From assembly GCF_000337915.1 (NCBI RefSeq), contig NZ_AOJE01000060.1, positions 182,705-246,704 of the forward strand: a stretch of DNA of 64,000 bases. Reading direction: 5' to 3'. The stretch's first letter is position 1. Each line of letters starts with the position of its first letter. A program made the position numbers and the translations under genes. The notes under the pieces are model-generated. The model saw only the letters and a list, made by a program, of their open reading frames with translations, did not search any database and was not told the DNA's origin. This stretch comes from Halorubrum saccharovorum DSM 1137. GTDB lineage: Archaea; Halobacteriota; Halobacteria; Halobacteriales; Haloferacaceae. This document shows positions 1 through 64,000 of the stretch, one piece after another.

Positions 1-13
1 GTAGCGCCGGCTG

Positions 14-239
14 CCAGAGGGACCTCTGGTCCCTCGCTGGAGTCGGTCGCCCGGAGCAACGCGGAGGGCGACCGACGAGGCTGGGGAGGCGTGAGGCTGT
101 GGTCCCGCGAGCGGAGCGAGCGGGAGCACGGAAGTCGCAGCGCTGAGCGCAGCGAGGCGGCCGTCTTCCGGCGGTGCTGTGCGGGGCGGGACTCAAAGGG
201 CAGCCGCGAGCGGCCGGGGCTTTGGCGGTGTTCACCGCT
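14..239 (+). repeat. Dispersed structured repeat, copy 1
   Basis: This gene-free stretch (1-318) holds the first of three related non-coding elements. Hairpin I is CCAGAGG (14-20) with CCTCTGG (23-29). Hairpin II is GTCGGTCGCCC (42-52) with GGGCGACCGAC (66-76). A conserved block GAGGCTGGGGAGGCGTGAGG (77-96) follows, then a variable region, then GGGACTCAAAGGG (188-200), a third hairpin CAGCCG-CGAG-CGGCCG (201-216) and the tail GGGGCTTTGGCGGTGTTC (216-233). The tail can fold GCGGT-GTTC-ACCGC (225-238). Copy 2 has the same blocks in the same order with different stem sequences. An ORF can be read through it, but its Arg/Ser/Gly-rich composition looks non-coding. Confidence 0.75.
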
Positions 240-318
240 GCTCCACCGACGCCGACGAAATCTGAAAGATAGACGGAGACGCCGACCGACCTGATCCAAG
301 TTCCCGCGCAGAAACGCG

Positions 319-1260
319 TTATAACCGTTCGCCCTCGTAGTACCGTTCCTCGACGCGTCGATCGAACAGCCGCGAGAGCAGCGCGGTCAGCGGTCCCTCG
401 ACGCCCTCGCCGTCGCCGTCGACCGCGATCCCGTCCACCGTCGCGACGGGTCGGATCTCCCACGTCGAGTTCGTCAGGAAGACCTCGTCCGCCTCGCGCA
501 CCGCGTCCGGTGCGTACGTCCCCTCCTCGACCGGGATCCCCTCCGCCTCGGCGATCTCGATCACGGCGCGCCGCGTCACGCCGGGGAGGATCGGCCCGTC
601 GAGCGAGGGCGTCTTGAGGGCGGTGCCGTCGGCGAAGAAGAAGTTCGAGGTCGCCCCCTCGGCGACGTTCCCGTCGGGATCGAGCATCAGCGCCTCGTCG
701 GCGCCGGTCACGCGCAGCTCCAGCCGCGCCAAGATCCCGTTGAGGTAGTTGTGCGTCTTCGCGTCGGCCGGGAGCGCCCGCGACGCGGGCTTGCGGGTCT
801 TCGTCGTCTGGAGCGCGGCCGGACCGTCGTGGACCGGCGCCGAGTCGACGCCGCCGCGGGGGAGCAGCTTCGCGATCACGACGACGGTGGGGTCGACCTC
901 GGGCTGCGGGTCGAGCGTGCCGGGCTGGACCCCCCGGCTTATCGAGAGTTTCACGTACGCGTCCCGGAAGTCGTTGGCCGCGAGCGTCTCGTCGATCCGG
1001 GCCTTCAGGTCCGCGTCGGTGAGGCCGTGATCGAGCCCGAGCGTCTCGCAGGTGTCCGCGAGCCGCGCGGCGTGTGCGTCCCACCGAAATACCTCGCCGC
1101 CGTACGCGCGCAGGGTCTCGAAGGCGGCGTCGCCGTAGGCGAACCCGCGGTCCTCGACCGAGACGGTCGCCCCGCTCGCGGGGACGAGCTCCCCGTCGAC
1201 GTGGTAGCGGCGCTCTTCGTCCGGGTCTCTCGCACCGCTTCCGTCTCGTCTCTCACTCAT
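319..1260 (-). CDS. pabC: Aminotransferase class IV, aminodeoxychorismate lyase-like (PabC)
   Basis: This is a 313-residue fold-type IV PLP enzyme (branched-chain aminotransferase / 4-amino-4-deoxychorismate lyase superfamily). The N-terminal signature VEDRGFAYGDAAFETLR lies at about 35-51, the likely PLP lysine is K168 in ADAKTHNYLN, and the cofactor-binding EGATSNFFF is at 201-209. Its ATG overlaps the end of the glutaminase gene pabA, which overlaps pabB, so the three are almost certainly one transcription and coupling unit. That context favours removal of pyruvate from aminodeoxychorismate to give 4-aminobenzoate over a role in branched-chain amino acids. Sequence alone cannot exclude D-amino acid or branched-chain aminotransferase activity. 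Confidence 0.85.
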   Translation of the reverse strand: MSERRDGSGARDPDEERRYHVDGELVPASGATVSVEDRGFAYGDAAFETLRAYGGEVFRWDAHAARLADTCETLGLDHGLTDADLKARIDETLAANDFRDAYVKLSISRGVQPGTLDPQPEVDPTVVVIAKLLPRGGVDSAPVHDGPAALQTTKTRKPASRALPADAKTHNYLNGILARLELRVTGADEALMLDPDGNVAEGATSNFFFADGTALKTPSLDGPILPGVTRRAVIEIAEAEGIPVEEGTYAPDAVREADEVFLTNSTWEIRPVATVDGIAVDGDGEGVEGPLTALLSRLFDRRVEERYYEGERL

Positions 1261-1909
1261 CCTCGCACACCTCCACGAAGTTCCGCACCATCGCCTTCCC
1301 GCGCGGCGTCAGGATGCTCTCGGGGTGGAACTGCACGCCGATATGCGGTTTCTCGCGGTGGCGCACGCCCATCACGACCTCGCGTTCGTCCTCGGTCCGG
1401 GCCGTCTCGACCAGTTCGTCCGGGAGGTCCTCGCGCTCGACGCACAGCGAGTGGTACCGCCCGACGCGGAGCCGGGCGGAGAGTCCCGCGAACACGCCCG
1501 CGCCGTCGTGGGCGATCGTCGACGGCTTCCCGTGGACGACCTCCGGGGCGTGGCCGACACGGCTCCCGCCGCTGGCGCACAGCGCCTGATGGCCGAGGCA
1601 GACGCCGAACACGGGGCGATCGAGCTCGAAGGCGTCGATCGAGACCCCGGCCTCCGCGGGGGTTCCCGGACCGGGGGAGACGACGACGCCGTCCGGATCG
1701 AGGTCGCGGATCCCGGCCAGATCGACCGCGTCGTTGCGCCGCACCGCGACCGCGCCGGCGACCTCGCCGACGTACTGGACGAGGTTGTACGCGAACGAGT
1801 CGTAGTTGTCGACGACGAGCACCCGCGCGTCGGCGTCGCCCGCGCCGGGACGCCAGCCGTCGCGGTCCTCGCTCCCGCCGCGCCCGGCGTCCGACTCCCG
1901 CCTCGTCAT
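1253..1909 (-). CDS. pabA: Glutamine amidotransferase subunit (PabA/TrpG type)
   Basis: This class I glutaminase (218 residues from the chosen ATG) supplies ammonia to the chorismate-using partner encoded just upstream. It shows [12 protein letters not shown] (about 34-45), the SPGPGTP oxyanion loop (78-84), nucleophile C104 in GVCLGHQ, and H195 and E197 in FHPES, so the catalytic triad is complete. The reading frame stays open far upstream, but that part is Arg/Gly-rich shadow of pabB. The ATG at 1907-1909 overlaps the pabB TGA as ATGA, the usual sign of coupling, and sits before the conserved domain. Its own end overlaps the start of pabC. Confidence 0.9.
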
Positions 1910-3630
1910 CGCTCCACCTCCTCGACCGCCATCTCGCCCGCCGCGAGCGCCTCGTCCACCGCGGTCACGAGCGCTCGGGCCTTCGCGAGCGTCTCCTCGT
2001 ACTCCGCGTCGGGCTCGGAGTCGTGGACGATCCCCGCGCCGACGCGAAGGTGGTACTCGGCGGCCCGCCGGACCAGCGTGCGGATGACGATGTTGAGGGT
2101 CGCCCGCCCGTCGAAGCCCGCCGCGAGCATCGAGCCGGTGTAGGGCCCCCGGCGCGTCGCCTCCAGTTCGTCGATGATCTCCATCGTCCGCGGCTTGGGT
2201 GCGCCCGTGATCGTCCCGCCGGGGAAACACGCCGCGATCGCGTCGGCGAGCCCCACGTCCGGCCGCGCCTCGCCCTCGATCAGGCTCACGAGGTGCATCA
2301 CCTCGCTATACCGGTCCACGCGGCGGTACTCCGCCACGTCGACCGAACCGAACCGCGACACCTTCCCGATGTCGTTGCGCTCTAAGTCGACGAGCATGGC
2401 GTGTTCCGCGCGCTCCTTCGCGTCCCCGGTCAGCTCCGCCTCCAGGTCGGCGTCGGCCTCGGGCGTCTCGCCTCGCGGGCGGGTGCCCGCGATGGGTTCC
2501 GTGACGAGGCGGGCGCCGGAGTCGTCTCCGCCGCGCTCGCCGGCGCTCGCGTCCCCGGCCGGAACCCGCTCCAACAGCAGCTCCGGGCTCGCGCTCACGA
2601 GGTCGACGCCGGAGGGGGCGTCGCCGCCTCCGCCGGCTCCGCCTCTGTCCTCCCCGTCTCCCACTCCGTCGTCCCCCACGTAGCCGTCTTCGCGCGAGAA
2701 CTCGATCAACCCCGAATACGGTGCCGGGTTCACCGTCCGAAGCGCGTCGTACGCCTCGACCGGGTGGACCGCGGCCGGGGCGCGCAGCCGCTGCGAGACG
2801 TTCGCCTGAAAGGTGTCGCCGTCGCGGACGTACGCTTTCACCCGACGGACCGCCTCGGCGTACCCCTCGCGCCCCGCGTCGCTCTCGAAGGTCGCCGTCG
2901 ACGCGTCCGGATCGGGCGCCGGCCCGACCGCGGGGTCGCCCGCCTCGATCCGGTCGATCAGGTCGCCGGCCCGCGCCGCGCCCTCGTCGAACAGCGCGTC
3001 GAGGGCGTCGCGGTCGGCGTCCGAATCGTCGAGCCCCTCGGGAACGCGCGGGCAGGCGGTCACGCGGAGGTCGACGGGGTCCGCGGGGTCGTCGCCGGGG
3101 TCGTCGTCCCGAGAAACCGGACACTCCCACGCCGCCACGCGGTCGAAGACGCCGACCTGGAGCCGGGGGAGCCCGCGGTCGTCGACCGCGCCGGGACCCG
3201 CGGGCGCCGGCTCCGGAAACGACTCGAGTTCGCGGGCGGCGTCGTACGAGAGCCACCCGAACGCGCCGCACGGGTAGGGAACGTCGCAGTCGCCGCGCGC
3301 GAGGGCCTCGCCGTCGATCAGCCCCTCCAGCGCCGCGAGGGTGGGGCTCGGCCGCCGGTAGTCTCCGGCGGGGTGCCCCCCTTTCGACGCGACCACCGCG
3401 CTCCCGGAGACGGTGAGCCGCTCGACCGGATCGACGCCGAAGTACCCCCACCCGGACTGGCCGCCGGTGGTCTCGTAGAAGAATCCGCCCGGCCCGTCGC
3501 GGGCGCGCCGGTAGGCCGCGAAGGGGGCGTCGACGGCGACCCGCCGCTCGACCGGGACCCGCGCTCCAGCGGGCGCCGCGGCGGCGGCCTCGCGGAACCG
3601 GTCACGGTCGGTGTGTACCGATCGCTGCAT
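1906..3630 (-). CDS. pabB: Chorismate-binding synthase component I (PabB/TrpE family)
   Basis: This 574-residue member of the anthranilate synthase / aminodeoxychorismate synthase component I family converts chorismate with ammonia from PabA. The conserved chorismate-binding C-terminal half includes FQANVSQRL (about 274-282), [10 protein letters not shown] (378-387), [10 protein letters not shown] (415-424) and [19 protein letters not shown]. Residue 381 is Ala (PIAGT), the form typical of TrpE, whereas E. coli PabB has Lys (PIKGT). The pabA and pabC neighbours still favour a 4-aminobenzoate role. A Gly/Asp-rich insert lies at about 320-343. The ATG at 3630 is preferred to one 33 codons upstream because that extension is not family-like and would end next to the upstream gene. 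Confidence 0.85.
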
Positions 3631-3701
3631 GCCTCTCGGTTCGGCGGGGCCGACGAAACAGTTGCGGTCGTCGACCTCGGACACGGTCGCAGTCGGCGTA
3701 G

Positions 3702-4307
3702 TCAGAACTCCTTGGCGCGGTCTATCCACGTCGCGGCCCGTTTCTCGCCGACGCTCGCGCCCTCGGCGACCGCCTCGGCGTCGGCGGCAGCGAGGTCCTC
3801 GATGGTCTCGATCCCGATCTCGGCGAGCCGCTCAGCGTAGGCCGGCCCGATGCCCTTGAGATCCTCGACGTGGGATCCCGTGTCGTCGTCGTCGACGGCG
3901 ACCTCCTCCTCGCCGCCCTCCGCGGCCTCCGCCGGCTCGGCAGCCTCGGACGGGTCCTCGGCGGTCTCCTCCTCGTCGACCAGCGACTCGGTCGAGGCCG
4001 CCGCCTCCGTCTCGGTGGCGACCGGCTCGTCGACCTCTGCCTCGTCGACCTCCGCCTCGTCGACCTCTGCCTCGTCGACCTCCGCCTCGTCGACCTCCGC
4101 CTCGTCGACCTCCGCCTCGTCGTCGTCCGACTCCTCCTCCGCGGACGCGCCGTCGGACGCGGCCGAGGCTCCCGATTCCGGCTCTGTTTCCGTCTCCGAT
4201 TCCGGCTCCGGTTCGTGCTCGACGGTCACTTCCGGGTCCGTCTCCTCGCGCTCGGTGCGACCGCTCCCGAACCCGAGCTTCTCTTTGATCTTCTGCAGTA
4301 GGGCCAT
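3702..4307 (-). CDS. Acidic-repeat protein with C-terminal helix-hairpin-helix domain
   Basis: This is a 201-residue, extremely acidic protein. A short basic/amphipathic start ([20 protein letters not shown]) precedes a long Glu/Asp-rich region with six tandem DEAEV pentapeptides. The C-terminal 55 or so residues form a helix-hairpin-helix module ([19 protein letters not shown], then [14 protein letters not shown]) of the kind that binds DNA non-specifically. The ATG at 4307 is chosen because a TATA-like box lies 24-33 bases upstream; the longer frame from 4439 runs through the promoter. It lies 72 bases before pabB on the same strand and may be co-transcribed. The function is not known. The acidic arm could be a salt-adapted linker. 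Confidence 0.8.
4026..4115. repeat. Six tandem 15-bp repeats encoding DEAEV
   Basis: Six head-to-tail copies of CTCGTCGACCTCYGC, varying only at the Y position, lie inside the helix-hairpin-helix gene and encode (DEAEV)6 on the minus strand. Near-identity at DNA level points to recent expansion or active homogenisation. Confidence 0.95.
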
Positions 4308-4330
4308 CGCCGGAAGATACGAACGTCGGA

Positions 4331-4340
4331 TATTTAAAAG
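4331..4340 (-). promoter_or_regulatory. TATA box of the helix-hairpin-helix gene
   Basis: On the minus strand it reads CTTTTAAATA, centred about 29 bases before the ATG at 4307. This fits a leaderless or nearly leaderless archaeal transcript and decides the start codon. Confidence 0.6.
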
Positions 4341-4425
4341 CCGTCGCCGGGCCATCTCGTCGCTTCCAGTCGGCGTCGACCCCCTCGTCACCCGGCGACC
4401 GCGTCTCGTCGGGTGATCCCGCCGG

Positions 4426-4432
4426 TTTATAA
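4426..4432 (+). promoter_or_regulatory. TATA box of the copD-like gene
   Basis: TTTATAA is centred 28 bases before the ATG at 4457. GGAGG also sits directly against the ATG, too close to be a useful ribosome-binding site on a leaderless message. Confidence 0.6.
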
Positions 4433-4456
4433 GGATCACCGGCGCGTACGGGAGGT

Positions 4457-4915
4457 ATGGACGCTCTCAACCCGGTCATGTGGTCGGTCCACGTCGCCTT
4501 CGCGGTGCTGTGGACCGGCGGCGTGTTGTTCGTCGCGCTGGCGGTGCTTCCGCCCGCGCTCCGCGGCGAGATCGACGGCGGCGCGCTCGGCTCTATCGTC
4601 GGTCGCCTCCGGTGGATCACCCGAATCGCCGCGGTCGCGTTCCTCGCCTCCGGCGGCCACATGGCGGGCACGCTGTACACGTTCGGGTCGCTCACGGGGA
4701 GCGCCCGCGGGTACCTCGTGTTGGCGATGATCGCCCTCTGGCTCCTGATCACCGGCCTCGTCGAGGTCGGCAGCGGGAAGATCCTCGACGGCGTCGACGC
4801 CGGGAAGCTCCGCGAACCCGCCCGCGACGCGAAGCCGTTCTTCTACGGCGCCGCCGGGCTCTCCGTGGCGCTCGTCGTCGCCGCCGGCCTGCTCGCGAGC
4901 CCGACGCTTTTCTGA
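4457..4915 (+). CDS. CopD-like four-helix membrane protein
   Basis: This 152-residue integral membrane protein has four predicted helices, at roughly 7-32, 52-75, 84-108 and 127-149, and a hydrophilic stretch GKILDGVDAGKLREPARDAKP before the last one. It resembles haloarchaeal proteins annotated CopD family or transporter. The core shows HVAFAVLWTGGVLFVALAVL and GGHMAGT, including His residues in or near helices 1 and 2 that could bind metal or haem. It is transcribed alone from its own TATA box. CopD family membership rests on overall pattern and is moderately sure. Copper transport is not shown. Confidence 0.7.
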   Translation: MDALNPVMWSVHVAFAVLWTGGVLFVALAVLPPALRGEIDGGALGSIVGRLRWITRIAAVAFLASGGHMAGTLYTFGSLTGSARGYLVLAMIALWLLITGLVEVGSGKILDGVDAGKLREPARDAKPFFYGAAGLSVALVVAAGLLASPTLF

Positions 4916-4952
4916 CGCGGTCGCGGTTCGCCCGTCTCCGACCGTTCGCTCC

Positions 4953-5777
4953 TCACTCCAGTTCCGCCCGCAGCGCCGCGTTCATCGCCTCCACCGGCGC
5001 GTCGGCGCCGGTCCAGATCTCGAACGCCTCGACGCCCTGGAACAGCAGCATCCACGCCCCGTCGACCGTCGTCGCGCCCGCGTCGGCCGCCTCCCGCAGG
5101 AGCCGGGTCTCGATCGGCGCGTACACCGCGTCGAGCACGGCGAGGTCGCCGTGGAGGTGCTCGGCGGGCACCGGCGTCGACTCGGGGTCGTCCATCCCCA
5201 CGCTGGTCGCGTTGACCAGCACGTCGGCGCCGGCGACGCGGTCGCCGAGGTCGTCGAGCCCGCCGCCCGTCGCGCCCGGGACCGCCTCGGCCAGCTCGAC
5301 GGCTCGCTCCGCGGTGCGATTCGCGACGTGGACCGCCGCGCCCGCGTCTGCCAGCGCGAACGCGGCCGCCCGCCCCGCGCCGCCGGCGCCGACGACGACG
5401 CCGTCTCGGCCGTCCAGTTCGACATCGTGATGAGAAAACGCCCGTTTCACGCCCGCCGCGTCGGTGTTGTGGCCGCGGGGGCGGTCGGCGTCGCCCTCGC
5501 GGACCGGTCCGAAGTCGACCGTGTTGACCGCGCCGATCCGCTCGGCGAGGGGCGCGGGGTCGACCGCCGCCAGCGCGTCCCGCTTGAACGGGACCGTGAC
5601 GTTGAGCCCGGCGACCCCGAGCGCGCCGGCCCCCTCGATCGCCGCGGCGGCGTCGTCGGGGTTCGGTTCGAACGTCACGTAGCGCGCGTCGATCCCGAGC
5701 GTCCCGTAGCCGGCCTCGTGCATCGGCGGCGACAGCGAGTGGCCGACCGGGTTCCCGATCAGTCCGTAAACCTGCAT
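4953..5777 (-). CDS. aroE: Shikimate dehydrogenase
   Basis: This 274-residue enzyme of the shikimate pathway reduces 3-dehydroshikimate with NADPH. Substrate-binding SLSP (14-17), catalytic K65 in NVTVPFK, N85 in GAVNT and D106 in NTDAAG are all present. A Rossmann glycine motif GAGGAG is at 130-135 and VANRT follows for NADP discrimination. The C-terminal NATSVGM and the Gln in LLFQG complete the family set. The length is typical. The pathway makes the chorismate used by the pabBA genes 1.3 kb away, though aroE is separated from them by other genes and not in their operon. Confidence 0.95.
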
Positions 5778-5904
5778 GGCGAGTCACGCGCCCGCGACCG
5801 ACTAAAGAAGCGCGGTCGACGCGAGGAGACCGCGGGAACAGGGCGCGATCGATCTGGGCGACCCGAGAAACGAGGGCGGTCGTCTCAGCGAGACACTCCC
5901 CGCC

Positions 5905-7032
5905 TCACTCCCCGTCGGTGTCCCGGTCCGCGTCGATCACGTCCTCCAGCGTCTCCGTGCCCACGTCGCTCGCGAGCTTCACTCCGACGAGCGAGACCAC
6001 GATGCCGCCGACGATGAACGCCGCGAGCTGTTGGACCGGGGTGACGGCGACACCCGCTATCTCGAACGGGTCGAGGATCGCCTCCTGCGCCAGGAAGTAG
6101 CCGGCGAACCCGCGGACGACCAGGGCGACCGCGGCGATGACGAACGGGAGGTTGAGGTACGGCGTCCGGATCCCCTCGTCGCGGATCAGCTCGTCGAGCA
6201 GCCGGCCGACCGCCGCGGTCACGCCGGCGACCGCGAACCACGGAACCGCGGCGTAGACGAACTCGACCGCGCCCACGAGCGCCGGGGCCTCGCTCAGCTC
6301 CGACGCAGAGAGCACCCCGAAGAAGCCCCCGACCAGCGCGAGTCCGCCGGCGACCACGTAGGTCACGATCGACACTTGGCCGGCGTACAGCGCCTCGCGG
6401 ACCCGCTCCGGCATCCCCGCGACGAACCGGTCGATCGCGAGGCCCTTGTACAGCAGCGCGGCCCCGAGCAGCCCGGCGACGCCCGCGACCGCCTCGGCGG
6501 CGGTGAACCAGTAGAACAGCGCCGGCAGCAGCAACAGCGCCACGCCGAACGGGACGAGGATCGTCGACCGGAGCTGCTCGTCGGCGAGGAACTGCTTCAG
6601 CAGGTAGTAGGTCGACTCGATGTCGCGGGCCTGCCGGACCACCACGCGGTCGACGGAGTCGACCGGCATCCGCGATTCGACGATCGGGAGCACCTGCTCG
6701 TCCTCCGCGGAGTCGACGACGACGATCGCGGCCCGCGGCTCGTAGCGGTCGACGAGGTCGTCGAGCTGGGCGGCGATCGAGCGGTCGGCGCCGACCGCGC
6801 TGTCGCTTTCCGCCGACACGACCGCGACGACCGCCTCCTCGCGCTCGTCGCGGAGGTCGCGGGCGACCCGCAGCGATTCGAGCAGGCAGTTGACGCTGGC
6901 GTCCTCCGGGTCGCTCAGCCCGGCGTCCGTGACGAGCGAGCGGACCGCCTCCCAGCCGGCGACCGGCATCGGGACGTTGGTGGCCCGCCCGATCGCCCCG
7001 GATCGGTCGATACAGATGACCAGCGTCGTCAC
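5905..7032 (-). CDS. DUF373 family membrane protein
   Basis: This 375-residue archaeal conserved protein begins TTLVICIDRSGAIGR and has an N-terminal soluble domain of about 160 residues containing a regular alpha/beta pattern (VVAVVSAES, AAIVVVDSAEDEQVLP). At least six hydrophobic segments follow, from about 180 to 350 (e.g. STILVPFGVALLLLPALF, LPFVIAAVALVVRGFAGYF). The arrangement and the opening motif are those of the DUF373 family, which is widespread in archaea and has no established function. It lies between aroE and the SppA gene on the same strand, with gaps of about 100 bases each side. Confidence 0.85.
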   Translation of the reverse strand: MTTLVICIDRSGAIGRATNVPMPVAGWEAVRSLVTDAGLSDPEDASVNCLLESLRVARDLRDEREEAVVAVVSAESDSAVGADRSIAAQLDDLVDRYEPRAAIVVVDSAEDEQVLPIVESRMPVDSVDRVVVRQARDIESTYYLLKQFLADEQLRSTILVPFGVALLLLPALFYWFTAAEAVAGVAGLLGAALLYKGLAIDRFVAGMPERVREALYAGQVSIVTYVVAGGLALVGGFFGVLSASELSEAPALVGAVEFVYAAVPWFAVAGVTAAVGRLLDELIRDEGIRTPYLNLPFVIAAVALVVRGFAGYFLAQEAILDPFEIAGVAVTPVQQLAAFIVGGIVVSLVGVKLASDVGTETLEDVIDADRDTDGE

Positions 7033-7134
7033 GTTTCGACACTCGATCCGCCCGGATAAAAAGCTCCCCGTCGCCGGGGGATCGGCGCGGCCCTTCCGGC
7101 TCGCCGCGGCGCTCCGGCGACCCGTCCGCCCTAC

Positions 7135-8070
7135 TTACCGCAGTTCGACGTCCACGTCGCCGCCCTCGCTCGCGAACACGCTCGCGACGCCGTTTCCGGC
7201 GGCGAACGCGACGCGCTCGGCCCCGATGCCCAGCCGCTCCGCGAGCCCGCGGTCGGGCGTGAACTCGCGGACCTCGGGCTCCGCGTCGATCAGGTCTCCG
7301 AGCCGGTCTTCTACGTCGTCCTCGGTACCGAGCTCGTCGACGAGCCCGATCTCGGCGGCGTCGCTGCCGAGGTAGACCCGCGCCTCGGTCTCCCGGATCG
7401 CCTCCGGGTCCATGTCTCGCCCCTCGCTGACTGTCTCGACGAACTGCTCGTAGTAGCCGTCGATGATCCCCTGGAGGTACTCCCGTTCGTCCTCCTCGAT
7501 CTCCCGGAGCGGGACGCCGGCGTCCTTGTACTCGCCGGCGGTGAACTGCTCGTAAGAGACGCCGAGCTTGTCGGCCAGCCCGGCCGCGTTCGGGCGAGAG
7601 CCGACGACGCCGATCGAGCCGACGAGGCTCGCGTCGCGCGCCCACAGCTCGTCGCAGCCGCTCGCGATCCAGTAGCCGCCGGACGCGCAGGTGTCGGTGG
7701 CGTACGCCAGCGTGGGACCGTCGAAGTCGGCCGCCGCGCGCCGGATATCGTCGCTCGGCAGCACCTCGCCGCCGGGGGTGTTGAGCTCGACGACGAGCGC
7801 CTGCACGTCCTCGTCCTCGTCGGCCGCCTCGATCTGCTCGACCACGTCGTCGGCCGTCGCCCCGCCCGGTCCCGAGAGCGGGGACGGTCGGCCGGCGTCG
7901 CGGGTGATCGTCCCCGAAACCGTCACCTTCGCCGCGTTGTACTCCTCGGTCTCGCCGAATCGACCGCGGGTGAGTCGGGCGATGAGCCGTTTGCCAGCCA
8001 TCGTCGCCGTCGCGCCGACTACGGCGGCCGCGAGGAGGTTCCGTCCGGTCGACCGCGCGTCGCTTGCCAT
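7135..8070 (-). CDS. sppA: Signal peptide peptidase SppA-type membrane serine protease (S49)
   Basis: This 311-residue S49 peptidase is of the short SppA type that degrades leftover signal peptides or membrane fragments. It opens with a hydrophobic membrane anchor (about 11-26). The conserved core includes ELNTPGGEV (95-103), the serine nucleophile S130 in CASGGYWIAS, GSIGVVG (151-157) and the general-base lysine K182 in GEYKDAG, giving a complete Ser/Lys dyad. The ATG at 8070 has a TATA box 24-33 bases upstream. The gene is divergent from the NCS2 permease gene. It encodes one catalytic domain, unlike the duplicated E. coli form. Confidence 0.9.
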   Translation of the reverse strand: MASDARSTGRNLLAAAVVGATATMAGKRLIARLTRGRFGETEEYNAAKVTVSGTITRDAGRPSPLSGPGGATADDVVEQIEAADEDEDVQALVVELNTPGGEVLPSDDIRRAAADFDGPTLAYATDTCASGGYWIASGCDELWARDASLVGSIGVVGSRPNAAGLADKLGVSYEQFTAGEYKDAGVPLREIEEDEREYLQGIIDGYYEQFVETVSEGRDMDPEAIRETEARVYLGSDAAEIGLVDELGTEDDVEDRLGDLIDAEPEVREFTPDRGLAERLGIGAERVAFAAGNGVASVFASEGGDVDVELR

Positions 8071-8093
8071 ACCGCCGGTAGGGCGTGCGTCCG

Positions 8094-8103
8094 TTTATAT
8101 ATA
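8094..8103 (-). promoter_or_regulatory. TATA box of sppA
   Basis: The AT run TTTATATATA stands out in a GC-rich divergent intergenic region. It is centred about 28 bases before the minus-strand ATG at 8070. Confidence 0.65.
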
Positions 8104-8296
8104 CTGTCGGCGACGGAACCCGCACGTCGCCGGGGACCGGGCCGCGGGTCCGATCGCCCGAGGGCTCGGCTCGCGGACACCTCGTCGCCCGTCGGCGTCT
8201 CGGCCGGCTCGGTCCCGAATCGCGAGACCGAAGCCCCCGTCTGGCACGTCTCGAAGGCCGAATTTTTGTAGCCCTGTGTCGATGGACGCCACAAGG

Positions 8297-9826
8297 ATGG
8301 GAGGCAACGACGACGGAGACTCGTTCGTTCGGTACGGCATCGATGACAGACCGCCGCTCGGGAAGTCGCTCCTTCTGGGCGCTCAGCACTATCTCACGAT
8401 GGTGGGCGCGAACATCGCCGTGCCCCTCCTCCTCGCCGGCGCGATGGGGATGCCCGAGGAAGTCATTCCCCGTTTCGTCGGCACGTTCTTCGTCGTCTCG
8501 GGGATCGCGACTCTCGCGCAGACGACGTTCGGCAACCGCTACCCGATCGTACAGGGCGCACCGTTCTCGATGCTCGCGCCCGCGCTCGCGGTCATCGGCG
8601 TCGTGACGGCGAACCCGCCGGAGGGTATCGTCGCCTGGCGTGCGGCGCTACTCCAACTCCAGGGCGCGATCATCGTCTCCGCGCTCGCCGAGGTCGCGAT
8701 CGGCTATCTCGGACTCGTCGGACGGTTGCGGAAACACCTCTCACCGGTCGTCATCGTGCCGGTCATCGTCCTCATCGGCCTGTCACTGTTCAACGCGCCC
8801 GAAATCACGACGACCGATCAGAACTGGTGGCTCGTCGGTCTGACGCTGGTCACCATCGTTCTGTTCTCGCAGTACTTCGGGGAGAAGTCCAAGGTCTTCC
8901 AGCTGTTTCCGGTCCTCCTCGGTATCGTGGTCGCGTGGATACTCGCCGCGGCCCTGTCGGTCCTCGGCGTCTTCGGAGCGGACGCACCCGGTTACGTCGA
9001 CCTGGCGAGCGTCGCCGCGGCCGACCCGGTCCACCTCATTTATCCGCTTCAGTGGGGCGTCCCGAGCGTTACGCCCGCGTTCGTCATCGGCATGCTCGCC
9101 GGCATCGCCGCCTCGATCGTCGAATCCATCGGCGATTACCACGCCGTCGCCCGCCTCTCCGGCATGGGCGCACCCAGCAGCGAACGGATGAATCACGGGA
9201 TCGGCATGGAGGGACTCATGAACGTCTTCTCCGGGGTGATGGGAACCGGCGGGTCGACCTCGTACTCCGAGAACATCGGAGCGATCGGTCTCACCGGCGT
9301 GGCCTCACGGTACGTCGTCCAGATCGGTGCCGCGCTCATGATCCTCGTCGGGTTCGTCGGCTACTTCGGACAGCTCGTCGCCACCATCCCGAACCCGATC
9401 ATCGGCGGTCTCTACATCGCCATGTTCGCCCAGATCGTCGGTGTCGGTCTCTCGAACCTCAAGTACGTCGACCTCGACTCGTCGCGTAACATCTTCATCA
9501 TCGGAATCGCGCTCTTCTCCGGACTCGCCGTCCCGGAGTACCTGCGGAGCGTCGGGAGCGCGACCGCCCTCCAACAGGGGCTGGCCGACAGCTTCCTGCT
9601 CGGCCCACTCCTCGGTGCCGACGTCGTCGCGAACACGCTCTACGTCATCGGGTCGACGGGCATGGCCGTCGGTGGACTCGTCGCGTTTTTCCTCGACAAC
9701 TCGATCGCGGGGACGGCCGCGGAACGCGGGCTCACCGCGTGGGAGGAGGCGACCGAAGCGGACGCGGAGTTCACGTCGGCGTACGACCGCTTCGTCTCCG
9801 ACGAGGAACCGACCCGCACCGACTGA
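8297..9826 (+). CDS. NCS2 family uracil/xanthine permease
   Basis: This 509-residue nucleobase:cation symporter-2 family transporter would import uracil, xanthine or a related base. It opens with DRPPLGKSLLLGAQHYLTMVGANIAVPLLLAG, followed by FGNRYPIVQGAPFSMLAP and about a dozen further hydrophobic segments. The family's substrate-site region appears as SIVESIGDYHAVARLSG and the GTGGSTSYSENIGAIGLTGVASR motif, whose Asn-Ile-Gly part is highly conserved. The ATG at 8297 is preferred because a T-rich promoter-like element (8264-8272) lies just over 25 bases upstream; an in-frame ATG at 8282 is possible. The frame stays open further upstream but that part is shadow. No purine or pyrimidine genes adjoin it, so the exact base is unknown. 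Confidence 0.9.
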   Translation: MGGNDDGDSFVRYGIDDRPPLGKSLLLGAQHYLTMVGANIAVPLLLAGAMGMPEEVIPRFVGTFFVVSGIATLAQTTFGNRYPIVQGAPFSMLAPALAVIGVVTANPPEGIVAWRAALLQLQGAIIVSALAEVAIGYLGLVGRLRKHLSPVVIVPVIVLIGLSLFNAPEITTTDQNWWLVGLTLVTIVLFSQYFGEKSKVFQLFPVLLGIVVAWILAAALSVLGVFGADAPGYVDLASVAAADPVHLIYPLQWGVPSVTPAFVIGMLAGIAASIVESIGDYHAVARLSGMGAPSSERMNHGIGMEGLMNVFSGVMGTGGSTSYSENIGAIGLTGVASRYVVQIGAALMILVGFVGYFGQLVATIPNPIIGGLYIAMFAQIVGVGLSNLKYVDLDSSRNIFIIGIALFSGLAVPEYLRSVGSATALQQGLADSFLLGPLLGADVVANTLYVIGSTGMAVGGLVAFFLDNSIAGTAAERGLTAWEEATEADAEFTSAYDRFVSDEEPTRTD

Positions 9827-9874
9827 TCGGCTTCGAAGCGATTTCGCTCGGACGGGAACCGGCGCGATCCGTCG

Positions 9875-9922
9875 GCGACACGGACTCACAGCGACACGGA
9901 CTCACAGCGACACGGACTCAGC
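9875..9922. repeat. Three tandem 16-bp repeats
   Basis: The unit GCGACACGGACTCACA occurs twice exactly and a third time with the last two bases changed. It lies between the convergent ends of the permease and the coiled-coil gene. A weak inverted repeat, TCAGCG (9918-9923) with CGCTGA, follows and could help termination. Confidence 0.9.
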
Positions 9923-10001
9923 GTGTCCGCGCGTGACCGCGCGCTGAGCCGACGCTCGGCGCATCGCGAAAGAGCCGCAGAAACGTCTATTTACCCGAGA
10001 C

Positions 10002-10925
10002 TTACAGCAGGCCGGTCTTCTGGAGCTTCATCAGGTCCTCGGTGTCGAGGGTCTCGCCCTCCTTGAACTTCTGGTAGATCTCCTCGGCCTCCTCCTTCTC
10101 CTCTTCGCGCTTCTCGGCGCGCTCGTCCTTGCGCTCCTCCTCCTCTTCCTTGTCGAGCTCGCGCAGGCGCTTCTGGACGCGCACGAAGTCCTCGTGGTGC
10201 TGGTCGGCGGCCTCCTGGGCCTCGACGAACAGCTCGTGCATCTCGTCGGCCTCGTCGCGGATGTCGTCGGCCTCGCGGTAGGCCTCGATCATCTGGTTGT
10301 GGTGCTCCTGGGCCTTGTCCGCGAGCTCCGTCACCTTCTGGTGGTGCTGGGACGCCTCGGAACGGACCTCCTCGGCCTCCTCGACGAGGTCGTCGAGCTC
10401 GCTGGTGTCGTCGACCTTCTCCTTCTTCTCGGCGAGCTTCTCGCGCTTCTCGTCGATCTTCTCGATGAGCTCGCGCTCGTCCTCGGCGTCGAGGACCTCC
10501 GTCTGCTGGCGGAACTCCAGGTCCTCGATCTCCTCTTTGAGCTCCTCGATGGACTTGCCGGAGCCGAGCTCCATGTCCGATTTGAGCTCCTCGACCTCGT
10601 CGAACAGCTCGTTGGCCTCGGCGTTGAGCTCGTTGCGCTTGTCCTTGTGCTCCTGGACCTGCTCGTTGAGCTCGTCGCGCTTCTCGCGGTGTTCCTGGGC
10701 CTCGTCGACCTTCTCGCGCGTCTTCGCGTTGAGGTCGTCGCGCTTGGAGGCGCGCTCGGAGGCCATCTGGTTCAGCTCGTTGCGTCGGTCTCGCAGCTGA
10801 CCGGCGCGTTTGATGAGCTGACCCTTCGACCCGTTCTCAAGGTCGTCCTCAGAAAGGTCCACGTTGTCCGCCTCGTCCATCGCCTCGATATCGTACTGTT
10901 CGATGACTTCTTCTTTCGTTACCAT
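10002..10925 (-). CDS. Archaeal coiled-coil protein (COG1340-like)
   Basis: This 307-residue, highly charged protein is almost entirely predicted coiled coil, with heptad-like runs such as KRAGQLRDRRNELNQMASE and EEIEDLEFRQQTEVLDAEDE. It has no transmembrane segment or cysteine. A short globular C-terminus reads IYQKFKEGETLDTEDLMKLQKTGLL. The pattern and length match the archaeal coiled-coil group COG1340, sometimes misannotated as phosphoserine phosphatase; no catalytic motif for that activity is visible. GGAGAG lies 7 bases before the ATG, so this gene may have a translated leader. A structural or scaffolding role is likely but unproven. Confidence 0.85.
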   Translation of the reverse strand: MVTKEEVIEQYDIEAMDEADNVDLSEDDLENGSKGQLIKRAGQLRDRRNELNQMASERASKRDDLNAKTREKVDEAQEHREKRDELNEQVQEHKDKRNELNAEANELFDEVEELKSDMELGSGKSIEELKEEIEDLEFRQQTEVLDAEDERELIEKIDEKREKLAEKKEKVDDTSELDDLVEEAEEVRSEASQHHQKVTELADKAQEHHNQMIEAYREADDIRDEADEMHELFVEAQEAADQHHEDFVRVQKRLRELDKEEEEERKDERAEKREEEKEEAEEIYQKFKEGETLDTEDLMKLQKTGLL

Positions 10926-11089
10926 TTTTTATCTCTCCATCACCGCTCCGGGGATGGCGAGCGCTCGCCGTCGTGCGTCGAGCCGTACACAAGAGCTCCC
11001 GTTCATTTCAGCGTGCGATCCCACCAGCGCCGGAGGCGTTCTGGTAACAGATACTACCGCGGGCCGACATATAAAGACTTCGGTGATTC

Positions 11090-11123
11090 GGGTGTAAGAC
11101 GGTAGCATGGACCGTCTACGCCC
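11090..11123. other. Strong hairpin in the intergenic region upstream of the coiled-coil gene
   Basis: GGGTGT-A-AGACGGT pairs with ACCGTCT-ACGCCC, giving 13 pairs (one G-T) with one bulged A and a 7-base loop. It lies downstream of the riboflavin-pathway gene on the minus strand, where it could act as a terminator or 5' leader structure. On the plus strand a TATA-like ATATAAAG (11070-11077) lies about 20 bases before it, so a small plus-strand transcript is also conceivable. Confidence 0.5.
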
Positions 11124-11187
11124 GGATCCGTGATTATCGATCACATACCGACCGCTACGCATCGCCCCGCCGCTCCCCGCTCGCCGC

Positions 11188-11883
11188 CTACGACCCGCGG
11201 TCGACGACCTCGTACGAGAGCACGATCCCGTCGTCGAGCCGCTCGGTGTCGACCAGATCGAGCCGCGGGAACGACTCGGTGAACCCCTCGCCGTCGGCGA
11301 GCGTCGGCGCGTCGCGCCCCCCGATCACCATCGAGCCCACGTACACGTGAAGCTCGTCGACGAGCCCGACTTCGAAACACGAGTAGATGATCTCTCCGCC
11401 GCCCTCGACCATCAGCCGATCGACGCCCCGCTCCGCCAGCGCGTCGATTCCCGCCGCGAGGTCGACGTGCCCCTCGCCGGCGTCGTCGCCGTCCGCGCCG
11501 ACCACGACAACTTCGGCACCGGCTCCCTCGAGGGCCTCGCGGCGCTCCGGCGGCGCGCCCCCGGAGACGAGCACGTAGGTCGTCGCCGCGTCGTCGAGGA
11601 TCCGGGCGTCTGTCGGCGTCCGCCCGGCCGAGTCGACGACGACGCGGGCGGGGTTGCCGGGGCGACCGTTCCGGAGGCGCTCGACGCGCCGGTCCTCCTC
11701 GTCGAGCGTGAGGTGCGGGTCGTCCGCGAGGACGGTCCCGACCCCGACCAGCACCGCGTCCGCGGCCGCCCTGACACGGTCCACCCGGTCGAAGTCCTCC
11801 GGCCCCGAGATCCGGAGCTGCTCCCGGCGCCGCGTCGCGAGCTTCCCGTCGACGCTCTGGGCCGCGTTGACGACGACGTGCAT
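11188..11883 (-). CDS. 2,5-diamino-6-ribosylamino-pyrimidinone 5'-phosphate reductase
   Basis: This 231-residue RibD C-terminal-domain (dihydrofolate reductase-fold) protein would carry out the NADPH-dependent reduction early in archaeal riboflavin/F420 precursor synthesis. It starts MHVVVNAAQSVDGKLAT, has the ISGPEDF and DAVLVGVGTVLADDP motifs, and the family block RLMVEGGGEIIYSCFEVGLVDEL. Length and single-domain structure fit the archaeal reductase rather than bifunctional bacterial RibD. The ATG at 11883 is chosen because the upstream open frame is Arg/Gly-rich and overlaps the MFS gene. It lies 80 bases after the MFS transporter gene on the same strand. Confidence 0.9.
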   Translation of the reverse strand: MHVVVNAAQSVDGKLATRRREQLRISGPEDFDRVDRVRAAADAVLVGVGTVLADDPHLTLDEEDRRVERLRNGRPGNPARVVVDSAGRTPTDARILDDAATTYVLVSGGAPPERREALEGAGAEVVVVGADGDDAGEGHVDLAAGIDALAERGVDRLMVEGGGEIIYSCFEVGLVDELHVYVGSMVIGGRDAPTLADGEGFTESFPRLDLVDTERLDDGIVLSYEVVDRGS

Positions 11884-11963
11884 ACGCGGAGGTCGTCCGC
11901 GCGGGGAATGGTCGTTTCGGTCGCCGGCGGGTCCGCTCCTTCCGCCGGGGCTCGATCCGCCGC

Positions 11964-13208
11964 TCACTCGGTCGCCCACAACCCCGCCGACACGACCGCC
12001 GCGAGTGCGAGGGCCCCGGCGAGCAGCCCGAACGCGGGCCGGAACCCGGACGCGTCCGCGACGGCGCCCACGGTCGCGGGGGCGAGCGCGCCGGCCGCCA
12101 TCAGTAGGGTGCGGACCACGCCGAGCCCCCCGCCGGCCAGCCGGTCGGGGAGCGCATCGATCAGGTACGCGCCCCGGACCGGGCGGAAGCCGTGAGACCC
12201 GAGTCCGAACGCGACGACGAACGCGCCGAGGACGATCGGTCCCGCCCCCGTTTCTCCTCCCGTTCCGGCGAAGGCGACGACGCCGACGAGGGCGGCCGCC
12301 GCGAGCCCGAGCGCCGCGACCATCACGGGGAAGCGGCCGAGCCGGTCGGAGACGTCGCCGGAGACGAGCTGGACGAAGGTGACCGCGAACAGCGCGGAGT
12401 ACAGCAGGTTCGCGGTCGCGGTCGACAGCCCGGCCGCCTCAGAGAGGTACAGCGGGAGGAAGGCGACGGCCCCGTTGTACGCGAACGAGGCGGCGACCGT
12501 CGCGAACACGAACGCCGCGAGGCGGCGGTCCTCGAACAGCGCGAGGTAGTCGCGGGCTCTCGGGTCGGGCGCTTCCCGATCCGGTCCGCGGTCCGCGTCG
12601 GTGGGAAGCCGGCCCGGGACCCGGAGGTAGAAGGCCGCCGCCAGCGCCAGCGCGACGACGCCGGTGACGACGAACAGGCCGCGCCAGTGGGCGCCCGGGA
12701 GCCGCGAGAGGAGCGCGGCGAGCGCGGGCGGCGCGGCGACGACGAGCGTGACCGCCGCGGGCGCGGCCACCCCGCCGAGCGCGCCGAAGGTGTCGTGGGC
12801 GCCGAGGGCGCGCCCGGTCCGGACCGGGTACACCCGCGAGAGCAGCCGCACCGCGACCGTCTTGTGCGCGCCCGTCCCCGCGCCGATCACGAGCATCGCC
12901 CCCGCTAGCACCGCGAAGGGGGTGTCGAACAACAGCGCGAGGGAGCCGACGCCGGCCACGACCGCGCCCAACGCGATCACTCGGACCGCTCCGACGCGGT
13001 CGGCGATCGCCCCGCTCGGGAACTGGAGGGCGGCGTAGACGGCCATGAACCCCGAGAACGTCGCGCCGACAGCCGTGTTGCTCACCCCGTAGCTCGCCTG
13101 CAGGGACTCGAACAGCGGCGGGAACGCGTACCGCACGAACTTCCCGAGAAACCAGATCAGGGCCGTGAGGACGAGCACGTCGTACTCCCTGATCCGGCCG
13201 AGTCTCAT
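11964..13208 (-). CDS. Major facilitator superfamily transporter
   Basis: This 414-residue polytopic membrane protein has about twelve hydrophobic segments in two halves, separated by a hydrophilic loop at roughly 190-210 (DADRGPDREAPDPRARDY). The first half includes the loop-2/3-type motif GAIADRVGAVRV and the second half the related GDVSDRLGRFPVM, both hallmarks of MFS permeases. The substrate cannot be told from sequence. A TATA-like GTTTTTAAGC (minus strand, 13231-13240) lies about 27 bases before the ATG, so it is probably leaderless. It precedes the riboflavin-pathway reductase on the same strand, but no functional link is visible. Confidence 0.9.
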   Translation of the reverse strand: MRLGRIREYDVLVLTALIWFLGKFVRYAFPPLFESLQASYGVSNTAVGATFSGFMAVYAALQFPSGAIADRVGAVRVIALGAVVAGVGSLALLFDTPFAVLAGAMLVIGAGTGAHKTVAVRLLSRVYPVRTGRALGAHDTFGALGGVAAPAAVTLVVAAPPALAALLSRLPGAHWRGLFVVTGVVALALAAAFYLRVPGRLPTDADRGPDREAPDPRARDYLALFEDRRLAAFVFATVAASFAYNGAVAFLPLYLSEAAGLSTATANLLYSALFAVTFVQLVSGDVSDRLGRFPVMVAALGLAAAALVGVVAFAGTGGETGAGPIVLGAFVVAFGLGSHGFRPVRGAYLIDALPDRLAGGGLGVVRTLLMAAGALAPATVGAVADASGFRPAFGLLAGALALAAVVSAGLWATE

Positions 13209-13338
13209 CGCCCGTGGGTTCCCCGGTGACGCTTAAAAACGGACGGGACTGCTCGGTCGCCGCTGGTCGTCGATCGACGAGTTTCCGGCGAGAGCGATTT
13301 ATAAATGAACGCGGCGGTGCGGTGGCGCGCCCCGGTGA

Positions 13339-13584
13339 GCGGCCCGAAGGGCCGCGAACCGACGGTGCGAGGGAGTCAGTCGCCCGAAGCAGCGCGGAGG
13401 GCGACTGACGAGGCTGGGGAGGCGTGAGGTGCCGTGCGGTCGCGGGTGGGTGGGACTCAAAGGGGCAGCCGCGAGGACGAAGCTCGACGACGTAAGAACT
13501 GCAGGGAGCGAACGAAGTGAGCGACCGAAGCGCGCAACGAGTCGCGCGAGTCGTCGCGGCTGGGGCTTTGGAGGTCTTCATCGC
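13339..13584 (+). repeat. Dispersed structured repeat, copy 2
   Basis: This element fills most of the 455-base gap between the MFS and VOC genes. Hairpin I is GCGGCCC (13339-13345) with GGGCCGC (13349-13355). Hairpin II is GTCAGTCGCCC (13375-13385) with GGGCGACTGAC (13399-13409), which differs from copy 1 by a compensated G-C to A-T change. Then come GAGGCTGGGGAGGCGTGAGG, GGGACTCAAAGGGG, and CAGCCGCGA (13466-13474) pairing at a distance with TCGCGGCTG (13554-13562), then the tail GGGGCTTTGGAGGTCTTCATCG. A TATA-like TTTATAAAT (13298-13306) lies about 33 bases before hairpin I and could drive transcription of the element. Confidence 0.8.
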
Positions 13585-13664
13585 AAAGTCACCATCAGCC
13601 ACTGTTCAATCTCTCACGTACGAGGGTCGACACCGTTTTCTCGCCCACGGGCGATCCACGGACC

Positions 13665-14084
13665 GTGTCCGATCCAACCGCTCACCACGTCGGAATCACC
13701 GTCGAAGACCTCGATCGCGCCGTCGACTTCTACACCGAGACGTTCGGCCTCGACCGCCTGACCGAGTTCGCTGTCGGCGGCGACGCCTTCGCCGAGGCGG
13801 TCGCCGTCGAGGACGCGTCGGCCGAGTTCGCGCATCTCGACGCCGACGGCGCGATCGTCGAACTCGTCGCGTACGACCCCGCCGCCGACTCAGACGAGAC
13901 CCCCGAACTGAACCGTCAGGGAGCCATGCACCTCGGTCTCTCCGTCGACGACGTGGAGGCGTTCTACGCCGATCTCGACGACGACGTGGAGACGCTGAGT
14001 CCGCCGCGGACGACCGAGACCGGGACGACGATCCTGTTCGTCAGGGACCCGGAAGGGAACCTGATCGAAGTGCTCGACGCCTGA
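13665..14084 (+). CDS. VOC family (glyoxalase/bleomycin resistance fold) protein
   Basis: This 139-residue vicinal-oxygen-chelate protein shows the paired beta-alpha-beta-beta-beta modules. AHHVGITVEDLDRAVDFYTETFGL (N-terminal half) has a potential metal-ligand His at 8. The second half contains GAMHLGLSVDDVEAFYADL and ends TTILFVRDPEGNLIEVLDA, with His and the C-terminal Glu as further potential ligands. This suggests a metal-dependent lyase, isomerase or dioxygenase, but the substrate is unknown. The start is GTG at 13665, directly before the conserved domain; no ATG fits. It stands alone downstream of repeat copy 2. Confidence 0.85.
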   Translation: MSDPTAHHVGITVEDLDRAVDFYTETFGLDRLTEFAVGGDAFAEAVAVEDASAEFAHLDADGAIVELVAYDPAADSDETPELNRQGAMHLGLSVDDVEAFYADLDDDVETLSPPRTTETGTTILFVRDPEGNLIEVLDA

Positions 14085-14136
14085 GGCAGGCGGTCAGACG
14101 CGTGGGTTTATCCCGTAGACGCCGCGATCCGAGGCC

Positions 14137-14496
14137 ATGCAGACGGACCTCCCGCTGGCCGCGGTCTGCGGCCTCTCGGTCGCGGCCGGCGTCTACGCCT
14201 TCATCGCTCCCGACCCGTTCGTCGCGACGGCGGTCGCGACGATGTACGCCGGCGCGAGCTACTTCTACCTCGCGTTCGACGCGGCGCTGCTCGGGAGCGC
14301 CTTCGAGTTCACCGATCGCTCGGACCGAGCCGGCTACGCGGTCGGGGCCTTCGGGCTCAGCGTCACCCCGGTGGCGGTCTTGGTCTATTCCGGGACCCCG
14401 GACGCCTCGGCGCTCCCGCTCGTGATCCTCGTTCTCGGCGTGATCGCGTTCCTGACGCTCGCCGCGCGGGCGAACCGCCAGACCGATCCCGCCTGA
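14137..14496 (+). CDS. Small four-helix membrane protein of unknown function
   Basis: This 119-residue protein has about four hydrophobic segments, at roughly 6-22, 28-50, 66-85 and 92-110, and a short polar tail (ARANRQTDPA). It has no cysteine or recognisable catalytic motif. A TATA-like GTTTATC lies about 28 bases before the ATG. It is not recognised beyond being a haloarchaeal-type membrane protein, and it sits between the VOC gene and the convergent metG. Confidence 0.7.
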   Translation: MQTDLPLAAVCGLSVAAGVYAFIAPDPFVATAVATMYAGASYFYLAFDAALLGSAFEFTDRSDRAGYAVGAFGLSVTPVAVLVYSGTPDASALPLVILVLGVIAFLTLAARANRQTDPA

Positions 14497-14532
14497 TCGG
14501 GGCGAGGCGGGCCGATTTCTCCGGAGTCCCGC

Positions 14533-16698
14533 CTACTTCACCTTCGTGCCCGGCCCGGCGTCCTCGTAGGTGGTGAGGAGGTCGGCCTCCTCGCCGGCCG
14601 CGAGCACCATGCCGTTCGACTGGACGCCGAACAGCTCCGCCTTCTCCATGTTCGCGAGCACGACGACCTTCGTGCCGGGCAGCTCGTCGACGTCGTGGAG
14701 CTGCTTGAGCCCCGCGACGATCGTCCGGGTCTCGGCGCCGAGGTCGACGCGGAGCTTCAGGAGGTCGTCGGCGCCCTCGATGCCTTCGGCCTCCTCGATC
14801 CGGCCGATCCGGATGTCGAGCTCCTGGAAGTCGTCGAAACCGATGCGGTCGTCGCTGAGGGGTTCGATATCGGTCATGTCGTCGGTGTCGTCAGTCGCGT
14901 CGTCGGTGTCGTCAGTCGCGTCGTCGGTGGTGTCGCTCTCGCCGTCGTCGCTTTCGGCTTCCTCCTCCCCGGCGTCGTCCGTCTTGCCGTCCGCCGCCTC
15001 GGCGACGCGCGCCTCCAGCTTCTCGTTCAGCGCCTCGACGCGCTCGTCTTCGATCTGCGCGAACAGCTCCGTCGGCTCCGCGAGGTCGCCGGCGGGCCCC
15101 TCGCGGGCCGTCTCGACGGTGACATCGTGGACCGAGCCGTCCTCGCCGAGCTGGTCCCAGAGGTCCTCGGCCTTCTCCGGCGCGATCGGCTCGAAGAGGA
15201 CGGCGATCGCCTTCGCGATCGCGACGCAGTCGTGGATGACCTGCGCCGCCTCCTCGGGGTCGTCGTCCACGAGCTTCCACGGCTCGCTGCGCTGGATGTA
15301 CTCGTTGCCGAACCGCGCCAGGTCGGTGACGGCGTCGCCGACCGCGCGCACGGAGTAGTCGTTGACGGCGGCCTCGAACACCGCGATCGCCTCGTCGATC
15401 CGCTCGGCGACCTCGTCGCTCGTCGCGTCCGCGATGGGGGCGTCCTCGTAGTTGCGGTGGGCGAAGAGGAGCGAGCGGTAGAGGAAGTTGCCGACCGTGC
15501 CCACCAGCTCGGTGTTGACGCGGTCGCGGAACTTCTCCCACGAGAAGTCCACGTCCTGCTGGAACCCGCCGTTGGTCGCGAGGTAGTAGCGCAGCGGGTC
15601 GGGGTGGAACCCCTCGTCGAGGTACTCGTCGGCCCAGACCGCGCGGTCGCGGCTCGTGGAGAACCCCTTTCCGCCGAGGGTGACGAACCCGCTGGCCATC
15701 ACGGCGCGCGGCTCGGTGTGGTCCGTCGCCTCCAGCATCGCGGGCCAGAAGATCGTGTGGTGCTGGATGATGTCGCGACCGATCACGTGGACGATCTCGC
15801 CGCCCTCGGGGTGGGCGTCGCTCGCGCCCTCCTTCCACGCGGCCTCCCAGTCGAACGCGTCGGCGCCGACGCGCTCGGAGTACTGCTTCGTCGAGGATAT
15901 GTACTCGATCGGGGCGTCGACCCAGACGTACAGCACGAGGTCCTGCGGGTTCTCGTCGGGCAGGTCGATCCCCCAGTCCATGTCGCGGGTGATACACCAG
16001 TCCTGTAACCCCTGTTCGATCCACTCGCGGGGCTGGTTCCGGGCGTTCGAGGTCCCCTCCAGCCGGTCGAGGAAGTCGGAGAGGTACTCGGAAAACTCGG
16101 AGACCTCGAAGAACTTGTGGGTACGCTCGCGGTACTCGGCGGGGTTGCCCGTGATCGTCGACTCGGGGTCCTCGACCTCGCCCGGTTCGAGGTGGCGCTG
16201 GCACCCCTCGTCGCACTCGTCGCCGCGGGCGTGCGCGCCGCAGTACGGGCAGGTCCCCTCGACGTACCGGTCCGGGAGGTACTGGTCGTCGACGGGGTCG
16301 TACGCGACCATGATCTCCTTCTCGTAGAGGTGACCGCCCTCGTCGAGGTCGCGCACCAGCCGTTGGGTCACCTCCGTGTTTGTCTCGTCGTGGGTGTGGC
16401 CGTAGTTGTCGAACTCGACGTTGAACTTCGGGAACGTCGCGGCGTACCGCTCGTGCCAGTCGAGCGCGAACCGCTCGGGAGAGACCCCCTCCTGCTCGGC
16501 GTTGACCGCGACGGGCGTACCGTGCATGTCGGAGCCGGAGACGAACGCGGTCTCCTGGCCGAGTCGTTCGAGCGCGCGCCGGTACACGTCGCCGCCGACG
16601 TAGGTGCGGAGGTGGCCGATGTGGAGGTCGCCGTTGGCGTACGGCAGTCCACAGGTCACCACCGCCGGGTCGTCGGTGGGGAAGTCGTCGTGGCTCAT
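14533..16698 (-). CDS. metG: Methionyl-tRNA synthetase with C-terminal tRNA-binding domain
   Basis: This 721-residue class I enzyme charges methionine tRNA. HIGH is at 26-29 in PYANGDLHIGHL. The zinc-binding connective peptide has four Cys (CPYCGAHARGDECDEGC). The KMSKS-equivalent loop is GKGFSTSRD, the variant KFSTSR form. The anticodon-binding helical domain contains RSEPWKL. After an Asp/Thr-rich linker encoded by tandem DNA repeats, an EMAP/Arc1-like tRNA-binding domain follows (FQELDIRIGRIEEAEGI ... GTKVVVLANMEKAELFG ... SNGMVLAA). The ATG at 16698 is next to the conserved start. It is transcribed alone. Confidence 0.97.
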   Translation of the reverse strand: MSHDDFPTDDPAVVTCGLPYANGDLHIGHLRTYVGGDVYRRALERLGQETAFVSGSDMHGTPVAVNAEQEGVSPERFALDWHERYAATFPKFNVEFDNYGHTHDETNTEVTQRLVRDLDEGGHLYEKEIMVAYDPVDDQYLPDRYVEGTCPYCGAHARGDECDEGCQRHLEPGEVEDPESTITGNPAEYRERTHKFFEVSEFSEYLSDFLDRLEGTSNARNQPREWIEQGLQDWCITRDMDWGIDLPDENPQDLVLYVWVDAPIEYISSTKQYSERVGADAFDWEAAWKEGASDAHPEGGEIVHVIGRDIIQHHTIFWPAMLEATDHTEPRAVMASGFVTLGGKGFSTSRDRAVWADEYLDEGFHPDPLRYYLATNGGFQQDVDFSWEKFRDRVNTELVGTVGNFLYRSLLFAHRNYEDAPIADATSDEVAERIDEAIAVFEAAVNDYSVRAVGDAVTDLARFGNEYIQRSEPWKLVDDDPEEAAQVIHDCVAIAKAIAVLFEPIAPEKAEDLWDQLGEDGSVHDVTVETAREGPAGDLAEPTELFAQIEDERVEALNEKLEARVAEAADGKTDDAGEEEAESDDGESDTTDDATDDTDDATDDTDDMTDIEPLSDDRIGFDDFQELDIRIGRIEEAEGIEGADDLLKLRVDLGAETRTIVAGLKQLHDVDELPGTKVVVLANMEKAELFGVQSNGMVLAAGEEADLLTTYEDAGPGTKVK
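14881..14930. repeat. Tandem 21-bp repeats in the metG linker
   Basis: Two exact copies of a 21-bp unit (14881-14901 and 14902-14922, beginning GTCGGTGTCGTCAGTCGCG) and a partial third encode the acidic DDATDDT linker between the anticodon-binding and tRNA-binding domains of MetRS. Confidence 0.9.
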
Positions 16699-16849
16699 GT
16701 GGTGTGTATCGAAGTGTCGTGGATACGGGCCTAAAGCCCGCTGATTTTCGGGTGAGATCGAGACGGACCGATCGCGTCACCGGGAAGTCATGCCCGATCG
16801 ACAGAACGGTGTTCGCACGCCCCTCTCGAAACCGGTCAGGGGAGGTGAC

Positions 16850-17302
16850 TCAAGGGCCCATCGACCGTTCGACGCGGCCGGTGAGCCGGTCCGGATCGAG
16901 CCGGTAAAACTGGAACTCCACCTGACTCGTCGGCTCGCCGAAGATGTCGACTATCGGTATCTGCTTCGTCCGTTCGAGCCCGGCGAGCGACTCCGTGGAA
17001 AGCGACTCGTCGGTCGTCGACACCAACCGACCGCTTGCCGCCACGCTCTTCCACCGCCCGTCGCGTTCGCCGTAGGTGACGAACGTGACTCCGCGGTCGG
17101 TGGGGTTCGCCTTTCCGCTCTCTCCCCCGACGGCGAGCCGGAAATAAAACACCTCATCGACCGGGTCGTACCCGTACGACACCGGGACCGAGTGCGGGGG
17201 GTCGTCGCCGGCCGTCGACAGGGAGAGAACTCCCGTCCCGGATCGCCCGAGGAACTCGTCGCGCTCGTCGTCCTCCATCTGGACCGCGTCGGGGCCGGTC
17301 AT
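16850..17302 (-). CDS. Pyridoxamine 5'-phosphate oxidase-fold flavin-binding protein
   Basis: This 150-residue protein has the split-barrel FMN-binding pattern: MEDDERDEFLGRSGTGVLSL, PHSVPVSYGYDPVDEVFYFRLA, then VTFVTYGERDGRWKSVAASGRL. These are hallmarks of the PPOX / general stress or nitroimidazole-reductase-like group common in haloarchaea. The start at 17302 is preferred to one 13 codons upstream, because the upstream residues are outside the family and coincide with a TATA-like CATTATC. The substrate is unknown; FMN or F420 binding is inferred from fold only. It is transcribed alone. Confidence 0.8.
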   Translation of the reverse strand: MTGPDAVQMEDDERDEFLGRSGTGVLSLSTAGDDPPHSVPVSYGYDPVDEVFYFRLAVGGESGKANPTDRGVTFVTYGERDGRWKSVAASGRLVSTTDESLSTESLAGLERTKQIPIVDIFGEPTSQVEFQFYRLDPDRLTGRVERSMGP

Positions 17303-17362
17303 ACGTGACGTTGGACGGGCACGATAATGAAGGTCGGCCACGGACCGCGAAGGGAGCGAAAT

Positions 17363-17431
17363 GCGTCGACCCGTTGCGTCTCGCCGACGCGTCGGTCCGT
17401 TCGTCTCGCCGACGCGTCGACCCGTTTCGAC
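17363..17431. repeat. Tandem repeat of about 25 bp between thiR and the PPOX gene
   Basis: Three head-to-tail units begin GCGTCGACCCGTT or GCGTCGGTCCGTT, two ending in CTCGCCGAC: 17363-17388, 17389-17413 and a truncated third to 17431. The repeat lies immediately after the 3' end of thiR and contains two nested ACGCGT palindromes. Confidence 0.85.
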
Positions 17432-17434
17432 TCC

Positions 17435-18334
17435 CTACACGATCGCGCGGACGATCGCGGCCGCCTCCGACGCGGTCGGTGCGAGGACGTACACGATCGG
17501 CTCGATGCCGACCGCACCGGTCTGATAGAGGACGAGCGTGTCGTTCGGACCGGCGTCGGCGACCGCGTCGGCGACCGCCTCGCTCGTCGGGCGCTCGGGG
17601 TCGAACTCCGCCGTCGGATGGTCGGTAGCGAGCGCCTCGACGGTCTCGGGCGCGTACCGCACGTTCACCGCGCCGCGGGCGGTCGCGCCCGCCTCGCGCG
17701 CGGCGAGCAGGACCGTCGCGACGTGCTCGCTCACGCCGAACTCGGGCTCGCCCGGCACCATCGCCTGCCCCTTCACGTCGACGAGGCGACCGGGAACGGC
17801 CGCCACGTCGTCGATCGTCCGGGCGTCGTCGAGACACTCGGCGACGTTTGCACCGACGTTCGGGATGAGCCCGGCGAAGCCGGAGGCGTTCGTCAGGGTC
17901 CGGAGCCCGCGCCGGACCGACGAGAGGACGCGCTCGCGCTCGCGGAGCCCGCTGTCCGGGTCGTGGACCGAGAACTCCACCTCGGCGTCGGCGAGCGCGG
18001 GCATCGCCTCCTCGTGGAGGTCCGCGAGGAGGTCCCCCTCCTCCAGCCGGCGGATCAGCACCTCGATCTCGACGAGCGCCGCGACCGGGGTCATCTCCCC
18101 CGCGGCGAGCCCCTCGCCCACGCGCTCCACGAGCTCTCGGACGCGCTCGTCGGCGACGATCCGGTCGTGGCGGGCCACGTCGCCGTGGGCGTACTTCGAG
18201 ACGGCCGACTGCGAGATGCCGAGCGCGTCGGCGACCTCGCGCTGGGTGAAGCCGCGCTCGCGGAGGTCCTCCGCCAGCATCGAGCGCACCGTCGGGAGGA
18301 ACTCGTCGACGACGACCTCTTCGATGAACCTCAT
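17435..18334 (-). CDS. thiR: HTH-ThiN transcriptional regulator (ThiR-like)
   Basis: This 299-residue protein combines an N-terminal helix-turn-helix ([23 protein letters not shown], about 29-51) with a C-terminal ThiN-type thiamine-phosphate-binding domain (about 125-299; [48 protein letters not shown]). This architecture is that of archaeal ThiR, a repressor of thiamine genes responding to thiamine phosphates. The ATG at 18334 overlaps the dcd stop as ATGA, so the two are coupled; the longer open frame upstream is shadow of dcd. A candidate target, thi4 with a perfect palindrome in its promoter, is also in this window at 58.4 kb. Confidence 0.88.
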
Positions 18335-18972
18335 CGATCGCCCTCCGCGTTCTCGGCGTCCGCCTCGGCCTCCCCCTCCGCCTCGTGCCCGTCCCCGTCG
18401 AACTCCGGGTCGGAGCCGATCCGGGAGGCCTGCGGGCCGTCCTGGTCCTGGTACTTCGAGCCGCGCTCGACGCCGTACGGGCGGTTCGCGGGCGACTTGA
18501 GCTCCGTGAAGATGAGCTGCGAGACGCGCATCCCGGGCGTGAGCGCCACGGGCGCGGTGCCGAGGTTCGACAGTTCGAGCGTGATCTGGCCCTTGTATCC
18601 CGGATCGACGATCCCCGCGGTGGCGTGGATGACGATCGCGAGCCGCCCGAGCGACGACCGCCCCTGCACGGTCGCGAGCAGGTCCGGCGGGATCTCGACG
18701 CGCTCGGTCGTCGTCCCGAGCACGAAGTCGCCGGGGTGGAGGATGAACTCCTCGCCCTCGGGCACCCGCGTCTCCGTGACGTAGTCGCCGACCTCGTCGG
18801 CCTCGGTCGGGTGGATACAGGGGATGTTCGTGCGCTGGAACTCCAGGAAGCGCTCGCCGAGCCGCAGGTCGACGCTCGCGGGCTGGACCTGCTGGTCGAC
18901 GTCGTCGAGCGGCTCGACCACCAGGTCCCCGTCCGCGAGGCGGTCGAGGATGTCCGCGTCCGACAGGATCAT
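18331..18972 (-). CDS. dcd: dCTP deaminase
   Basis: This 213-residue trimeric enzyme deaminates dCTP to dUTP for dTTP synthesis. It begins [19 protein letters not shown], has the substrate motif [10 protein letters not shown], and the core [37 protein letters not shown], which carries the catalytic Glu and the dUTPase-fold motifs. The C-terminal 35 or so residues are an acidic tail ([22 protein letters not shown]). A TATA-like AGTTTTTAAC (18995-19004, minus) precedes the ATG. The stop overlaps the start of thiR. Confidence 0.95.
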
Positions 18973-19089
18973 GTCGGATGAGGGTCGCCGACCGGGTTAA
19001 AAACTCCCGAATCCGCGGACGCCCACGAGGCGACAGCGGAGCCGGGTCGTCGCGGGCCGTCACGCCGCCGGCCCTTCCGCCACCGGCCC

Positions 19090-19842
19090 TCACGCCGCCG
19101 CGAGCAGCAGCCCGAGCAGCGCGAAGACGCCCGCGACCGCGCCGGCGACGCCCCGGTCGAGGTCGTGGTACGCCTCCAGCCCGCCGACGACCACGACCCA
19201 CTGGACCGCGATCACGACCGCGGAGGCGGCGAGAAGCGGCCCCTGCATCGCGGAGATGGCCGCGACGATCTCGTTCGCGATCGCCTCCAGCGTGGTCCCG
19301 TCAACCGTCGTCGTCGCGAGCGCGTACCAGATCGCGGCGAGCCCGGCGACCAGTCGGGCCAGCTCTGCGGCCATCGCCCACGCCGCGATCCCGAACGAGT
19401 CGCCGACGGAGCCGGCGCCGCCGGCGAGGCGCGCCCCGCCGTGGAGCGCGAGCGCGAAGACCGCCCACCAGATCGGTACCCCGATCAGCGCGTAGCCGAC
19501 GTAGCCGCCCACCGCGCTCCGCAGCTCTTCGCCCACGTCCACGTCGACCCGTTCGGGCCGGTCGCACTGCTCGGCCAAGACGCCGTTCCCGTCGTCATCG
19601 CCGAACGCCTCGCAGGTCGACTCCGGCGGGCGGTCCGGATTGTCGACCGTCACCTCGCGGTCGATCGTCGCGTCGAAGGCGGCTCCCAGCGCGACGACCC
19701 CGAAGGTCGTCGCGAGGGTGACGACCACGACGACGCCGACCGCGAGGCCGCCACCCCCCGGCTTGAGTCGCCGGAAGCCGGCGCGCGAGCGATCGAGGAG
19801 ACCGGCGACGAGCCCGGAGAGGGCGGCGAGCGGGGAGGGCAT
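19090..19842 (-). CDS. YIP1-family membrane protein
   Basis: This 250-residue integral membrane protein has five or so hydrophobic segments. The first (about 33-54) is followed by an external-looking loop with two cysteines (STCEAFGDDDGNGVLAEQCDRP), then membrane helices with PIWWAVFALALHGGARLAGGAGSVGDSFGIAAWAMA. This central block resembles the Yip1 domain of archaeal and bacterial membrane proteins, of unknown role. The ATG at 19842 is preferred to a TTG nine codons upstream. It is divergent from polX, with about 110 bases between the starts. Confidence 0.7.
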   Translation of the reverse strand: MPSPLAALSGLVAGLLDRSRAGFRRLKPGGGGLAVGVVVVVTLATTFGVVALGAAFDATIDREVTVDNPDRPPESTCEAFGDDDGNGVLAEQCDRPERVDVDVGEELRSAVGGYVGYALIGVPIWWAVFALALHGGARLAGGAGSVGDSFGIAAWAMAAELARLVAGLAAIWYALATTTVDGTTLEAIANEIVAAISAMQGPLLAASAVVIAVQWVVVVGGLEAYHDLDRGVAGAVAGVFALLGLLLAAA

Positions 19843-19954
19843 GAACGGCGGATCCGCGCGATCGGACAAGTGCCTTGCCCATCGATCGCGGAAACGCCGA
19901 GGGCCGCGACGATCGCTCTCACTTATTAGTACCGTCCGACCGAACCCTCACCCA

Positions 19955-21712
19955 ATGAGCCGCAACGACGAGGTCGCCGCCCTCTTAGAGGAGTTCGCCG
20001 ACCGGCTCGAAGCGACCGGCGTCGAGTACAAGCCGACCGCCTACCGCCGCGCCGCGGAGAACGTCCGCGAGCACACCGCGCCGATCGAGAACCTCGCGGG
20101 GGAGGGGGAGGACGCGGTCGCCGAGATCGACCGCGTCGGCGACGCGATCGCCTCGAAGATCGTCGAGTACTTCGAGACCGGATCGATCGCGGAGCTGGAG
20201 GACCTCCGCGAGGAGCTGCCCGCCGACATCGAGGCGCTGACAGCGGTCGAGGGCGTCGGGCCGAAGACCGTCGGGAGCCTTTACGAGGCGCTCGGTGTCA
20301 CTACCCTCGACGAGCTGGAGAAAGCGGCCGAGGGGGAGAAAATCCGCGAGGTCTCCGGATTCGGCGCCACGACCGAGCAGAACATCCTCGACAACATCCC
20401 GTTCGCGCGCGAGGCTCGGGAGCGCACCAGGCTCGGCGACGCGCGCCCGGTCGCGGACGCCGCCCTGTCGTACCTCGCCGACCTCGACGCGGTCGCCGAG
20501 GCCGAGGTCTGCGGCTCGATCCGGCGCTGGAAGGACACCATCGGCGACGTCGACCTGCTCGTCGCCAGCCGGGAGCGCGAGCCGATCGTCGAGGCGTTCA
20601 CCGACTGGCCCGAGGCCGACGCGACGATCGAGGCCGGCACCGGGAAGGCGAGCGTCCGCGCGAGCGGCACTCGGGTCGACCTCCGGATCGTCGACGGCGA
20701 GGAGTTCGGGTCGGCGCTCCAGTACTTCACCGGCTCGCGCGCCCACAACGTCGCGGTGCGCAACCGCGCGCTCGACCGCGACCTGAAGCTCAACGAGTAC
20801 GGCCTGTTCGACGTGAGCGGCGTCGACGACCCCGACGCCGGCCAGCGGGTCGGCGAGCGCGTCGCGGGCGCGAGCGAGGACGGCGTCTACGAGGCGCTCG
20901 ACATGGACCCCGTCCCGCCCGAACTCCGAGAGGACAACGGCGAGGTCGCGGCGGCCGCGGCGGGGGATCTCCCAGACCTCGTCGAGACCGCCGACCTCCG
21001 CGGCGACCTCCACACCCACACCGACTGGTCGGACGGGAGCTTCTCGATCGCGGAGATGATCGGGGCGGCCGCGGAGCGCAGCTACGACGTGCACGCGGTC
21101 ACCGATCACGCCGCCGGACCGGGGATATTCGGGAACACCGGGCTCGGCGAGGCCGAGATCGCTGAGCAGGCGGAGGCCGTCGACGAAGCCAGTGACGCCG
21201 TCGACGCCGACGTCGAGGTCCTCCACGGGATCGAGGCCAACATCGACGCCGAGGGGGCGATCACCACCGACGACGACACCCTCGCCGACCTCGATCTGGT
21301 CGTCGCCTCGCCGCACTCCGCGCTGGGGCAGGACTCCGACGCCGCCACGGAGCGGCTGATCCGGGCGGTCGAACACCCCCACGTCGACGTCCTCGGCCAC
21401 CCGACGGGGCGGATCATCAACAGTCGCCCCGGTCTCGCCCCCGACGTGGAGGCCGTGGTCGAGGCGGCCGCGGCCGCCGGCACCGCGATCGAGGTGAACG
21501 CGAACCCGGCCCGGCTCGACGCCGACGGCGACGCGGTCCGGGCCGCGATCGACGCGGGCGCGACGATCGCCGTCAATACCGACGCGCACGCGCCCCGCGA
21601 GCTCGACAACGTCCGGTACGGGGCCCACACCGCCCGGCGCGGCTGGGCCGAGGCCGCCGACGTGCTCAACGCGCGGTCGCCCGACGAGATCCGGGAGTTC
21701 CTCGACGACTGA
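19955..21712 (+). CDS. polX: Family X DNA polymerase with PHP domain (PolX)
   Basis: This 585-residue repair polymerase has an N-terminal pol-beta-like 8-kDa region (NDEVAALLEEFADRLEATG), helix-hairpin-helix motifs (LTAVEGVGPKTVGSLYEALG), and a palm domain with the catalytic Asp pair in IGDVDLLVAS (about 197-202) and the third Asp in RVDLRIVD. A linker leads to a C-terminal PHP phosphoesterase domain starting DLHTHTDWSDG (about 351) with HAVTDHA, GIEANID and NTDAH metal ligands, the usual source of 3'-5' exonuclease and AP-endonuclease activity. The ATG at 19955 lies about 29 bases after a TATA-like CTTATTAGT. Its stop overlaps the next ATG (TGATG). Confidence 0.95.
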   Translation: MSRNDEVAALLEEFADRLEATGVEYKPTAYRRAAENVREHTAPIENLAGEGEDAVAEIDRVGDAIASKIVEYFETGSIAELEDLREELPADIEALTAVEGVGPKTVGSLYEALGVTTLDELEKAAEGEKIREVSGFGATTEQNILDNIPFAREARERTRLGDARPVADAALSYLADLDAVAEAEVCGSIRRWKDTIGDVDLLVASREREPIVEAFTDWPEADATIEAGTGKASVRASGTRVDLRIVDGEEFGSALQYFTGSRAHNVAVRNRALDRDLKLNEYGLFDVSGVDDPDAGQRVGERVAGASEDGVYEALDMDPVPPELREDNGEVAAAAAGDLPDLVETADLRGDLHTHTDWSDGSFSIAEMIGAAAERSYDVHAVTDHAAGPGIFGNTGLGEAEIAEQAEAVDEASDAVDADVEVLHGIEANIDAEGAITTDDDTLADLDLVVASPHSALGQDSDAATERLIRAVEHPHVDVLGHPTGRIINSRPGLAPDVEAVVEAAAAAGTAIEVNANPARLDADGDAVRAAIDAGATIAVNTDAHAPRELDNVRYGAHTARRGWAEAADVLNARSPDEIREFLDD

Positions 21713-22227
21713 TGCCGACCGAGGGTTCGGCCGACGACGACGAACCGACCGCCGACGGGGAGACCCCTCGCGTTCTCCTCGACGTGATGTGTGGCAAACT
21801 CGCCACCTACCTCCGGATGTGCGGCTACGACGCCGCCTACGCGCTCGACCGCGGGATCGAGGACGACGACCGGCTCCTGTCGCTGGCCGCGGATGAGGAG
21901 CGGACCCTGATCACCCGCGACCGCGAGCTCGCCGCCCGCGCCGCCGACGCGGTCCTCCTCACCGAGCGCGACGTGCTCGACCAGCTCCGCGAGCTCGCCG
22001 CCGCGGGTTACCCCGTCGCACTCGCCGACGAGCCGACCCGCTGTGGCGCCTGCAACGGGCGCGTCGAGCGGGTCGACTCGGAGGGCGGGGACGACGGGGA
22101 CGACGCGGATCCGCCGGAGTACGTGCCAAACGATCGCCGTCCCGCGTGGCGCTGTCGCGACTGCGGCCGCTGGTTCTGGAAGGGGGGTCACTGGGAGTCG
22201 GTCGCCGAGCGACTCGCCGAGGTCTGA
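21712..22227 (+). CDS. Mut7-C RNase domain protein with zinc ribbon
   Basis: This 171-residue protein starts with a disordered acidic stretch and then has the Mut7-C/PIN-like core VLLDVMCGKLATYLRMCGYDAAYA, with conserved acidic residues in DRGIEDDDRLL and LITRDRELAAR, typical of the COG1656 group. The C-terminal third carries a zinc ribbon: CGACNG and CRDCGRWFWKGGHW. A nuclease role is inferred from fold. It is coupled to polX by overlapping stop and start codons, which suggests a shared role in nucleic acid repair or turnover. Confidence 0.85.
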   Translation: MPTEGSADDDEPTADGETPRVLLDVMCGKLATYLRMCGYDAAYALDRGIEDDDRLLSLAADEERTLITRDRELAARAADAVLLTERDVLDQLRELAAAGYPVALADEPTRCGACNGRVERVDSEGGDDGDDADPPEYVPNDRRPAWRCRDCGRWFWKGGHWESVAERLAEV

Positions 22228-22280
22228 GACCCCCCCCCCGAGCGAAACCGGTTTGCCCGCGACTCGCCTACGGTCGCGTA

Positions 22281-22925
22281 ATGGACCGCGAGCAGGCCGT
22301 CGCCCGGCTGGAGACCCTCGTCGACCGCGTCGAACGCGAGACCATGCCGGTCCCCGTCCGCGAGGTGTGGGCGTTCGGCGACGTGGCGCTCGGGCTCGAC
22401 CCCGTCGAGCGGCTCGACGTGTACGTCACCAAGGACGTGATCATGGGCGGCGATCGCGAGGCCGCCGCCGAGTTCGCGGCCGAGTACGGCGTCAAGGGCG
22501 TCGGTACCTCCGTCCGCGCCGAGTGGGCCGAGGCGCACCCGGACCGCGTGCGCGCGAGCGACAACGGGTACGCCGCGCCCGAGAAATGCCTCGCGGCCGA
22601 GCTCATTGGCGATGAGGAGCCGATCCACCTCGAAGTGTGCAACGCGAGCTTCGAGGACAACGTGCGCCAGCGCCTGAAGGGCGCGCTCGCCCGCGACGCC
22701 TACGAGGAGGTGCTCGACCCGCGCGGCGTCTGCCTGTGGGTCGACGGCACCCGCGACGAGGAGGCGTTCGACCGGCTGCGCGAGGCCTCCCTCGCGATGC
22801 CGACGCTCCCGGCCGCGCTCGGTATGCTCGGCGCCGACGAGGACGTGGCCAACGAGGCGGCCGACGTGCTCAAGCGGCGGCGCGCCGAGCAGGAGGGATC
22901 GTCGGTGCGCGGAGATATGGTCTAA
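22281..22925 (+). CDS. Conserved haloarchaeal protein (DUF7095-like)
   Basis: This 214-residue soluble protein begins MDREQAVARLETLVDRVERETMPVPVREVWAFGDVALGLDPVERLDVYVTKDV. It resembles a conserved haloarchaeal family I associate from memory with DUF7095. The opening VREVWAFGDVALG ... RLDVYVTKD resembles the start of a nucleotidyltransferase-like fold, but no GS-x-D-x-D catalytic motif is seen. The ATG at 22281 is chosen because the upstream open frame is shadow of the preceding gene. The function is unknown. Confidence 0.8.
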   Translation: MDREQAVARLETLVDRVERETMPVPVREVWAFGDVALGLDPVERLDVYVTKDVIMGGDREAAAEFAAEYGVKGVGTSVRAEWAEAHPDRVRASDNGYAAPEKCLAAELIGDEEPIHLEVCNASFEDNVRQRLKGALARDAYEEVLDPRGVCLWVDGTRDEEAFDRLREASLAMPTLPAALGMLGADEDVANEAADVLKRRRAEQEGSSVRGDMV

Positions 22926-23023
22926 CTCGGTGCTCGTCTCCCCGGTGCGCGCCGGGCGAGCGCCCGCTGCCCGGGGTTGACCGCCACCGGACGGTTTTTG
23001 AGCGAGTTCGCCGTGTGGACGGT

Positions 23024-24178
23024 ATGCCAACACCCACCAATCGGGTCCGGCGAGCGGAGCGCTCGCGGATCCGCGTGATGTTCGACCTCGCGCAGCGTCA
23101 CGACGGTGACCTCGTCAGGTTGGAGGTCGGCGAACCCGACTTCGACACGCCCGAGCACGTGATCGACGCGGCCGCGAGCGCCGCCCGCGACGGCGCGACG
23201 CATTACACCTCGAACGCGGGGCTCCCGGAGTGCCGGCGGGCCATCAGCGACACGCTCGCCGACGAGTACGGCGTCGAACACGACCCCGACGAAGTCGTCG
23301 TCACCGTCGGCGGGATGGAGGCGCTCCACCTGGCGGTCCTCGCGACGGTGTCGCCCGACGAGGAGCTGCTCGTTCCGGGGCCGACGTGGCCCAACTACGA
23401 GACGCAGGCGACGCTCGCCGACGGGAGGTTTCGCGAGGTCCCGATGCCCGCCGAGACGGGGTTCGCTCTCGACGCCGACCGCGTGATCGACGCGATGAGC
23501 GACGACACCGCGGCGGTCGTGCTCACGACGCCCTCGAACCCCACCGGTCGCGTCTTCGACCCCGACGAGTGTCGGGCGGTCGTCGAGGCCGCCGCCGACC
23601 ACGACGCCTACGTGATCGCGGACGAGGTGTACCTCGGGCTCACCTACGACGGTCCCGTCGAGGGTATCGCCGCGTACACCGACCACCCGGACCACGTGCT
23701 GACGGTCGGCTCCTGCTCGAAGCGGTACGCGATGACCGGATGGCGGCTCGGCTGGCTCGCGGGCGACCGGCACGTGCTCGACGAGGTGGTGACGGTCCGC
23801 GAGTCGACCACCGCCTGCGCGCCGAGCGTCTCACAGCACGCCGCGATCGCCGCCCTGACCAGGCCGCAGGAGCCGTTCCAGGAGATGTATCGGGCGTTCG
23901 AGGAGCGTCGCGACCTCGTCGCCGACCGGATCGACGCCATCGACGGGCTCTCCGCTCCCCGCCCCGAGGGCGCGTTCTACGCCTTCCTCGACCCCGGGAT
24001 CGACGCCCCCGCCGTCGACGTCGCGAAGCACCTCCTCCGGGAGCACGGCGTCGTGCTCGCCCCCGGTGACGGCTTCGGCGACACGGCCCCCGGGCGGCTC
24101 CGGCTCTCCTTCGCCAACTCCGTCGACCGGCTCGAAGAGGGATTCGACCGGATCGAGGCCGGATTGGCGGAGTACTGA
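23024..24178 (+). CDS. PLP-dependent aminotransferase class I/II
   Basis: This 384-residue fold-type I aminotransferase shows LEVGEPDFDTPEHVIDAA, THYTSNAGLPECR, VVLTTPSNPTGRVF (substrate carboxylate and PLP ring contacts), VIADEVYLGLTYDG and the PLP lysine in VGSCSKRYAMTGWRLGWLAG. Arg in GRLRLSFAN binds the substrate carboxylate. This is the aspartate/aromatic aminotransferase group; substrate choice cannot be fixed from sequence. The ATG at 23024 follows a T-rich promoter-like GGTTTTTG. The long open frame before it is shadow. It is followed by a convergent methyltransferase gene. Confidence 0.93.
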   Translation: MPTPTNRVRRAERSRIRVMFDLAQRHDGDLVRLEVGEPDFDTPEHVIDAAASAARDGATHYTSNAGLPECRRAISDTLADEYGVEHDPDEVVVTVGGMEALHLAVLATVSPDEELLVPGPTWPNYETQATLADGRFREVPMPAETGFALDADRVIDAMSDDTAAVVLTTPSNPTGRVFDPDECRAVVEAAADHDAYVIADEVYLGLTYDGPVEGIAAYTDHPDHVLTVGSCSKRYAMTGWRLGWLAGDRHVLDEVVTVRESTTACAPSVSQHAAIAALTRPQEPFQEMYRAFEERRDLVADRIDAIDGLSAPRPEGAFYAFLDPGIDAPAVDVAKHLLREHGVVLAPGDGFGDTAPGRLRLSFANSVDRLEEGFDRIEAGLAEY

Positions 24179-24230
24179 CTGCCGGCGGTCTCCCCGTCGC
24201 GCTCGCGGGTCGCGGGCCGCTCGCCGATCC

Positions 24231-25037
24231 CTACGCCACCCGTCCCACGGTCACGTCGAAGGGGACGCGCTCGACGCGCTCGTACTCCTCGGCTCCGATC
24301 GCGTCGACCACCTCGCGACCCATCTCCCGCCAGCGCCGCCGCAGGTCGTCGTACGCGGCCTCGGAGGTCGCCGCGATCAGCTCCTCGCGGTGGTCGGCCA
24401 GCCCCGCGCCCGAGGCCTTCCGCGCCGCGGCGGTCAACGCCGGCTCCGCGTACGGCGCCGCGACCCGCTTCTCGTGGACGTAGCGCCGAGTCCGCACGTC
24501 GTCGAGCCCCGCCGCCGCGAACGCGTCGCGGACGCGGTCGCCGAGCGCCACGTCGGTGTCGACCCCCCGCAGGTACGCCTCCCGCGCCTCGCGCTCCAGG
24601 CGCTCCTCGGCGTCGACGGTGGAGGTGACCGTCACGTCGGCGTTGTCGGGTTCGATCGCAGCGACGATGTCTGAGGAGACCCGCGAGAACTCTCGGACCG
24701 CGGCGGCCGGGTCAGGGAGGTTGATGAGGAGGGCCTGACAGACCGCGAGGTCGACGGCGTCGTTCGGGAGGGGGAGCCGCGTCGCGTCGCCGACGACGTA
24801 CGGGAGCCCCGTTTCCGCCCGGGCGACTCGCAGCAGTTCGGGGTCCGCGTCGACGCCGATCACGGTCGCGTCGGGGCCCGCCTCCGAGTCGAGGACGCGG
24901 GTCAGTTCGCCGGTGCCGCAGCCGGCGTCGAGGACGTGGCGGCGGCTCGACAGGTCGAGGTCCGCGAGGGCCTCCCGGCCGTCGGCCCACATCCCGCGGC
25001 GGGTGTGTTCGAGGTAGTCCGCGGAGAAACGTCGCAC
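24231..25037 (-). CDS. Class I SAM-dependent methyltransferase
   Basis: This 268-residue Rossmann-fold methyltransferase has motif I VLDAGCGTGELTRVL (about 36-50), an acidic residue after beta-2 (VIGVDADPELL), and the later GDATRLPLPNDAVDLAVCQALLINLPDP, which resembles UbiE/small-molecule methyltransferases. The substrate is unknown. The start is taken as GTG at 25037 because the sequence from VRRFSADYLEHTRRGMW is family-like and a TATA-like GTTTATTTC lies about 27 bases upstream. The much longer open frame before it is the shadow of the neighbouring Gly-rich gene. Confidence 0.85.
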   Translation of the reverse strand: MRRFSADYLEHTRRGMWADGREALADLDLSSRRHVLDAGCGTGELTRVLDSEAGPDATVIGVDADPELLRVARAETGLPYVVGDATRLPLPNDAVDLAVCQALLINLPDPAAAVREFSRVSSDIVAAIEPDNADVTVTSTVDAEERLEREAREAYLRGVDTDVALGDRVRDAFAAAGLDDVRTRRYVHEKRVAAPYAEPALTAAARKASGAGLADHREELIAATSEAAYDDLRRRWREMGREVVDAIGAEEYERVERVPFDVTVGRVA

Positions 25038-25120
25038 GCTCCCGCGTTCGGCGCAGGAGAAATAAACGGTACGGAACTCGGTCGTCGTCGCCGTCGTCGC
25101 CTCACTCCGCGTCGTCCGTC

Positions 25121-25636
25121 TCACTCCGCCTCGCCGCCGCCACCCTCGCTGTCGCCGCCGCCACCCTCGCCGTCGCCGCCGCCACCCTCGCCGTCGCCGC
25201 CGACCCCCGCCAGGTCCGCGAGGAGCGCGGCGGTGACCCCGGCGCAGTAGCCGACGAACGCCCCGCTCAGCCCGACGAGCGCGAACGACATCGTCACTCC
25301 GCTCAGCGGCGCGTCGCCGCCGCCCACGCCGGGAACGCCGAACACGGTGCCGACGACCACGAGCGCGGCGAACACGAGCGCGGGCACGACGCCCACCGTC
25401 AGACACGCCGGCCCTCCGCAGCGCGCGTACGCGCCGGCGGCCGCGATCGGCGCCGGAGCGTAAAACACCAACAGCGGGACGAGGCGGTCCGTCACCGCCG
25501 CCGCGGCCTGAATGTCAGCGAGGTCGGCGACGACCGCGACCGCCAGCGCCAGCGCCACGAGACCGGCGAACCCCCCGACCATCGTGAGGGCCAACCGGCG
25601 TCGACGACCGATGAGCAGCGCCTCAGTGGTGGTCAT
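25121..25636 (-). CDS. Membrane protein with Gly/Glu/Asp repeat tail
   Basis: This 171-residue protein has four predicted membrane helices (about 15-38, 50-68, 78-98 and 113-140) and a C-terminal cytoplasmic or external tail of GGGGDGEGGGGDGEGGGGDSEG type, encoded by three near-identical 21-bp DNA repeats (25131-25193). It has no catalytic motif. A TATA box, CTTTATATGG on the minus strand (about 25658-25667), lies about 27 bases before the ATG, supporting a leaderless message. The function is unknown. Confidence 0.7.
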   Translation of the reverse strand: MTTTEALLIGRRRRLALTMVGGFAGLVALALAVAVVADLADIQAAAAVTDRLVPLLVFYAPAPIAAAGAYARCGGPACLTVGVVPALVFAALVVVGTVFGVPGVGGGDAPLSGVTMSFALVGLSGAFVGYCAGVTAALLADLAGVGGDGEGGGGDGEGGGGDSEGGGGEAE

Positions 25637-25740
25637 ATCCGTGGATCACGGCTCCCGCCATATAAAGGCGCGTCGGACGCTTTTAACTGAATCAACGGAT
25701 CCGCCGCGCTCGCTCCCGTGGCGGTATAATCGGAGAGGGG

Positions 25741-25770
25741 TCACTCAGCCAGAGCTCACTCAGCCAGAGC
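25741..25770. repeat. Two tandem 15-bp repeats at the 3' end of nfo
   Basis: Two exact copies of TCACTCAGCCAGAGC abut the nfo stop codon, and a third partial copy overlaps it. The TCACT core of the unit matches the sequence over the stop codon, suggesting slippage duplicated the gene end. Confidence 0.85.
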
Positions 25771-26607
25771 TCACTCCGCCCGCAGCTCGCGGACGCGATC
25801 GATGTTCCACGCGAAGCTCTTCCCGTCCTCGGTCGGCGTCTCCAGCGCGAGCGGCACGTCCGCCAGATCCGGGTGGTTGAGGAACCGTTCCATCCCGGCT
25901 TCGCCGATGAGCCCTTCGCCGATGTGCGCGTGCTCGTCCTTGTTGGTGCCGCAGGCGTGTTTCGAGTCGTTGAGGTGGACGTACTTGAGGTGTTCCAACC
26001 CGACCACGTCGTCGAACTCCGCGACCGTCTGATCGACCGCCTCGGGCGTCGAGAGGTCGTACCCCGCCGCGAACGCGTGGGCGGTGTCGACGCAGACGTC
26101 GATGTCCGTCTCCGTGCGGTCGATGATCCCCGCCAAGTGCTCGAACTCCCCGCCGAGCTTCGTGCCCGCGCCCGCGTCGCTCTCGATCAGGATCGTGACG
26201 CCGTCGGGCACGTCGATGTCGTCGATCACCGACGCCGCGTTGTCGAGCCCCCCCTCGACGCCCGCCCCCGTGTGCGCGCCGAGGTGGACGTTGACGTACG
26301 GGATTCCGAGCGTGTCGGCCGCGTCGACCTCCTTCTGCATCGAGTCGAGCGACTTCTCGCGGAGCCCGTCTTTCGGGGTACAGAGGTTGACGAGGTAGGA
26401 GGTGTGGATCACCCACGGCCCCTCTAGGTCGCGTTCGGTGCCCTCGCGGAACCGCTCGGCCTCCTCGTCGCCGATGTTCGGGTCCTGCCACACCTGCGGG
26501 GAGTGGGTGAATATCTGTCCGCAGTTGCCGCCGACCTCCACCTGGTTCCCGACCGCGTTGTCCACGCCGCCAGCGATCGAGACGTGCGCGCCGACCTTGA
26601 GACTCAT
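25771..26607 (-). CDS. nfo: Deoxyribonuclease IV (AP endonuclease, Nfo family)
   Basis: This 278-residue TIM-barrel, zinc-dependent base-excision-repair enzyme cleaves DNA at abasic sites. It begins [19 protein letters not shown], includes [76 protein letters not shown] and [12 protein letters not shown], supplying the His, Glu and Asp ligands of the three-metal site. The length is typical of archaeal and bacterial Nfo. It is divergent from a peroxiredoxin gene, with only about 80 bases between starts, so both oxidative-damage genes may share a control region. Confidence 0.95.
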
Positions 26608-26685
26608 ACCGTTCCCACGCGAGCGCCGGAAAAAGCCCCTTCGAAAACCGCGCGACTTTTCACGTCAGGCGGTATCTCACCGCCC

Positions 26686-27219
26686 ATGACCGACGATCCC
26701 GGCCTCGCGGTCGGAGAGCGCGCTCCGAACGTCTCCGGGGACCTCGTCACTCCCGACGGCGAGGTCGAGTCCGTCGCCCTCGACGACCTGCTCACCGACG
26801 GCCCCGTGCTGCTGTGTTTCTACACCGCCGACTTCAGCCCGGACTGCGTCGAGCAGTGGTGCGCGTTCCGCGACTTCGACTGGTTCGCCTCCGGCGACGC
26901 GGTGCAGGTCGTCGGCGTCAGCAAGTCGGGCGTCGGACTCCACCGGCGGTTCATCGACCGCCTCGACCTCACCTTCCCGATGTTCTCTGACCCCGACCTC
27001 GAGATCGCCGCCGCCTTCGACGTGGTGTACCGCGCGCTCGGGATCGCGAAGCGCTCGCGCCGGTCCTGCTTCCTCCTCGACCAGAACCGGACCGTGCGGT
27101 ACCGGTGGCTCAGCCAGCACTGGCTCGACCCGACGCGCGACGTGCCCCCCGTCGACGAGATCTACGAGTCCGTCCGGGACCGCCTCGACGTCGAAGACCC
27201 CGATACGTTCGGGTTCTGA
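26686..27219 (+). CDS. Peroxiredoxin (AhpC/TSA, BCP-like)
   Basis: This 177-residue thioredoxin-fold peroxidase reduces hydroperoxides. The peroxidatic cysteine is C54 in TADFSPDCVEQWCAFRD, with C59 five residues on, the spacing seen in BCP/PrxQ proteins where the second Cys resolves the disulfide. Later blocks VVGVSKSGVGLHRRFIDRLDLTFPMFSDPD and RSCFLLDQNRTVRYRW fit the family. The usual Thr of the PxxxTxxC motif is replaced by Ser (F-S-P-D-C). The ATG at 26686 is chosen over the longer frame, which would run through the nfo gene and intergenic region. Confidence 0.9.
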   Translation: MTDDPGLAVGERAPNVSGDLVTPDGEVESVALDDLLTDGPVLLCFYTADFSPDCVEQWCAFRDFDWFASGDAVQVVGVSKSGVGLHRRFIDRLDLTFPMFSDPDLEIAAAFDVVYRALGIAKRSRRSCFLLDQNRTVRYRWLSQHWLDPTRDVPPVDEIYESVRDRLDVEDPDTFGF

Positions 27220-27235
27220 AGCGGACCTCGATCGG

Positions 27236-28105
27236 TTACGACGAGTCGCGCCCGGGTCGCGTCCGGACCCACTCCTCGTCGCGGTACTTCGTCTCGACGA
27301 GTTCCTCCGCGCGCCGGAGCTCCGCGTCGGTCCACGAGCCGTTGCGGTCGATGGTGACTCCCTCTCTCTCACCGCCCTCTCCGGCCACCCACGCGGCGAG
27401 CGCCGTCTCCACCGCCGCCACCGCCTCCTCTCGATCGACACCGGCGAGTTCGCCCATTCCGGCGACTCGGTCCCGGAACTCGGCGGGCGTCACCGCCGGG
27501 TCCGCAAACGTTTCGAGGTGGCGCTCGGCCTCGACCGAGAACGTCAGCGAGCCGTGCTGGATCACGGCGTCCCGCTTCCGGTACTGGGCGTTACCGGCGA
27601 TCTTCCGTCGGCGATCGTCGCCGCCGTCCGCTCCGCCGGCGACCACGTCGTGCGCCGGGTGAAGCTCACGGAGGTAACAGGCCGGGTGGTACAGCTCCGG
27701 CATCGACTCCTCGACGTAGCCCGCGTCGATTCCGAGCCGATCGAACGCGTCGAGGACGGGCTCACAGAGCAGGTGGTAGCAGTCGAGCAGTTCGCCCGGC
27801 ACGTCGGCGGCCGGAACGGCGATCGAGTAGGCCACGTCGCCGTACGTGTCGTGGTAGATCCCGCCGCCGCCGGTCTGGCGACGGGTCACGTCGATCCCCT
27901 CGCGATCGCAGGACTCCCAGTCGACGGTCGCCGGGTCCTGTCGGTAGCCGAGCGTGAGACAGCTCGGGTCCCACCGGTACGTTCGAACGGTGGCCGGACC
28001 GCCCGCGGCCGCCGTCTCCGCCGCGACCTCGTCGAGCGCCATCTGCATCGGCCCCGGCCGCGGCTCCTCTCGGATCAGTCGCCAGTCGCCGTCCGGCGCG
28101 CTCAC
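27236..28105 (-). CDS. Biotin/lipoate A/B protein ligase family protein
   Basis: This lipoate-protein ligase A-like enzyme has 289 residues from the chosen start. It has DWRLIREEPRPGPMQMALDEVAAE, VRTYRWDPSCLTLGYRQD, the nucleotide/lipoyl-binding loop RRQTGGGGIYHDTYGDVAYSI and RKIAGNAQYRKRDAVIQHGSLTF, in which the Lys and Gly residues of the active site are retained. It probably attaches lipoate (or octanoate) to 2-oxoacid dehydrogenase or glycine-cleavage proteins. The start is uncertain: GTG at 28105 begins a family-like N-terminus, but a minus-strand TATA-like GATAAATC (about 28288-28296) would give a leader of roughly 160 bases, and the frame is open to a TTG at 28282. Confidence 0.8.
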   Translation of the reverse strand: MSAPDGDWRLIREEPRPGPMQMALDEVAAETAAAGGPATVRTYRWDPSCLTLGYRQDPATVDWESCDREGIDVTRRQTGGGGIYHDTYGDVAYSIAVPAADVPGELLDCYHLLCEPVLDAFDRLGIDAGYVEESMPELYHPACYLRELHPAHDVVAGGADGGDDRRRKIAGNAQYRKRDAVIQHGSLTFSVEAERHLETFADPAVTPAEFRDRVAGMGELAGVDREEAVAAVETALAAWVAGEGGEREGVTIDRNGSWTDAELRRAEELVETKYRDEEWVRTRPGRDSS

Positions 28106-28347
28106 CGTCCACCACCCGCGTTCCGCGATCGCCTCTCGCTCGCGCTTCGCGACCGGCCACCGCCCCCGTCTTGCGCTCCGTCCGCGTGCATACGCCCCAC
28201 GTCGGCGCCCCGTCCGAAAGCGGTTGCGTTCGACGGGTCGCGACCGCCCGATCCCGCTGATCGCCGATTTGATATCGCGCAATGTGATTTATCTCGCCGC
28301 TCACCGAACGCGCGTCCCTTTTACGAATCCCCGGAGTAGGGACGCGT

Positions 28348-29262
28348 ATGGTTCGAAACGTCGCCAGCGACATGGCCGAGCTCGATCCCGAGGACTTCTA
28401 TCTCCTCTCGGGCGTCGAGCAGGGGATGCGCTTCTCCGAGTGGGTCCGACGGGACAAGATCCCCGACTACGCCGACCTGACGCGCGAGGAGGTCGACTAC
28501 CGGATCGACCGGTGTCTCGACCGCGAGCTGATCGAACGCAAGACGATCCAGTACGAGGGGTACCAGCTCACCTTCGAGGGGTACGACGCCCTGGCCCTCC
28601 GCACCTTCGCCGAGCGCGAGACCATCGACGGCGTGGGCTCACCCTTGGGGTTCGGCAAGGAGGGAGACGTGTACGAGGCGCAGTCGTTCAAGCCGCTCGC
28701 TCTGAAGTACCACCGCGAGGGGTACACCAACTTCCGCGAGGTGAACCGCGAGCGCGAGTACACCGCCGACCGCGACCACGTCTCGTGGCTCTACACCGCT
28801 CGCAAGGCGGCCGAACGAGAGTACGAGGCGATGGAGGCGCTGTACCCCGACGTGTCGGTGCCGCGGCCGGTCGACCACAACCGCCACGCTATCGTGATGG
28901 ACAAGTTCGACGGCGTCGAGCTGGCGCGCGCGAAACTCGAACCCGAACAGGCGATCGGCGTCCTCGATCTCGTCTGCCGGGAGCTGGTGACCGCATACGA
29001 CCTCGGGTGGGTTCACGCGGACATGTCCGAGCACAACGTCGCGGTCGCGGAAAGCGGGATCACGATCTTCGACTGGCCGCAGGCGGTCCCCGTCGATCAC
29101 GAGAACGCCCGCGAATTCCTCGAACGCGACGTAGAGAACCTTCAGCGATACTTCGGCCGGAAGTACCCCCACGTGGTGCCGCGCGACGCGGATATCGAAG
29201 GAATCGCGGACGCGATCGTCGACGGCTCTTTTGAGACGATTCGGGCGTTCGGCGAACAATAA
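28348..29262 (+). CDS. rio2: RIO2-type serine/threonine protein kinase
   Basis: This 304-residue atypical kinase or ATPase acts in small ribosomal subunit maturation. The N-terminal winged helix (about 1-85) is the RIO2-specific domain. The ATP loop is SPLGFGKEGDVYEAQS and the lysine is in ALKYHREGYTNFREV. The catalytic loop reads HADMSEHNV (about 224-232) and the metal-binding motif DWPQ (about 243-246), close variants of the eukaryotic HGDxSExN and DFPQ. The length is typical of archaea. A TATA-like CTTTTACG precedes the ATG. It is divergent from the lipoate-ligase gene. Confidence 0.95.
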   Translation: MVRNVASDMAELDPEDFYLLSGVEQGMRFSEWVRRDKIPDYADLTREEVDYRIDRCLDRELIERKTIQYEGYQLTFEGYDALALRTFAERETIDGVGSPLGFGKEGDVYEAQSFKPLALKYHREGYTNFREVNREREYTADRDHVSWLYTARKAAEREYEAMEALYPDVSVPRPVDHNRHAIVMDKFDGVELARAKLEPEQAIGVLDLVCRELVTAYDLGWVHADMSEHNVAVAESGITIFDWPQAVPVDHENAREFLERDVENLQRYFGRKYPHVVPRDADIEGIADAIVDGSFETIRAFGEQ

Positions 29263-29365
29263 ACTACATTGCGATATATTAAATCTCTCAACGCTCCCGC
29301 GCTTCCGCTCTCGCGCTCTCAGTCGCTGCGCCGCTTCTGTTCCGGATCCGTAATCATTTTATATT

Positions 29366-29383
29366 TTTAGGGAAGCCTAAAAC
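29366..29383. promoter_or_regulatory. Iron-box-like palindrome in the dtxR-type promoter
   Basis: TTTTAGG-GAAG-CCTAAAA has perfect 7-bp arms. It lies between the TATA box TTTTATATTT (29358-29367) and the ATG at 29385, where a bound repressor would cover the transcription start. It is the same motif as in four other sites nearby and suggests autoregulation. Confidence 0.8.
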
Positions 29384-29384
29384 C

Positions 29385-29825
29385 ATGGCGCACGTCGGCG
29401 AACCGGGACCCACGAGGGCGGCCCGGTACCTCCTCGCGCTGTACATCGCGGAACACCGGGAGTCGCCGCCGATTTCACCCGGTCGGATCGCCGAGATGCT
29501 CGACCGCTCCCCGGCGGCGACGACGGAGATGCTCCAGCGGCTCGCGGCCGACGGGCTCGTCGCCCGCGAACCGTACGAGGGCGCGACGCTCACCGACGCC
29601 GGGCGAGAGCGCGCGGGTGACCTCCACGAGACGTACGTCGCGCTCTCGTGGTTCTTCCGCGACGTCCTCGATCTCGACGCGTACGAGCGCGAGGCGATGG
29701 AGATGGCCGGGCTGGTCAGTCCCGCGGTCGCCGAACGGCTCGCCCGCCTGCTGTTCGAAGACCTCGAGGCCGACGCAGAGCCTCCTTTCGACGATCTCGG
29801 GATCTCGCCGAGACGCGCGGAGTGA
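29385..29825 (+). CDS. DtxR/MntR-family metal-dependent transcriptional repressor
   Basis: This 146-residue regulator has an N-terminal winged helix (TRAARYLLALYIAEHRE, ISPGRIAEMLDRSPAATTEMLQRLAADGLVAREPYEGATLTDAGRERA) and a dimerisation/metal-binding helix pair (SWFFRDVLDLDAYEREAMEMAGLVSPAVAERLARLLF) with Glu and Met residues where the family binds metal. The SH3-like third domain of bacterial DtxR is absent. Its neighbours are iron transport and storage genes, and the TTTTAGG-N4-CCTAAAA palindrome occurs at its own promoter and three nearby ones. It is therefore inferred to be the iron-responsive repressor of this locus (IdeR/SirR type). Confidence 0.88.
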   Translation: MAHVGEPGPTRAARYLLALYIAEHRESPPISPGRIAEMLDRSPAATTEMLQRLAADGLVAREPYEGATLTDAGRERAGDLHETYVALSWFFRDVLDLDAYEREAMEMAGLVSPAVAERLARLLFEDLEADAEPPFDDLGISPRRAE

Positions 29826-29905
29826 CCGCGCCGACGACCGCCGTCGGGGCTGCCGCCGGCGGCTGGGATCCCGGCGACGACTACCGTCGACCGCATCCTT
29901 TTTAT

Positions 29906-29921
29906 TTTAGGTTTGCCTAAA
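29906..29921. promoter_or_regulatory. Iron-box-like palindrome before the small-protein/amphi-Trp pair
   Basis: TTTAGG-TTTG-CCTAAA has 6-bp arms. It overlaps the end of a TATA-like TTTTTATTTT (29899-29908) and ends 8 bases before the ATG at 29930, placing it over the expected transcription start. Confidence 0.75.
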
Positions 29922-29929
29922 GACACTCA

Positions 29930-30097
29930 ATGTCTGCAGGCGCTCGGTCCCGCACCGACTCCCCGCGCGAATCGGAATCCGATCAGATCCCGGATGTCAC
30001 AGTCTGTGAGGGATGCCCCGGCCGATCGGTGTTTCTGGAGTCCGAAAATACGGACGGGTGGATCGCCAGCGACCACGTCGTCGACGTGACTCGGTGA
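29930..30097 (+). CDS. Small 55-residue protein with CxxC motif
   Basis: This ORF encodes 55 residues. The N-terminus is polar (MSAGARSRTDSPRESESD) and the C-terminal half reads VTVCEGCPGRSVFLESENTD followed by GWIASDHVVDVTR, with a CxxC pair at 26-29. The pattern V-F-x-E-x-x-N-x-D-G-W-I-x-x-D resembles small haloarchaeal proteins of unknown function; I cannot name the family with certainty. Coding is supported by a promoter with iron-box operator 27 bases upstream, family-like conserved residues, and the next gene starting one base after its stop. It is probably made under iron limitation together with the amphi-Trp protein. Confidence 0.7.
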   Translation: MSAGARSRTDSPRESESDQIPDVTVCEGCPGRSVFLESENTDGWIASDHVVDVTR

Positions 30098-30098
30098 G

Positions 30099-30413
30099 AT
30101 GACGGACCACTCTCCTTCGGACGAGTCCGCGTCGTCGTCGCCTGACGACGACCGGACCGTGATTTCGGGTCGGAACTTCGAACAGGAGTACCGCGTCGAC
30201 GCGAGCGAGGCGGGTGAGTTCCTGATCGCACTCGGCGAGGGGCTCCGAGACGGCGACGAGCTCCGGATCGAGACGGACGAGTGGGAACTCCCCTTCGCGT
30301 TCGGCGAGCCGGTGGAACTCGAGGTCGACTTCGAAGGCGTCGGCGAACCGGAGTTAGAGATCGAAGTGACGCTGCCGGGACGGACCGATCAGACGGCGCC
30401 GGACGTTCGCTAG
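30099..30413 (+). CDS. Amphi-Trp domain protein
   Basis: This 104-residue acidic protein has FEQEYRVDASEAGEFLIALGEGL, then LRIETDEWELPFAFGEPVELEVDFEGVGEPELEIEV, the alternating hydrophobic/acidic strand pattern with a conserved Trp that defines the amphi-Trp domain. The domain is common in haloarchaea and its role is unknown. It starts one base after the small CxxC protein and shares its iron-box promoter. The convergent dpsA gene follows. Confidence 0.85.
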   Translation: MTDHSPSDESASSSPDDDRTVISGRNFEQEYRVDASEAGEFLIALGEGLRDGDELRIETDEWELPFAFGEPVELEVDFEGVGEPELEIEVTLPGRTDQTAPDVR

Positions 30414-30431
30414 GCGCTCGCGGTCCAGCGG

Positions 30432-30977
30432 TTAGTTCGTCGCGGACTCCGCGACGAGCGTGTCGTCCTCGAGGTAGTGTTCGATGTGGTGGGCGTGCTC
30501 TTCGATGCCCTCCAGCTGATCGCGAAGCATCTCCGCGGTCGTGTAGTCGCCGAGCCCCTCAGCGAGTTCGATGTGCTGCCGGTAGCTCTCGATGATGTCG
30601 CCCATCATCTCCAGGTCGTTCGCGAGCGACGTGCGGATGTCGTAGACGTCTTCGTCTTCCGGCTCGACGGTGGCGTTCTCCGTGAGCGTCGTCATGCTGG
30701 CGTGCGGAACGCCTCCGAGCGCCTGGAGCCGTTCGGCCAGTTCGTCGGCGGCGGCCTCAACGTCCTCGTACACCTCTTGGAGGAACACGTGGACCTCGAG
30801 GAACTCCGCGCCCTCGACGTTCCAGTGGTGTTTGTGGAGCTGGTGGTAGAGGACGTACGCGTCCGCGAGGTCGACGTTCAGCGCCTCGATAATCTGCTCC
30901 GCCTTCTCCGTGTCGAGTCTGAGGGCGTTCTCTTCGACGGTTCCGGCGCGCTGTCGAGTCTCTTTCTGCGTGCTCAT
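30432..30977 (-). CDS. dpsA: DpsA ferritin-like iron-storage and DNA-protection protein
   Basis: This 181-residue Dps-family four-helix protein forms a dodecamer that oxidises and stores iron. It has LADAYVLYHQLHKHHWNVEGAEFLEVHVFLQEVYEDVEAAADELAERLQALGG, with the intersubunit ferroxidase ligands His51, His63 and nearby Asp/Glu. The C-terminal helix includes the His-rich EGIEEHAHHIEHYLED. Size and motifs match halobacterial DpsA. It is convergent with the amphi-Trp gene. Its promoter contains a TATA box overlapped by a palindrome unlike the iron box, so regulation may differ from the uptake genes. Confidence 0.95.
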   Translation of the reverse strand: MSTQKETRQRAGTVEENALRLDTEKAEQIIEALNVDLADAYVLYHQLHKHHWNVEGAEFLEVHVFLQEVYEDVEAAADELAERLQALGGVPHASMTTLTENATVEPEDEDVYDIRTSLANDLEMMGDIIESYRQHIELAEGLGDYTTAEMLRDQLEGIEEHAHHIEHYLEDDTLVAESATN

Positions 30978-31004
30978 AACACTAACTCCTACTCCCTCTA
31001 CCTA

Positions 31005-31022
31005 CTTATAAGTTATCAACTT
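31005..31022 (-). promoter_or_regulatory. dpsA promoter: TATA overlapped by a palindrome
   Basis: On the minus strand AAGTTGATAACTT (31010-31022, 5-bp arms) runs into the TATA box CTTATAAG, centred about 31 bases before the ATG at 30977. The arms could bind a regulator that blocks or aids TBP. A half iron box, CCTAAAA (31043-31049), lies further upstream. Confidence 0.55.
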
Positions 31023-31173
31023 AAAAACATTTTTTCGTACGACCTAAAACTCCGATGTGTCGGCGATATAGCCCATTCATCCGTCGTATTCCGATTTCCT
31101 ATCGGTCTACTTATATAATCGATCGGCCGATAGATCGGCGCGCAGAGGGGACGCGCGATCGATGCCACTTCGA

Positions 31174-31189
31174 TTTAGGTACCCCTAAG
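31174..31189. promoter_or_regulatory. Upstream iron-box-like site of siderophore operon 1
   Basis: TTTAGG-TACC-CCTAAG has one mismatch in the outer pair. It lies upstream of the TATA element (ATTTATT, 31201-31207), while a second perfect site lies downstream, so two sites bracket the promoter. Confidence 0.65.
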
Positions 31190-31209
31190 ATTCGAAAACG
31201 ATTTATTCC

Positions 31210-31225
31210 TTTAGGGAGGCCTAAA
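31210..31225. promoter_or_regulatory. Downstream iron-box-like site of siderophore operon 1
   Basis: TTTAGG-GAGG-CCTAAA, with perfect 6-bp arms, is directly after the TATA element and ends 4 bases before the ATG at 31230, covering the expected start of a leaderless transcript. Confidence 0.78.
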
Positions 31226-31229
31226 CTAT

Positions 31230-32495
31230 ATGGGAAAGCACGCGGATCGAAACGCGCCGACGCGCCGTGACCTGATCAGTTACGGCGGCGCGGTCGCGGG
31301 GGCGGGACTGATCGCGGGATGTCTCGGCGGCGGGTCGAGTGATCCCGGTTCGGACGGCTCCGACGGCACCGACGGATCGGGCGGCGCCGAGTCCGAGGGG
31401 TCGGACGGCGCCGACGGCGAGTCCGCGGGCTCGTACTCCGTCGAGATGGCCCCGGTCGGCGAGGTCGCGCTCGACGCGGTTCCCGAGGACGTGATGGTCT
31501 ACAGCCTGCTGTACGCGGACATGGCGGTCGCGTTCGGCCACGGCGACGCGGTGAACTCGCTCGGCTTCGACGCGGACGCGGGCGGGAACACGCTCGACGC
31601 CTACTACGCCGAACTCGACGGCGTCGAGTTCGATCGGGAGGGGATTCGCCAGCTCAACACGGGTTCCGGCGGCGGGATCTCGGTCGACCGAGAGCTGCTC
31701 TACGAGCTCGATTCCGACCTCCATCTGGCGGATCCCTGCCTGTTCGTCTCCTTCGACGGCTGGAGCCAGGACGACGTGGCGGAGATCCGCGACCGCGTCG
31801 CCCCGTGGTTCGGAAACGTGTACAGCCGCCGGAACTCCGAGCCGCCGGAGCCGTGTCGCGACGGCTACGAGTACTACACCCTCTGGGAGATCGCCGAGCG
31901 CGTCGCCGGCGTGTTCCGCGAGGAGTCCGCGTACGAGGCGCTCGCCACGGTCCACGACGACCTGCTCGAAACGGTGCAGGCGGACCTCCCGCCGGCGGAG
32001 GAACGCCCGACGGTCGGTACGCTCATCTACATGGACGGGACCTACTACCCCTCGCGGAGCGATCGGCCGGGGTTCGCCAACGCTCACGTGCGCCCCTTCG
32101 ACGTGACCGACGCGTTCGGCGCCGCCGACGTGACCTACGAGACCGCCTACGACCACGAACAGCTGCTGGAGGTCGACCCCGACGTGATTCTTCACCAGTA
32201 CGGGGTCGAGTCCTACTACGACGTGGCCGGGATCCGCGAGGAGCTCGCGGACCACCCGGTCGCCGGCGAGCTCTCCGCGATCGAGAACGACCGGTTCTAC
32301 CCCTCCGGGAACCCGGTGCAGGGGCCGATCATGAACCTCTTCCAGATCGAGATGACCGCAAAGCAGCTGTTCCCCGAGCGGTTCGGCGAGTGGCCGGCCT
32401 ACGATCTCGGCGACGGATACCCCGAGATACCGGCCGAAGAGCGGCTCTTCGACCGCGACCGGGTCGCGGAGATCGTCGCCGGTGATGCGGAATGA
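31230..32495 (+). CDS. Iron-siderophore ABC transporter substrate-binding lipoprotein 1
   Basis: This 421-residue periplasmic-binding-type protein has a Tat-like leader (TRRDLISYGG, 11-20) and lipobox LIAGC with the lipidated Cys at 31, followed by a Gly/Ser/Asp-rich linker to about 68. The binding domain includes YSLLYADMAVAFGHGDAV, EVDPDVILHQYGVES, HPVAGELSAIENDRFYP and GPIMNLFQIEMTAKQLFPE, as in FepB/FhuD-type proteins. It heads an operon (oxidoreductase, permease, ATPase) with an iron-box promoter. Its stop overlaps the oxidoreductase start as ATGA. The chelator cannot be identified from sequence. Confidence 0.9.
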   Translation: MGKHADRNAPTRRDLISYGGAVAGAGLIAGCLGGGSSDPGSDGSDGTDGSGGAESEGSDGADGESAGSYSVEMAPVGEVALDAVPEDVMVYSLLYADMAVAFGHGDAVNSLGFDADAGGNTLDAYYAELDGVEFDREGIRQLNTGSGGGISVDRELLYELDSDLHLADPCLFVSFDGWSQDDVAEIRDRVAPWFGNVYSRRNSEPPEPCRDGYEYYTLWEIAERVAGVFREESAYEALATVHDDLLETVQADLPPAEERPTVGTLIYMDGTYYPSRSDRPGFANAHVRPFDVTDAFGAADVTYETAYDHEQLLEVDPDVILHQYGVESYYDVAGIREELADHPVAGELSAIENDRFYPSGNPVQGPIMNLFQIEMTAKQLFPERFGEWPAYDLGDGYPEIPAEERLFDRDRVAEIVAGDAE

Positions 32496-33526
32496 GCGAC
32501 GGGGGCGGCCGAGAGGAGACCGTTCGCGGGGAGACCGGTCGGGACGAGGTCACCGGGAAGGCCGTTCGCGACGCGGTCGTGGTCGGCGGCGGCCCCGCCG
32601 GCTGTTCGGCCGCCGTCTTCCTCGCCCGCGAGGGGTTCGACGTCGCCGTGTTCGACCGCGGTCGGTCCTCGCTCGCGCGGTGCGCCCACCTGGGTAACTA
32701 CCTCGGCTTCCCGGCCGGGATCGACGTCGAGACGTTCCACGACCTCGCTCACGATCACGTCGAGCGCGCGGGAGCCGACCTCGTCGACGACCTCGTCGAG
32801 TCGGTCGAACCGGTCGAGTCGGTCGAACCGGTCGAGCCGATCGAGGAGCGGGGTGACGACGCGGTCGCGCCGCGCTTCCGCGTCACGCCACAGGAGGGCG
32901 AGCCGGTCACCGCACGCCGCGTTGTGGCGGCGACCCGGTACGACGGGGAGTACCTCCGCGGACTCGACGACGACGAAGCGATGTTCGAGACCCGCGACCA
33001 CGGCGGCGAGACCCGCGAGCACTTCGACCGAGAGTACGCCGACCCCGACGGGACGACGCCGGTCGACGGGCTCTACGTCGCCTCTCCCTCCGAGGCCGAC
33101 CGGCAGGCGATCACGGCGGCCGGGCGCGGCGCCCGCGTCGCCCGGCGGGTCGTCACGGACGCGCGGCTCGCGGACGGCTGGTGGCCCGCGGCGGCCGAGG
33201 ATGTCGACTGGGTGCGCCGTGAGGCCGAGCGCGACGAGGAGTGGGCCGACCGCGGGCGGTGGGTCGAGTGGTTCGACGAGCGCCACGCCGACGGCCCCGT
33301 CGACCCGGACTCGGACCGGTTCGCCAGAATTCGCGAGGCGGCGATCGATTCGGCGCTGTCGGCGTACATCGAGGCCGACGAGGCCGAAACGCGGGCGACC
33401 GAGGGACGGCGCGCGCTCGCCGGCCACCTCGACGCCGACGCGGTCGTCGACGCTCACGGCGCCGAGGCGCTGCTCGACGCGATGAACGACGAGGCGATCG
33501 CCGCGTACGAATTGGAGGCGCGATGA
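32492..33526 (+). CDS. FAD-dependent oxidoreductase coupled to siderophore uptake (1)
   Basis: This 344-residue protein has an FAD-binding Rossmann motif VVVGGGPAGCSAAVFLAREGFDVAVFDRG (about 29-57), RRVVAATRYDGEYLRGL, and the C-terminal cofactor motif VDGLYVASPSEADRQAITAAGRGA, a thioredoxin-reductase-like arrangement lacking a redox CxxC. The first 25 or so residues are polar. A tandem 18-bp repeat (32798-32833) encodes (ESVEPV)2. The C-terminal 130 residues are Glu/Arg/Ala-rich and helical. The gene overlaps the binding-protein gene before it and the permease gene after it by ATGA. A role in reducing ferric siderophore inside the cell is inferred from context only. Confidence 0.8.
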   Translation: MSDGGGREETVRGETGRDEVTGKAVRDAVVVGGGPAGCSAAVFLAREGFDVAVFDRGRSSLARCAHLGNYLGFPAGIDVETFHDLAHDHVERAGADLVDDLVESVEPVESVEPVEPIEERGDDAVAPRFRVTPQEGEPVTARRVVAATRYDGEYLRGLDDDEAMFETRDHGGETREHFDREYADPDGTTPVDGLYVASPSEADRQAITAAGRGARVARRVVTDARLADGWWPAAAEDVDWVRREAERDEEWADRGRWVEWFDERHADGPVDPDSDRFARIREAAIDSALSAYIEADEAETRATEGRRALAGHLDADAVVDAHGAEALLDAMNDEAIAAYELEAR

Positions 33527-34695
33527 GCGGCGGGCAATCTGTCGCCGGCGGAGGCGCGGCGAAACGGAGTGAGGACGGTCGGATCGGGTGGCTGTTCGAC
33601 CCCAAACTGGTCTCGGTCGCGCTCGCCAGCGTCGCGGTCGTCGTCGCCGGCGGGCTCGTGCAGGTGAGTTTCGGCGCGTACTCGATGACGGTCGTCGAGG
33701 CGTGGCGCGCCGTCCTCGACCCCGCGGTCCTCCTCGACCCCCGCTGGCTGTTGAACTTCCTCGTCGGCGAGGGACTGATGCGCTCGATCACCGGCTTTCA
33801 GGGGGAGTTGCCCGAACTGGCGCACACGACGCTCATCGTCTGGGACATCCGGCTCCCGCGGGTGTTCGTCGCCGCCATCGTCGGGATGAACCTCGGCGTC
33901 TCGGGGGCCATCTTCCAGGCGGTCACCAGAAACGAGCTGGCGAGCCCGTTCATCCTCGGCGTCTCCTCCGGCGCGGGGCTGATGATCCTGCTGACGCTCG
34001 TGGTGTTCGGGGGACTCACGGCGTTCCTCCCGCTGATCGCGGCGCTGGGCGGCGCGGTCGCGTTCCTGATCGTGTACGCCATCGCGTGGAAGAACGGGAC
34101 GAGCCCCGTCCGGCTCGTGCTCGCGGGCGTGATCGTCGGCACCGTCTTCAACAGCCTCCAGACGGGGCTGTTCTTCTTCGCGGACGACATCGGCGTCGTC
34201 CAATCGGCGATCCAGTGGACCACCGGCTCGCTGACCGGGACGGACTGGGAGCAGGTCCGGATGGCGCTGCCGTGGACGGTCGTCGCGGTGGTGTTGTCGC
34301 TCGCGGGGTCGCGACAGCTGAATCTCCTCCTCTTGGGCGAACAGACCGCGAAGTCGCTGGGGATGTCGATCGAGAAGGTTCGGTTCGCGCTCTCCGGCGT
34401 CGCCGTGCTCGCGGCGGCCGCCAGCATCGCGGTGGCGGGTATCGTCAGCTTCGTGGGGCTGATCGTCCCCCACATGGTGCGGAACCTCGTCGGAAGCGAC
34501 TACAAGCGGGTGATCGTCGGCTGCCTGTTCGTCGGCCCGGCGCTGATGGTCGGCGCCGATGTCGGCGCGCGACTCGGTATGAGCGTCCTCACGGGCGCGG
34601 ACTCGCAGATCCCGGTGGGGATCGTCACCGGGCTGGTCGGCGGGCCGTATTTCCTGTACCTGATGCGGCGTCAGCAGAACATGGGTGAGCTCTGA
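33523..34695 (+). CDS. FecCD-family iron-siderophore ABC permease
   Basis: This 390-residue permease has nine to ten hydrophobic segments, of the FecCD/BtuC family. Typical blocks are VWDIRLPRVFVAAIVGMNLGVSGAIFQAVTRNELASPFILGVSSGAGL, WTTGSLTGTDWEQV, LNLLLLGEQTAKSLGM (contact loop for the ATPase), GIVSFVGLIVPHMVRNLVGSDYKRV and QIPVGIVTGLVGGPYFLYLM. The ATG at 33523 overlaps the oxidoreductase stop; the longer open frame upstream is shadow. It is the only siderophore permease in the window and presumably serves both binding proteins. Confidence 0.93.
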   Translation: MSGGQSVAGGGAAKRSEDGRIGWLFDPKLVSVALASVAVVVAGGLVQVSFGAYSMTVVEAWRAVLDPAVLLDPRWLLNFLVGEGLMRSITGFQGELPELAHTTLIVWDIRLPRVFVAAIVGMNLGVSGAIFQAVTRNELASPFILGVSSGAGLMILLTLVVFGGLTAFLPLIAALGGAVAFLIVYAIAWKNGTSPVRLVLAGVIVGTVFNSLQTGLFFFADDIGVVQSAIQWTTGSLTGTDWEQVRMALPWTVVAVVLSLAGSRQLNLLLLGEQTAKSLGMSIEKVRFALSGVAVLAAAASIAVAGIVSFVGLIVPHMVRNLVGSDYKRVIVGCLFVGPALMVGADVGARLGMSVLTGADSQIPVGIVTGLVGGPYFLYLMRRQQNMGEL

Positions 34696-35679
34696 ATGGC
34701 TACCGAACACGCGAACGCGACGGACGTGGACGAACCGAACGGAACGAACGAAGCGGGCGGAACCGGCGACGCGAGCGGCGCGGGAGACGCGAGCGACCTC
34801 GACGGCGAGAACCTCGTGTTGGGGTATCCGACCGCCTCGGAGCCCGTCATCGACGGCGAGTCGATCGCGGCCGAGCCCGGCGCGGTCACCGCCCTCGTCG
34901 GCCCGAACGGGTCGGGCAAGAGCACCCTGCTGAAGGGACTGGCGAACCAGCTCGCGCCCGACGACGGATCGGTCCTGGTGGACGGCCGTGACGTCCACTC
35001 GATGGACACGAAAACGCTCGCTCGGAAGCTCGGGCTGCTCTCACAGGAGAGCACGTCGCCGGACAGCATCACCGTCGAGGACCTGGTGTACCACGGTCGG
35101 TATCCGCACCGGGGATTTTTCGAGCGGACGACCGACGAGGACGCGCGCGCGGTCGAGGAGGCGATCGAGCTGGCCGGCTGCGGTCACCTGCGCGACCGCG
35201 AGGTCGGAAGTCTCAGCGGCGGCCAAAAGCAGCTGGCGTGGATCGCGATGGTGCTCGCGCAGGACACCGACGTGCTCCTCCTCGACGAGCCGACGACGTT
35301 CCTCGACCTCCATCACCAGATGGAGGTGATGGAGATCATCGAGACGCTGCGCGACGAGAGCGACGTGACCGTCGTCGTCGTGCTTCACGACATCGAGCAG
35401 GCCGCCCGGCTCGCCGACCGGATGGTCGCGCTCAAGGACGGCGAGATCCGCGCTCGCGGCGCCCCCGAAGCGATCGTCACCGAGGAGCTGCTCGCGGACG
35501 TGTTCCGCGTCGACGCCGACGTGGTGCAGACCGAGAACGGGCCGCGGGTCACTCCGATCCGCGCGCGACACGAGGAGCCGGCGTCGAGCGCCACCGAGAC
35601 GGACCCGAACGGCGACGAGCCGGCCTCGGCGGCAGAGGAGGGGAGGGCGCCGATCGGCACCGAAGCGAGCGGCGACTGA
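34696..35679 (+). CDS. Iron-siderophore ABC transporter ATP-binding protein
   Basis: This 327-residue ABC ATPase has Walker A GPNGSGKST (69-77), the Q-loop in GLLSQESTSPDSITVEDLVYHGRYPH, signature LSGGQKQLAWIAMVLAQD (about 174-191), Walker B VLLLDEPTTFLDL (about 194-206) and the switch His in VVVLHDIEQ. This is the FepC/FhuC pattern. Both ends are extended: about 35 polar residues before the core and a 40-residue Ala/Glu/Asp-rich tail. The ATG follows the permease stop with no gap (TGAATG), so the two are translated together. It energises import of ferric siderophore. Confidence 0.95.
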   Translation: MATEHANATDVDEPNGTNEAGGTGDASGAGDASDLDGENLVLGYPTASEPVIDGESIAAEPGAVTALVGPNGSGKSTLLKGLANQLAPDDGSVLVDGRDVHSMDTKTLARKLGLLSQESTSPDSITVEDLVYHGRYPHRGFFERTTDEDARAVEEAIELAGCGHLRDREVGSLSGGQKQLAWIAMVLAQDTDVLLLDEPTTFLDLHHQMEVMEIIETLRDESDVTVVVVLHDIEQAARLADRMVALKDGEIRARGAPEAIVTEELLADVFRVDADVVQTENGPRVTPIRARHEEPASSATETDPNGDEPASAAEEGRAPIGTEASGD

Positions 35680-35775
35680 TACGCGACCGGTCTTCGGGGG
35701 GCGAGAGCCTCGAACCGCTGCCGGCGCCGATCTTCGCTACAGGACTGAGACGCTGGCTCGCTGCCGGCGATGTGG

Positions 35776-35791
35776 TTTTGGCCGGCCTAAA
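35776..35791. promoter_or_regulatory. Upstream iron-box-like site of siderophore operon 2
   Basis: TTTTGG-CCGG-CCTAAA has one mismatched pair in the arms. It lies upstream of the TATA element GATATAGTG (35801-35809), mirroring the two-site layout of operon 1. Confidence 0.55.
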
Positions 35792-35809
35792 ATCGGAAGG
35801 GATATAGTG

Positions 35810-35827
35810 TTTTAGGCTAGCCTAAAA
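35810..35827. promoter_or_regulatory. Perfect 18-bp iron-box-like palindrome of siderophore operon 2
   Basis: TTTTAGGCTAGCCTAAAA is a perfect 18-bp palindrome lying between the TATA element and the ATG at 35830. It is the strongest member of the five-promoter-site set. Confidence 0.82.
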
Positions 35828-35829
35828 AT

Positions 35830-37026
35830 ATGGCAGAAAGCGATCGAACGACTGTCGAACCGACGCGGCGAGCGTACCTGAAGTACGGGGGCGCGGCCGT
35901 CGGCGGAGGGCTGTTCGCCGGCTGCACCGGAAACGGACAGCCGGAGTCGCTCTCGGCCGGCGACGCCTCGACGGACTCCGGAGAGGGAGGCGACGAGACG
36001 GTCGAAGACACCTCGTACTCGGTGACGATGGCGCCGATGGGCGAGGTCTCGTTCGACTCCCCGCCGGAGACGTGGCTCACGTTCCTGAGCACGTACGGGG
36101 ACATGGGGATCGCCCTCGGGCAGGCGGTGGGACTCAAGGGGATCTGGGACCCGGACACCGTCCCGGTCGAGTTCTACGAGCAACTCCCCGGTGTCGACGT
36201 CTCGTTCGACGACGTGGCCGCGATCGAGGGTCTCGACAAGGAGACGCTCTACGAACTGGACTGTGACCTCCACCTGTTGGACCCGAACTGGCTCGGGGTG
36301 CTCGTCGACGACTGGTCGCAGACAGACACGGAGGAGGTGGCCGACCGAGTCGGCCCGTTCCTCGGGAACTACATCCGACGGCGGGGGGACGACTGGCACG
36401 ACTACCAGTACTACTCGCTGTACGAGGCGTTCGAGATCGTCGCCGACGCGTTCGCCCAGCCCGAGCGGTACGAGGCGTTCGCGTCGGTCCACGACGACCT
36501 GCAGTCGACGGTTCAGGCGTCGCTCCCGGAAAGCGGCGACCGCCCGTCGATCGGGCTCGTTTCGGTGAACTCCGACTTCGAGGGCGGTTCGTTCTACGTG
36601 TACCCGGTACAGGACGGGAACAACCACAAGCAGTACCGCGACCTCGAGATGCGCGGCGCGTTCGACGACCACATCGACGGCGGCTACGCACAGTGGGACT
36701 ACGAGCGGCTCCTGGAGATCGACCCCGACGCGCTCCTGTTCCAGTACGGTCTCTCACACGTCTCAGCGGAGGAGTTCGAGAGCCGGATGGACACTCTCCG
36801 AGACGACCCCGTCGGAGGCCAGCTGACGGCCGTCCAAAACGACCGCCTCTACCGCGGCGGCTCGTCGTATCAGGGGCCGATCATCAACCTCTTTCAGACG
36901 GAGGCGGCCGCCAAGCAGTTCTACCCGGATGCGTTCGGCGAGTGGCGCGGTATCGGGGACACGCCGGCGGACGAGCAGCTGTTCGACCGCCAGCGCGTTG
37001 CGGACATCATCGACGGGGAACGATAA
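35830..37026 (+). CDS. Iron-siderophore ABC transporter substrate-binding lipoprotein 2
   Basis: This 398-residue paralogue of the first binding protein has a Tat-like TRRAYLKYGG (12-21) and lipobox LFAGC with Cys at 32. The shared framework includes SVTMAPMGEVSFDSPPETW, YGDMGIALGQAVGLKGIWD, ELDCDLHLLDPNWL, EIDPDALLFQYGLSH, DPVGGQLTAVQNDRLYRGG and GPIINLFQTEAAAKQFYPDAFGEW. It diverges enough from copy 1 to suggest a different chelator. Its operon has no permease or ATPase, so it probably uses those of operon 1. It is preceded by a perfect iron-box palindrome, and its stop overlaps the next small ORF (TAATG). Confidence 0.9.
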   Translation: MAESDRTTVEPTRRAYLKYGGAAVGGGLFAGCTGNGQPESLSAGDASTDSGEGGDETVEDTSYSVTMAPMGEVSFDSPPETWLTFLSTYGDMGIALGQAVGLKGIWDPDTVPVEFYEQLPGVDVSFDDVAAIEGLDKETLYELDCDLHLLDPNWLGVLVDDWSQTDTEEVADRVGPFLGNYIRRRGDDWHDYQYYSLYEAFEIVADAFAQPERYEAFASVHDDLQSTVQASLPESGDRPSIGLVSVNSDFEGGSFYVYPVQDGNNHKQYRDLEMRGAFDDHIDGGYAQWDYERLLEIDPDALLFQYGLSHVSAEEFESRMDTLRDDPVGGQLTAVQNDRLYRGGSSYQGPIINLFQTEAAAKQFYPDAFGEWRGIGDTPADEQLFDRQRVADIIDGER

Positions 37027-37202
37027 TGCGCGCTCGCGAGTGGGCGGTCGCGGCCGCCTTCGGCGACCCGACGGAGTACGACGTGCCGGCCCTCCCGACG
37101 TGGCGCGTCGAACGCGGCGCCGACGGCGACCTCGCGTTCGCGGCGGCCGACCGCGACGAGCCGTTCATCGCGGCGGAGCGACCGGTTCGGGTGCGGCGAT
37201 GA
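37026..37202 (+). CDS. Small 58-residue protein in siderophore operon 2
   Basis: This ORF encodes a 58-residue protein with no membrane segment: MRAREWAVAAAFGDPTEYDV, then PALPTWRVERGADGDLAFAA and ADRDEPFIAAERPVRVRR. Its ATG overlaps the binding-protein stop (TAATG) and its TGA overlaps the next ATG, so it sits in a fully coupled chain. Composition is balanced (Trp, Phe, Glu), unlike the Arg/Ser-rich shadow frames here. No family is recognised. A role with the neighbouring FAD oxidoreductase is suggested only by position. Confidence 0.6.
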   Translation: MRAREWAVAAAFGDPTEYDVPALPTWRVERGADGDLAFAAADRDEPFIAAERPVRVRR

Positions 37203-37351
37203 GCGCCGGGCGCCCCCGCCCCGACGAGGCCGCGGATCCGGCCGGAACCGATCCGGCTCGGGACCGAAGCGACTACGGCGGCTCGCGCGCGCCGACGGAT
37301 ATGGCGATCGACAGCGACGATTCGCGACTCGAACGGAGGGACGACCGATGA
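37199..37351 (+). CDS. Very small polar ORF (50 residues) in siderophore operon 2
   Basis: This 50-residue ORF is linked by ATGA overlaps both to the preceding small ORF and to the following oxidoreductase. The sequence is hydrophilic and probably disordered (PRPDEAADPAGTDPARDRSD ... MAIDSDDSRLERRDDR). It may be a real microprotein or simply a spacer that lets ribosomes re-initiate on the oxidoreductase. No family is recognised and coding is not certain. Confidence 0.45.
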   Translation: MSAGRPRPDEAADPAGTDPARDRSDYGGSRAPTDMAIDSDDSRLERRDDR

Positions 37352-38163
37352 GCGGTGACGAGACGCCCGGGGACGACGAGGCCGACTCGCGCCGCACCCG
37401 CGACGTGGTCGTCGTCGGCGGCGGCGTCGCCGGGCTCTCCGCGGCCGTGTTCACGGCCCGGCAGGGGTTCGACGCGCTCGTGATCGACGACGGCGGGTCG
37501 CTCCTGCGCCGGAACGCGCACTTGGAGAACTTCCCCGGCTTCCCGCTCGGCGTGGACGCCCGGCGCCTGCTCGACCTCCTCGCCGAGCAGGCCGCGACCG
37601 CGGGCGCCGACCGGCTCGACGGCCGGGCGACGCGCGTGGCGGCGGTCGGCGAGGGCGATGACGGCTCCGAGCCGGACGACGGCGCTCGGTTCGTCGTCGA
37701 GGTCGAGGACGGCGGCGACGGCCCAAACGGCCCGATCCGGACCCGGTACGTCGTCGCGGCGACGAAGAACGAGGTCGGCTACCTCGACGGCGTCGAGGGG
37801 GTCGGGATCCTCGACCGCGGGAAGTCGTACGTCGACACCGACGAGCGCGGCCGGACCGGCGTCGACGGGCTGTACGCGGCCGGCCGCCTCGCGGAGAAGC
37901 CGCATCAGGCGGCGGTGTGCGCGGGCCACGGCGCCGAGGTCGGCGTGACGATCCTTGAGGAGGACGACCGGGGGTTCTACCACGACTGGGTCGCGCCCGA
38001 GGGGTACTTCACCGACCGCGGCCGGCAGGTGCCCCCGGGCTGCGAGGAGATCGACGCGGCCGAGCGCCGCGAGCGCGAGGAACGGTCGCGCGAGGCGATC
38101 CGGGAGCGGTTCGCGGCGCCGCACTCGGACCCGCAGGAGACGCACCCGAGCCTGGAGGAGTGA
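37348..38163 (+). CDS. FAD-dependent oxidoreductase coupled to siderophore uptake (2)
   Basis: This 271-residue thioredoxin-reductase-like flavoprotein is a paralogue of the oxidoreductase in operon 1. FAD motif VVVVGGGVAGLSAAVFTARQGFDALVIDDGG begins near 20; NAHLENFPGFPLGVDARRLLDLL corresponds to the family's next block, and the C-terminal cofactor motif is RTGVDGLYAAGRLAEKPHQAAVCAGHGAEVG. No redox-active CxxC is present. The C-terminal 60 residues are charged and helical. It is coupled upstream by ATGA. Ferric-siderophore reduction is inferred from its repeated pairing with a binding-protein gene. Confidence 0.8.
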   Translation: MSGDETPGDDEADSRRTRDVVVVGGGVAGLSAAVFTARQGFDALVIDDGGSLLRRNAHLENFPGFPLGVDARRLLDLLAEQAATAGADRLDGRATRVAAVGEGDDGSEPDDGARFVVEVEDGGDGPNGPIRTRYVVAATKNEVGYLDGVEGVGILDRGKSYVDTDERGRTGVDGLYAAGRLAEKPHQAAVCAGHGAEVGVTILEEDDRGFYHDWVAPEGYFTDRGRQVPPGCEEIDAAERREREERSREAIRERFAAPHSDPQETHPSLEE

Positions 38164-38170
38164 GCCGTGA

Positions 38171-38180
38171 GAGGAGGTGA
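38171..38180 (+). promoter_or_regulatory. Strong Shine-Dalgarno site before a GTG start
   Basis: GAGGAGGTGA lies 6 bases before the GTG at 38187 and is nearly the full complement of the archaeal 16S rRNA 3' end. Such a site is rare in this largely leaderless window, and it fixes the start of an internal operon gene. Confidence 0.8.
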
Positions 38181-38186
38181 CATCAC

Positions 38187-39164
38187 GTGATCGGAACGAC
38201 GCTACTCGAGATCAGCGACCACATCGAATCGCTCGCGAGCGAGACGGGCGAGTACTCGCTCGTCTGCGCGCGGTACGGCGACCGACCGGTCCCGGCGGCC
38301 GGGCTCCGGTTCGAGAGCCGGCCAGTCGCCCGCGCCGCGGCGCGGGCCACCGAGCAGTACCGCGACGCGCTCCGCCGGTACGACCCCCGGCTTCCCTACT
38401 ACGACGTGATCGTCCGGCAGGAGTTCGCGGGGGACGGCCGAGCGGCCGACTCCGGCGGCGACGCCCGCGATCGCGACGACCCCCACGACGTACGCCGGTT
38501 CTCGGCCGCGGAGGCGTCCGGATGGACGCTCTCCGACCCCGTTGTGGGGGGGACCGTCGGTCGAGGTAATCCGAGCGACGGGACCGCGGCGGAGCGCGCC
38601 GGGGACCGCCGACGCGACCGCGTCGAGTTCTGCCACGAAGCGGCGGCCGCGGTGTTCGAGGCGCTGTCTGCGGGCGGCCACGACGCCGCCCAGTCGGCGG
38701 TGATGGACGCGTACTTCGAGCTCGCAGAGCGCGTGGGTGACCCGGACGACCTCTGTCTGTGTCTCCTCGAAGCGACGGCTTCGGCGCTCCACCGACGGCT
38801 CGCCCCCGCCGAGCAGGCGTCGGTGCTGTCGGCCGCGGCGGCGGAGCTCCCGTCGGTCTCCGCGGAGGACCCCGTCTCGGGTACGTTCGATCGTCTCGCG
38901 GAGGCCGGCGTCGTCGAGGGGTACGCTCGCGAGTCCGACTCGGCGGCCGGGCACGCGACGGTTCTGGTGTCCGACTACGCGCTCACGAGCCGAGACGGGC
39001 GATTCCCGACGCTGCCGCTCGTCCTCGAACTGTACCGTCGGACGGAGCCCGAGCACCGCCACGACGCGGTCCGAATCGCGTCCGACGACGACGGGTGGCG
39101 GATCGGCCTCACCGTCGGCTCCGGTGAGCCGATCGGCCTCGTCAGCGCGGCGGTTCGGTCGTAA
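38187..39164 (+). CDS. Haloarchaeal protein of unknown function (DUF7551/7552-like) ending siderophore operon 2
   Basis: This 325-residue soluble protein opens MIGTTLLEISDHIESLASET, then EYSLVCARYGDRPVPAAGLRFESR and ARAAARATEQYRDALRRYDPRLPYYDVIV. A variable Asp/Arg/Gly linker (about 95-150) follows, then a helical domain with CHEAAAAVFEALSAGG, DDLCLCLLEATASALHRRLAPAEQ and a final beta-rich part. I associate the family from memory with DUF7551/DUF7552; no function is known. The start is GTG with a strong Shine-Dalgarno, 23 bases after the oxidoreductase stop. Its position suggests a part in iron-siderophore handling. Confidence 0.75.
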   Translation: MIGTTLLEISDHIESLASETGEYSLVCARYGDRPVPAAGLRFESRPVARAAARATEQYRDALRRYDPRLPYYDVIVRQEFAGDGRAADSGGDARDRDDPHDVRRFSAAEASGWTLSDPVVGGTVGRGNPSDGTAAERAGDRRRDRVEFCHEAAAAVFEALSAGGHDAAQSAVMDAYFELAERVGDPDDLCLCLLEATASALHRRLAPAEQASVLSAAAAELPSVSAEDPVSGTFDRLAEAGVVEGYARESDSAAGHATVLVSDYALTSRDGRFPTLPLVLELYRRTEPEHRHDAVRIASDDDGWRIGLTVGSGEPIGLVSAAVRS

Positions 39165-39240
39165 TCGGACGACTGCTCAGCCGGGCGGCAGAGCCGCCGT
39201 CGAGCACTCGCTCGTCGTCGGATCCGCCGCTGTCTCGCCG

Positions 39241-40338
39241 TCAGTCCTCGCCCGATGCGTCCGCCTCGTCGCGATCGGCTCCGTCCGCCTCGATCCGCAC
39301 GAGGTCGGCCTCCACGTCTTCCACGAAAGCGCCCTGTCCCCCCACCGTGACGGTCTCGCCGTCGTCGGTCTCGACGACGAGGGAGTGCTCGACGGGGAAC
39401 TCGTTGGTCGTCGGCTCCACCAACCCCTGTTTCGACTCGACGACGCGGCCGCTGACCTCGGCCGACTCGTCGTCGTCGGTCCACCGGCCGCCCACGGTGA
39501 CGTGGGGGGTCTCGCCGGCCCGGAGCCGGAGCGTCGCCTGGAGGACCGTGTGCCTGAAGTTCGCGTACTCCGCCGGAAGCGGTGCGGGCGCCGCGGTCGC
39601 GACCTCGCTCGCGGCCGGCCAGTAGTTCCCGAGGAACGAGCCGACGATCACCGGCGCGAGCTGCTCCTGCGAGAAGTGGATCGCCTGGCGGTCGGTGTTG
39701 GACCGGTGCAACAGCTCGGGCGGGACGACGATGCCGGCCGCCGAGTCGACGGTGAGCAGGATCGGCATCGCCTCGCTCCACGTCCGGACGACGCTGGCGA
39801 CGCCGCCGAGGTCGCCCTCGATGTTCTCCGGCGCATCGTCAGTGCCGGAGACGATGAGCAACACCAGGACGCCGCGGTCGACCGCCTCGACGAGGGAGTC
39901 GCGGATCTCCGGGAGGTGCTCGGCGGTGATCGACAGCGTCACCTCGGCGTCGGCGTCCGCGAGCAGCGACCGGATCCGCTTTATCACCGTCACGCGGGAC
40001 TTGATCACCTCGAACTGCTCGGTCTGTCGCTCCACCCGCGAGAAGCGCTCCTCCAAGCCGGGGCGGATCGCGTCCACGTCCGAGCGGAGCCGATTTATCA
40101 CCTCGTCTGGCGGGTTGGCGCGGATCGTCGTCGGCACGACGTGGTCGTTCACCTCGACGAAGCCGCGCTCCGCGAGCGACTCGCTCACGCTGTAAACGTA
40201 GCGTTTCGACACGCCGGCGGCGTCGGCGACGGTGCTCGCCTTCGCCTCGCCGTGCGCCAAGAGACTGAGGTACGTGTCGACCTCCTTGTCCGAGAGCCCG
40301 AACCGGCGGAGAAGATCGTTCAGCGTCCGGTCGTCCAT
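39241..40338 (-). CDS. TrmB-family sugar-responsive transcriptional regulator
   Basis: This 365-residue protein has an N-terminal TrmB winged helix (LNDLLRRFGLSDKEVDTYLSLLAHGEAKASTVADAAGVSKRYVYSVSESLAERGFVEV), a coiled segment, and a C-terminal TrmB sugar-binding domain (EVTLSITAEHLPEIRDSL, IVVPPELLHRS, VIVGSFLGNYWPAASEV, VTVGGRWTDDDESAEVSGRVVESKQGLVEP). It resembles the halobacterial glucose/maltose-sensing regulator. The ATG at 40338 lies 27-30 bases after a TATA box, CTTATAAG; the longer frame runs through that promoter. It lies next to the GH13 and GH15 genes, its likely targets. Confidence 0.9.
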   Translation of the reverse strand: MDDRTLNDLLRRFGLSDKEVDTYLSLLAHGEAKASTVADAAGVSKRYVYSVSESLAERGFVEVNDHVVPTTIRANPPDEVINRLRSDVDAIRPGLEERFSRVERQTEQFEVIKSRVTVIKRIRSLLADADAEVTLSITAEHLPEIRDSLVEAVDRGVLVLLIVSGTDDAPENIEGDLGGVASVVRTWSEAMPILLTVDSAAGIVVPPELLHRSNTDRQAIHFSQEQLAPVIVGSFLGNYWPAASEVATAAPAPLPAEYANFRHTVLQATLRLRAGETPHVTVGGRWTDDDESAEVSGRVVESKQGLVEPTTNEFPVEHSLVVETDDGETVTVGGQGAFVEDVEADLVRIEADGADRDEADASGED

Positions 40339-40363
40339 ATGGCACAGAAGGGTGGGGGGGTAA

Positions 40364-40371
40364 CTTATAAG
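40364..40371 (-). promoter_or_regulatory. TATA box of the trmB-type gene
   Basis: CTTATAAG is itself an 8-bp palindrome centred about 30 bases before the ATG at 40338, which indicates a leaderless transcript. ACT and AGT flank its core on the plus strand, a weak resemblance to TrmB-type sites. Confidence 0.55.
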
Positions 40372-40415
40372 AGTCGGAGGACGACGCCGCGACGAGCGCA
40401 TCCGGACAGTTTGTC

Positions 40416-42689
40416 CTACCGCAGGACTGCGACGCTGTCGACGGCGATCTCTCCGTCGATCGCCCCGCAGCCGTCGGCGTCACCCGCCCCGTCGGCCGCG
40501 AACAGGTCGGTCTCGAATTCGGGCGGTACCGTCACCGTCGCGGGGCGCTCCGCGAAGTTGACGACGACGAGGAGCGGGTCGGCGTCGCGGGCGAGATCGT
40601 CGCTCCCGAAACCGGCCGTCGCCGGCGGGACTCGCTCGTACGCCGTCACGCGTTCGGGGTCGCCGTCGACGACCGACACGTCGGCGGCGCGGCCCGCGAA
40701 GTCGACGGCGCCGTCTCGGAGGAGCGGCTCGCGCTCGCGGAGCGCGGCGAGGTCGCGATGGAAGTCGGTGAGGGCGTTGTCGCCGTCGTGCCACCGGATC
40801 GGCCCGCGGTACGTCTCGTTGCCGCGCTCCTGGCCGGCGTAGACCATCGGCGCGCCGGGGAGCGTGAACGTCGCCGCGGCGGCCGCCCGCAGCGCCTCCC
40901 GCCCGCACTCCGCGAGGTAGCGCTCCTCGTCGTGGTTCTCGACGTAGCGCATCTGGAGGCCCGGGTCGTCGAACCCGAGCCACTCGGCGCGGGCGAACGC
41001 GTCCCCGATGGCGTCCGCGGGCGCGTCGCCCGCCCCGATACTCCGGAGCACGTCGTACAGCGAGGTGTCGTAGTGGAGGTCGAACTCCCCCTCGCCGTAG
41101 AAAGGGTCGTGGGGGAGCGTCTCGTCGAGCAGCAGGAAGTCGTCGGGAACGCGCTCGCCGACCTCCTTCCAGAAGCCGTGGGGGACGCCCCACGCCACGT
41201 CGGCGCGGAAGCCGTCGACGACCGCGCTCCACTCGTCGACCACGTCCAGCAGCCACTCGCGGACCGCCGGGCTGTCGAAGTTGAGGTTCGGGATCCGCCG
41301 CCAGTTGAAGTAGTACTCCGGCATGTCGCCGTCGGCGAGCTCCGCCCAGTCGGTGCCCGTCACGTCGAACGCGCCGTCGGTCCGGCGGTAGTGGTCGGCG
41401 TACTCGGCGACGCCGGCGGCGTGCATCTGGAAGGCGGGGTGGTCGCGGGAGGTGTGATTGATAACGAGGTCGAAGATCACCCGAATTCCGGCCTCGTGGC
41501 AGGCCGCGACGAGCGACTCGAACGCCTCTCGCGACCCGAGGTCGGCGGCGGTGTCGTAGTAGTCCGTGACGTGGTAGCCGTGCTCCGTCGGCGAGGCGAG
41601 CACGGGCGTGAGCCAGAGCGCGTCGACGCCGAGGCTCTCGACGTACGGAACCCGGCGCTCGATCTCGCGGAACGTCGTCGGCAGGGTGCCGCCGGCGAAC
41701 GATCGGACGAAGACCTCGTAGATCGTCGGCGAGTCGGCCCACTCGGGGGGCGCGTGGGGATCGCGAACGGTGAGCGAGCCGGCCTCGTCCACCCCTGCGG
41801 CCCCGCTCCTGTCCCGATCGATCCGGACCGTCTCGGCCGCGCCGTAGCGGTCGCCGTGCGGGACGACGTGGACCCGGATCCCGCCGGTGAGGTCGTCGGG
41901 AAGCTCCGAGGCCGGGAGCGGGAGCGCGTCGCCCGCCGCCAGCGACTCGATCCGCGCGACCGTCTCGGGATCCGCGTCGCGGTCGTCGACGAGGAAGTCG
42001 ACGGCGACGGGCGACTCGCCGCCGTTCCGGCCGGCGTCCCCTTCGCCGTCCAGGTCGGGCGGCGCAGATGCGTCGGCGTCGATCCGGAGGACCGCTCCCG
42101 CCCCGCTTCCGTTCCCCGCACCGTCCCCCTCCGCACCCTCGGCAACGGTCGCGGACACCGAGACGCGCGGCCGCCCCGGTCCCGCCACCGTCACCTCGTC
42201 GCGGTGCTCGTTGCCCGGGTCGTCGTTGGCGACGAAGCTGAACCCGTGGCGACCGGGCGGGACGCGGACCTCGCAGACCCAGTCGTCGCCGTCGCGCTCG
42301 GGGCGGTCGCGCGCGAGCAGGCGGTCGTTGTGGGGCCACATCAGCGAGACGCGGTCCACGTCGCCGTCGTCGACCGGGAGGTCCGCGGCGGGGACGCGGA
42401 GCTCGACCGACCGCCGCTCGTCGGGGTACGCGCGCACACGCTGCCGGTGCGTCCCGTCCGGGGCGTCGAGCGTCAGGGCGTAGGTGCCGGGCGCGTCGGG
42501 ACGGAGGTGAACGACCGGGGCGTCGGCGCGGTCCGTCTGACCGGGGACGAGAACCGCTGTGCCCCCGTCGCTCTCGGCCGGCGCGTCGCGGAGCGTCCAC
42601 TCGTAGCTTCCGTCGGGATCGGGGTTTCGCGGAGCCAACTCGACGGATTCGCCGACGCTCGTCGCGCGCGGCGGTCCGGGTTCGTGCAT
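40416..42689 (-). CDS. Cytoplasmic GH13 alpha-amylase
   Basis: This 757-residue glycoside hydrolase has about 300 N-terminal residues of beta-rich, probably glucan-binding or immunoglobulin-like modules (FSFVANDDPGNEHRDEV resembles a family 48 carbohydrate module). A GH13 barrel follows, beginning PTIYEVFVRSFAGG. Catalytic regions are FDLVINHT (I), DGFRADVAWG (II, nucleophile Asp near 495), LLLDETLPHD (III, acid/base Glu near 522) and RYVENHDEERY (IV). No signal peptide is present, so it acts inside the cell on maltodextrin or glycogen. The ATG at 42689 is preferred to a TTG 15 codons upstream. It is divergent from the GH15 gene. Confidence 0.9.
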   Translation of the reverse strand: MHEPGPPRATSVGESVELAPRNPDPDGSYEWTLRDAPAESDGGTAVLVPGQTDRADAPVVHLRPDAPGTYALTLDAPDGTHRQRVRAYPDERRSVELRVPAADLPVDDGDVDRVSLMWPHNDRLLARDRPERDGDDWVCEVRVPPGRHGFSFVANDDPGNEHRDEVTVAGPGRPRVSVSATVAEGAEGDGAGNGSGAGAVLRIDADASAPPDLDGEGDAGRNGGESPVAVDFLVDDRDADPETVARIESLAAGDALPLPASELPDDLTGGIRVHVVPHGDRYGAAETVRIDRDRSGAAGVDEAGSLTVRDPHAPPEWADSPTIYEVFVRSFAGGTLPTTFREIERRVPYVESLGVDALWLTPVLASPTEHGYHVTDYYDTAADLGSREAFESLVAACHEAGIRVIFDLVINHTSRDHPAFQMHAAGVAEYADHYRRTDGAFDVTGTDWAELADGDMPEYYFNWRRIPNLNFDSPAVREWLLDVVDEWSAVVDGFRADVAWGVPHGFWKEVGERVPDDFLLLDETLPHDPFYGEGEFDLHYDTSLYDVLRSIGAGDAPADAIGDAFARAEWLGFDDPGLQMRYVENHDEERYLAECGREALRAAAAATFTLPGAPMVYAGQERGNETYRGPIRWHDGDNALTDFHRDLAALREREPLLRDGAVDFAGRAADVSVVDGDPERVTAYERVPPATAGFGSDDLARDADPLLVVVNFAERPATVTVPPEFETDLFAADGAGDADGCGAIDGEIAVDSVAVLR

Positions 42690-42740
42690 ACGGGTCCCCG
42701 ACGGCGCCCCGGCTTGAGGGTTTCCGTTCTCCAAACGGAT

Positions 42741-42753
42741 GAATAATAATTAC
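42741..42753. promoter_or_regulatory. AT-rich core of the divergent GH13/GH15 promoter
   Basis: GAATAATAATTAC is the only AT-rich stretch in the 103 bases between the two starts. Read on the minus strand it can act as TATA for the amylase gene, with a leader of about 30 bases. Confidence 0.5.
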
Positions 42754-42765
42754 ACCAAAACTTCA

Positions 42766-42792
42766 TACGCGGAGGGGTCGTTTACCCGCGTA
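42766..42792. promoter_or_regulatory. Inverted repeat abutting the GH15 start codon
   Basis: TACGCGG (42766-42772) and CCGCGTA (42786-42792) are perfect 7-bp inverted arms separated by 13 bases. The right arm touches the ATG at 42793. It is a good place for a repressor of the GH15 gene, with TrmB the obvious candidate; a hairpin in mRNA is the alternative. Confidence 0.5.
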
Positions 42793-44949
42793 ATGCAACT
42801 CCGCGACGCGCTCGACGACTACAAGCGACACACCGGGCACGCCACCCGGTTCCCGGGCGAACGCCGGACCGTCACCGGCCGATTCTCGGGGGGCGAGGGG
42901 CGTCTCGTTCACGTCGACGCCGACGGCGAGCTCCGAGACTTCGGTCATCCGCTGACCGGTCTGACCGGACTCGTCCGCTCGCGCGTCGGCCTCGCGGTCG
43001 GCGACGAGCTCACGTGGCTCGACGAGGTCGCGACCGAGCAGCGCTACGTCGGCGACACGACCCTGATCGAGACCGTTCACGAGACCGACTACGGGACGGT
43101 GACCAGACACGACGCGACGATCGGCGACGCGCACCTCACGCGCGCGGCGGTCGACGTGGGCGACGACGGGCACGCGAACGTCGACCCCGCCGACCTCTCG
43201 CTCGTCGTGTACGCCCGGTTCGCCCCCGACGGGCGCGACGACCGGGTCGGACAGCTCCGGTACGACGACGCGGTCGAGGTGTACCACGCCGACGAGCGCG
43301 ACTTCCTCGCGAGCGACACCGGCTTCTCCGACCTTCGCGGCCAGCTCCCGGCGACGTTTCCCGAACTGCTCGACGACGCACCGACCGACCTCCCCCGGGA
43401 CCGCGACGGCGACCGCTACGAGGAGGAGCGGCTCTCCGGCGAGGTCGTCGCCGACGTGCCCTTCGAGGACGGCGTTGCCACGGTCGGTACCCTGCTGACC
43501 GACCGCGAGGAGACGACCCGTGAGGCCGCTCGCGACCGGCTCGCGGAGCTGTTCGATGCCCTCGACGACCCGGACGCGCTCGCCGCGGCCGCGGCCGAGA
43601 CCACTCCGTCGGTCCCCGAGTCGGTCCCGGCCCGGGAGTCGGTCGTCGCCGACCTCCGGGTGCTCTCGCTGCTCTCCGCGGAGTCCGGGCTCCGGATCGC
43701 CGGCCCCGACTTCGACCCCTTCTACGCGACCTCCGGGGGGTACGGCTACACGTGGTTCCGCGACGACGCCGAGATATCGACGTTCGCGCTCGACGCCGAC
43801 GACCGCCTCGGACTCGGGCTCGACGACTGGCACGCGCGTTCGGCCGAGATGTACGTCGCCACCCAGCGCCCCGACGGCTCGTGGCCCCACCGGGTGTGGC
43901 CGCGGAACGGCGCGCTCGCGCCCGGCTGGGCGAACGCGCGCATTGAGGACGGACCCGACGTGGACTACCAGGCCGACCAGACGGGCAGCGTCATCGCCTA
44001 CCTGGCGCAGGCGCGCGCCGGGGGCGTCGACGTCGAAGGACTCGACCGGACCCTCGTCGCCGCGCTCGCCGGGCTCGACGAGACCCTCGCGGACGACGGC
44101 CGCCCCGTCGTCTGCCAGAACGCGTGGGAGGACAGCGCCGGGCGGTTCGCGCACACGACGGCGACGTTCCTGGAGGCGTACAGCGAGCTCGCGCTCCACG
44201 GCGACGGGTTGGACGCGGGCGCGCTCGATCCGGACGGCGACCTCGACCCCGACGCCCTCCCGGACGACCTCGCCGGCCACGCCCGCGATCAGGCGACGCG
44301 GGTGTACGACGCCCTCGACGACCTGTGGGTCCCCGAGCGCGGCTGTTACGCGCTCCGCGAGACGCCCGAGGGAGCCATCGACGACCGGCTCGACTCCTCG
44401 ACGCTGTCGCTGGCGAGCGCGCACCGCTCGTTCGACGCGCTCGGGGGAGTCGAAGGCGACGGCGGAGACGGGAACCGGGCCGGCGACGGGGGCGAGACCG
44501 GCGCGGTCGACCCCGAGCGCCTCGATCGGCTGGTCTCGCACGTCGAGACGGTCGTGGACGGGCTCGCCCACGAGAGCGACGAGATCGCGGGGCTGATCCG
44601 GTACGAGGGCGACGGGTGGCGGCGGGCCGGCCAGCGCTCCGAGAAGGTGTGGACCGTCTCGACCGCGTGGGGCGCGAACGCCTGCGCCGAGCTGGCGGTC
44701 CTCCTCGCCGACCACGACGACCCGCGCGCGGCGGAGCTGGTCGAGCGCGCCCGCCACCTGCTCGCGCACGTCTCGCCCGGCGGGGCGCTCTGCGAGCCGA
44801 CGACCTTCCTCCCCGAGCAGTTCTTCGACGACGGGACGCCCGACAGCGCGACCCCGCTCGGGTGGCCGCACGCGATACGCCTGGCGACCGTGGCGCTGCT
44901 CGACGACGAGCTCCCGCAGTTCGCCGACCGCGCCGTCGCCGACGACTGA
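42793..44949 (+). CDS. GH15 glucoamylase-like glycoside hydrolase
   Basis: This 718-residue enzyme has an N-terminal beta-sandwich domain (about 1-285) and a C-terminal (alpha/alpha)6 barrel of GH15 type. The catalytic half starts at about 293 and has TSGGYGYTWFRDDAEISTFAL, DGSWPHRVWPRNGALAPGW, DVDYQADQTGSVIAYLAQ, VVCQNAWEDSAGRFAHTTATFLEAY (general acid Glu) and LCEPTTFLPEQFFDDGT near the end (general base Glu). No signal peptide is present, so it should release glucose from maltodextrin or glycogen in the cytoplasm. The ATG at 42793 follows an inverted repeat; an upstream in-frame ATG would include the promoter. Confidence 0.88.
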   Translation: MQLRDALDDYKRHTGHATRFPGERRTVTGRFSGGEGRLVHVDADGELRDFGHPLTGLTGLVRSRVGLAVGDELTWLDEVATEQRYVGDTTLIETVHETDYGTVTRHDATIGDAHLTRAAVDVGDDGHANVDPADLSLVVYARFAPDGRDDRVGQLRYDDAVEVYHADERDFLASDTGFSDLRGQLPATFPELLDDAPTDLPRDRDGDRYEEERLSGEVVADVPFEDGVATVGTLLTDREETTREAARDRLAELFDALDDPDALAAAAAETTPSVPESVPARESVVADLRVLSLLSAESGLRIAGPDFDPFYATSGGYGYTWFRDDAEISTFALDADDRLGLGLDDWHARSAEMYVATQRPDGSWPHRVWPRNGALAPGWANARIEDGPDVDYQADQTGSVIAYLAQARAGGVDVEGLDRTLVAALAGLDETLADDGRPVVCQNAWEDSAGRFAHTTATFLEAYSELALHGDGLDAGALDPDGDLDPDALPDDLAGHARDQATRVYDALDDLWVPERGCYALRETPEGAIDDRLDSSTLSLASAHRSFDALGGVEGDGGDGNRAGDGGETGAVDPERLDRLVSHVETVVDGLAHESDEIAGLIRYEGDGWRRAGQRSEKVWTVSTAWGANACAELAVLLADHDDPRAAELVERARHLLAHVSPGGALCEPTTFLPEQFFDDGTPDSATPLGWPHAIRLATVALLDDELPQFADRAVADD

Positions 44950-45050
44950 CGCGACGCGCTGCGCCGCGCTCGCCCGCGCGGGTCGTACCGCTCTAACAGC
45001 CGCCGCTGGTGTCTGGCCCGGCGGCGAGCGGAGCCCGTGTCTCTGGGGCG

Positions 45051-45314
45051 CTATTCGGTGTCGGCGAGCTGAATCCCGCGCGCGACGACGTACATCAACA
45101 CGAGACCGGTGCCGACTGCGAGAATGAACTGCGAGACGACGGTGAGGAATCCAGCGAGCAGCGAGTTCCCGCCGACCAGCAGCACGATCAAAAACACGAG
45201 CAGCGCCGCCGCCCCGAACAGGACGATGAGGCCGGCAAGCGGGAATAGCTCTGCGCGGATCTGACCGAAGTCCAACTCTCCGGAATCCTGGCGGATGAAC
45301 GGTGGTGACGACAT
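45051..45314 (-). CDS. Small two-helix membrane protein
   Basis: This 87-residue protein has two strongly hydrophobic segments (about 26-48 and 52-78) and a polar N-terminus (SSPPFIRQDSGELDFGQIRAEL). A TATA-like CTATTTACGG (minus, 45334-45343) lies about 25 bases before the ATG, supporting expression. No family is recognised. Confidence 0.65.
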   Translation of the reverse strand: MSSPPFIRQDSGELDFGQIRAELFPLAGLIVLFGAAALLVFLIVLLVGGNSLLAGFLTVVSQFILAVGTGLVLMYVVARGIQLADTE

Positions 45315-45517
45315 AACCGCTCAACACTGACGTACCGTAAATAGCCACGGGCCGCCCGGCGCCGGGCCAGGTCGCCCGACGGAAGTCGGGACGCCCGACC
45401 GCGACCGGATCGGGGAACGTTGCGTCAAGCGCGGTGCGATCGCCGGTGTCGTGCGGTTCCACCGACGGCGACACGCGGCGTGCGGCCTCTCACCGCCGAC
45501 GCGTCCCGGTCGCGAAC

Positions 45518-45700
45518 CTATCGCCACTCGTCCGCCGGCACGCAGTCCGCCGCGCGGACCGTGATCCAACGAGTCGTCCGCTCGTCGGGATCGCGGTCCC
45601 GCTCGAAGAACGTCACCTCCTCGCCGTCGGAGTCGCCGTCAGTCCGCTTACAGACGAGCTCCGATTGCTCGGCACGGACGCGCGTCGATGACGTGGACAT
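45518..45700 (-). CDS. Small 60-residue haloarchaeal protein (DUF7511-like)
   Basis: This 60-residue acidic protein contains ELVCKRTDGDSDGEEVTFFERD and ends TTRWITVRAADCVPADEWR. The ending resembles a family of short haloarchaeal proteins I associate from memory with DUF7511 (T-x-W-I-T/V ... W-R). A clear TATA element, CTTATTATTT (minus, about 45724-45733), lies 27 bases before the ATG, supporting a real leaderless gene. The function is unknown. Confidence 0.65.
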   Translation of the reverse strand: MSTSSTRVRAEQSELVCKRTDGDSDGEEVTFFERDRDPDERTTRWITVRAADCVPADEWR

Positions 45701-45848
45701 ACGTCACGGTCTGTCCCCGATCAAATAATAAGTATTGGTTTTCGATCGCGATCGACGAAACAACCGTCGTAGATAACGGATATTAACCGAACTCTGAGTA
45801 AAACTACACCCCGAATTCCTCCTCCCTACGGCCGCACCGGAACCCCGT

Positions 45849-46667
45849 CTACAGTCGGACGGGCACGCCGCGCTCGTCGAGGTACGCCTTCGTCTCCTCG
45901 ATCGAGTAGTCGCCGAAGTGGAAGATGGAGGCCGCGAGCCCGGCGTCGGCGTTCGCCTCGGTGAACACTTCGTACATGTCCTCGGGAGAGCCGCACCCGG
46001 AGGAGGCGATGACGGGCGTCGAGACGGCGTCGCACACCGCTTTCATCAGCGGGATGTCGTAGCCGTCCTTCGTCCCGTCCTTGTCGATGGAGTTGACGAA
46101 CAGCTCGCCCGCGCCGCGCTCCTCGGCCTCCTTCGCCCACGAGACGGCGTCGATTCCGGTTCCCTCGCGGCCGCCCTTCTTGGTGCACTCGAACCACACC
46201 GCCTCGCCGTTCTCGTCCTCGTAGAAGTGCTCCCCAGCGTCGTCGTACCGGCGACGCGCGTCGACGGAGATGACGATACACTGGCTGCCGAACGCCGCCG
46301 CGCCCTCCTCGATGAGCTCCGGGCGTTCGAGGGCACCGGTCGTGATCGACACCTTGTCCGCGCCCGCGCGGAGCGTCTCCTTGATGTCGGCCTTAGTGCG
46401 GATGCCGCCGCCGACCGTCAGCGGGATGAAACACTCGTCGGCGACCGCGTTCACCACGTCGAGCATCGTCTCGCGCCCCTCCGCGCTCGCGGTGATGTCG
46501 AGGAAGACGAACTCGTCGGCGCCCGCGTCGTTGTACTTCTTCGCCAGCTCGACCGGGTCGCCGGTGTACTCCAGGTTCTCGAAGTTGACGCCCGTGTACA
46601 CCGCCGCGTCCCCGTCGTCGTCGAGGTCGACGTCGATGCAGGGGATGATCCGCTTCGTGAGTCCCAT
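45849..46667 (-). CDS. hisF: Imidazole glycerol phosphate synthase, cyclase subunit HisF
   Basis: This 272-residue TIM barrel of histidine synthesis uses ammonia from HisH to close the imidazole ring. Key blocks are [14 protein letters not shown] (catalytic Asp12), [54 protein letters not shown] (second catalytic Asp), [18 protein letters not shown] and [13 protein letters not shown]. The length is slightly above bacterial HisF because of acidic insertions, such as the one near [10 protein letters not shown]. No other his gene adjoins it, which is normal for haloarchaea. Confidence 0.97.
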
Positions 46668-46728
46668 TCGTTACCGGTCCTTGGCGGCGGCCGAGGTTAA
46701 AAGGCGCGGGGTCGCTCTCGGTGCGGGG

Positions 46729-47760
46729 TCACTCCTCCGACGCTCGCCGGTCGTACTTCGCGACGGCGCGGTCGGCGCGCTTCGAGATGCCGTTCGGGTT
46801 CCGAGCCGGGCTCCGGTCTCGGCTCCGCGCGACGAGCCCGTCGGAGCTCCCGCCGGCGAGGCCGACGAGCACGTCGCGCCCGGTGGCGACCCACCGCGAC
46901 GGCGTCGACTCGCCGCGGATCACGTCGCCGGCGGCCCCGAGCGCGTCCGTCGCCGCGTGCGTTCCGACCCGCGCGACGACGGTCGGGCGGACGCCGTAGT
47001 TCTTCAGGAGGCGATACGCGAGCGCTCGGTACTTCCACCCCCACTCGCGGGCGCTGCGCCCGCCGTCGGCCGCCGTCGGGCTCGGAAGCTCCTCGGTGAC
47101 GGCCATCCCCTCGCGCCACGCCACGGTCCGTCCCATCTGCGCCAGCCGATGGGCAGCGTCGCGCGCGCCGCCGGTGTTGAGGTACTCGTCGAAGCCGTCC
47201 AGGTCCCGGAGCGCCTCTCGCCGGAAGGCGACGTTGCCCCCCTCGAAGTAGGTCACTTCGGTGCCCGCGATCGCCCGGCGCTCCGGGCCGTCGCGCTCGT
47301 TGTCGTGACTCTCGTCGCCGCGGTGCCCGCCGTCCCGCCCCTCGTCGTCGCTCCCGGTGCTCCCCTCGTCGTCGCCCCCGGTGTCCCCCTCGTCGTCGCG
47401 TCCCCCTTCGCCCGACTCGATCGGAATCACCGGTCCCGTCACGGCGTCCGCACCGTCGAGCCCGGCACGCACGGCGTCGAGCCACCCCTCCCCGATCCGG
47501 TTGTCGTAGTCGACGAGAGCCACCACGTCTCCGGTGGCGACTTCGATACCGGCGTTGCGAGCGACGTTGACCGTGCGGTCGGAGATCTCCACCAGCACGT
47601 CCACGTCGTCGCGGTCCCGCACCATCCCGGTGGTGCCGTCGGCGGAGGGGCCGTTGGCGACGACCACCTCAGCCTCGGGAGCGTGTGCCGCCAGCGCGTC
47701 GAGACAGGCGGCTAACCGATCCCGCCCGTTGAGAGTGGGCACGACGACCGAGAGGTCCAT
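46729..47760 (-). CDS. Family 2 glycosyltransferase
   Basis: This 343-residue GT-A enzyme starts MDLSVVVPTLNGRDRLAACLDAL, has NVARNAGIEVATGDVVALVDYDNRIGEGW (acidic metal/nucleotide-sugar motif in the VDYD segment) and EVTYFEGGNVAFRREALRDLDGFDEYLNTGGARDAAHRLAQMG, the acceptor and ED-type region. A Gly/Asp/Glu/Ser insert (about 117-155) interrupts the domain. No membrane helix is obvious. The ATG at 47760 is preferred over one 7 codons upstream. The sugar and acceptor are unknown. It sits upstream of hisF on the same strand. Confidence 0.88.
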   Translation of the reverse strand: MDLSVVVPTLNGRDRLAACLDALAAHAPEAEVVVANGPSADGTTGMVRDRDDVDVLVEISDRTVNVARNAGIEVATGDVVALVDYDNRIGEGWLDAVRAGLDGADAVTGPVIPIESGEGGRDDEGDTGGDDEGSTGSDDEGRDGGHRGDESHDNERDGPERRAIAGTEVTYFEGGNVAFRREALRDLDGFDEYLNTGGARDAAHRLAQMGRTVAWREGMAVTEELPSPTAADGGRSAREWGWKYRALAYRLLKNYGVRPTVVARVGTHAATDALGAAGDVIRGESTPSRWVATGRDVLVGLAGGSSDGLVARSRDRSPARNPNGISKRADRAVAKYDRRASEE

Positions 47761-47918
47761 ACAGTCGAGTATCGGGGCCAAGGATTAAAAAGGGCTCCGT
47801 GCGGCGGCGCTCGTTCGGCTGCGCCGCGGATCGGTCGGGAGCGGTTACGCGCCGATCGGCACGCTGCAGATTTACGCGCGATTCAGACTGTCAGACTGTC
47901 AGGCGCGTCGCGCGCGGT

Positions 47919-48191
47919 TCAGACCGTCAGGTAGTACACCTGCTTGCGCGCGTCCTTGAAGCTGTAGCGGGAGTCGACGAGGCCTTCCTCCTCCAGACGG
48001 TTGAGCGCGTAGCGGACGGTCCGGTCGGGAAGCAGGGACTCGTCGGCGAGGCCGCCCTGCGAGAGGGGGGCGTCGCCCTCCAGCACCTTCGCGACGAGTT
48101 TGGCGCTGGGGGGGAGTTCGCGTAAGCGATCGCGGTACTCGGCTTCTGAGAGGCGGTCCTGGTCGGCGGTCTCCGCGGGACTGGTACTCAT
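47919..48191 (-). CDS. Winged-helix DNA-binding protein (MarR/TrmB-like)
   Basis: This 90-residue protein is one winged helix: LRELPPSAKLVAKVLEGDAPLSQGGLADESLLPDRTVRYALNRLEEEGLVDSRYSFKDARKQVYYLTV. The recognition helix is around PDRTVRYALNRL and the wing around YSFKDARKQVYY. It has no ligand domain. Such short HTH proteins are common haloarchaeal regulators. The target is unknown. AT-rich sequence upstream (to about 48281) may hold its operator. Confidence 0.85.
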   Translation of the reverse strand: MSTSPAETADQDRLSEAEYRDRLRELPPSAKLVAKVLEGDAPLSQGGLADESLLPDRTVRYALNRLEEEGLVDSRYSFKDARKQVYYLTV

Positions 48192-48562
48192 ATCTCATGT
48201 CCAGCCCGCGCCTATTGGTAAAGGTTGGCTACATATAGGGGAATTTGATTGGAATAATATAATGTGTTAATATCACAGTTCGGCCACCTGTCAATCCTGA
48301 TCGATCGGGACGTATTTTGACGCGGCGGTGCCCGACGGAGCCGGACCGGCGAGCACCCGCATCACGGCGAGGAGTTCGGATCGCGGGTGCTGATACATAT
48401 CTCGGTCCAGAACGTCGCGACGAGCGGCTGACCGGACGACTCGTCGACTGTTCCGTCGATCGAACTGTCGGCCGATCTCCCGGCCGTCGACACCGCCGTC
48501 GCCGGGCATACGTCGACCGCATCCAGTACGGTTTTGTCGGTCGGGTGTGCAGTACGGACAAC
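48192..48562. other. 370-base intergenic region with an AT-rich core
   Basis: No gene is supported here. The part nearest the winged-helix gene is AT-rich (48225-48281, including GGAATAATATAATGTG) and looks like a promoter region for either strand. The rest is GC-rich and contains the self-complementary GATCGATC (48299-48306). Open frames through it have shadow-like Arg/Ser composition. Confidence 0.6.
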
Positions 48563-49315
48563 GTGAAGGGACAGGACTGGTACCAGGCCGACGAGGTCGC
48601 GGAAGAGTACGAGGACGTACGGTTCTCCGGCGGCGGAGAGCTCATCGACCGGCGCGAGAAGGAAGCGGTCCTCTCGGCACTCGGACCGATCGAGGAGGGA
48701 CACCGCGTGCTGGAGGTCGCCTGCGGCACCGGTCGGTTCACGACCATGCTCGCGGACCAGGGCGCCGACATCGTCGGGCTCGACATCTCCCGCGAGATGC
48801 TCGAACAGGGACGCCAGAATGCGGCCGAGGCGGGGCTCTCCGACACCGTGGAGTTCGTCCGCGGCGACGCCTCCCGGCTCCCGTTCCCGGACGACCACTT
48901 CGACACCGTGGTCGCGATGCGCTTTTTCCACCTGATGGACAACCCGGTGCCGTTCGCCCGCGAACTGCGCCGCGTCAGCGCCGATCAGGTGTTCTTCGAC
49001 ACGTTCAACAGCCGCAGCCTCCGGACGCTGTACACCTGGCTGCTCCCGATGGGGTCCCGGCTCTACTCCGAGCGGCAGGTCGTCGACATGCTCCGCGCAG
49101 CGGATCTGACGCTCGCCGGCGAGGAGCACGACTTCGTGCTGCCGTACGGGTTCTACCGCGAGCTTCCGGGCCCCGTCGCGAAGCCGTTCCGGGCGATCGA
49201 CGGGCTCGTCGGCGACACGATTCCGGGCGATTACGTGGCGTCCGTCTCCTACTGGGACGCCCGAGTTCCGGAAGGCGAGCGCGGCTCGGCGGTTTCTCCG
49301 GACGCCGCCGAGTGA
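48563..49315 (+). CDS. Class I SAM-dependent methyltransferase
   Basis: This 250-residue methyltransferase is of UbiE/ArsM-like type: VLEVACGTGRFTTMLADQGADIVGLDISREMLEQGRQNA (motif I and the acidic post-I residue), FVRGDASRLPFPDDHFDTVVAMRFFHLMDNP, and a C-terminal part with LYTWLLPMGSRLYSERQVVDML typical of lipid or quinone methyltransferases. The start is GTG at 48563, just before WYQADEVAEEYEDVRF. The open frame upstream is not family-like. It is convergent with the TRAM gene, one base apart. The substrate is unknown. Confidence 0.85.
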   Translation: MKGQDWYQADEVAEEYEDVRFSGGGELIDRREKEAVLSALGPIEEGHRVLEVACGTGRFTTMLADQGADIVGLDISREMLEQGRQNAAEAGLSDTVEFVRGDASRLPFPDDHFDTVVAMRFFHLMDNPVPFARELRRVSADQVFFDTFNSRSLRTLYTWLLPMGSRLYSERQVVDMLRAADLTLAGEEHDFVLPYGFYRELPGPVAKPFRAIDGLVGDTIPGDYVASVSYWDARVPEGERGSAVSPDAAE

Positions 49316-49316
49316 G

Positions 49317-49733
49317 TCAGGCCGACTCCTCGACGACTTCCCCGACCGCGAAGTTCGATTTGACCTCCGTTACCTCGATCTTAACGCGCTCGCCGACCTC
49401 CGTGTCCGGGACGATGATCACGTACCCGCGCTCGACGCGGGCGATCCCGTCGCCCTGCTTGCCGAGATCCTCGATTTCGACGTAGCGCATTTCCCCGGGC
49501 TCGACCGGGGGCTGCGGCCCGTCGTCGGCGCGGGACGCCGAGGTGTCGACGCTCTCGTCGGTTTCCTCGGCCGCCTCGGCCTCGGAGCGGGAGATGAGCG
49601 CGACGCGATACGTCTCGCCCGGCTCCAGCGAGCCGGTCTCGACCTCGCGTCGCGGGACCTCCACGACGTACTCGCCGTCCTCCTCGCGAACGTCGGCGCT
49701 GAACAGACAAAGGAGCTTCTCTGAGATCTCCAT
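49317..49733 (-). CDS. TRAM-domain RNA-binding protein
   Basis: This 138-residue protein has an N-terminal part MEISEKLLCLFSADVREEDG followed by a Glu/Asp/Ser linker, and a C-terminal TRAM beta-barrel: RYVEIEDLGKQGDGIARVERGYVIIVPDTEVGERVKIEVTEVKSNFAVGEVV. TRAM proteins bind RNA (tRNA or mRNA chaperone-like roles). The ATG at 49733 has a TATA-like ACTATAC (minus, 49765-49771) about 35 bases upstream. The long open frame beyond it is shadow of the divergent gene. Confidence 0.88.
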   Translation of the reverse strand: MEISEKLLCLFSADVREEDGEYVVEVPRREVETGSLEPGETYRVALISRSEAEAAEETDESVDTSASRADDGPQPPVEPGEMRYVEIEDLGKQGDGIARVERGYVIIVPDTEVGERVKIEVTEVKSNFAVGEVVEESA

Positions 49734-50004
49734 AGTAGACTCCAGCGAAACGTGGAGACGGACCAGTATAGTTGTACCGCCGACACGCTCGGACCGACCG
49801 TCGAGAGAGGCGCCGACCAGCGGTACGTCCCCGTTGTGCAGGCGACGGATCGGGTCCGGGAGTGGCCCAGGGGGCCCCGACGGGTTCCGGCACGCGTGTG
49901 CGTCCTCAAAAACGAGGAGTCGCCGATGAGTCGCTCGACGCGCCTGAGACGCCCGCAAACGGTTGACGAATAAACATATGTACCTCGGCAGTGATACTCC
50001 GCGT

Positions 50005-51108
50005 ATGGCCCTCTCGGACAGCAGCACTCGTCGTCGCATCGTCGTCGCCCTCGCGATCGCAGCGCTTCTCTCGCCGGTCGCGACGGTGCCCGCGACGGCC
50101 CAGTCGGTCCAGGGCCCGTCCGGTTCCGTCGTCGTCGACGAGGGAGAGACGGTCGACGGCGTCGAAACCGTGTCCGCGACGATCGTCGTGCGCGGCACCG
50201 TGGACGGCGACCTCTCCGGCGCGGCCGGATCGATCCGGATCGCGGAGACCGGCCGGGTCAACGGAAACGTCCAAGCCGCCGCCGGGACCGTGGTGATCGA
50301 CGGCGAGGTCGGCGGAAACGTCGAGGTCGGCGCCGGCTCCTTCGACCTGACGGAGACCGGCCGGGTCGACGGCTCGCTCGACGTCAGCGCGGGAGCGATC
50401 ACCGTCGACGGCGCGGTCGGCGGCGACGTTCGCGCGAGCGCCGACTCCGTGGTCCTCGGGCCCAACGCGGCCGTCGGCGGCGAGTTCCGGTACGACGCCG
50501 ACGAGTTCAGCCGGAGCTCGGACGCGACCGTCGCCGGCGGCGTCGTGGAGGACGAGAGCCTCAGCGGCGACGGCGGAATCGGGGTCGGCGAGGGCGGCCA
50601 GCTCCTGCCCTCGTGGGTCGGCTCCGCGTACGGCGTCGCCGTCAACCTCGCGCTGGGCACGGTCCTCCTGCTCGCGTTCCCCCGGTTCTCCCGCGGCGTC
50701 GAGGACCGCGTCGGCGGCGGCCCCCTCGTCAGCGGCGGGGTCGGTCTCCTCGCGCTGATCGTCACCCCGATCGCCCTCGCCCTCGTGGCGATCACGCTCG
50801 TCGGGCTCCCGCTGGCGCTCGTCGGGCTCGCGGCCTACGTCGTCGCGCTCTGGGTCGGCTCCGTGTACGGTCGGTACGCCCTCGGCGCGTGGGCGCTGGA
50901 CCGGCTCGGCAGGCCGAACCGGTGGGGCGCGCTCCTCCTCGGCGTCGTCGGCGTCGCCCTGATCGGACTGGTCCCGTGGATCGGCGGGCTCGTCGACCTG
51001 CTCGTCCTCCTGCTCGGACTCGGCGCGCTCGCGATCGCGCTCCGGGACGGGTACCGGGGGCGAAACGACGCGACCGTTTCAGACGGCGAGCCGGTCGAAG
51101 TCGACTGA
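50005..51108 (+). CDS. Bactofilin-like membrane protein with signal peptide
   Basis: This 367-residue protein begins with a secretion signal (about 8-35, RRRIVVALAIAALLSPVATVPATAQS). A beta-helical repeat region (about 40-170) follows, with short repeating units such as VRGTVDGDLSGAAGSIRIAE and VIDGEVGGNVEVGAGSFDLTE, like bactofilin/polymer-forming domains. The C-terminal half has four to five membrane helices (VNLALGTVLLLAFPRF, LLALIVTPIALALVAITLVGLPLALVG). The ATG at 50005 lies about 30 bases after AATAAACATA. It is probably an envelope protein. The function is unknown. Confidence 0.85.
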   Translation: MALSDSSTRRRIVVALAIAALLSPVATVPATAQSVQGPSGSVVVDEGETVDGVETVSATIVVRGTVDGDLSGAAGSIRIAETGRVNGNVQAAAGTVVIDGEVGGNVEVGAGSFDLTETGRVDGSLDVSAGAITVDGAVGGDVRASADSVVLGPNAAVGGEFRYDADEFSRSSDATVAGGVVEDESLSGDGGIGVGEGGQLLPSWVGSAYGVAVNLALGTVLLLAFPRFSRGVEDRVGGGPLVSGGVGLLALIVTPIALALVAITLVGLPLALVGLAAYVVALWVGSVYGRYALGAWALDRLGRPNRWGALLLGVVGVALIGLVPWIGGLVDLLVLLLGLGALAIALRDGYRGRNDATVSDGEPVEVD

Positions 51109-51224
51109 CTGCGGCTCTCTGCCCTCCCGACTCACAGCCGCCCCGATCCGAAATCGCGCGATCGCTTCCGGCAACTGCCGCCACCGGACTAAGCTCTTTA
51201 TTGCGGTCCGCTAAACCGTTCCTC

Positions 51225-52130
51225 ATGAGCGATCCGGAGTTCCGACACGGCGCTGTCTCGTCCCCGATCGTGACGCCGTTCGACGCCGACGGCGGCGTCG
51301 ACGTCGACGCGCTCGCGACCCACGTCGAAACGCTCGTCGACGCCGGCCTCGACGGGGTCGTCCCCTGCGGAACGACCGGCGAGTTCGCCAGCCTCACCGA
51401 CGCGGAGCGGCGAACGGTGATCGAGACCGTCGTCGGGGCGGCCGACGGCCGTGTCCCCGTGATCGCCGGCGCGGCGGACACGACCGTCTCGGGCGTCCGC
51501 GACCGCCTTCGGTTCGCCGCCGAGGCCGGAGCCGACGCGGGGCTCATCACGCTCCCGTACTACCAGACCTCGACGGGTCCCGACGGCCAGCGAGCCTTCT
51601 TCGAACGGGTCGCCGACGAGTCTCCCGTTCCGATCTACCTGTACGACATCCCGGCGACGGTCGGCGAGCCGATCGATCCCGGCGTCGTCGCCGACCTCGC
51701 CGCGCACGAGTCGGTCGTCGGGCTGAAAGACACGTCCGGCGACCTCTCCGGGCTCGACGCCGCCCTCCGCGGGACTCCCGACTCCTTCACCGTCTTCCAG
51801 GGCGTCGACGCCCAGCTCTACCCGACCGTGTCGCTCGGCGTCGACGGCGGGGTCAACGCGCTCTCGCAGGTGATCCCCGAGGCGTTCGTCGCGCTCCGCG
51901 AGGCGCTCCGCGCCGGCGACGAGGACCGCGCGCTGGCGCTCCACCGGGAGGCGATCGCGCCGCTTTTCGCCCGCTGTGCCGAGCACGGATTCGCGCCCGC
52001 CGCGAAGGTCGCGGCCGCCCACCGCGAATTCATCCCGGACCCGCGGGTTCGGCCGCCCCTCACGGTCCCCGACGCGGCGGCGCGAGAGGCGCTCGCCGCC
52101 GACGTCGACGCGGCGCTCGACGCGGTCTAA
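51225..52130 (+). CDS. DapA/NanA superfamily aldolase or synthase
   Basis: This 301-residue TIM barrel is of the dihydrodipicolinate synthase/N-acetylneuraminate lyase superfamily. It has GAVSSPIVTPFDADGGVDVDAL, VVPCGTTGEFASLTDAERR (the GTTGE substrate-carboxylate motif), YLYDIPATVG with the catalytic Tyr, and the Schiff-base lysine in VVGLKDTSGDLSGL. Reaction choice (DapA, 2-keto-3-deoxygluconate aldolase or other) is not fixed by sequence. No lysine or sugar-acid pathway genes adjoin it. The ATG at 51225 follows a TATA-like CTTTATTG by about 27 bases. Confidence 0.9.
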   Translation: MSDPEFRHGAVSSPIVTPFDADGGVDVDALATHVETLVDAGLDGVVPCGTTGEFASLTDAERRTVIETVVGAADGRVPVIAGAADTTVSGVRDRLRFAAEAGADAGLITLPYYQTSTGPDGQRAFFERVADESPVPIYLYDIPATVGEPIDPGVVADLAAHESVVGLKDTSGDLSGLDAALRGTPDSFTVFQGVDAQLYPTVSLGVDGGVNALSQVIPEAFVALREALRAGDEDRALALHREAIAPLFARCAEHGFAPAAKVAAAHREFIPDPRVRPPLTVPDAAAREALAADVDAALDAV

Positions 52131-52156
52131 CGGCCGCGCCCCGACGTTTTGGGCCG

Positions 52157-52918
52157 TCACTTCCCGTCGATCGGCGTCCCGTCCGCCTCCTTCGGCCCCT
52201 CGGAGTCGAAGACGACCGCGTCGCCGTCGGCGCGCTCGGCGGCGGTCGGGTCGTAGCCGTCGCGCACGCCGATCGCCTCCTCCAGCTCGCGGACCGCGCG
52301 CTCTTTGAGCGCCGCGGCCAGTTCCTCGGCGTCCTCGCGCGAGATGTCGCGGCCGAGCCCCTCGCACTCGTGTGCGCGGACGACGCCCTCGGCGTCGACC
52401 GCCTCGCCCATCGGCTGGCTCGTCCCGTCGAGCGCGACGCTGAACGGATACGTCTGACAGATGAGCGGTCGGGCGTCGTGGACGGTACAGGCCCCCTGTC
52501 CGTCCGTCTCCTCGTAGAACGTGCAGTCGCCGCAGTCGTCGGTCGCGAGCGCCCACTCGAACGTCTCGCCCGCGGGCTCACCGTCGTCGCCCGCGGAGAG
52601 CCCGAACGGCATCGGGCGGGCGACGTCGCGCCAGTCGTACGACTCGCCGAACTCCGCCTCGGCGGCGTCGGCGACGGCGCGGACCTCGTCCGGGAAGACG
52701 GTGGCCGTGTGGGGTTCGCGGTCGGGTTCGCGGTCCCCTTCACCGTCCCCGGTGTCAGCTCCTTCTCCCGCCGGCGCGCCGCCCGGATCGTCGGGTGCGT
52801 AGCCCGTACAGCAGCCGCCACAGCGGGTGCACTCGAAGCCGATCGACTCGATGGCGTCGGCGAGCTCGTCGGCGTCGAGGTCGCGGGCGCGTTCGAGTTC
52901 GGCTTCGAGCGATTCCAT
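52157..52918 (-). CDS. YkgJ-family cysteine-cluster protein
   Basis: This 253-residue protein has the cysteine cluster FECTRCGGCCTGY (Cys 30, 33, 36, 37), and later DCGDCTFYEETDGQGACTVHDARPLICQTYPFS and AHECEGLG, making up the CxxCxxCC...C...C pattern of YkgJ proteins, thought to bind a metal or iron-sulfur cluster. An Asp/Glu/Gly insert follows the first cluster (about 45-68). The function is unknown. It is convergent with the aldolase gene and divergent from the DUF5788 gene. Confidence 0.9.
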   Translation of the reverse strand: MESLEAELERARDLDADELADAIESIGFECTRCGGCCTGYAPDDPGGAPAGEGADTGDGEGDREPDREPHTATVFPDEVRAVADAAEAEFGESYDWRDVARPMPFGLSAGDDGEPAGETFEWALATDDCGDCTFYEETDGQGACTVHDARPLICQTYPFSVALDGTSQPMGEAVDAEGVVRAHECEGLGRDISREDAEELAAALKERAVRELEEAIGVRDGYDPTAAERADGDAVVFDSEGPKEADGTPIDGK

Positions 52919-53046
52919 GGGGCCGCTTGCGTCGCGGTCGGGTTAACGCCGTCCCTTCGCGAGCCGCGCCCTGTCGGCGGTGCGCGGGCTCGCGTCGGGC
53001 GCGCCGAGCGAAGGAGCGAAGTGCGACCGACCCCTACCGAGCGGGC

Positions 53047-53493
53047 GTGAAGGAGTACGAGCGGAAGGGGCTCCTCGAACGCGTCAACCGCGAGGCGGCG
53101 ACGGTGGGCGCGGAGATCCCCGAGGAGATCGAGATCCAGGGGGAGCCGATCGAACTGCAGTCGTTCGTCTTCGAGATCAAGCGCCGCGACACGGTTCCGC
53201 CCGGCGAGCGCGAGCGAGTCGAACAGGCGAAGCGGAACCTCCGGCGCGAGCGGTTGGAACGGCTCGAACCCATCGAGGAGAACGAGGTGAGCTACGACCG
53301 CGGCGAGGAGCTGGCGGCGTCGATCATCGGGATCGACCGCGCGCTCGACGCCTTGGAGGGCCTCGACGCGCCCGACCCGGAGACGGAAGCGGAGCGGCAG
53401 AAGGCGGCCGATCGCAAGCGCTGGATGAGCTTCCTGAAGAAGGCGCTCGGACGGGACGACGCGGGCGGCGCGAGCGGTCGGACGCGGTTCTGA
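53047..53493 (+). CDS. DUF5788 family protein
   Basis: This 148-residue charged, helical haloarchaeal protein starts at GTG: VKEYERKGLLERVNREAATVGAEIPEEIEIQGEPIELQSFVFEIKRRDTVPPGERERVEQAKRNLRRERL, then ELAASIIGIDRALDALEGLDAP. It has no cysteine or catalytic motif. The sequence matches the family known as DUF5788, restricted to haloarchaea and of unknown function. The upstream open frame is not family-like, which decides the GTG. Confidence 0.85.
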   Translation: MKEYERKGLLERVNREAATVGAEIPEEIEIQGEPIELQSFVFEIKRRDTVPPGERERVEQAKRNLRRERLERLEPIEENEVSYDRGEELAASIIGIDRALDALEGLDAPDPETEAERQKAADRKRWMSFLKKALGRDDAGGASGRTRF

Positions 53494-53743
53494 CGGACTC
53501 GATCGCCGCCGTCGCGGTTCGCGGGGCCACCCGTCACCGAGCCGTCGAGACAGCCGGAGACCGCCCGACCGCCGCCGCGAGACCGCCGGTGAGCATCCAG
53601 CGTCGGCACGGATTCGGATCGCTCAGACGCGTCCTTCGTCGTCCCGGCGCAACTGCGCCGGCGCTGCACAAAGAGCCGCCGTCGTCTCCGGGTCCGACGC
53701 GGCCGCGTCGGCCGTCGTCGGTTCGAGTCGCTCCGCTCTCTCC

Positions 53744-54214
53744 TCAGTTCCCGGTGAAATCGATCCGCGAGTCCCCCGCGTCGTCGTCGCGGGTCGCGTG
53801 GCCGACTCGGACGAACTCGTAGGCGTCGTCGTCGAGAAACACCGCGTCGCCGTCGACGCTCACGGCGACCGACTCCAGGACGGCCCCCTCGCAGGGGCCG
53901 AAGTTGCAGTAGCCGCCGTCGGCCTCGAAGGTGGCGCCGTGCGTCTGGCAGAACACCTCGCCGTTGCGGACGAACGCCCCGTCGTCCTTGTCGAGGCGCA
54001 CGTCGGTCCAGTGCTGACAGTAGTTGCGGAATGCGCGCACCTCGCCGGCCGCCCGCGTGAGGACCGCTTCGGCCTCTGGGGTACCGTCCTCGGCCTCGCC
54101 AACGTCGCCCTCGCCGTCGTCGACGCTCTCGGGGTCGACCGGTCGCAGCGTCACGAGCAGCGTGCTGTCCTCGGGAACTTCCTCGACGGCGGCGATCCGG
54201 CGGTCCGCGTCCAT
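53744..54214 (-). CDS. Rieske [2Fe-2S] domain protein
   Basis: This 156-residue soluble Rieske ferredoxin-like protein has cluster ligands in YCQHWTDVRLD (Cys66, His68) and FCQTHGATFEADGGYCNFGPCEG (Cys89, His92), plus the flanking Cys103 and Cys108 that can form a disulfide. No membrane anchor or oxygenase domain is present, so it is probably a free electron carrier or ferredoxin component. A TATA-like GATTTATAAGC (minus, about 54294-54304) lies about 80 bases upstream, giving a leader of some 55 bases; repeat copy 3 lies just beyond it. Confidence 0.92.
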   Translation of the reverse strand: MDADRRIAAVEEVPEDSTLLVTLRPVDPESVDDGEGDVGEAEDGTPEAEAVLTRAAGEVRAFRNYCQHWTDVRLDKDDGAFVRNGEVFCQTHGATFEADGGYCNFGPCEGAVLESVAVSVDGDAVFLDDDAYEFVRVGHATRDDDAGDSRIDFTGN

Positions 54215-54320
54215 ACGCGTTCGTGGCCGGCGGTGCGTTTCAACTGATCGATAGCGCGGGGCTCTGTGACGACCGGTAACGGTCCGGTTGGCTGCTTATA
54301 AATCGTCGAGCGTGGACCGA

Positions 54321-54437
54321 CGGCGAACACTTCCGAGGCCCCAGCCTCGTCGGTGCGGCGCTCGCGAGCGTCGCACCGACTCCCTCGCGCACGCGACTCG
54401 GGGCCCGCGGTCGCTCGTCGGCACGAGCCACCGCGGG
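54321..54437 (-). repeat. Dispersed structured repeat, copy 3 (short form)
   Basis: This is a shortened copy read on the minus strand. Hairpin I has arms CCCGCGGT (54404-54411) and ACCGCGGG (54430-54437), with an inner 6-bp stem GCTCGT/ACGAGC. Then come GCGAGGGAGTC and hairpin II, GTCGGTGCG (54349-54357) with CGCACCGAC (54372-54380), which extends inward by five more pairs to a 4-base loop. The conserved GAGGCTGGGGC then joins directly to a tail CCTCGGAAGTGTTCGCCG, like the ends of copies 1 and 2, so the central region is missing. Confidence 0.7.
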
Positions 54438-54466
54438 TCCGTTTATCAGTCACCTCGCCGTTGCGG

Positions 54467-55087
54467 TCACTCCCGTTCGGTTTCGGTCTCTGGCTCTGAC
54501 TCGCCGCCGTCCGCGCTTTCCTCGGCGTCTCGCTGCGCTTCCTTCCGCGCCCTGTCCGCGGCGAGCTCCCTGTCGATGTCGTCCTCGACGTACCCCATCG
54601 ACTCCACCGTGACGACGTTGCCGCCTCCGGGGTCGACGACCATCACCTCCTCGCCCTCTTCGATCGTCCCCTCGATCGAGCGCGCGGAGTAGTGTGGGTT
54701 GAACCCGCCCCCGGAGAGCTTCACCTCACCACCGGCGGTGGTCACCTCCTCGGTGACCGTGCCGGTCTTCCCCTTCAGCGAGTCGCTGTCGCTCGTCTGC
54801 TGTTGGCCTTTCCCGCCGTACAGATCGAACTCGTGGTAGCCGTAGAAGGCCGCCGCGCCGAAGAGAAGCGTCAGGAGCGCCATGACCAGGGTCAGCCCCG
54901 CGCCGACGACCCCGAGCGACGTGAGGAGGAGGCCGCCGAGCCCCGCCCCGATCAGCGCGATGCCGACCACGATGAAGTTCGCGCCCGGCGCGAGCGCCTC
55001 CGCCATCGAGAGCAACAGCCCGGCCGTCAACAGCAGCAGGGGCAGCGTGTCCGGGGAGAGGAGCCCGGACTGCGCGAGTGCGTCCAT
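54467..55087 (-). CDS. NfeD-family membrane protein
   Basis: This 206-residue protein has three membrane helices (about 14-34, 37-58 and 61-82: LPLLLLTAGLLLSMAEALAPGANFIVVGIALIGAGLGGLLLT) followed by a soluble OB-fold-like domain (LKGKTGTVTEEVTTAGGEVKLSGGGFNPHYSARSIEGTIEEGEEVMVVDPGGGNVVTVESM). This is the NfeD pattern, usually linked to stomatin-type proteins in membrane organisation. No stomatin gene adjoins it here. An acidic tail ends the protein. The ATG at 55087 has a TATA-like CTTATACC about 25 bases upstream. Confidence 0.88.
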   Translation of the reverse strand: MDALAQSGLLSPDTLPLLLLTAGLLLSMAEALAPGANFIVVGIALIGAGLGGLLLTSLGVVGAGLTLVMALLTLLFGAAAFYGYHEFDLYGGKGQQQTSDSDSLKGKTGTVTEEVTTAGGEVKLSGGGFNPHYSARSIEGTIEEGEEVMVVDPGGGNVVTVESMGYVEDDIDRELAADRARKEAQRDAEESADGGESEPETETERE

Positions 55088-55187
55088 GTCCGGACGTACG
55101 GCTGTGACGGTATAAGTGGTGGTACGGGAGGGTCGCGGAACGGGGGAAGTGGTGGTACGGGAGGACGGTGAACCGAACGCCGACCGA

Positions 55188-55454
55188 TCAGAACCCGACG
55201 AAGAGAACGCCGATCGTGAGCACGACTCCGAGCACGACGCAGACGGCGTGTTCGGCGTCGATCGATCCGGGCTCGATCGGCTCGCTCTCGGGCGTGTGGG
55301 TGTCCTCGACGACGCCGTTCGGCCCCACGTCGTCGACGGCAAACCGCCACTCGCTCTCGCCGCCACCCTCGTTTTCGTCGTCCGATCGGGTGTCGTTCGC
55401 CCGGCTTCGCACGTCGTCGCGGCTTCCCCCGTCGCGGCCGTCGTCGCTGCTCAT
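55188..55454 (-). CDS. Small haloarchaeal membrane-anchored protein (DUF7312-like)
   Basis: This 88-residue protein has a polar, acidic N-terminal region containing EWRFAVDDVGPNGVVEDTH and EPIEPGSIDAEHAV, and a single C-terminal membrane helix (CVVLGVVLTIGVLFVGF). The EWRF-VDDVGP ... EPGSID pattern resembles a haloarchaeal family I associate from memory with DUF7312. The function is unknown. It lies about 100 bases upstream of nfeD on the same strand. Confidence 0.7.
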   Translation of the reverse strand: MSSDDGRDGGSRDDVRSRANDTRSDDENEGGGESEWRFAVDDVGPNGVVEDTHTPESEPIEPGSIDAEHAVCVVLGVVLTIGVLFVGF

Positions 55455-55525
55455 GCCAGCGGCTAGGCGGCTTACCAGTAAATGGCTGGCGGGTGAGACG
55501 GGAGGGGTGACGGCGAAGCGTGCCG

Positions 55526-57283
55526 CTACCGCTTCCGCGCCGCCGCGATCACGTCGCCGTCGTAGACCACACCGCGCTCACCGTCGACCGTTACCACGGT
55601 TCCGTCCGTCACGCTCTCGGGGAGCGGCGCGCCCGAGACCATCGGAACGCCGAGTTCGCGAGCGATCACCGCGGGGTACCCCGTCATCCCCTCGCGGGCG
55701 TCGACGATCCCGGCGACCGCGTCGAGGTCGCCCGTGAACTCGCCCTCGAAGTTGGGACCGAGCGCGACGATCGATCCCTCCGGGACCTCGCGTAAGTCGC
55801 CGTCGGCGGTGCGGTACACCGGGGCCGCGACGCTGCCGGCGACGACCGCCTTCCCGGTCACCAGCGTCTCGGCGGCGACGTGGACCTTGAGCGTGTTCGT
55901 CGTGTTCGTCCCTTCGAACTCGGTCAGCATGCCGGAGAGCACGACGAGGGTGTCCCCCGACTCGGCCCCGCCGCGGTCGAGCGCGGCGTCGACCGCGTTG
56001 TCGAGGATCGTCTCCATGTCGTGGGCGTACTCGGTCATCACGGGACGGACTCCCCACGAGAGCGCGAGCTGGCGCCGGACGCGGTCGTTCGGCGTCGTCG
56101 CGACCACGGGGACGCCGGGCCGGAACATCGCCGTCTTCCGGGCCGTGAATCCGGACTCCGAGACCGCGACCACGGTGGAGGCGCCGATGTCGCGCGCGAG
56201 GTAGCGCGCGGACCGGGCCAGCGCCTCGGTCCGCGACCCCTCCGCCGCGGTCGGGACGCGCTGTTCGCGCGTCTCCGCGTACTCGTCGCTGGACTCGATC
56301 TCGCGGACGATCCGGTCCATCGTCTCGACGACGTTGACGGGGTCGTCTCCGATAGCGGTCTCGCCCGAGAGCATCACGGCGTCGGTGCCGTCGAGGACCG
56401 CGTTCGCCACGTCGGACGCCTCCGCGCGGGTCGGGCGACGGGAGGAGACCATCGAGTCGAGCATCTCCGTCGCCGTGATGACGGGGACGCCCGCGTTGAC
56501 GCACTTGCGGATGATCCGCTTTTGAATGACGGGCACGTCCTCCAGCGGGCACTCCACGCCGAGGTCGCCGCGGGCGACCATCACGCCGTCGGCGGCGTCG
56601 ACGATCCCGTCGAGGTTCTCGACCGCGCCCGCGCGCTCGATCTTCGCGATGATCGGGATGTCGTCGGCGCCGCGCGCCTCCAGCGCGTCCGCGATCTGGT
56701 AGACGTCCGCCGCGTCGCGCACGAAGGAGGCCGCGACGAAGTCGGCGTTCGCCCGCGCCGCGAGGTCGAGTTCGGCCTCGTCCTCGGCGGTGATGAGGTC
56801 CACGTCGATGGCGACGCCCGGGAGGTTGACGCCCTTCCGCGAGCTGAGCTTCCCGCCGGAGACGACGGTGGCGGTCACCGACTCGCCGTCGACCCGCTCC
56901 ACGCGACACTCGATCCGGCCGTCGTCGAGGAGGACCGTGTCGCCCGGCTCTGCGGCCGCGATGGAGTGGGTGAGCCCCACGAGTTCGGGGGTGGCGTCGT
57001 CGCCCTCCTCGAACGTCACCTCGGAGTCCGTCGCGAGCAGAATCGGCTCCTCCAGCTCCGCGGTGCGGATCTCCGGCCCCTTCAGGTCGACCATCACCGC
57101 GAGCGGGTCGTCGATCTCGTCGTCGACTGCGCGCGCGCGTTCGATGACCTCCTCGCGGTGGTCCGTCGTCCCGTGACTGGCGTTCAGCCGGACGACGGAC
57201 ATCCCCGCGTCGGCGAGGCCGCGGATCGTGTCCCGGTCGTCCGACGCGGGACCGATCGTACAGACGATCTTGGCGTTTCGCAT
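55526..57283 (-). CDS. pyk: Pyruvate kinase with C-terminal PEP-utiliser-like domain
   Basis: This 585-residue glycolytic enzyme makes pyruvate and ATP from phosphoenolpyruvate. It starts MRNAKIVCTIGPASDDRDTI, has VVRLNASHG, VMVDLKGPEIRTAEL, PIIAKIERAGAVENLDGIVDAADGVMVARGDLGVECPLEDVPVIQK (catalytic Lys, metal Glu/Asp) and VPVITATEMLDSM. After the regulatory C-domain an extra region of about 100 residues (GSIVALGPNFEGEFTGDLDA ... GIVDAREGMTGYPAVIARELGVPMVSGA) resembles the phosphohistidine domain of PEP-utilising enzymes, as in Bacillus-type pyruvate kinases. Confidence 0.95.
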   Translation of the reverse strand: MRNAKIVCTIGPASDDRDTIRGLADAGMSVVRLNASHGTTDHREEVIERARAVDDEIDDPLAVMVDLKGPEIRTAELEEPILLATDSEVTFEEGDDATPELVGLTHSIAAAEPGDTVLLDDGRIECRVERVDGESVTATVVSGGKLSSRKGVNLPGVAIDVDLITAEDEAELDLAARANADFVAASFVRDAADVYQIADALEARGADDIPIIAKIERAGAVENLDGIVDAADGVMVARGDLGVECPLEDVPVIQKRIIRKCVNAGVPVITATEMLDSMVSSRRPTRAEASDVANAVLDGTDAVMLSGETAIGDDPVNVVETMDRIVREIESSDEYAETREQRVPTAAEGSRTEALARSARYLARDIGASTVVAVSESGFTARKTAMFRPGVPVVATTPNDRVRRQLALSWGVRPVMTEYAHDMETILDNAVDAALDRGGAESGDTLVVLSGMLTEFEGTNTTNTLKVHVAAETLVTGKAVVAGSVAAPVYRTADGDLREVPEGSIVALGPNFEGEFTGDLDAVAGIVDAREGMTGYPAVIARELGVPMVSGAPLPESVTDGTVVTVDGERGVVYDGDVIAAARKR

Positions 57284-57456
57284 GTCGTCGGATTCGGCTC
57301 AGGGGAGGAAAAAGCCACACGGTTGAGTCGCCTCCGAGTGAACGTTCGTGACACTTCCTCGGGCTGTGGTCGGACGGGGGAGGTGAAGCGGAGAGTCGTC
57401 GGAACCGTCAGCGGGACACTCCGGTCGTCGCCGGTACCGTCGACCCGGAACGCCGC

Positions 57457-58392
57457 TTAGTCGTCCGCCGGCGCGGGAGCGTCGCCCGCGGAGAGCCGGA
57501 CCTCGGGCTCGTCGACGCCGAGCTCGTCGAGGGCGGCCTGGGCTGCGCGCTTCCCCGAGACTAACATCGCGCCGAAGGTCGGCCCCATCCGCGGGAGGCC
57601 GTGGGCGGTCGCGACCGCCATGCCGGACGCTATCAGGCCGTCGTGGACGACGCCGGTGTGCTCGACGACCGCGTCCTCGCTCTCCCCGACCCACATCGAG
57701 TCGTGGCCGGGCGAGTCGTGGCCGGGGGCGCCGTACTCGCCGTCGCCGGTCTGGTCCATCCCGGTGTTGTGCTCCTTCGCGTGCTCGATGCCGGGCGCCG
57801 AGAGGACGCCGCGCTCGTCGAGCTTGCTGATCGCGACCGCGTCGTGGCCGGTCGCGTCGATCACGAGGTCGGACTCGACCGCGATGGGGTCGACGCAGGT
57901 GATCTCCCGGGGCAGGGCGTGGACCGGCGTCCAGTTCATCACGATCCCGCCGACGCGGTGGTCCTCGCGGACGACCAGGTCGGTGAACTCCGTCATGTTC
58001 TGGACGCGCGCGCCGGCGTCGCAGGCCGCCTTGATCAGCCCGGAACAGGCCTCGGGGCCGGCGGCGGTGTAGAGCCCGTCCACGTCCTCGACCGGCTCGT
58101 ACTCCACGTCGAGGTCGGCGAGGATCTCTTGGGCCGGGTCTCGGACCGTCACCGTGTTCATCAGGAACCCGCCGAGCCAGAAGCCGCCGCCGAGGTAGTT
58201 GTTCTTCTCGACGATCATCACCTTCACGCCGCGCTCGGCCAGCTCCTTGGCGGCCATCAGCCCGGACGGGCCGCCGCCGAGGACGATCACGTCCGACTCC
58301 GTGAAGTCGAGGAACCCGTCGGTCCACTCGTTGCCGATCGCCTTCGTTACGTCCGTCTCGCTCACGTCGCTGAAGCCGTCGAATCCGTGCAT
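57457..58392 (-). CDS. thi4: Thiazole synthase Thi4 (cysteine type)
   Basis: This 311-residue enzyme makes adenosine diphosphate thiazole for thiamine from NAD and glycine. It has the dinucleotide-binding [43 protein letters not shown], and C-terminal [29 protein letters not shown]. Cys166 in [14 protein letters not shown] lies where eukaryotic and Haloferax Thi4 have the sulfur-donating cysteine, so a single-turnover suicide mechanism is likely, unlike the His-type enzymes of methanogens. The promoter carries a 14-bp palindrome, and a ThiR-type regulator is encoded at 17.4 kb. Confidence 0.93.
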
Positions 58393-58398
58393 ACAACC

Positions 58399-58412
58399 AA
58401 GTAATATTACTT
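58399..58412. promoter_or_regulatory. Perfect 14-bp palindrome in the thi4 promoter
   Basis: AAGTAATATTACTT starts 7 bases before the ATG at 58392 and lies between the likely TATA region (ACTACTAAG, minus, near 58412-58420) and the start codon. A repressor bound here would block a leaderless transcript. ThiR is the best candidate by function. No TPP riboswitch-like sequence is seen. Confidence 0.65.
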
Positions 58413-58532
58413 AGTAGTGAAAGGCGTTGCGGTCGGCGGTCGCTCGTCGCGATCGCCGGGGCGCCTCCTCGCGCTCTCCGGCGTCCCCGACTCGTAGCCT
58501 TTTTACGCGCGCTGGCGGTAGACGCAGTCACT

Positions 58533-58799
58533 ATGGCTGAGGACAAGGCACGAAGCACCGGCAGTGCGGGCCGATTTGGCGCCCGATACGGCCGGGTCTC
58601 CCGCAAGCGGGTCCAGGACATCGAAGAGGAAATGCAAAACGCCACCGTCGACGGCGACGACGTCAAGCGCGTTGGCACCGGCATCTGGGTCAACGAGGAG
58701 ACCGGCGAGACGTTCACCGGCGGCGCGTACCGTCCCGAGACGCCCGGCGGTCGCACCGTTCGCCGCTCCATCCGCGCCGCGCTCGCCGACGAGGAGTAA
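58533..58799 (+). CDS. rpl37ae: 50S ribosomal protein L37Ae, zinc-ribbon cysteines absent
   Basis: This 88-residue ribosomal protein has the L37Ae framework: [25 protein letters not shown], then VGTGIWVN, and [27 protein letters not shown]37Ae normally has a C2-C2 zinc ribbon, with CPxC before and CxxC after the GTGIW segment. Here those positions read [13 protein letters not shown] and [11 protein letters not shown], with no cysteine in the protein. The frame is intact. It is followed three bases after the stop by rpoP, the usual archaeal order, so this is the genomic L37Ae locus. Confidence 0.9.
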
Positions 58800-58803
58800 G
58801 GCG

Positions 58804-58938
58804 ATGAGCTACAAGTGCTCCCGCTGTAAGCGCGACGTCACCCTCGACGAGTACGGCGGCGTGCGCTGCCCGTACTGCGGCCACCGCGTCCTCCTGAAGG
58901 AGCGCGGCGGCGACGTGAAGGAAGTCAACGTCGAGTAA
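58804..58938 (+). CDS. rpoP: DNA-directed RNA polymerase subunit P (Rpo12)
   Basis: This 44-residue RNA polymerase subunit has a complete zinc ribbon: CSRC at 5-8 and CPYC at 22-25, within [20 protein letters not shown] and [17 protein letters not shown]. It is the archaeal counterpart of eukaryotic Rpb12. Its ATG lies 4 bases after the L37Ae stop, and the Pcc1 gene follows within 40 bases, so the ribosomal protein, polymerase subunit and tRNA-modification gene form one housekeeping operon. Confidence 0.96.
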
Positions 58939-58976
58939 CACCGCGTTCCGATCTCGATCCGATCCGTTCTCGCATC

Positions 58977-59282
58977 GTGACTTCCGACCCCGTCGACGTG
59001 ACTACCGACACCGTCACCCCGACCGCCGACCGCGCGCACGAGACGGTCCTCTCGTTTCGCTACCCCTCCGAGCGACGCGCACGCCTCGTCGGCGACGCGC
59101 TCGCGCCCGAGGTCGGCGAGATCGACGACGCGCGCTCCGCCGCGACCGTCTCCCGCGACGGCGACGCGGTGCGAGTCCGCGTCGTCGCCGACGACCTCGT
59201 CGCGCTCCGCGCCGGGATCAACAGCTGGTCGCGGCTCGTCGAGGTCGCCGAGCGCGTCGGAACGAGAGACGGTCGGGAGTAG
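58977..59282 (+). CDS. pcc1: KEOPS complex subunit Pcc1
   Basis: This 101-residue dimerising subunit of the KEOPS complex makes the t6A modification of tRNA. It has HETVLSFRYPSERRARLVGDALAPEVGEIDDARSAATVSRDGDAVRVRVVADDLVALRAGINSWSRLVEVAERV, the two-helix, beta-sheet pattern of Pcc1. The start is GTG at 58977; another GTG a few codons on is possible. It is in the conserved archaeal order L37Ae-rpoP-pcc1-prefoldin beta. Confidence 0.9.
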   Translation: MTSDPVDVTTDTVTPTADRAHETVLSFRYPSERRARLVGDALAPEVGEIDDARSAATVSRDGDAVRVRVVADDLVALRAGINSWSRLVEVAERVGTRDGRE

Positions 59283-59384
59283 CGCCGCTCCGACGGTTCC
59301 ACGTCTCTCTGGGCCTGTACCTGCCGAATTGATCGCCGACAGAGAAGTCGGGGGTTTTTCCGTCCGGGACGCCTCGTTGCGCCT

Positions 59385-59783
59385 ATGCAAGGGAACATGC
59401 CGCCCGAGGCACAGGAGAAGATCGAGGAGCTGCAGGAGCTGCAGGAGACCGCACAGCAGGTCGCCGAGCAGAAAGAGCAGGCTCAGTCCGCGCTCAACGA
59501 GTCCAAGACGGCCCTCGACGCCCTCGAAGACGTCGACGAGGACGCCGGGATGTACCGCGAGATCGGCGAGGTCCTCGTCGAGACGGACTACGAGTCCGCC
59601 TACGACGACCTCGAGGACAAGGTCGACTCCCTCGAAGTCCGCGTCGAGCAGCTCGAGAAGCAGGAGGAGCGCGTGCAGGAGCAGTTCGACGACCTGCAGG
59701 GCGAGCTCCAGCAGATGCTCCAGGGCGGCGCCGGCGGCGGCGGCCCGATGGGTCCGGGCGGTCCGGGCGCGGGCGGCGCGTAA
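59385..59783 (+). CDS. pfdB: Prefoldin subunit beta
   Basis: This 132-residue chaperone subunit has two long coiled coils ([44 protein letters not shown] and [39 protein letters not shown]) joined by the beta-hairpin [15 protein letters not shown], and a Gly/Pro-rich tail ([20 protein letters not shown]). With prefoldin alpha it forms a hexamer that passes unfolded proteins to the thermosome. It is followed 6 bases later by a DUF3194 gene. Confidence 0.95.
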
Positions 59784-59789
59784 GCGTCG

Positions 59790-60089
59790 ATGTCCGACGA
59801 ACCGAGCGACGGATCACGTGAAGACGACGAGACCGTCGTCGGCGACGTTGACGGCGATCCCACCGACGACGAAGTCGTCCAGACCGCCGCGGAGGCGGCC
59901 GAGGGCGTCGTGTTCGCCCACTACGACCAGTCGGCGGTGACCGACCTGGACGTGACGGTCACGTTCGAGGAGGGCGTCCTCGACGTCGACGTCTACCTGA
60001 ACGCCCCCGACGACCCCGATCCGGACGCCGTCGCTCGCGAGGCGGCCGAGACCGCCGGCGAGGCGGTCGACGAACTGTTCGAGGCGTAG
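59790..60089 (+). CDS. DUF3194 family protein
   Basis: This 99-residue acidic protein reads DEVVQTAAEAAEGVVFAHYDQSAVTDLDVTVTFEEGVLDVDVYLNAPDDPDPDAVAREAAETAGEAVDELFEA, matching DUF3194, which regularly follows prefoldin beta in archaea. No catalytic motif is seen. It ends the housekeeping operon that begins with L37Ae. The function is unknown. Confidence 0.88.
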   Translation: MSDEPSDGSREDDETVVGDVDGDPTDDEVVQTAAEAAEGVVFAHYDQSAVTDLDVTVTFEEGVLDVDVYLNAPDDPDPDAVAREAAETAGEAVDELFEA

Positions 60090-60265
60090 GGCGGCGGTTC
60101 GCCGCACGGCGCCGCACGACCGATGCGTCGCGGCGCCCTTTCTGATTCTGCTCCGCGAGAGATAGCGACGCGGACGCGATGTCCGCGGGTCTCCGTCGCT
60201 CCGACCGCGAACGGACACGGACGGCGCTCGGAGGTGAAAACGCGGTGACCGGACGACCGCCGACC

Positions 60266-60613
60266 TCAGAGTCCGACGAGCGCGATCGACATCGCGACCG
60301 CCGCGGCCGACCAGCCGACGCCGACCCAGGTCAGCACGGCGAACGCCTGTCGGGCCCCCGACCGGGTCCACGACGACTCGCCGCCGAGGTGGTCCTGTAC
60401 GGCGGCCATCGATCCGCCGAAGCCGACGGTTCCACCCCACGTCGCGACGCCGAACCCGAACACCAGCGCGCCGAGCGCGAAGGCGGTGTCGGTTGCGGCT
60501 CGCGATCCCACGACCGGGACCAGCGCGGCCGCGAGGGCGACACCGACGAGAGCGCCGACGCCGACCCACCGCGCGACCGTCCGACCGAACGGGCGGAGGT
60601 CGCGTTCAGTCAA
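60266..60613 (-). CDS. Small membrane protein (DUF7268-like)
   Basis: This 115-residue protein has three or four membrane helices (VARWVGVGALVGVALAAALVPVVG, TAFALGALVFGFGVATWGGTVGFGGS and AFAVLTWVGVGWSAAAVAMSIALVG). I associate the pattern from memory with a haloarchaeal family DUF7268. The start appears to be TTG at 60613, overlapping the dppC-type stop by 8 bases, so it is coupled to the peptide-transporter operon. Its role there is unclear. Confidence 0.65.
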   Translation of the reverse strand: MTERDLRPFGRTVARWVGVGALVGVALAAALVPVVGSRAATDTAFALGALVFGFGVATWGGTVGFGGSMAAVQDHLGGESSWTRSGARQAFAVLTWVGVGWSAAAVAMSIALVGL

Positions 60614-61523
60614 CGGTCTCTCGCATCCGGGGGTCGAGCGCGTCGCGCATCCCGTCGCCGAGGAGGTTGAACCCGAGCACCGTCAGCGCGAGCAGCAGCC
60701 CGGGGAAGAAGGACCACCACCACGCTCCGGAGAACAGCCCGAACTCGACGCCGTTCGAGAGCATCATTCCCCACGTCGGTTCCCCCGGACTGGCGCCGAA
60801 GCCGAGGAACGACAGCGCGGCGATGTCGATAATCGCGAGCCCGTAGTTGAGCGTCGACTGGACGGTGATCGGCGCGAGGCAGTTCGGGAGGATGTGGCGG
60901 ACGATCAGCCGCGGGTCGGTCGCGCCGAGCGCCTTCGTGGCGTCGGTGTACTCGTCTTCGAGTACCTTCAGCGCCGCTCCGCGGACCACGCGAGCGAACC
61001 GCGGCGTGTACACGAGCGTCAGCGCGCCGACGGCCCGCCACAGCCCCAGCTCCTCCGGGAAGATCGTGACGAGCGCGAGCGCCAGGAGGAGCGACGGGAA
61101 CGACAGCAGGACATCCATCGTCCGCATGATGAGGTTGTCCGTGAGGTCGCCGTAGTACGCCGCGACGATCCCGAGTCCGACCCCGAGGAACGTCGACGCC
61201 GCGACGGTGACGGTCCCGTAGAGGACGGCGTACCAGGCCCCGTACATCACCCGCGGGAAGATGTCGCGCGCCTGCCCGTCGGTGCCGAACAGGTACTCCG
61301 AGCTGGGCGGGGCCTCGGAGGGGTTCGTGCCGAACTGGGTCGCCATGAGGTCGCTGAGGTCGTAGGTGAGCCGCGCGTAGACGGCGAGTAGGACGATGCC
61401 CACGATGATGACGATCCCGGTGACCGCGAGTCGGTTCGAGAGGAGCTGCGAGAGGAACGGGCTCGCTCGCAGGCGCTCGACGATGCCTCGGTCGACGGTT
61501 CCGGTCTGTGTTTCTGTACTCAT
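60606..61523 (-). CDS. ABC transporter permease, DppC type
   Basis: This 305-residue peptide/nickel-type inner-membrane permease has an N-terminal single helix (NRLAVTGIVIIVGIVLLAVY), the OppC_N-type region FGTDGQARDIFPRVMYGAWYAVLYG, a core with five further helices and the EAA-like loop DEYTDATKALGATDPRLIVRHILPNCLAPI, and the ending GDGMRDALDPRMRE typical of DppC. Its ATG overlaps the dppB stop (ATGA). It imports peptides or a related solute together with the genes on either side; the substrate is not defined. Confidence 0.93.
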   Translation of the reverse strand: MSTETQTGTVDRGIVERLRASPFLSQLLSNRLAVTGIVIIVGIVLLAVYARLTYDLSDLMATQFGTNPSEAPPSSEYLFGTDGQARDIFPRVMYGAWYAVLYGTVTVAASTFLGVGLGIVAAYYGDLTDNLIMRTMDVLLSFPSLLLALALVTIFPEELGLWRAVGALTLVYTPRFARVVRGAALKVLEDEYTDATKALGATDPRLIVRHILPNCLAPITVQSTLNYGLAIIDIAALSFLGFGASPGEPTWGMMLSNGVEFGLFSGAWWWSFFPGLLLALTVLGFNLLGDGMRDALDPRMRETVD

Positions 61524-62533
61524 TGTTCGATGCGGGGATCGAGGATCGAGTAGGTGAGGTCGACGCCCAGGTTGACCAGCGTGTACAACACGGCGAAGAC
61601 GAGGACGGTCCCCTGCACGACGGGATAGTCGCTGCGATTGATCGCGTCGACGAGGAGCGTGCCGATGCCGTTGATTTCGAAGACGGTCTCCGTGAGGACC
61701 GCGCCGCCGAGCAGCGATCCGAACTGGATGCCGATCACGGTAATAACGGGGATGAAGGCGTTACGAAGCCCGTGTTTCATCACGGTGATCTTCGAGCCCT
61801 GCCCCTTCGCCCGGGCAGTCCGCATGTAGTCTTGGCGGATCACCTCGACCATCGACGAGCGCATCATCCGCGAGAGCAGCGCCATCTGGTAGATGCCGAG
61901 CACCACGATCGGCAAGAACAGGTGAGTGACCGCGGACCGGAACGCCGCGACGTTTCCGGCCAACAGCGTGTCGACGAGGATGAACCCCGTGACCGGGTCG
62001 ACGAAGTACGCCGAGCCGATCCGTCCGCTGGTCGGAAGCAGTCCGAGGAACTGCGCGAAAAGCAGGATGAGCAGCGGACCGCTCCAGTAGATCGGGATGC
62101 TGATTCCGCTCAGTGCGCCGATGCGGGTGAGGTGGTCGGTCCAGGTGTCTTGTTTGACCGCGCTCAGGATTCCCAGTGGAAGCCCGAACAGGAGGCCGGC
62201 GAACTGGCCGAGCAGCGCGAGTTCGATCGTGATCGGGAGCCGGTCCGTGAGGATCTGGCTCACCGGCGTGCCCCGGTTCACCTGGTAGGACTGACCGAAG
62301 TCGAACGTCGCGACCTCGCCCAGGAACCGAATGTACTGCTGCCAGAGCGGGTCGTCCAGTCCCAGGTCTGACCGGATCTGATTCACGAACTCTTGGCTCG
62401 CTCGCTCGCCCGCGATGACCACTGCCGGGTCGCCCGGCGAGAGGTGGAGGATGGCGAAAACCACCGTCGCGACCCCGAACAGCACGGGGAACAGCATGAG
62501 CAGGCGTTTCAAAACGAATCGTTTGGAGACCAT
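61520..62533 (-). CDS. ABC transporter permease, DppB type
   Basis: This 337-residue permease of the DppB/OppB family starts MVSKRFVLKRLLMLFPVLFGVATVVFAILHLSPGDPAV, the conserved first helix with the SPGDPA signature, and has five further helices. The EAA-like loop is SMVEVIRQDYMRTARAKGQGSKITVMKHGLRNAFIPVITVIGIQFGSLLGGAVLTETVF. The ending DLTYSILDPRIEQ is typical. It overlaps dppC by ATGA and lies 50 bases after the binding-protein gene. Confidence 0.94.
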   Translation of the reverse strand: MVSKRFVLKRLLMLFPVLFGVATVVFAILHLSPGDPAVVIAGERASQEFVNQIRSDLGLDDPLWQQYIRFLGEVATFDFGQSYQVNRGTPVSQILTDRLPITIELALLGQFAGLLFGLPLGILSAVKQDTWTDHLTRIGALSGISIPIYWSGPLLILLFAQFLGLLPTSGRIGSAYFVDPVTGFILVDTLLAGNVAAFRSAVTHLFLPIVVLGIYQMALLSRMMRSSMVEVIRQDYMRTARAKGQGSKITVMKHGLRNAFIPVITVIGIQFGSLLGGAVLTETVFEINGIGTLLVDAINRSDYPVVQGTVLVFAVLYTLVNLGVDLTYSILDPRIEQ

Positions 62534-62583
62534 TCAGACGTATCGGTGCGTGGGACGTTCAAAAAATCTGTGTTCGGTTCTCG

Positions 62584-64000
62584 TTACTCGAGCTCGACCA
62601 CTTCGAGGTACGGCCCGCCGATCGCGGCGACGGTGTAGTTGCTCACGCTGTTGGACACGCCGCGGACCTCGTCGGCGTAGTCGATGAACACCCACGGGGC
62701 CTCGTCGTGTGCGATCTGGGCGGCCTCTTGGTACAGCGCGGCTCGGTCCTCCTGGTTCGTGGTTCGCTGGGCCTCCTCGACGGCGCTCATGTACTCGCTG
62801 TTGGCCCACGCGGCGTTGTTCGAGGTGTTGAACCCCTCGGTGTCCCAGGACACCCAGTCTTGCCCCTCCGGCACCTCGGTCTGCGGGTGCATGAGGACGT
62901 AACAGAAGTTGTCGGGGTCGGCGTTGTCCGTGTACCAGCCCGCGAGCGTCGCGTCGTGGCGCCCCTGGCTGGTGTACGTGAGGTAGTCGGAGAACTGCCG
63001 GTCGTCGATCGACACCTCGATGCCAATCTCCGAGAGGTTCGAGCGGATCGTCTCGGCGGTCGGGAGCGGCGCGGGGTTGTACCCCCGCGGGTTCTGGAAC
63101 GTGGTCAGCGAGAACGAGAACCCGTCGCCGTAGCCGGCCTCTTCGAGCAGGCTCTGCGCCTGATCGGGGTCGTACTCGTAGGGACTGATGTCGTCGTTGT
63201 GGCCGAACAGCGCGGGCGGAATCGGCTGGTCGGCCTGCGTCGCGATCCCCGAGTAGATGTTCTCGACGATCGCCTGGGTGTCGATGGCGTAACTGATCGC
63301 GCGGCGGACCCGGCGGTCGCGGAACGGCTCGACGCGCGAGAGGTTAAACGCCATGTACCCGATGTTGATTCCCGTCGCCGTCCGGTTCTCAGCGGTGTCG
63401 GACCCCTCGATGATCTGCATGCTGTCGGGGTCGAGCCCGTCGATGATGTCGAGCTCCTCCTCCACGAGCGCCTGTGCGCGCGTGGAGTTCTGGCCCCGAG
63501 TGAGGAACAGCACCTCGTCGACGTTCGGGCTCTCTCCCCAGTAGTCGTCGTAGGCGGTGAGCCGGATCCGGTTGTTGGCGTCGTCCAGGGTCTCGAGCTG
63601 GAACGGGCCGGTACCGACCATCTCTTCTCCGAGGTTCGTGTCGCCCTCGATAGCGTCTTGGGAGATGACGACGGCCGCGAACATTGCGAGGTTGCGGAGG
63701 AACGGCGCGTACGTCTGGGTGAGCGTGATCGAGAGCTCGTAGTCGCCCGTCGCCTCGGCGCTCTCGATCCAGTTACCAAGCGTGAACGGCCCGTACGCGG
63801 AGGATTCCTCGAAGTGGTACTCGTAGTCGTCGTCGACGAAGCGCCGATAGGTGGCGATGAAGTCGTCGGCGGTGAAATCCGACCCGTCGTGGAAGGTCAC
63901 GCCCTCTCGCAGCGTGAGCGTCACCGACTCGCCGTCCATCGACCAGTCGGTGGCGAGCGACTCAGTGAGCGACGCCTCGCCGGCTTGGAACGCGATCAGC
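62584..64000 (-). CDS. Family 5 extracellular solute-binding protein (DppA type), 5' end beyond window
   Basis: At least 471 residues are visible; the N-terminus, with any Tat signal and lipobox, lies beyond the window edge. The frame stays open to the last base (reading LIAFQAGEASLTESLATDW before MDGESVTLTL). Family blocks are LREGVTFHDGSDFTADDFIATYRRF, GPFQLETLDDANNRIRLTAYDDYWGESPNVDEVLF, NIGYMAFNLSRVEPFRDRRVRRAISYAIDTQAIVENIYSG and DATLAGWYTDNADPDNFCYVLMHP, typical of peptide/nickel-binding proteins. It heads the dppA-dppB-dppC-small membrane protein operon. No ATPase gene is in view. Confidence 0.93.
   Translation of the reverse strand, partial: LIAFQAGEASLTESLATDWSMDGESVTLTLREGVTFHDGSDFTADDFIATYRRFVDDDYEYHFEESSAYGPFTLGNWIESAEATGDYELSITLTQTYAPFLRNLAMFAAVVISQDAIEGDTNLGEEMVGTGPFQLETLDDANNRIRLTAYDDYWGESPNVDEVLFLTRGQNSTRAQALVEEELDIIDGLDPDSMQIIEGSDTAENRTATGINIGYMAFNLSRVEPFRDRRVRRAISYAIDTQAIVENIYSGIATQADQPIPPALFGHNDDISPYEYDPDQAQSLLEEAGYGDGFSFSLTTFQNPRGYNPAPLPTAETIRSNLSEIGIEVSIDDRQFSDYLTYTSQGRHDATLAGWYTDNADPDNFCYVLMHPQTEVPEGQDWVSWDTEGFNTSNNAAWANSEYMSAVEEAQRTTNQEDRAALYQEAAQIAHDEAPWVFIDYADEVRGVSNSVSNYTVAAIGGPYLEVVELE

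Follow-up and report, generated by a model that had tools for sequence, protein, structure and literature searches.

Known thiamine control systems and the thi4 locus

In haloarchaea, thiamine genes are reportedly controlled by the protein ThiR. Work from 2017 by Hwang et al. (J Bacteriol e00810-16) and by Rodionov et al. (J Bacteriol e00743-16) is said to have established that the presence of thiamine lets ThiR act on a conserved operator and repress two leaderless genes of Haloferax volcanii, thi4 and thiC. The same work reportedly describes ThiR regulons in Halobacteria, Thermococci and Crenarchaeota, each lineage having its own palindromic motif, and is said to identify thiamine phosphate as the ligand that ThiR requires for binding. 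The set of Halorubrum sites described here resembles that regulon in having an HTH-ThiN regulator, a predicted operator at the probably leaderless thi4 and thiC promoters, and genes of thiamine synthesis and transport as targets. We know of no difference between the two. That ThiR controls thi4 and thiC in haloarchaea has reportedly been published already. What is added here is the anatomy of four half-sites, which may perhaps have been described there too. A printed haloarchaeal ThiR motif was not found in our literature search, but may nonetheless be in print. The predicted site is real and useful for annotation, and largely expected.

The TPP riboswitch (Rfam RF00059) likewise controls such genes in response to thiamine. 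It is an RNA element and was not found here. A further point of comparison is the regulator C.Esp1396I, for which no ligand domain is known to us. C.Esp1396I serves restriction-modification control at a bacterial promoter, with GAC half-sites and another spacing; its likeness to ThiR is one of analogy and not of kinship. A passage in PMC3758141 describes cooperative binding of a further dimer to the operator, which yields a tetrameric repression complex. As in the mode proposed below for ThiR, helix-turn-helix dimers lie two abreast on adjacent sites, according to the same part of that source. Passages elsewhere describe ThiR as a central regulator of how Haloarcula and Natrinema make and transport thiamine (PMC12029414) and give a predicted ThiR regulon for Pyrococcus furiosus (PMC10746257).

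A perfect palindrome upstream of thi4

The window, that is the whole 64-kb stretch of Halorubrum saccharovorum DNA analysed here, contains thi4 (thiamine thiazole synthase, 311 aa) at 57457..58392 on the minus strand. The open reading frame was identified by Pfam (PF01946, E 1.5e-58), and the closest Thi4 proteins among the matches listed were 98% identical and came from Halorubrum. A perfect 14-bp palindrome had been claimed upstream of this gene and is present exactly so: AAGTAATATTACTT lies at 58399-58412, without strand assignment, 6 nt 5' of the thi4 ATG (58392). It occurs once in the window. Perfect 14-bp palindromes are common there, with 23 observed and 11.1 expected from the base composition (70% GC); AAGTAATATTACTT is the only one of the 23 with at least 10 A/T. 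In the whole genome, allowing up to 2 mismatches, only one further site was found (contig C70, 2 mismatches). By itself, this single extra match would suggest that the site does not recur, and a degenerate 26-bp pattern was therefore needed. Taken alone, the 14-bp palindrome is unremarkable by chance. It is the comparative evidence that makes the site real.

For this comparison, 80 thi4 loci were used. They are the 80 top-ranking loci among 591 confirmed relatives and hence lie near the window's own gene. L012 and L013 show the same contig twice; of the 80 loci, 79 have a usable ATG and 70 are non-redundant; the locus lacking a usable ATG (L066) was left out of the dyad-offset and shuffle analyses. 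Across the 70 non-redundant loci, self-complementarity of 26-mers peaked at the 26-mer that ends right before the ATG, with a mean of 7.7 out of 13 pairs and at least 8 pairs in 43 loci. The other 45 offsets gave 2.2-4.9, the next best being 4.94. Scoring of all 132 dyad centres placed operator positions 13.5, 20 and 7 on top (0.67, 0.62 and 0.55; mean 0.26). The 20 thiC upstream regions gave the same order of the top three (0.67, 0.62 and 0.58; mean 0.26), with site offsets set by eye and two regions (L092, L103) off register. These three axes together mean two abutting 13-bp dyads.

The full operator, ACTACTAAGTAATATTACTTGGTTGT, covers 26 bp at 58393..58418 on the minus strand, as given by the dyad peak and the pattern match, and its last base adjoins the thi4 ATG. 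It consists of an upstream unit, ACTACTAAGTAAT (58406..58418, minus strand; dyad centre at operator position 7, rank 3 of 132), and a start-proximal unit, ATTACTTGGTTGT (58393..58405, minus strand; dyad centre at position 20, rank 2 of 132). The consensus AYNAC-nnn-GTNRT-AYNAC-nnn-GTNRT contains four 5-bp GTNRT half-sites in two abutting 13-bp dyads, with 16 specified bases. All 16 fit at the window site, which reads ACTAC-TAA-GTAAT-ATTAC-TTG-GTTGT. The centre base of each 13-mer is free (0.05 and 0.08 bit at operator positions 7 and 20). All 8 specified bases were present in 39/70 thi4 loci for the upstream unit, against a background of 0.03%, and in 53/70 for the start-proximal unit. Written as the pattern AYNACNNNGTNRTAYNACNNNGTNRT, the operator matched 58393-58418 with 0 mismatches, and this was the sole such site in the genome. 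The 14-bp palindrome had thus been seen correctly, but the true element is larger. The palindrome marks the seam of the two 13-bp units and comprises the inner half-sites GTAAT/ATTAC with two flanking bases on each side.

We analyzed whether symmetric positions change together. The signal of compensatory change over the 26 bp was weak: 562 symmetric matches were observed against a mean of 543 in column shuffles, and 39 out of 2000 shuffles reached as high. Most of the symmetry therefore reflects column conservation. Two genomes of one genus (G001, L132; G026, L131) carried overlapping matches 13 bp apart upstream of thi4, that is three 13-bp units in a row.

Recurrence of the element at thi4 and thiC

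At the thi4 start, a match with up to 4 mismatches in the 16 specified bases was found in 77/80 loci. As a control, 160 equal stretches taken 300 and 600 nt inside the same genes were searched. None of these reached that level (0/160), the best having at least 5 mismatches. The best match had 0 mismatches at 41 thi4 loci, 1 at 14, 2 at 13, 3 at six, 4 at three and 6 at three. A recognisable operator was not found at three of the 80 loci (L042, L044 and L066). The thiC set comprised 20 loci, with the site in each placed by best match, and from this set a C-terminal piece of a split thiC (L106, genome G051) was left out. Here, up to 3 mismatches were found in 20/20 loci and 0/40 controls. Seven loci matched perfectly, nine had 1 mismatch, one had 2 and three had 3, and all 40 controls had at least 7.

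Position relative to promoter and start codon

The element occupies a nearly fixed place at the thi4 and thiC starts. At thi4 it lies flush with the ATG in most loci and ends 3 nt before it in 7/79. At thiC the distance is 2 nt in 17/20 loci, 1 nt in one and 3 nt in two. The operators at thiD and at the thiB-type gene extend 2 nt into the ATG, and the one at tenA ends 25 nt before the ATG and overlaps a TATA-like stretch.

Directly upstream of the thi4 operator, at 58419..58432 on the minus strand, lies a probable BRE + TATA element, with a weak TATA (CCTTTC) in this genome. The alignment of the 70 thi4 loci revealed a conserved CCG(A/C)AAC at -14 to -8 and a T at -4 (62/70), both counted relative to the operator. 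A T-rich, TATA-like column lies 30 nt 5' of the thi4 ATG, a spacing that fits a leaderless start. With BRE- and TATA-like columns immediately upstream, the operator would take up the whole gap between TATA box and start. According to parts of PMC4983044, the haloarchaeal TATA motif is TTWT, and 72% of the protein-coding transcripts of Haloferax volcanii are leaderless. Judged from the spacing, thi4 is probably a leaderless gene in Halorubrum saccharovorum.

Further genes carrying the element

Absence of recurrence at other thiamine genes had been set beforehand as a refuting test, and its outcome does not refute the prediction. The site was found at thiC in all 20 loci and, in addition, at thiD, tenA and a thiB-type gene. 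In the own genome, 14 sites with up to 2 mismatches were detected, and five of them lie at the starts of thiamine genes (thi4, thiC, thiD, tenA and the thiB-type gene), where about 0.002 would be expected. Since the pattern had been drawn from the thi4 and thiC sets, a fair test has to look at its other hits. Among genes outside these sets, 3 of 12 sites (thiD, tenA, thiB-type) fell on thiamine genes, compared to 0.0009 expected from a rough Poisson estimate that ignores base composition. The thiB-type gene, for a thiamine transporter, scored high enough for the NCBIfam subfamily TIGR01254 and fell short of the cut-off for the thiB equivalog TIGR01276. The nine remaining sites with up to 2 mismatches were distributed differently: eight lie inside stop-free frames of at least 331 codons and one (L122) is uncertain.

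Specificity depended on the mismatch level. A first pattern, made from thi4 sites alone and run at a tolerance of 3 mismatches, picked up just thi4 and thiD and missed thiC. With the final pattern, the 3-mismatch level was no longer specific, yielding 94 sites in the own genome versus 14 for a reversed control pattern. This excess is probably codon-driven, because eight of the nine non-thiamine sites at the stricter level lie in the long stop-free frames. Therefore, 3-mismatch sites were excluded from the gene set. In 60 genomes of the family, 93 sites with up to 1 mismatch were found, as against 5 for the reversed pattern; 50 genomes had such a site and 10 had none. The 30 loci listed (one per genome, 30 genomes) comprised 17 at thi4, 4 at thiC, 4 at thiB-type genes, 2 at tenA and 3 others. 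They were identified by reading the N-termini, with profiles used for tenA and the thiB-type genes; one of them (L130) was identified only as a solute-binding protein (Pfam).

At thiE, the evidence was partial. Using only the 18 strong ThiE matches (L179-L195 and L087), up to 4 mismatches were found in 11/18 loci and 2/36 controls, and the own genome has 4. The best match, with 3 to 6 mismatches, ended in the start-codon region (ATGAAT or ATGACT) in 13/18. An operator at thiE is no more than suggested. A site for autoregulation was not found before thiR or before the gene upstream of thiR, where the best match had 7 mismatches. Operator, conservation, position and gene set are observed directly in the genomes compared.

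A separate sequence, GTGACCATGTGGTACCACGGCGTCGT, was exact at one listed locus (L154, genome G033) and in genome G052, and altered in G015 and G022. Because the L154 copy lies inside a 670-codon stop-free frame, it is most likely coding and not an operator.

ThiR as the candidate binding protein

The window had also been predicted to encode an HTH-ThiN protein, and Pfam detected both domains in it. This gene, thiR, lies at 17435..18334 on the minus strand and encodes a 299 aa regulator with a ThiN domain (PF10120, E 4.2e-45) and an HTH_3 domain (E 5.5e-7). A genome search revealed ThiR as the only ThiN-domain protein; the genome lacks a ThiDN fusion, which would have been a second one. It has a separate ThiE (TMP synthase) and a ThiD gene. 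Since ThiR is the sole ThiN protein and ThiE serves as TMP synthase, a purely regulatory role of ThiR is possible. On contig C11 of the own genome (L087), thiE is directly followed by a gene that resembles thiM by eye.

ThiR had a match in 145/145 genomes of the order. The best E-value was at most 1.2e-80 in 144 of these, with the listed rows near full length, and 9.5e-56 in G065. The probable recognition helix, S41QSAVSKY48, was invariant in 21 diverse ThiR members. As a sequence-level observation, the invariant segment SQSAVSKY fits an unchanging half-site. In other families of the order, many genomes had two or three ThiR matches, and the matches listed included at least six near full-length HTH-ThiN paralogues with 43-46% identity (e.g. 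in G079, G101 and G105).

We also inspected an AlphaFold model of ThiR (mean pLDDT 82, pTM 0.60), in which a helical N-terminal half is followed by the ThiN domain. The modelled ThiN domain resembled 2php (Z 22.2, 170 residues, 2.1 A) and 2pb9 (Z 21.8, 165 residues, 2.2 A), in alignments that span mainly ThiR residues 126-299 and barely cover the helix-turn-helix part. A search of the PDB by sequence returned these two ThiN domains and a chain named DBP48 (8tac), and did not find the whole of ThiR. Foldseek hits of the model were weak and presumably concern the helix-turn-helix part (HigBA, E 0.33; C.Esp1396I, E 0.46). Given the gene set, the wide distribution of ThiR and the published precedent, rather than any covariation between protein and site, the 26-bp element is almost certainly the predicted docking site of ThiR.

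A model for repression and alternative explanations

Our best explanation, which we consider very probable, is that the palindrome forms the middle of a 26-bp ThiR operator through which thi4 would be repressed. The original prediction of a ThiR operator gains support from the recurrence at thiamine genes and from the lack of a riboswitch, but its 14 bp have become 26 and the idea itself is not new. In this model, the four GTNRT half-sites would occupy the gap between TATA box and start, from roughly -26 to -1. When thiamine is plentiful, ThiR dimers would sense it, probably as thiamine phosphate, via the ThiN domain. Sitting side by side on the two dyads, they would keep the transcription machinery from assembling or escaping. 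Under thiamine shortage, ThiR would leave, and thi4, thiC, thiD, tenA and the thiB-type gene would be expressed together. Four parts of this model are inferred: that ThiR binds the site, that it does so as two dimers per operator, which ligand it senses, and that the start is leaderless in this species. The result is a precise operator, open to testing, for the control of vitamin B1 genes in haloarchaea, with the site corrected from 14 to 26 bp and its unit set at 13 bp, and it names a candidate regulon of five promoters in one Halorubrum-type genome. It would also illustrate in a simple way how an XRE-type repressor could close a leaderless promoter in archaea, namely by occupying the DNA between the TATA box and the start codon.

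An element acting as RNA, be it a stem or a riboswitch part, is very improbable. The original prediction had stated that no riboswitch is apparent, and this agrees with our searches: an Rfam scan of the window gave no family at gathering score, and a permissive scan of 58200-58620 gave no TPP riboswitch, the four sub-threshold matches all belonging to other families. Moreover, the site adjoins the ATG of thi4, a probably leaderless gene, and the motif offsets vary between genes (1-3 nt at thiC, 25 nt at tenA, 2 nt into the ATG at thiD and the thiB-type gene). A chance palindrome in an A+T-rich promoter is harder still to believe. The 23 palindromes of the window do make any single one cheap, but against chance speaks that this site is conserved, keeps its position and recurs at thiamine genes. 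More consideration, though still little credence, is due to an operator of another thiamine-responsive or global regulator in place of ThiR. In favour of it, some genomes of the order have a further HTH-ThiN paralogue, nearly full length and 43-46% identical. However, the low-mismatch sites fall mostly on thiamine genes, the own genome has a single HTH-ThiN protein, ThiR is widespread with an invariant probable recognition helix where the half-sites are conserved, and ThiR control of thi4 and thiC has reportedly been shown in Haloferax volcanii.

ThiR could sit on the operator in more than one way. From the symmetry, the 13-bp repeat and the three-unit promoters of G001 and G026, the four half-sites probably represent two dimers side by side. 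The more far-reaching version, to which we give even chances, is a modular operator of head-to-tail 13-bp dyads, usually two and sometimes three, each taking one XRE-type dimer, with cooperative binding and a sharp switch. Against this stands a single ThiR dimer that spans the entire 26-bp dyad and uses the outer half-sites as extra contacts. The 26-bp centre, 13.5, has the top dyad score at thi4 as well as at thiC, which speaks for it. A single dimer, however, gives no need for the 13-bp sub-dyads at 20 and 7 to rank second and third, and does not account for the three-unit thi4 promoters. The weak analogy to C.Esp1396I, which places two dimers on tandem sites (Foldseek E 0.46), points away from it as well. 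We regard the single dimer as unlikely, while the most serious of the rivals. Were the modular operator true, cooperative filling of 26-39 bp from the TATA box to the leaderless start would act as a sharp thiamine switch. Its strength would be tuned by the number of units, the quality of the half-sites and the overlap with the start codon, so that thi4 and thiC would be strong and thiD, thiB and thiE weak.

Distribution of thiC in the family

The thiC gene itself was patchy, being found in 20 of the 60 family genomes, and in G051 it was present as two overlapping pieces (L106 and L107). The many relatives without thiC may perhaps require the pyrimidine precursor from outside.
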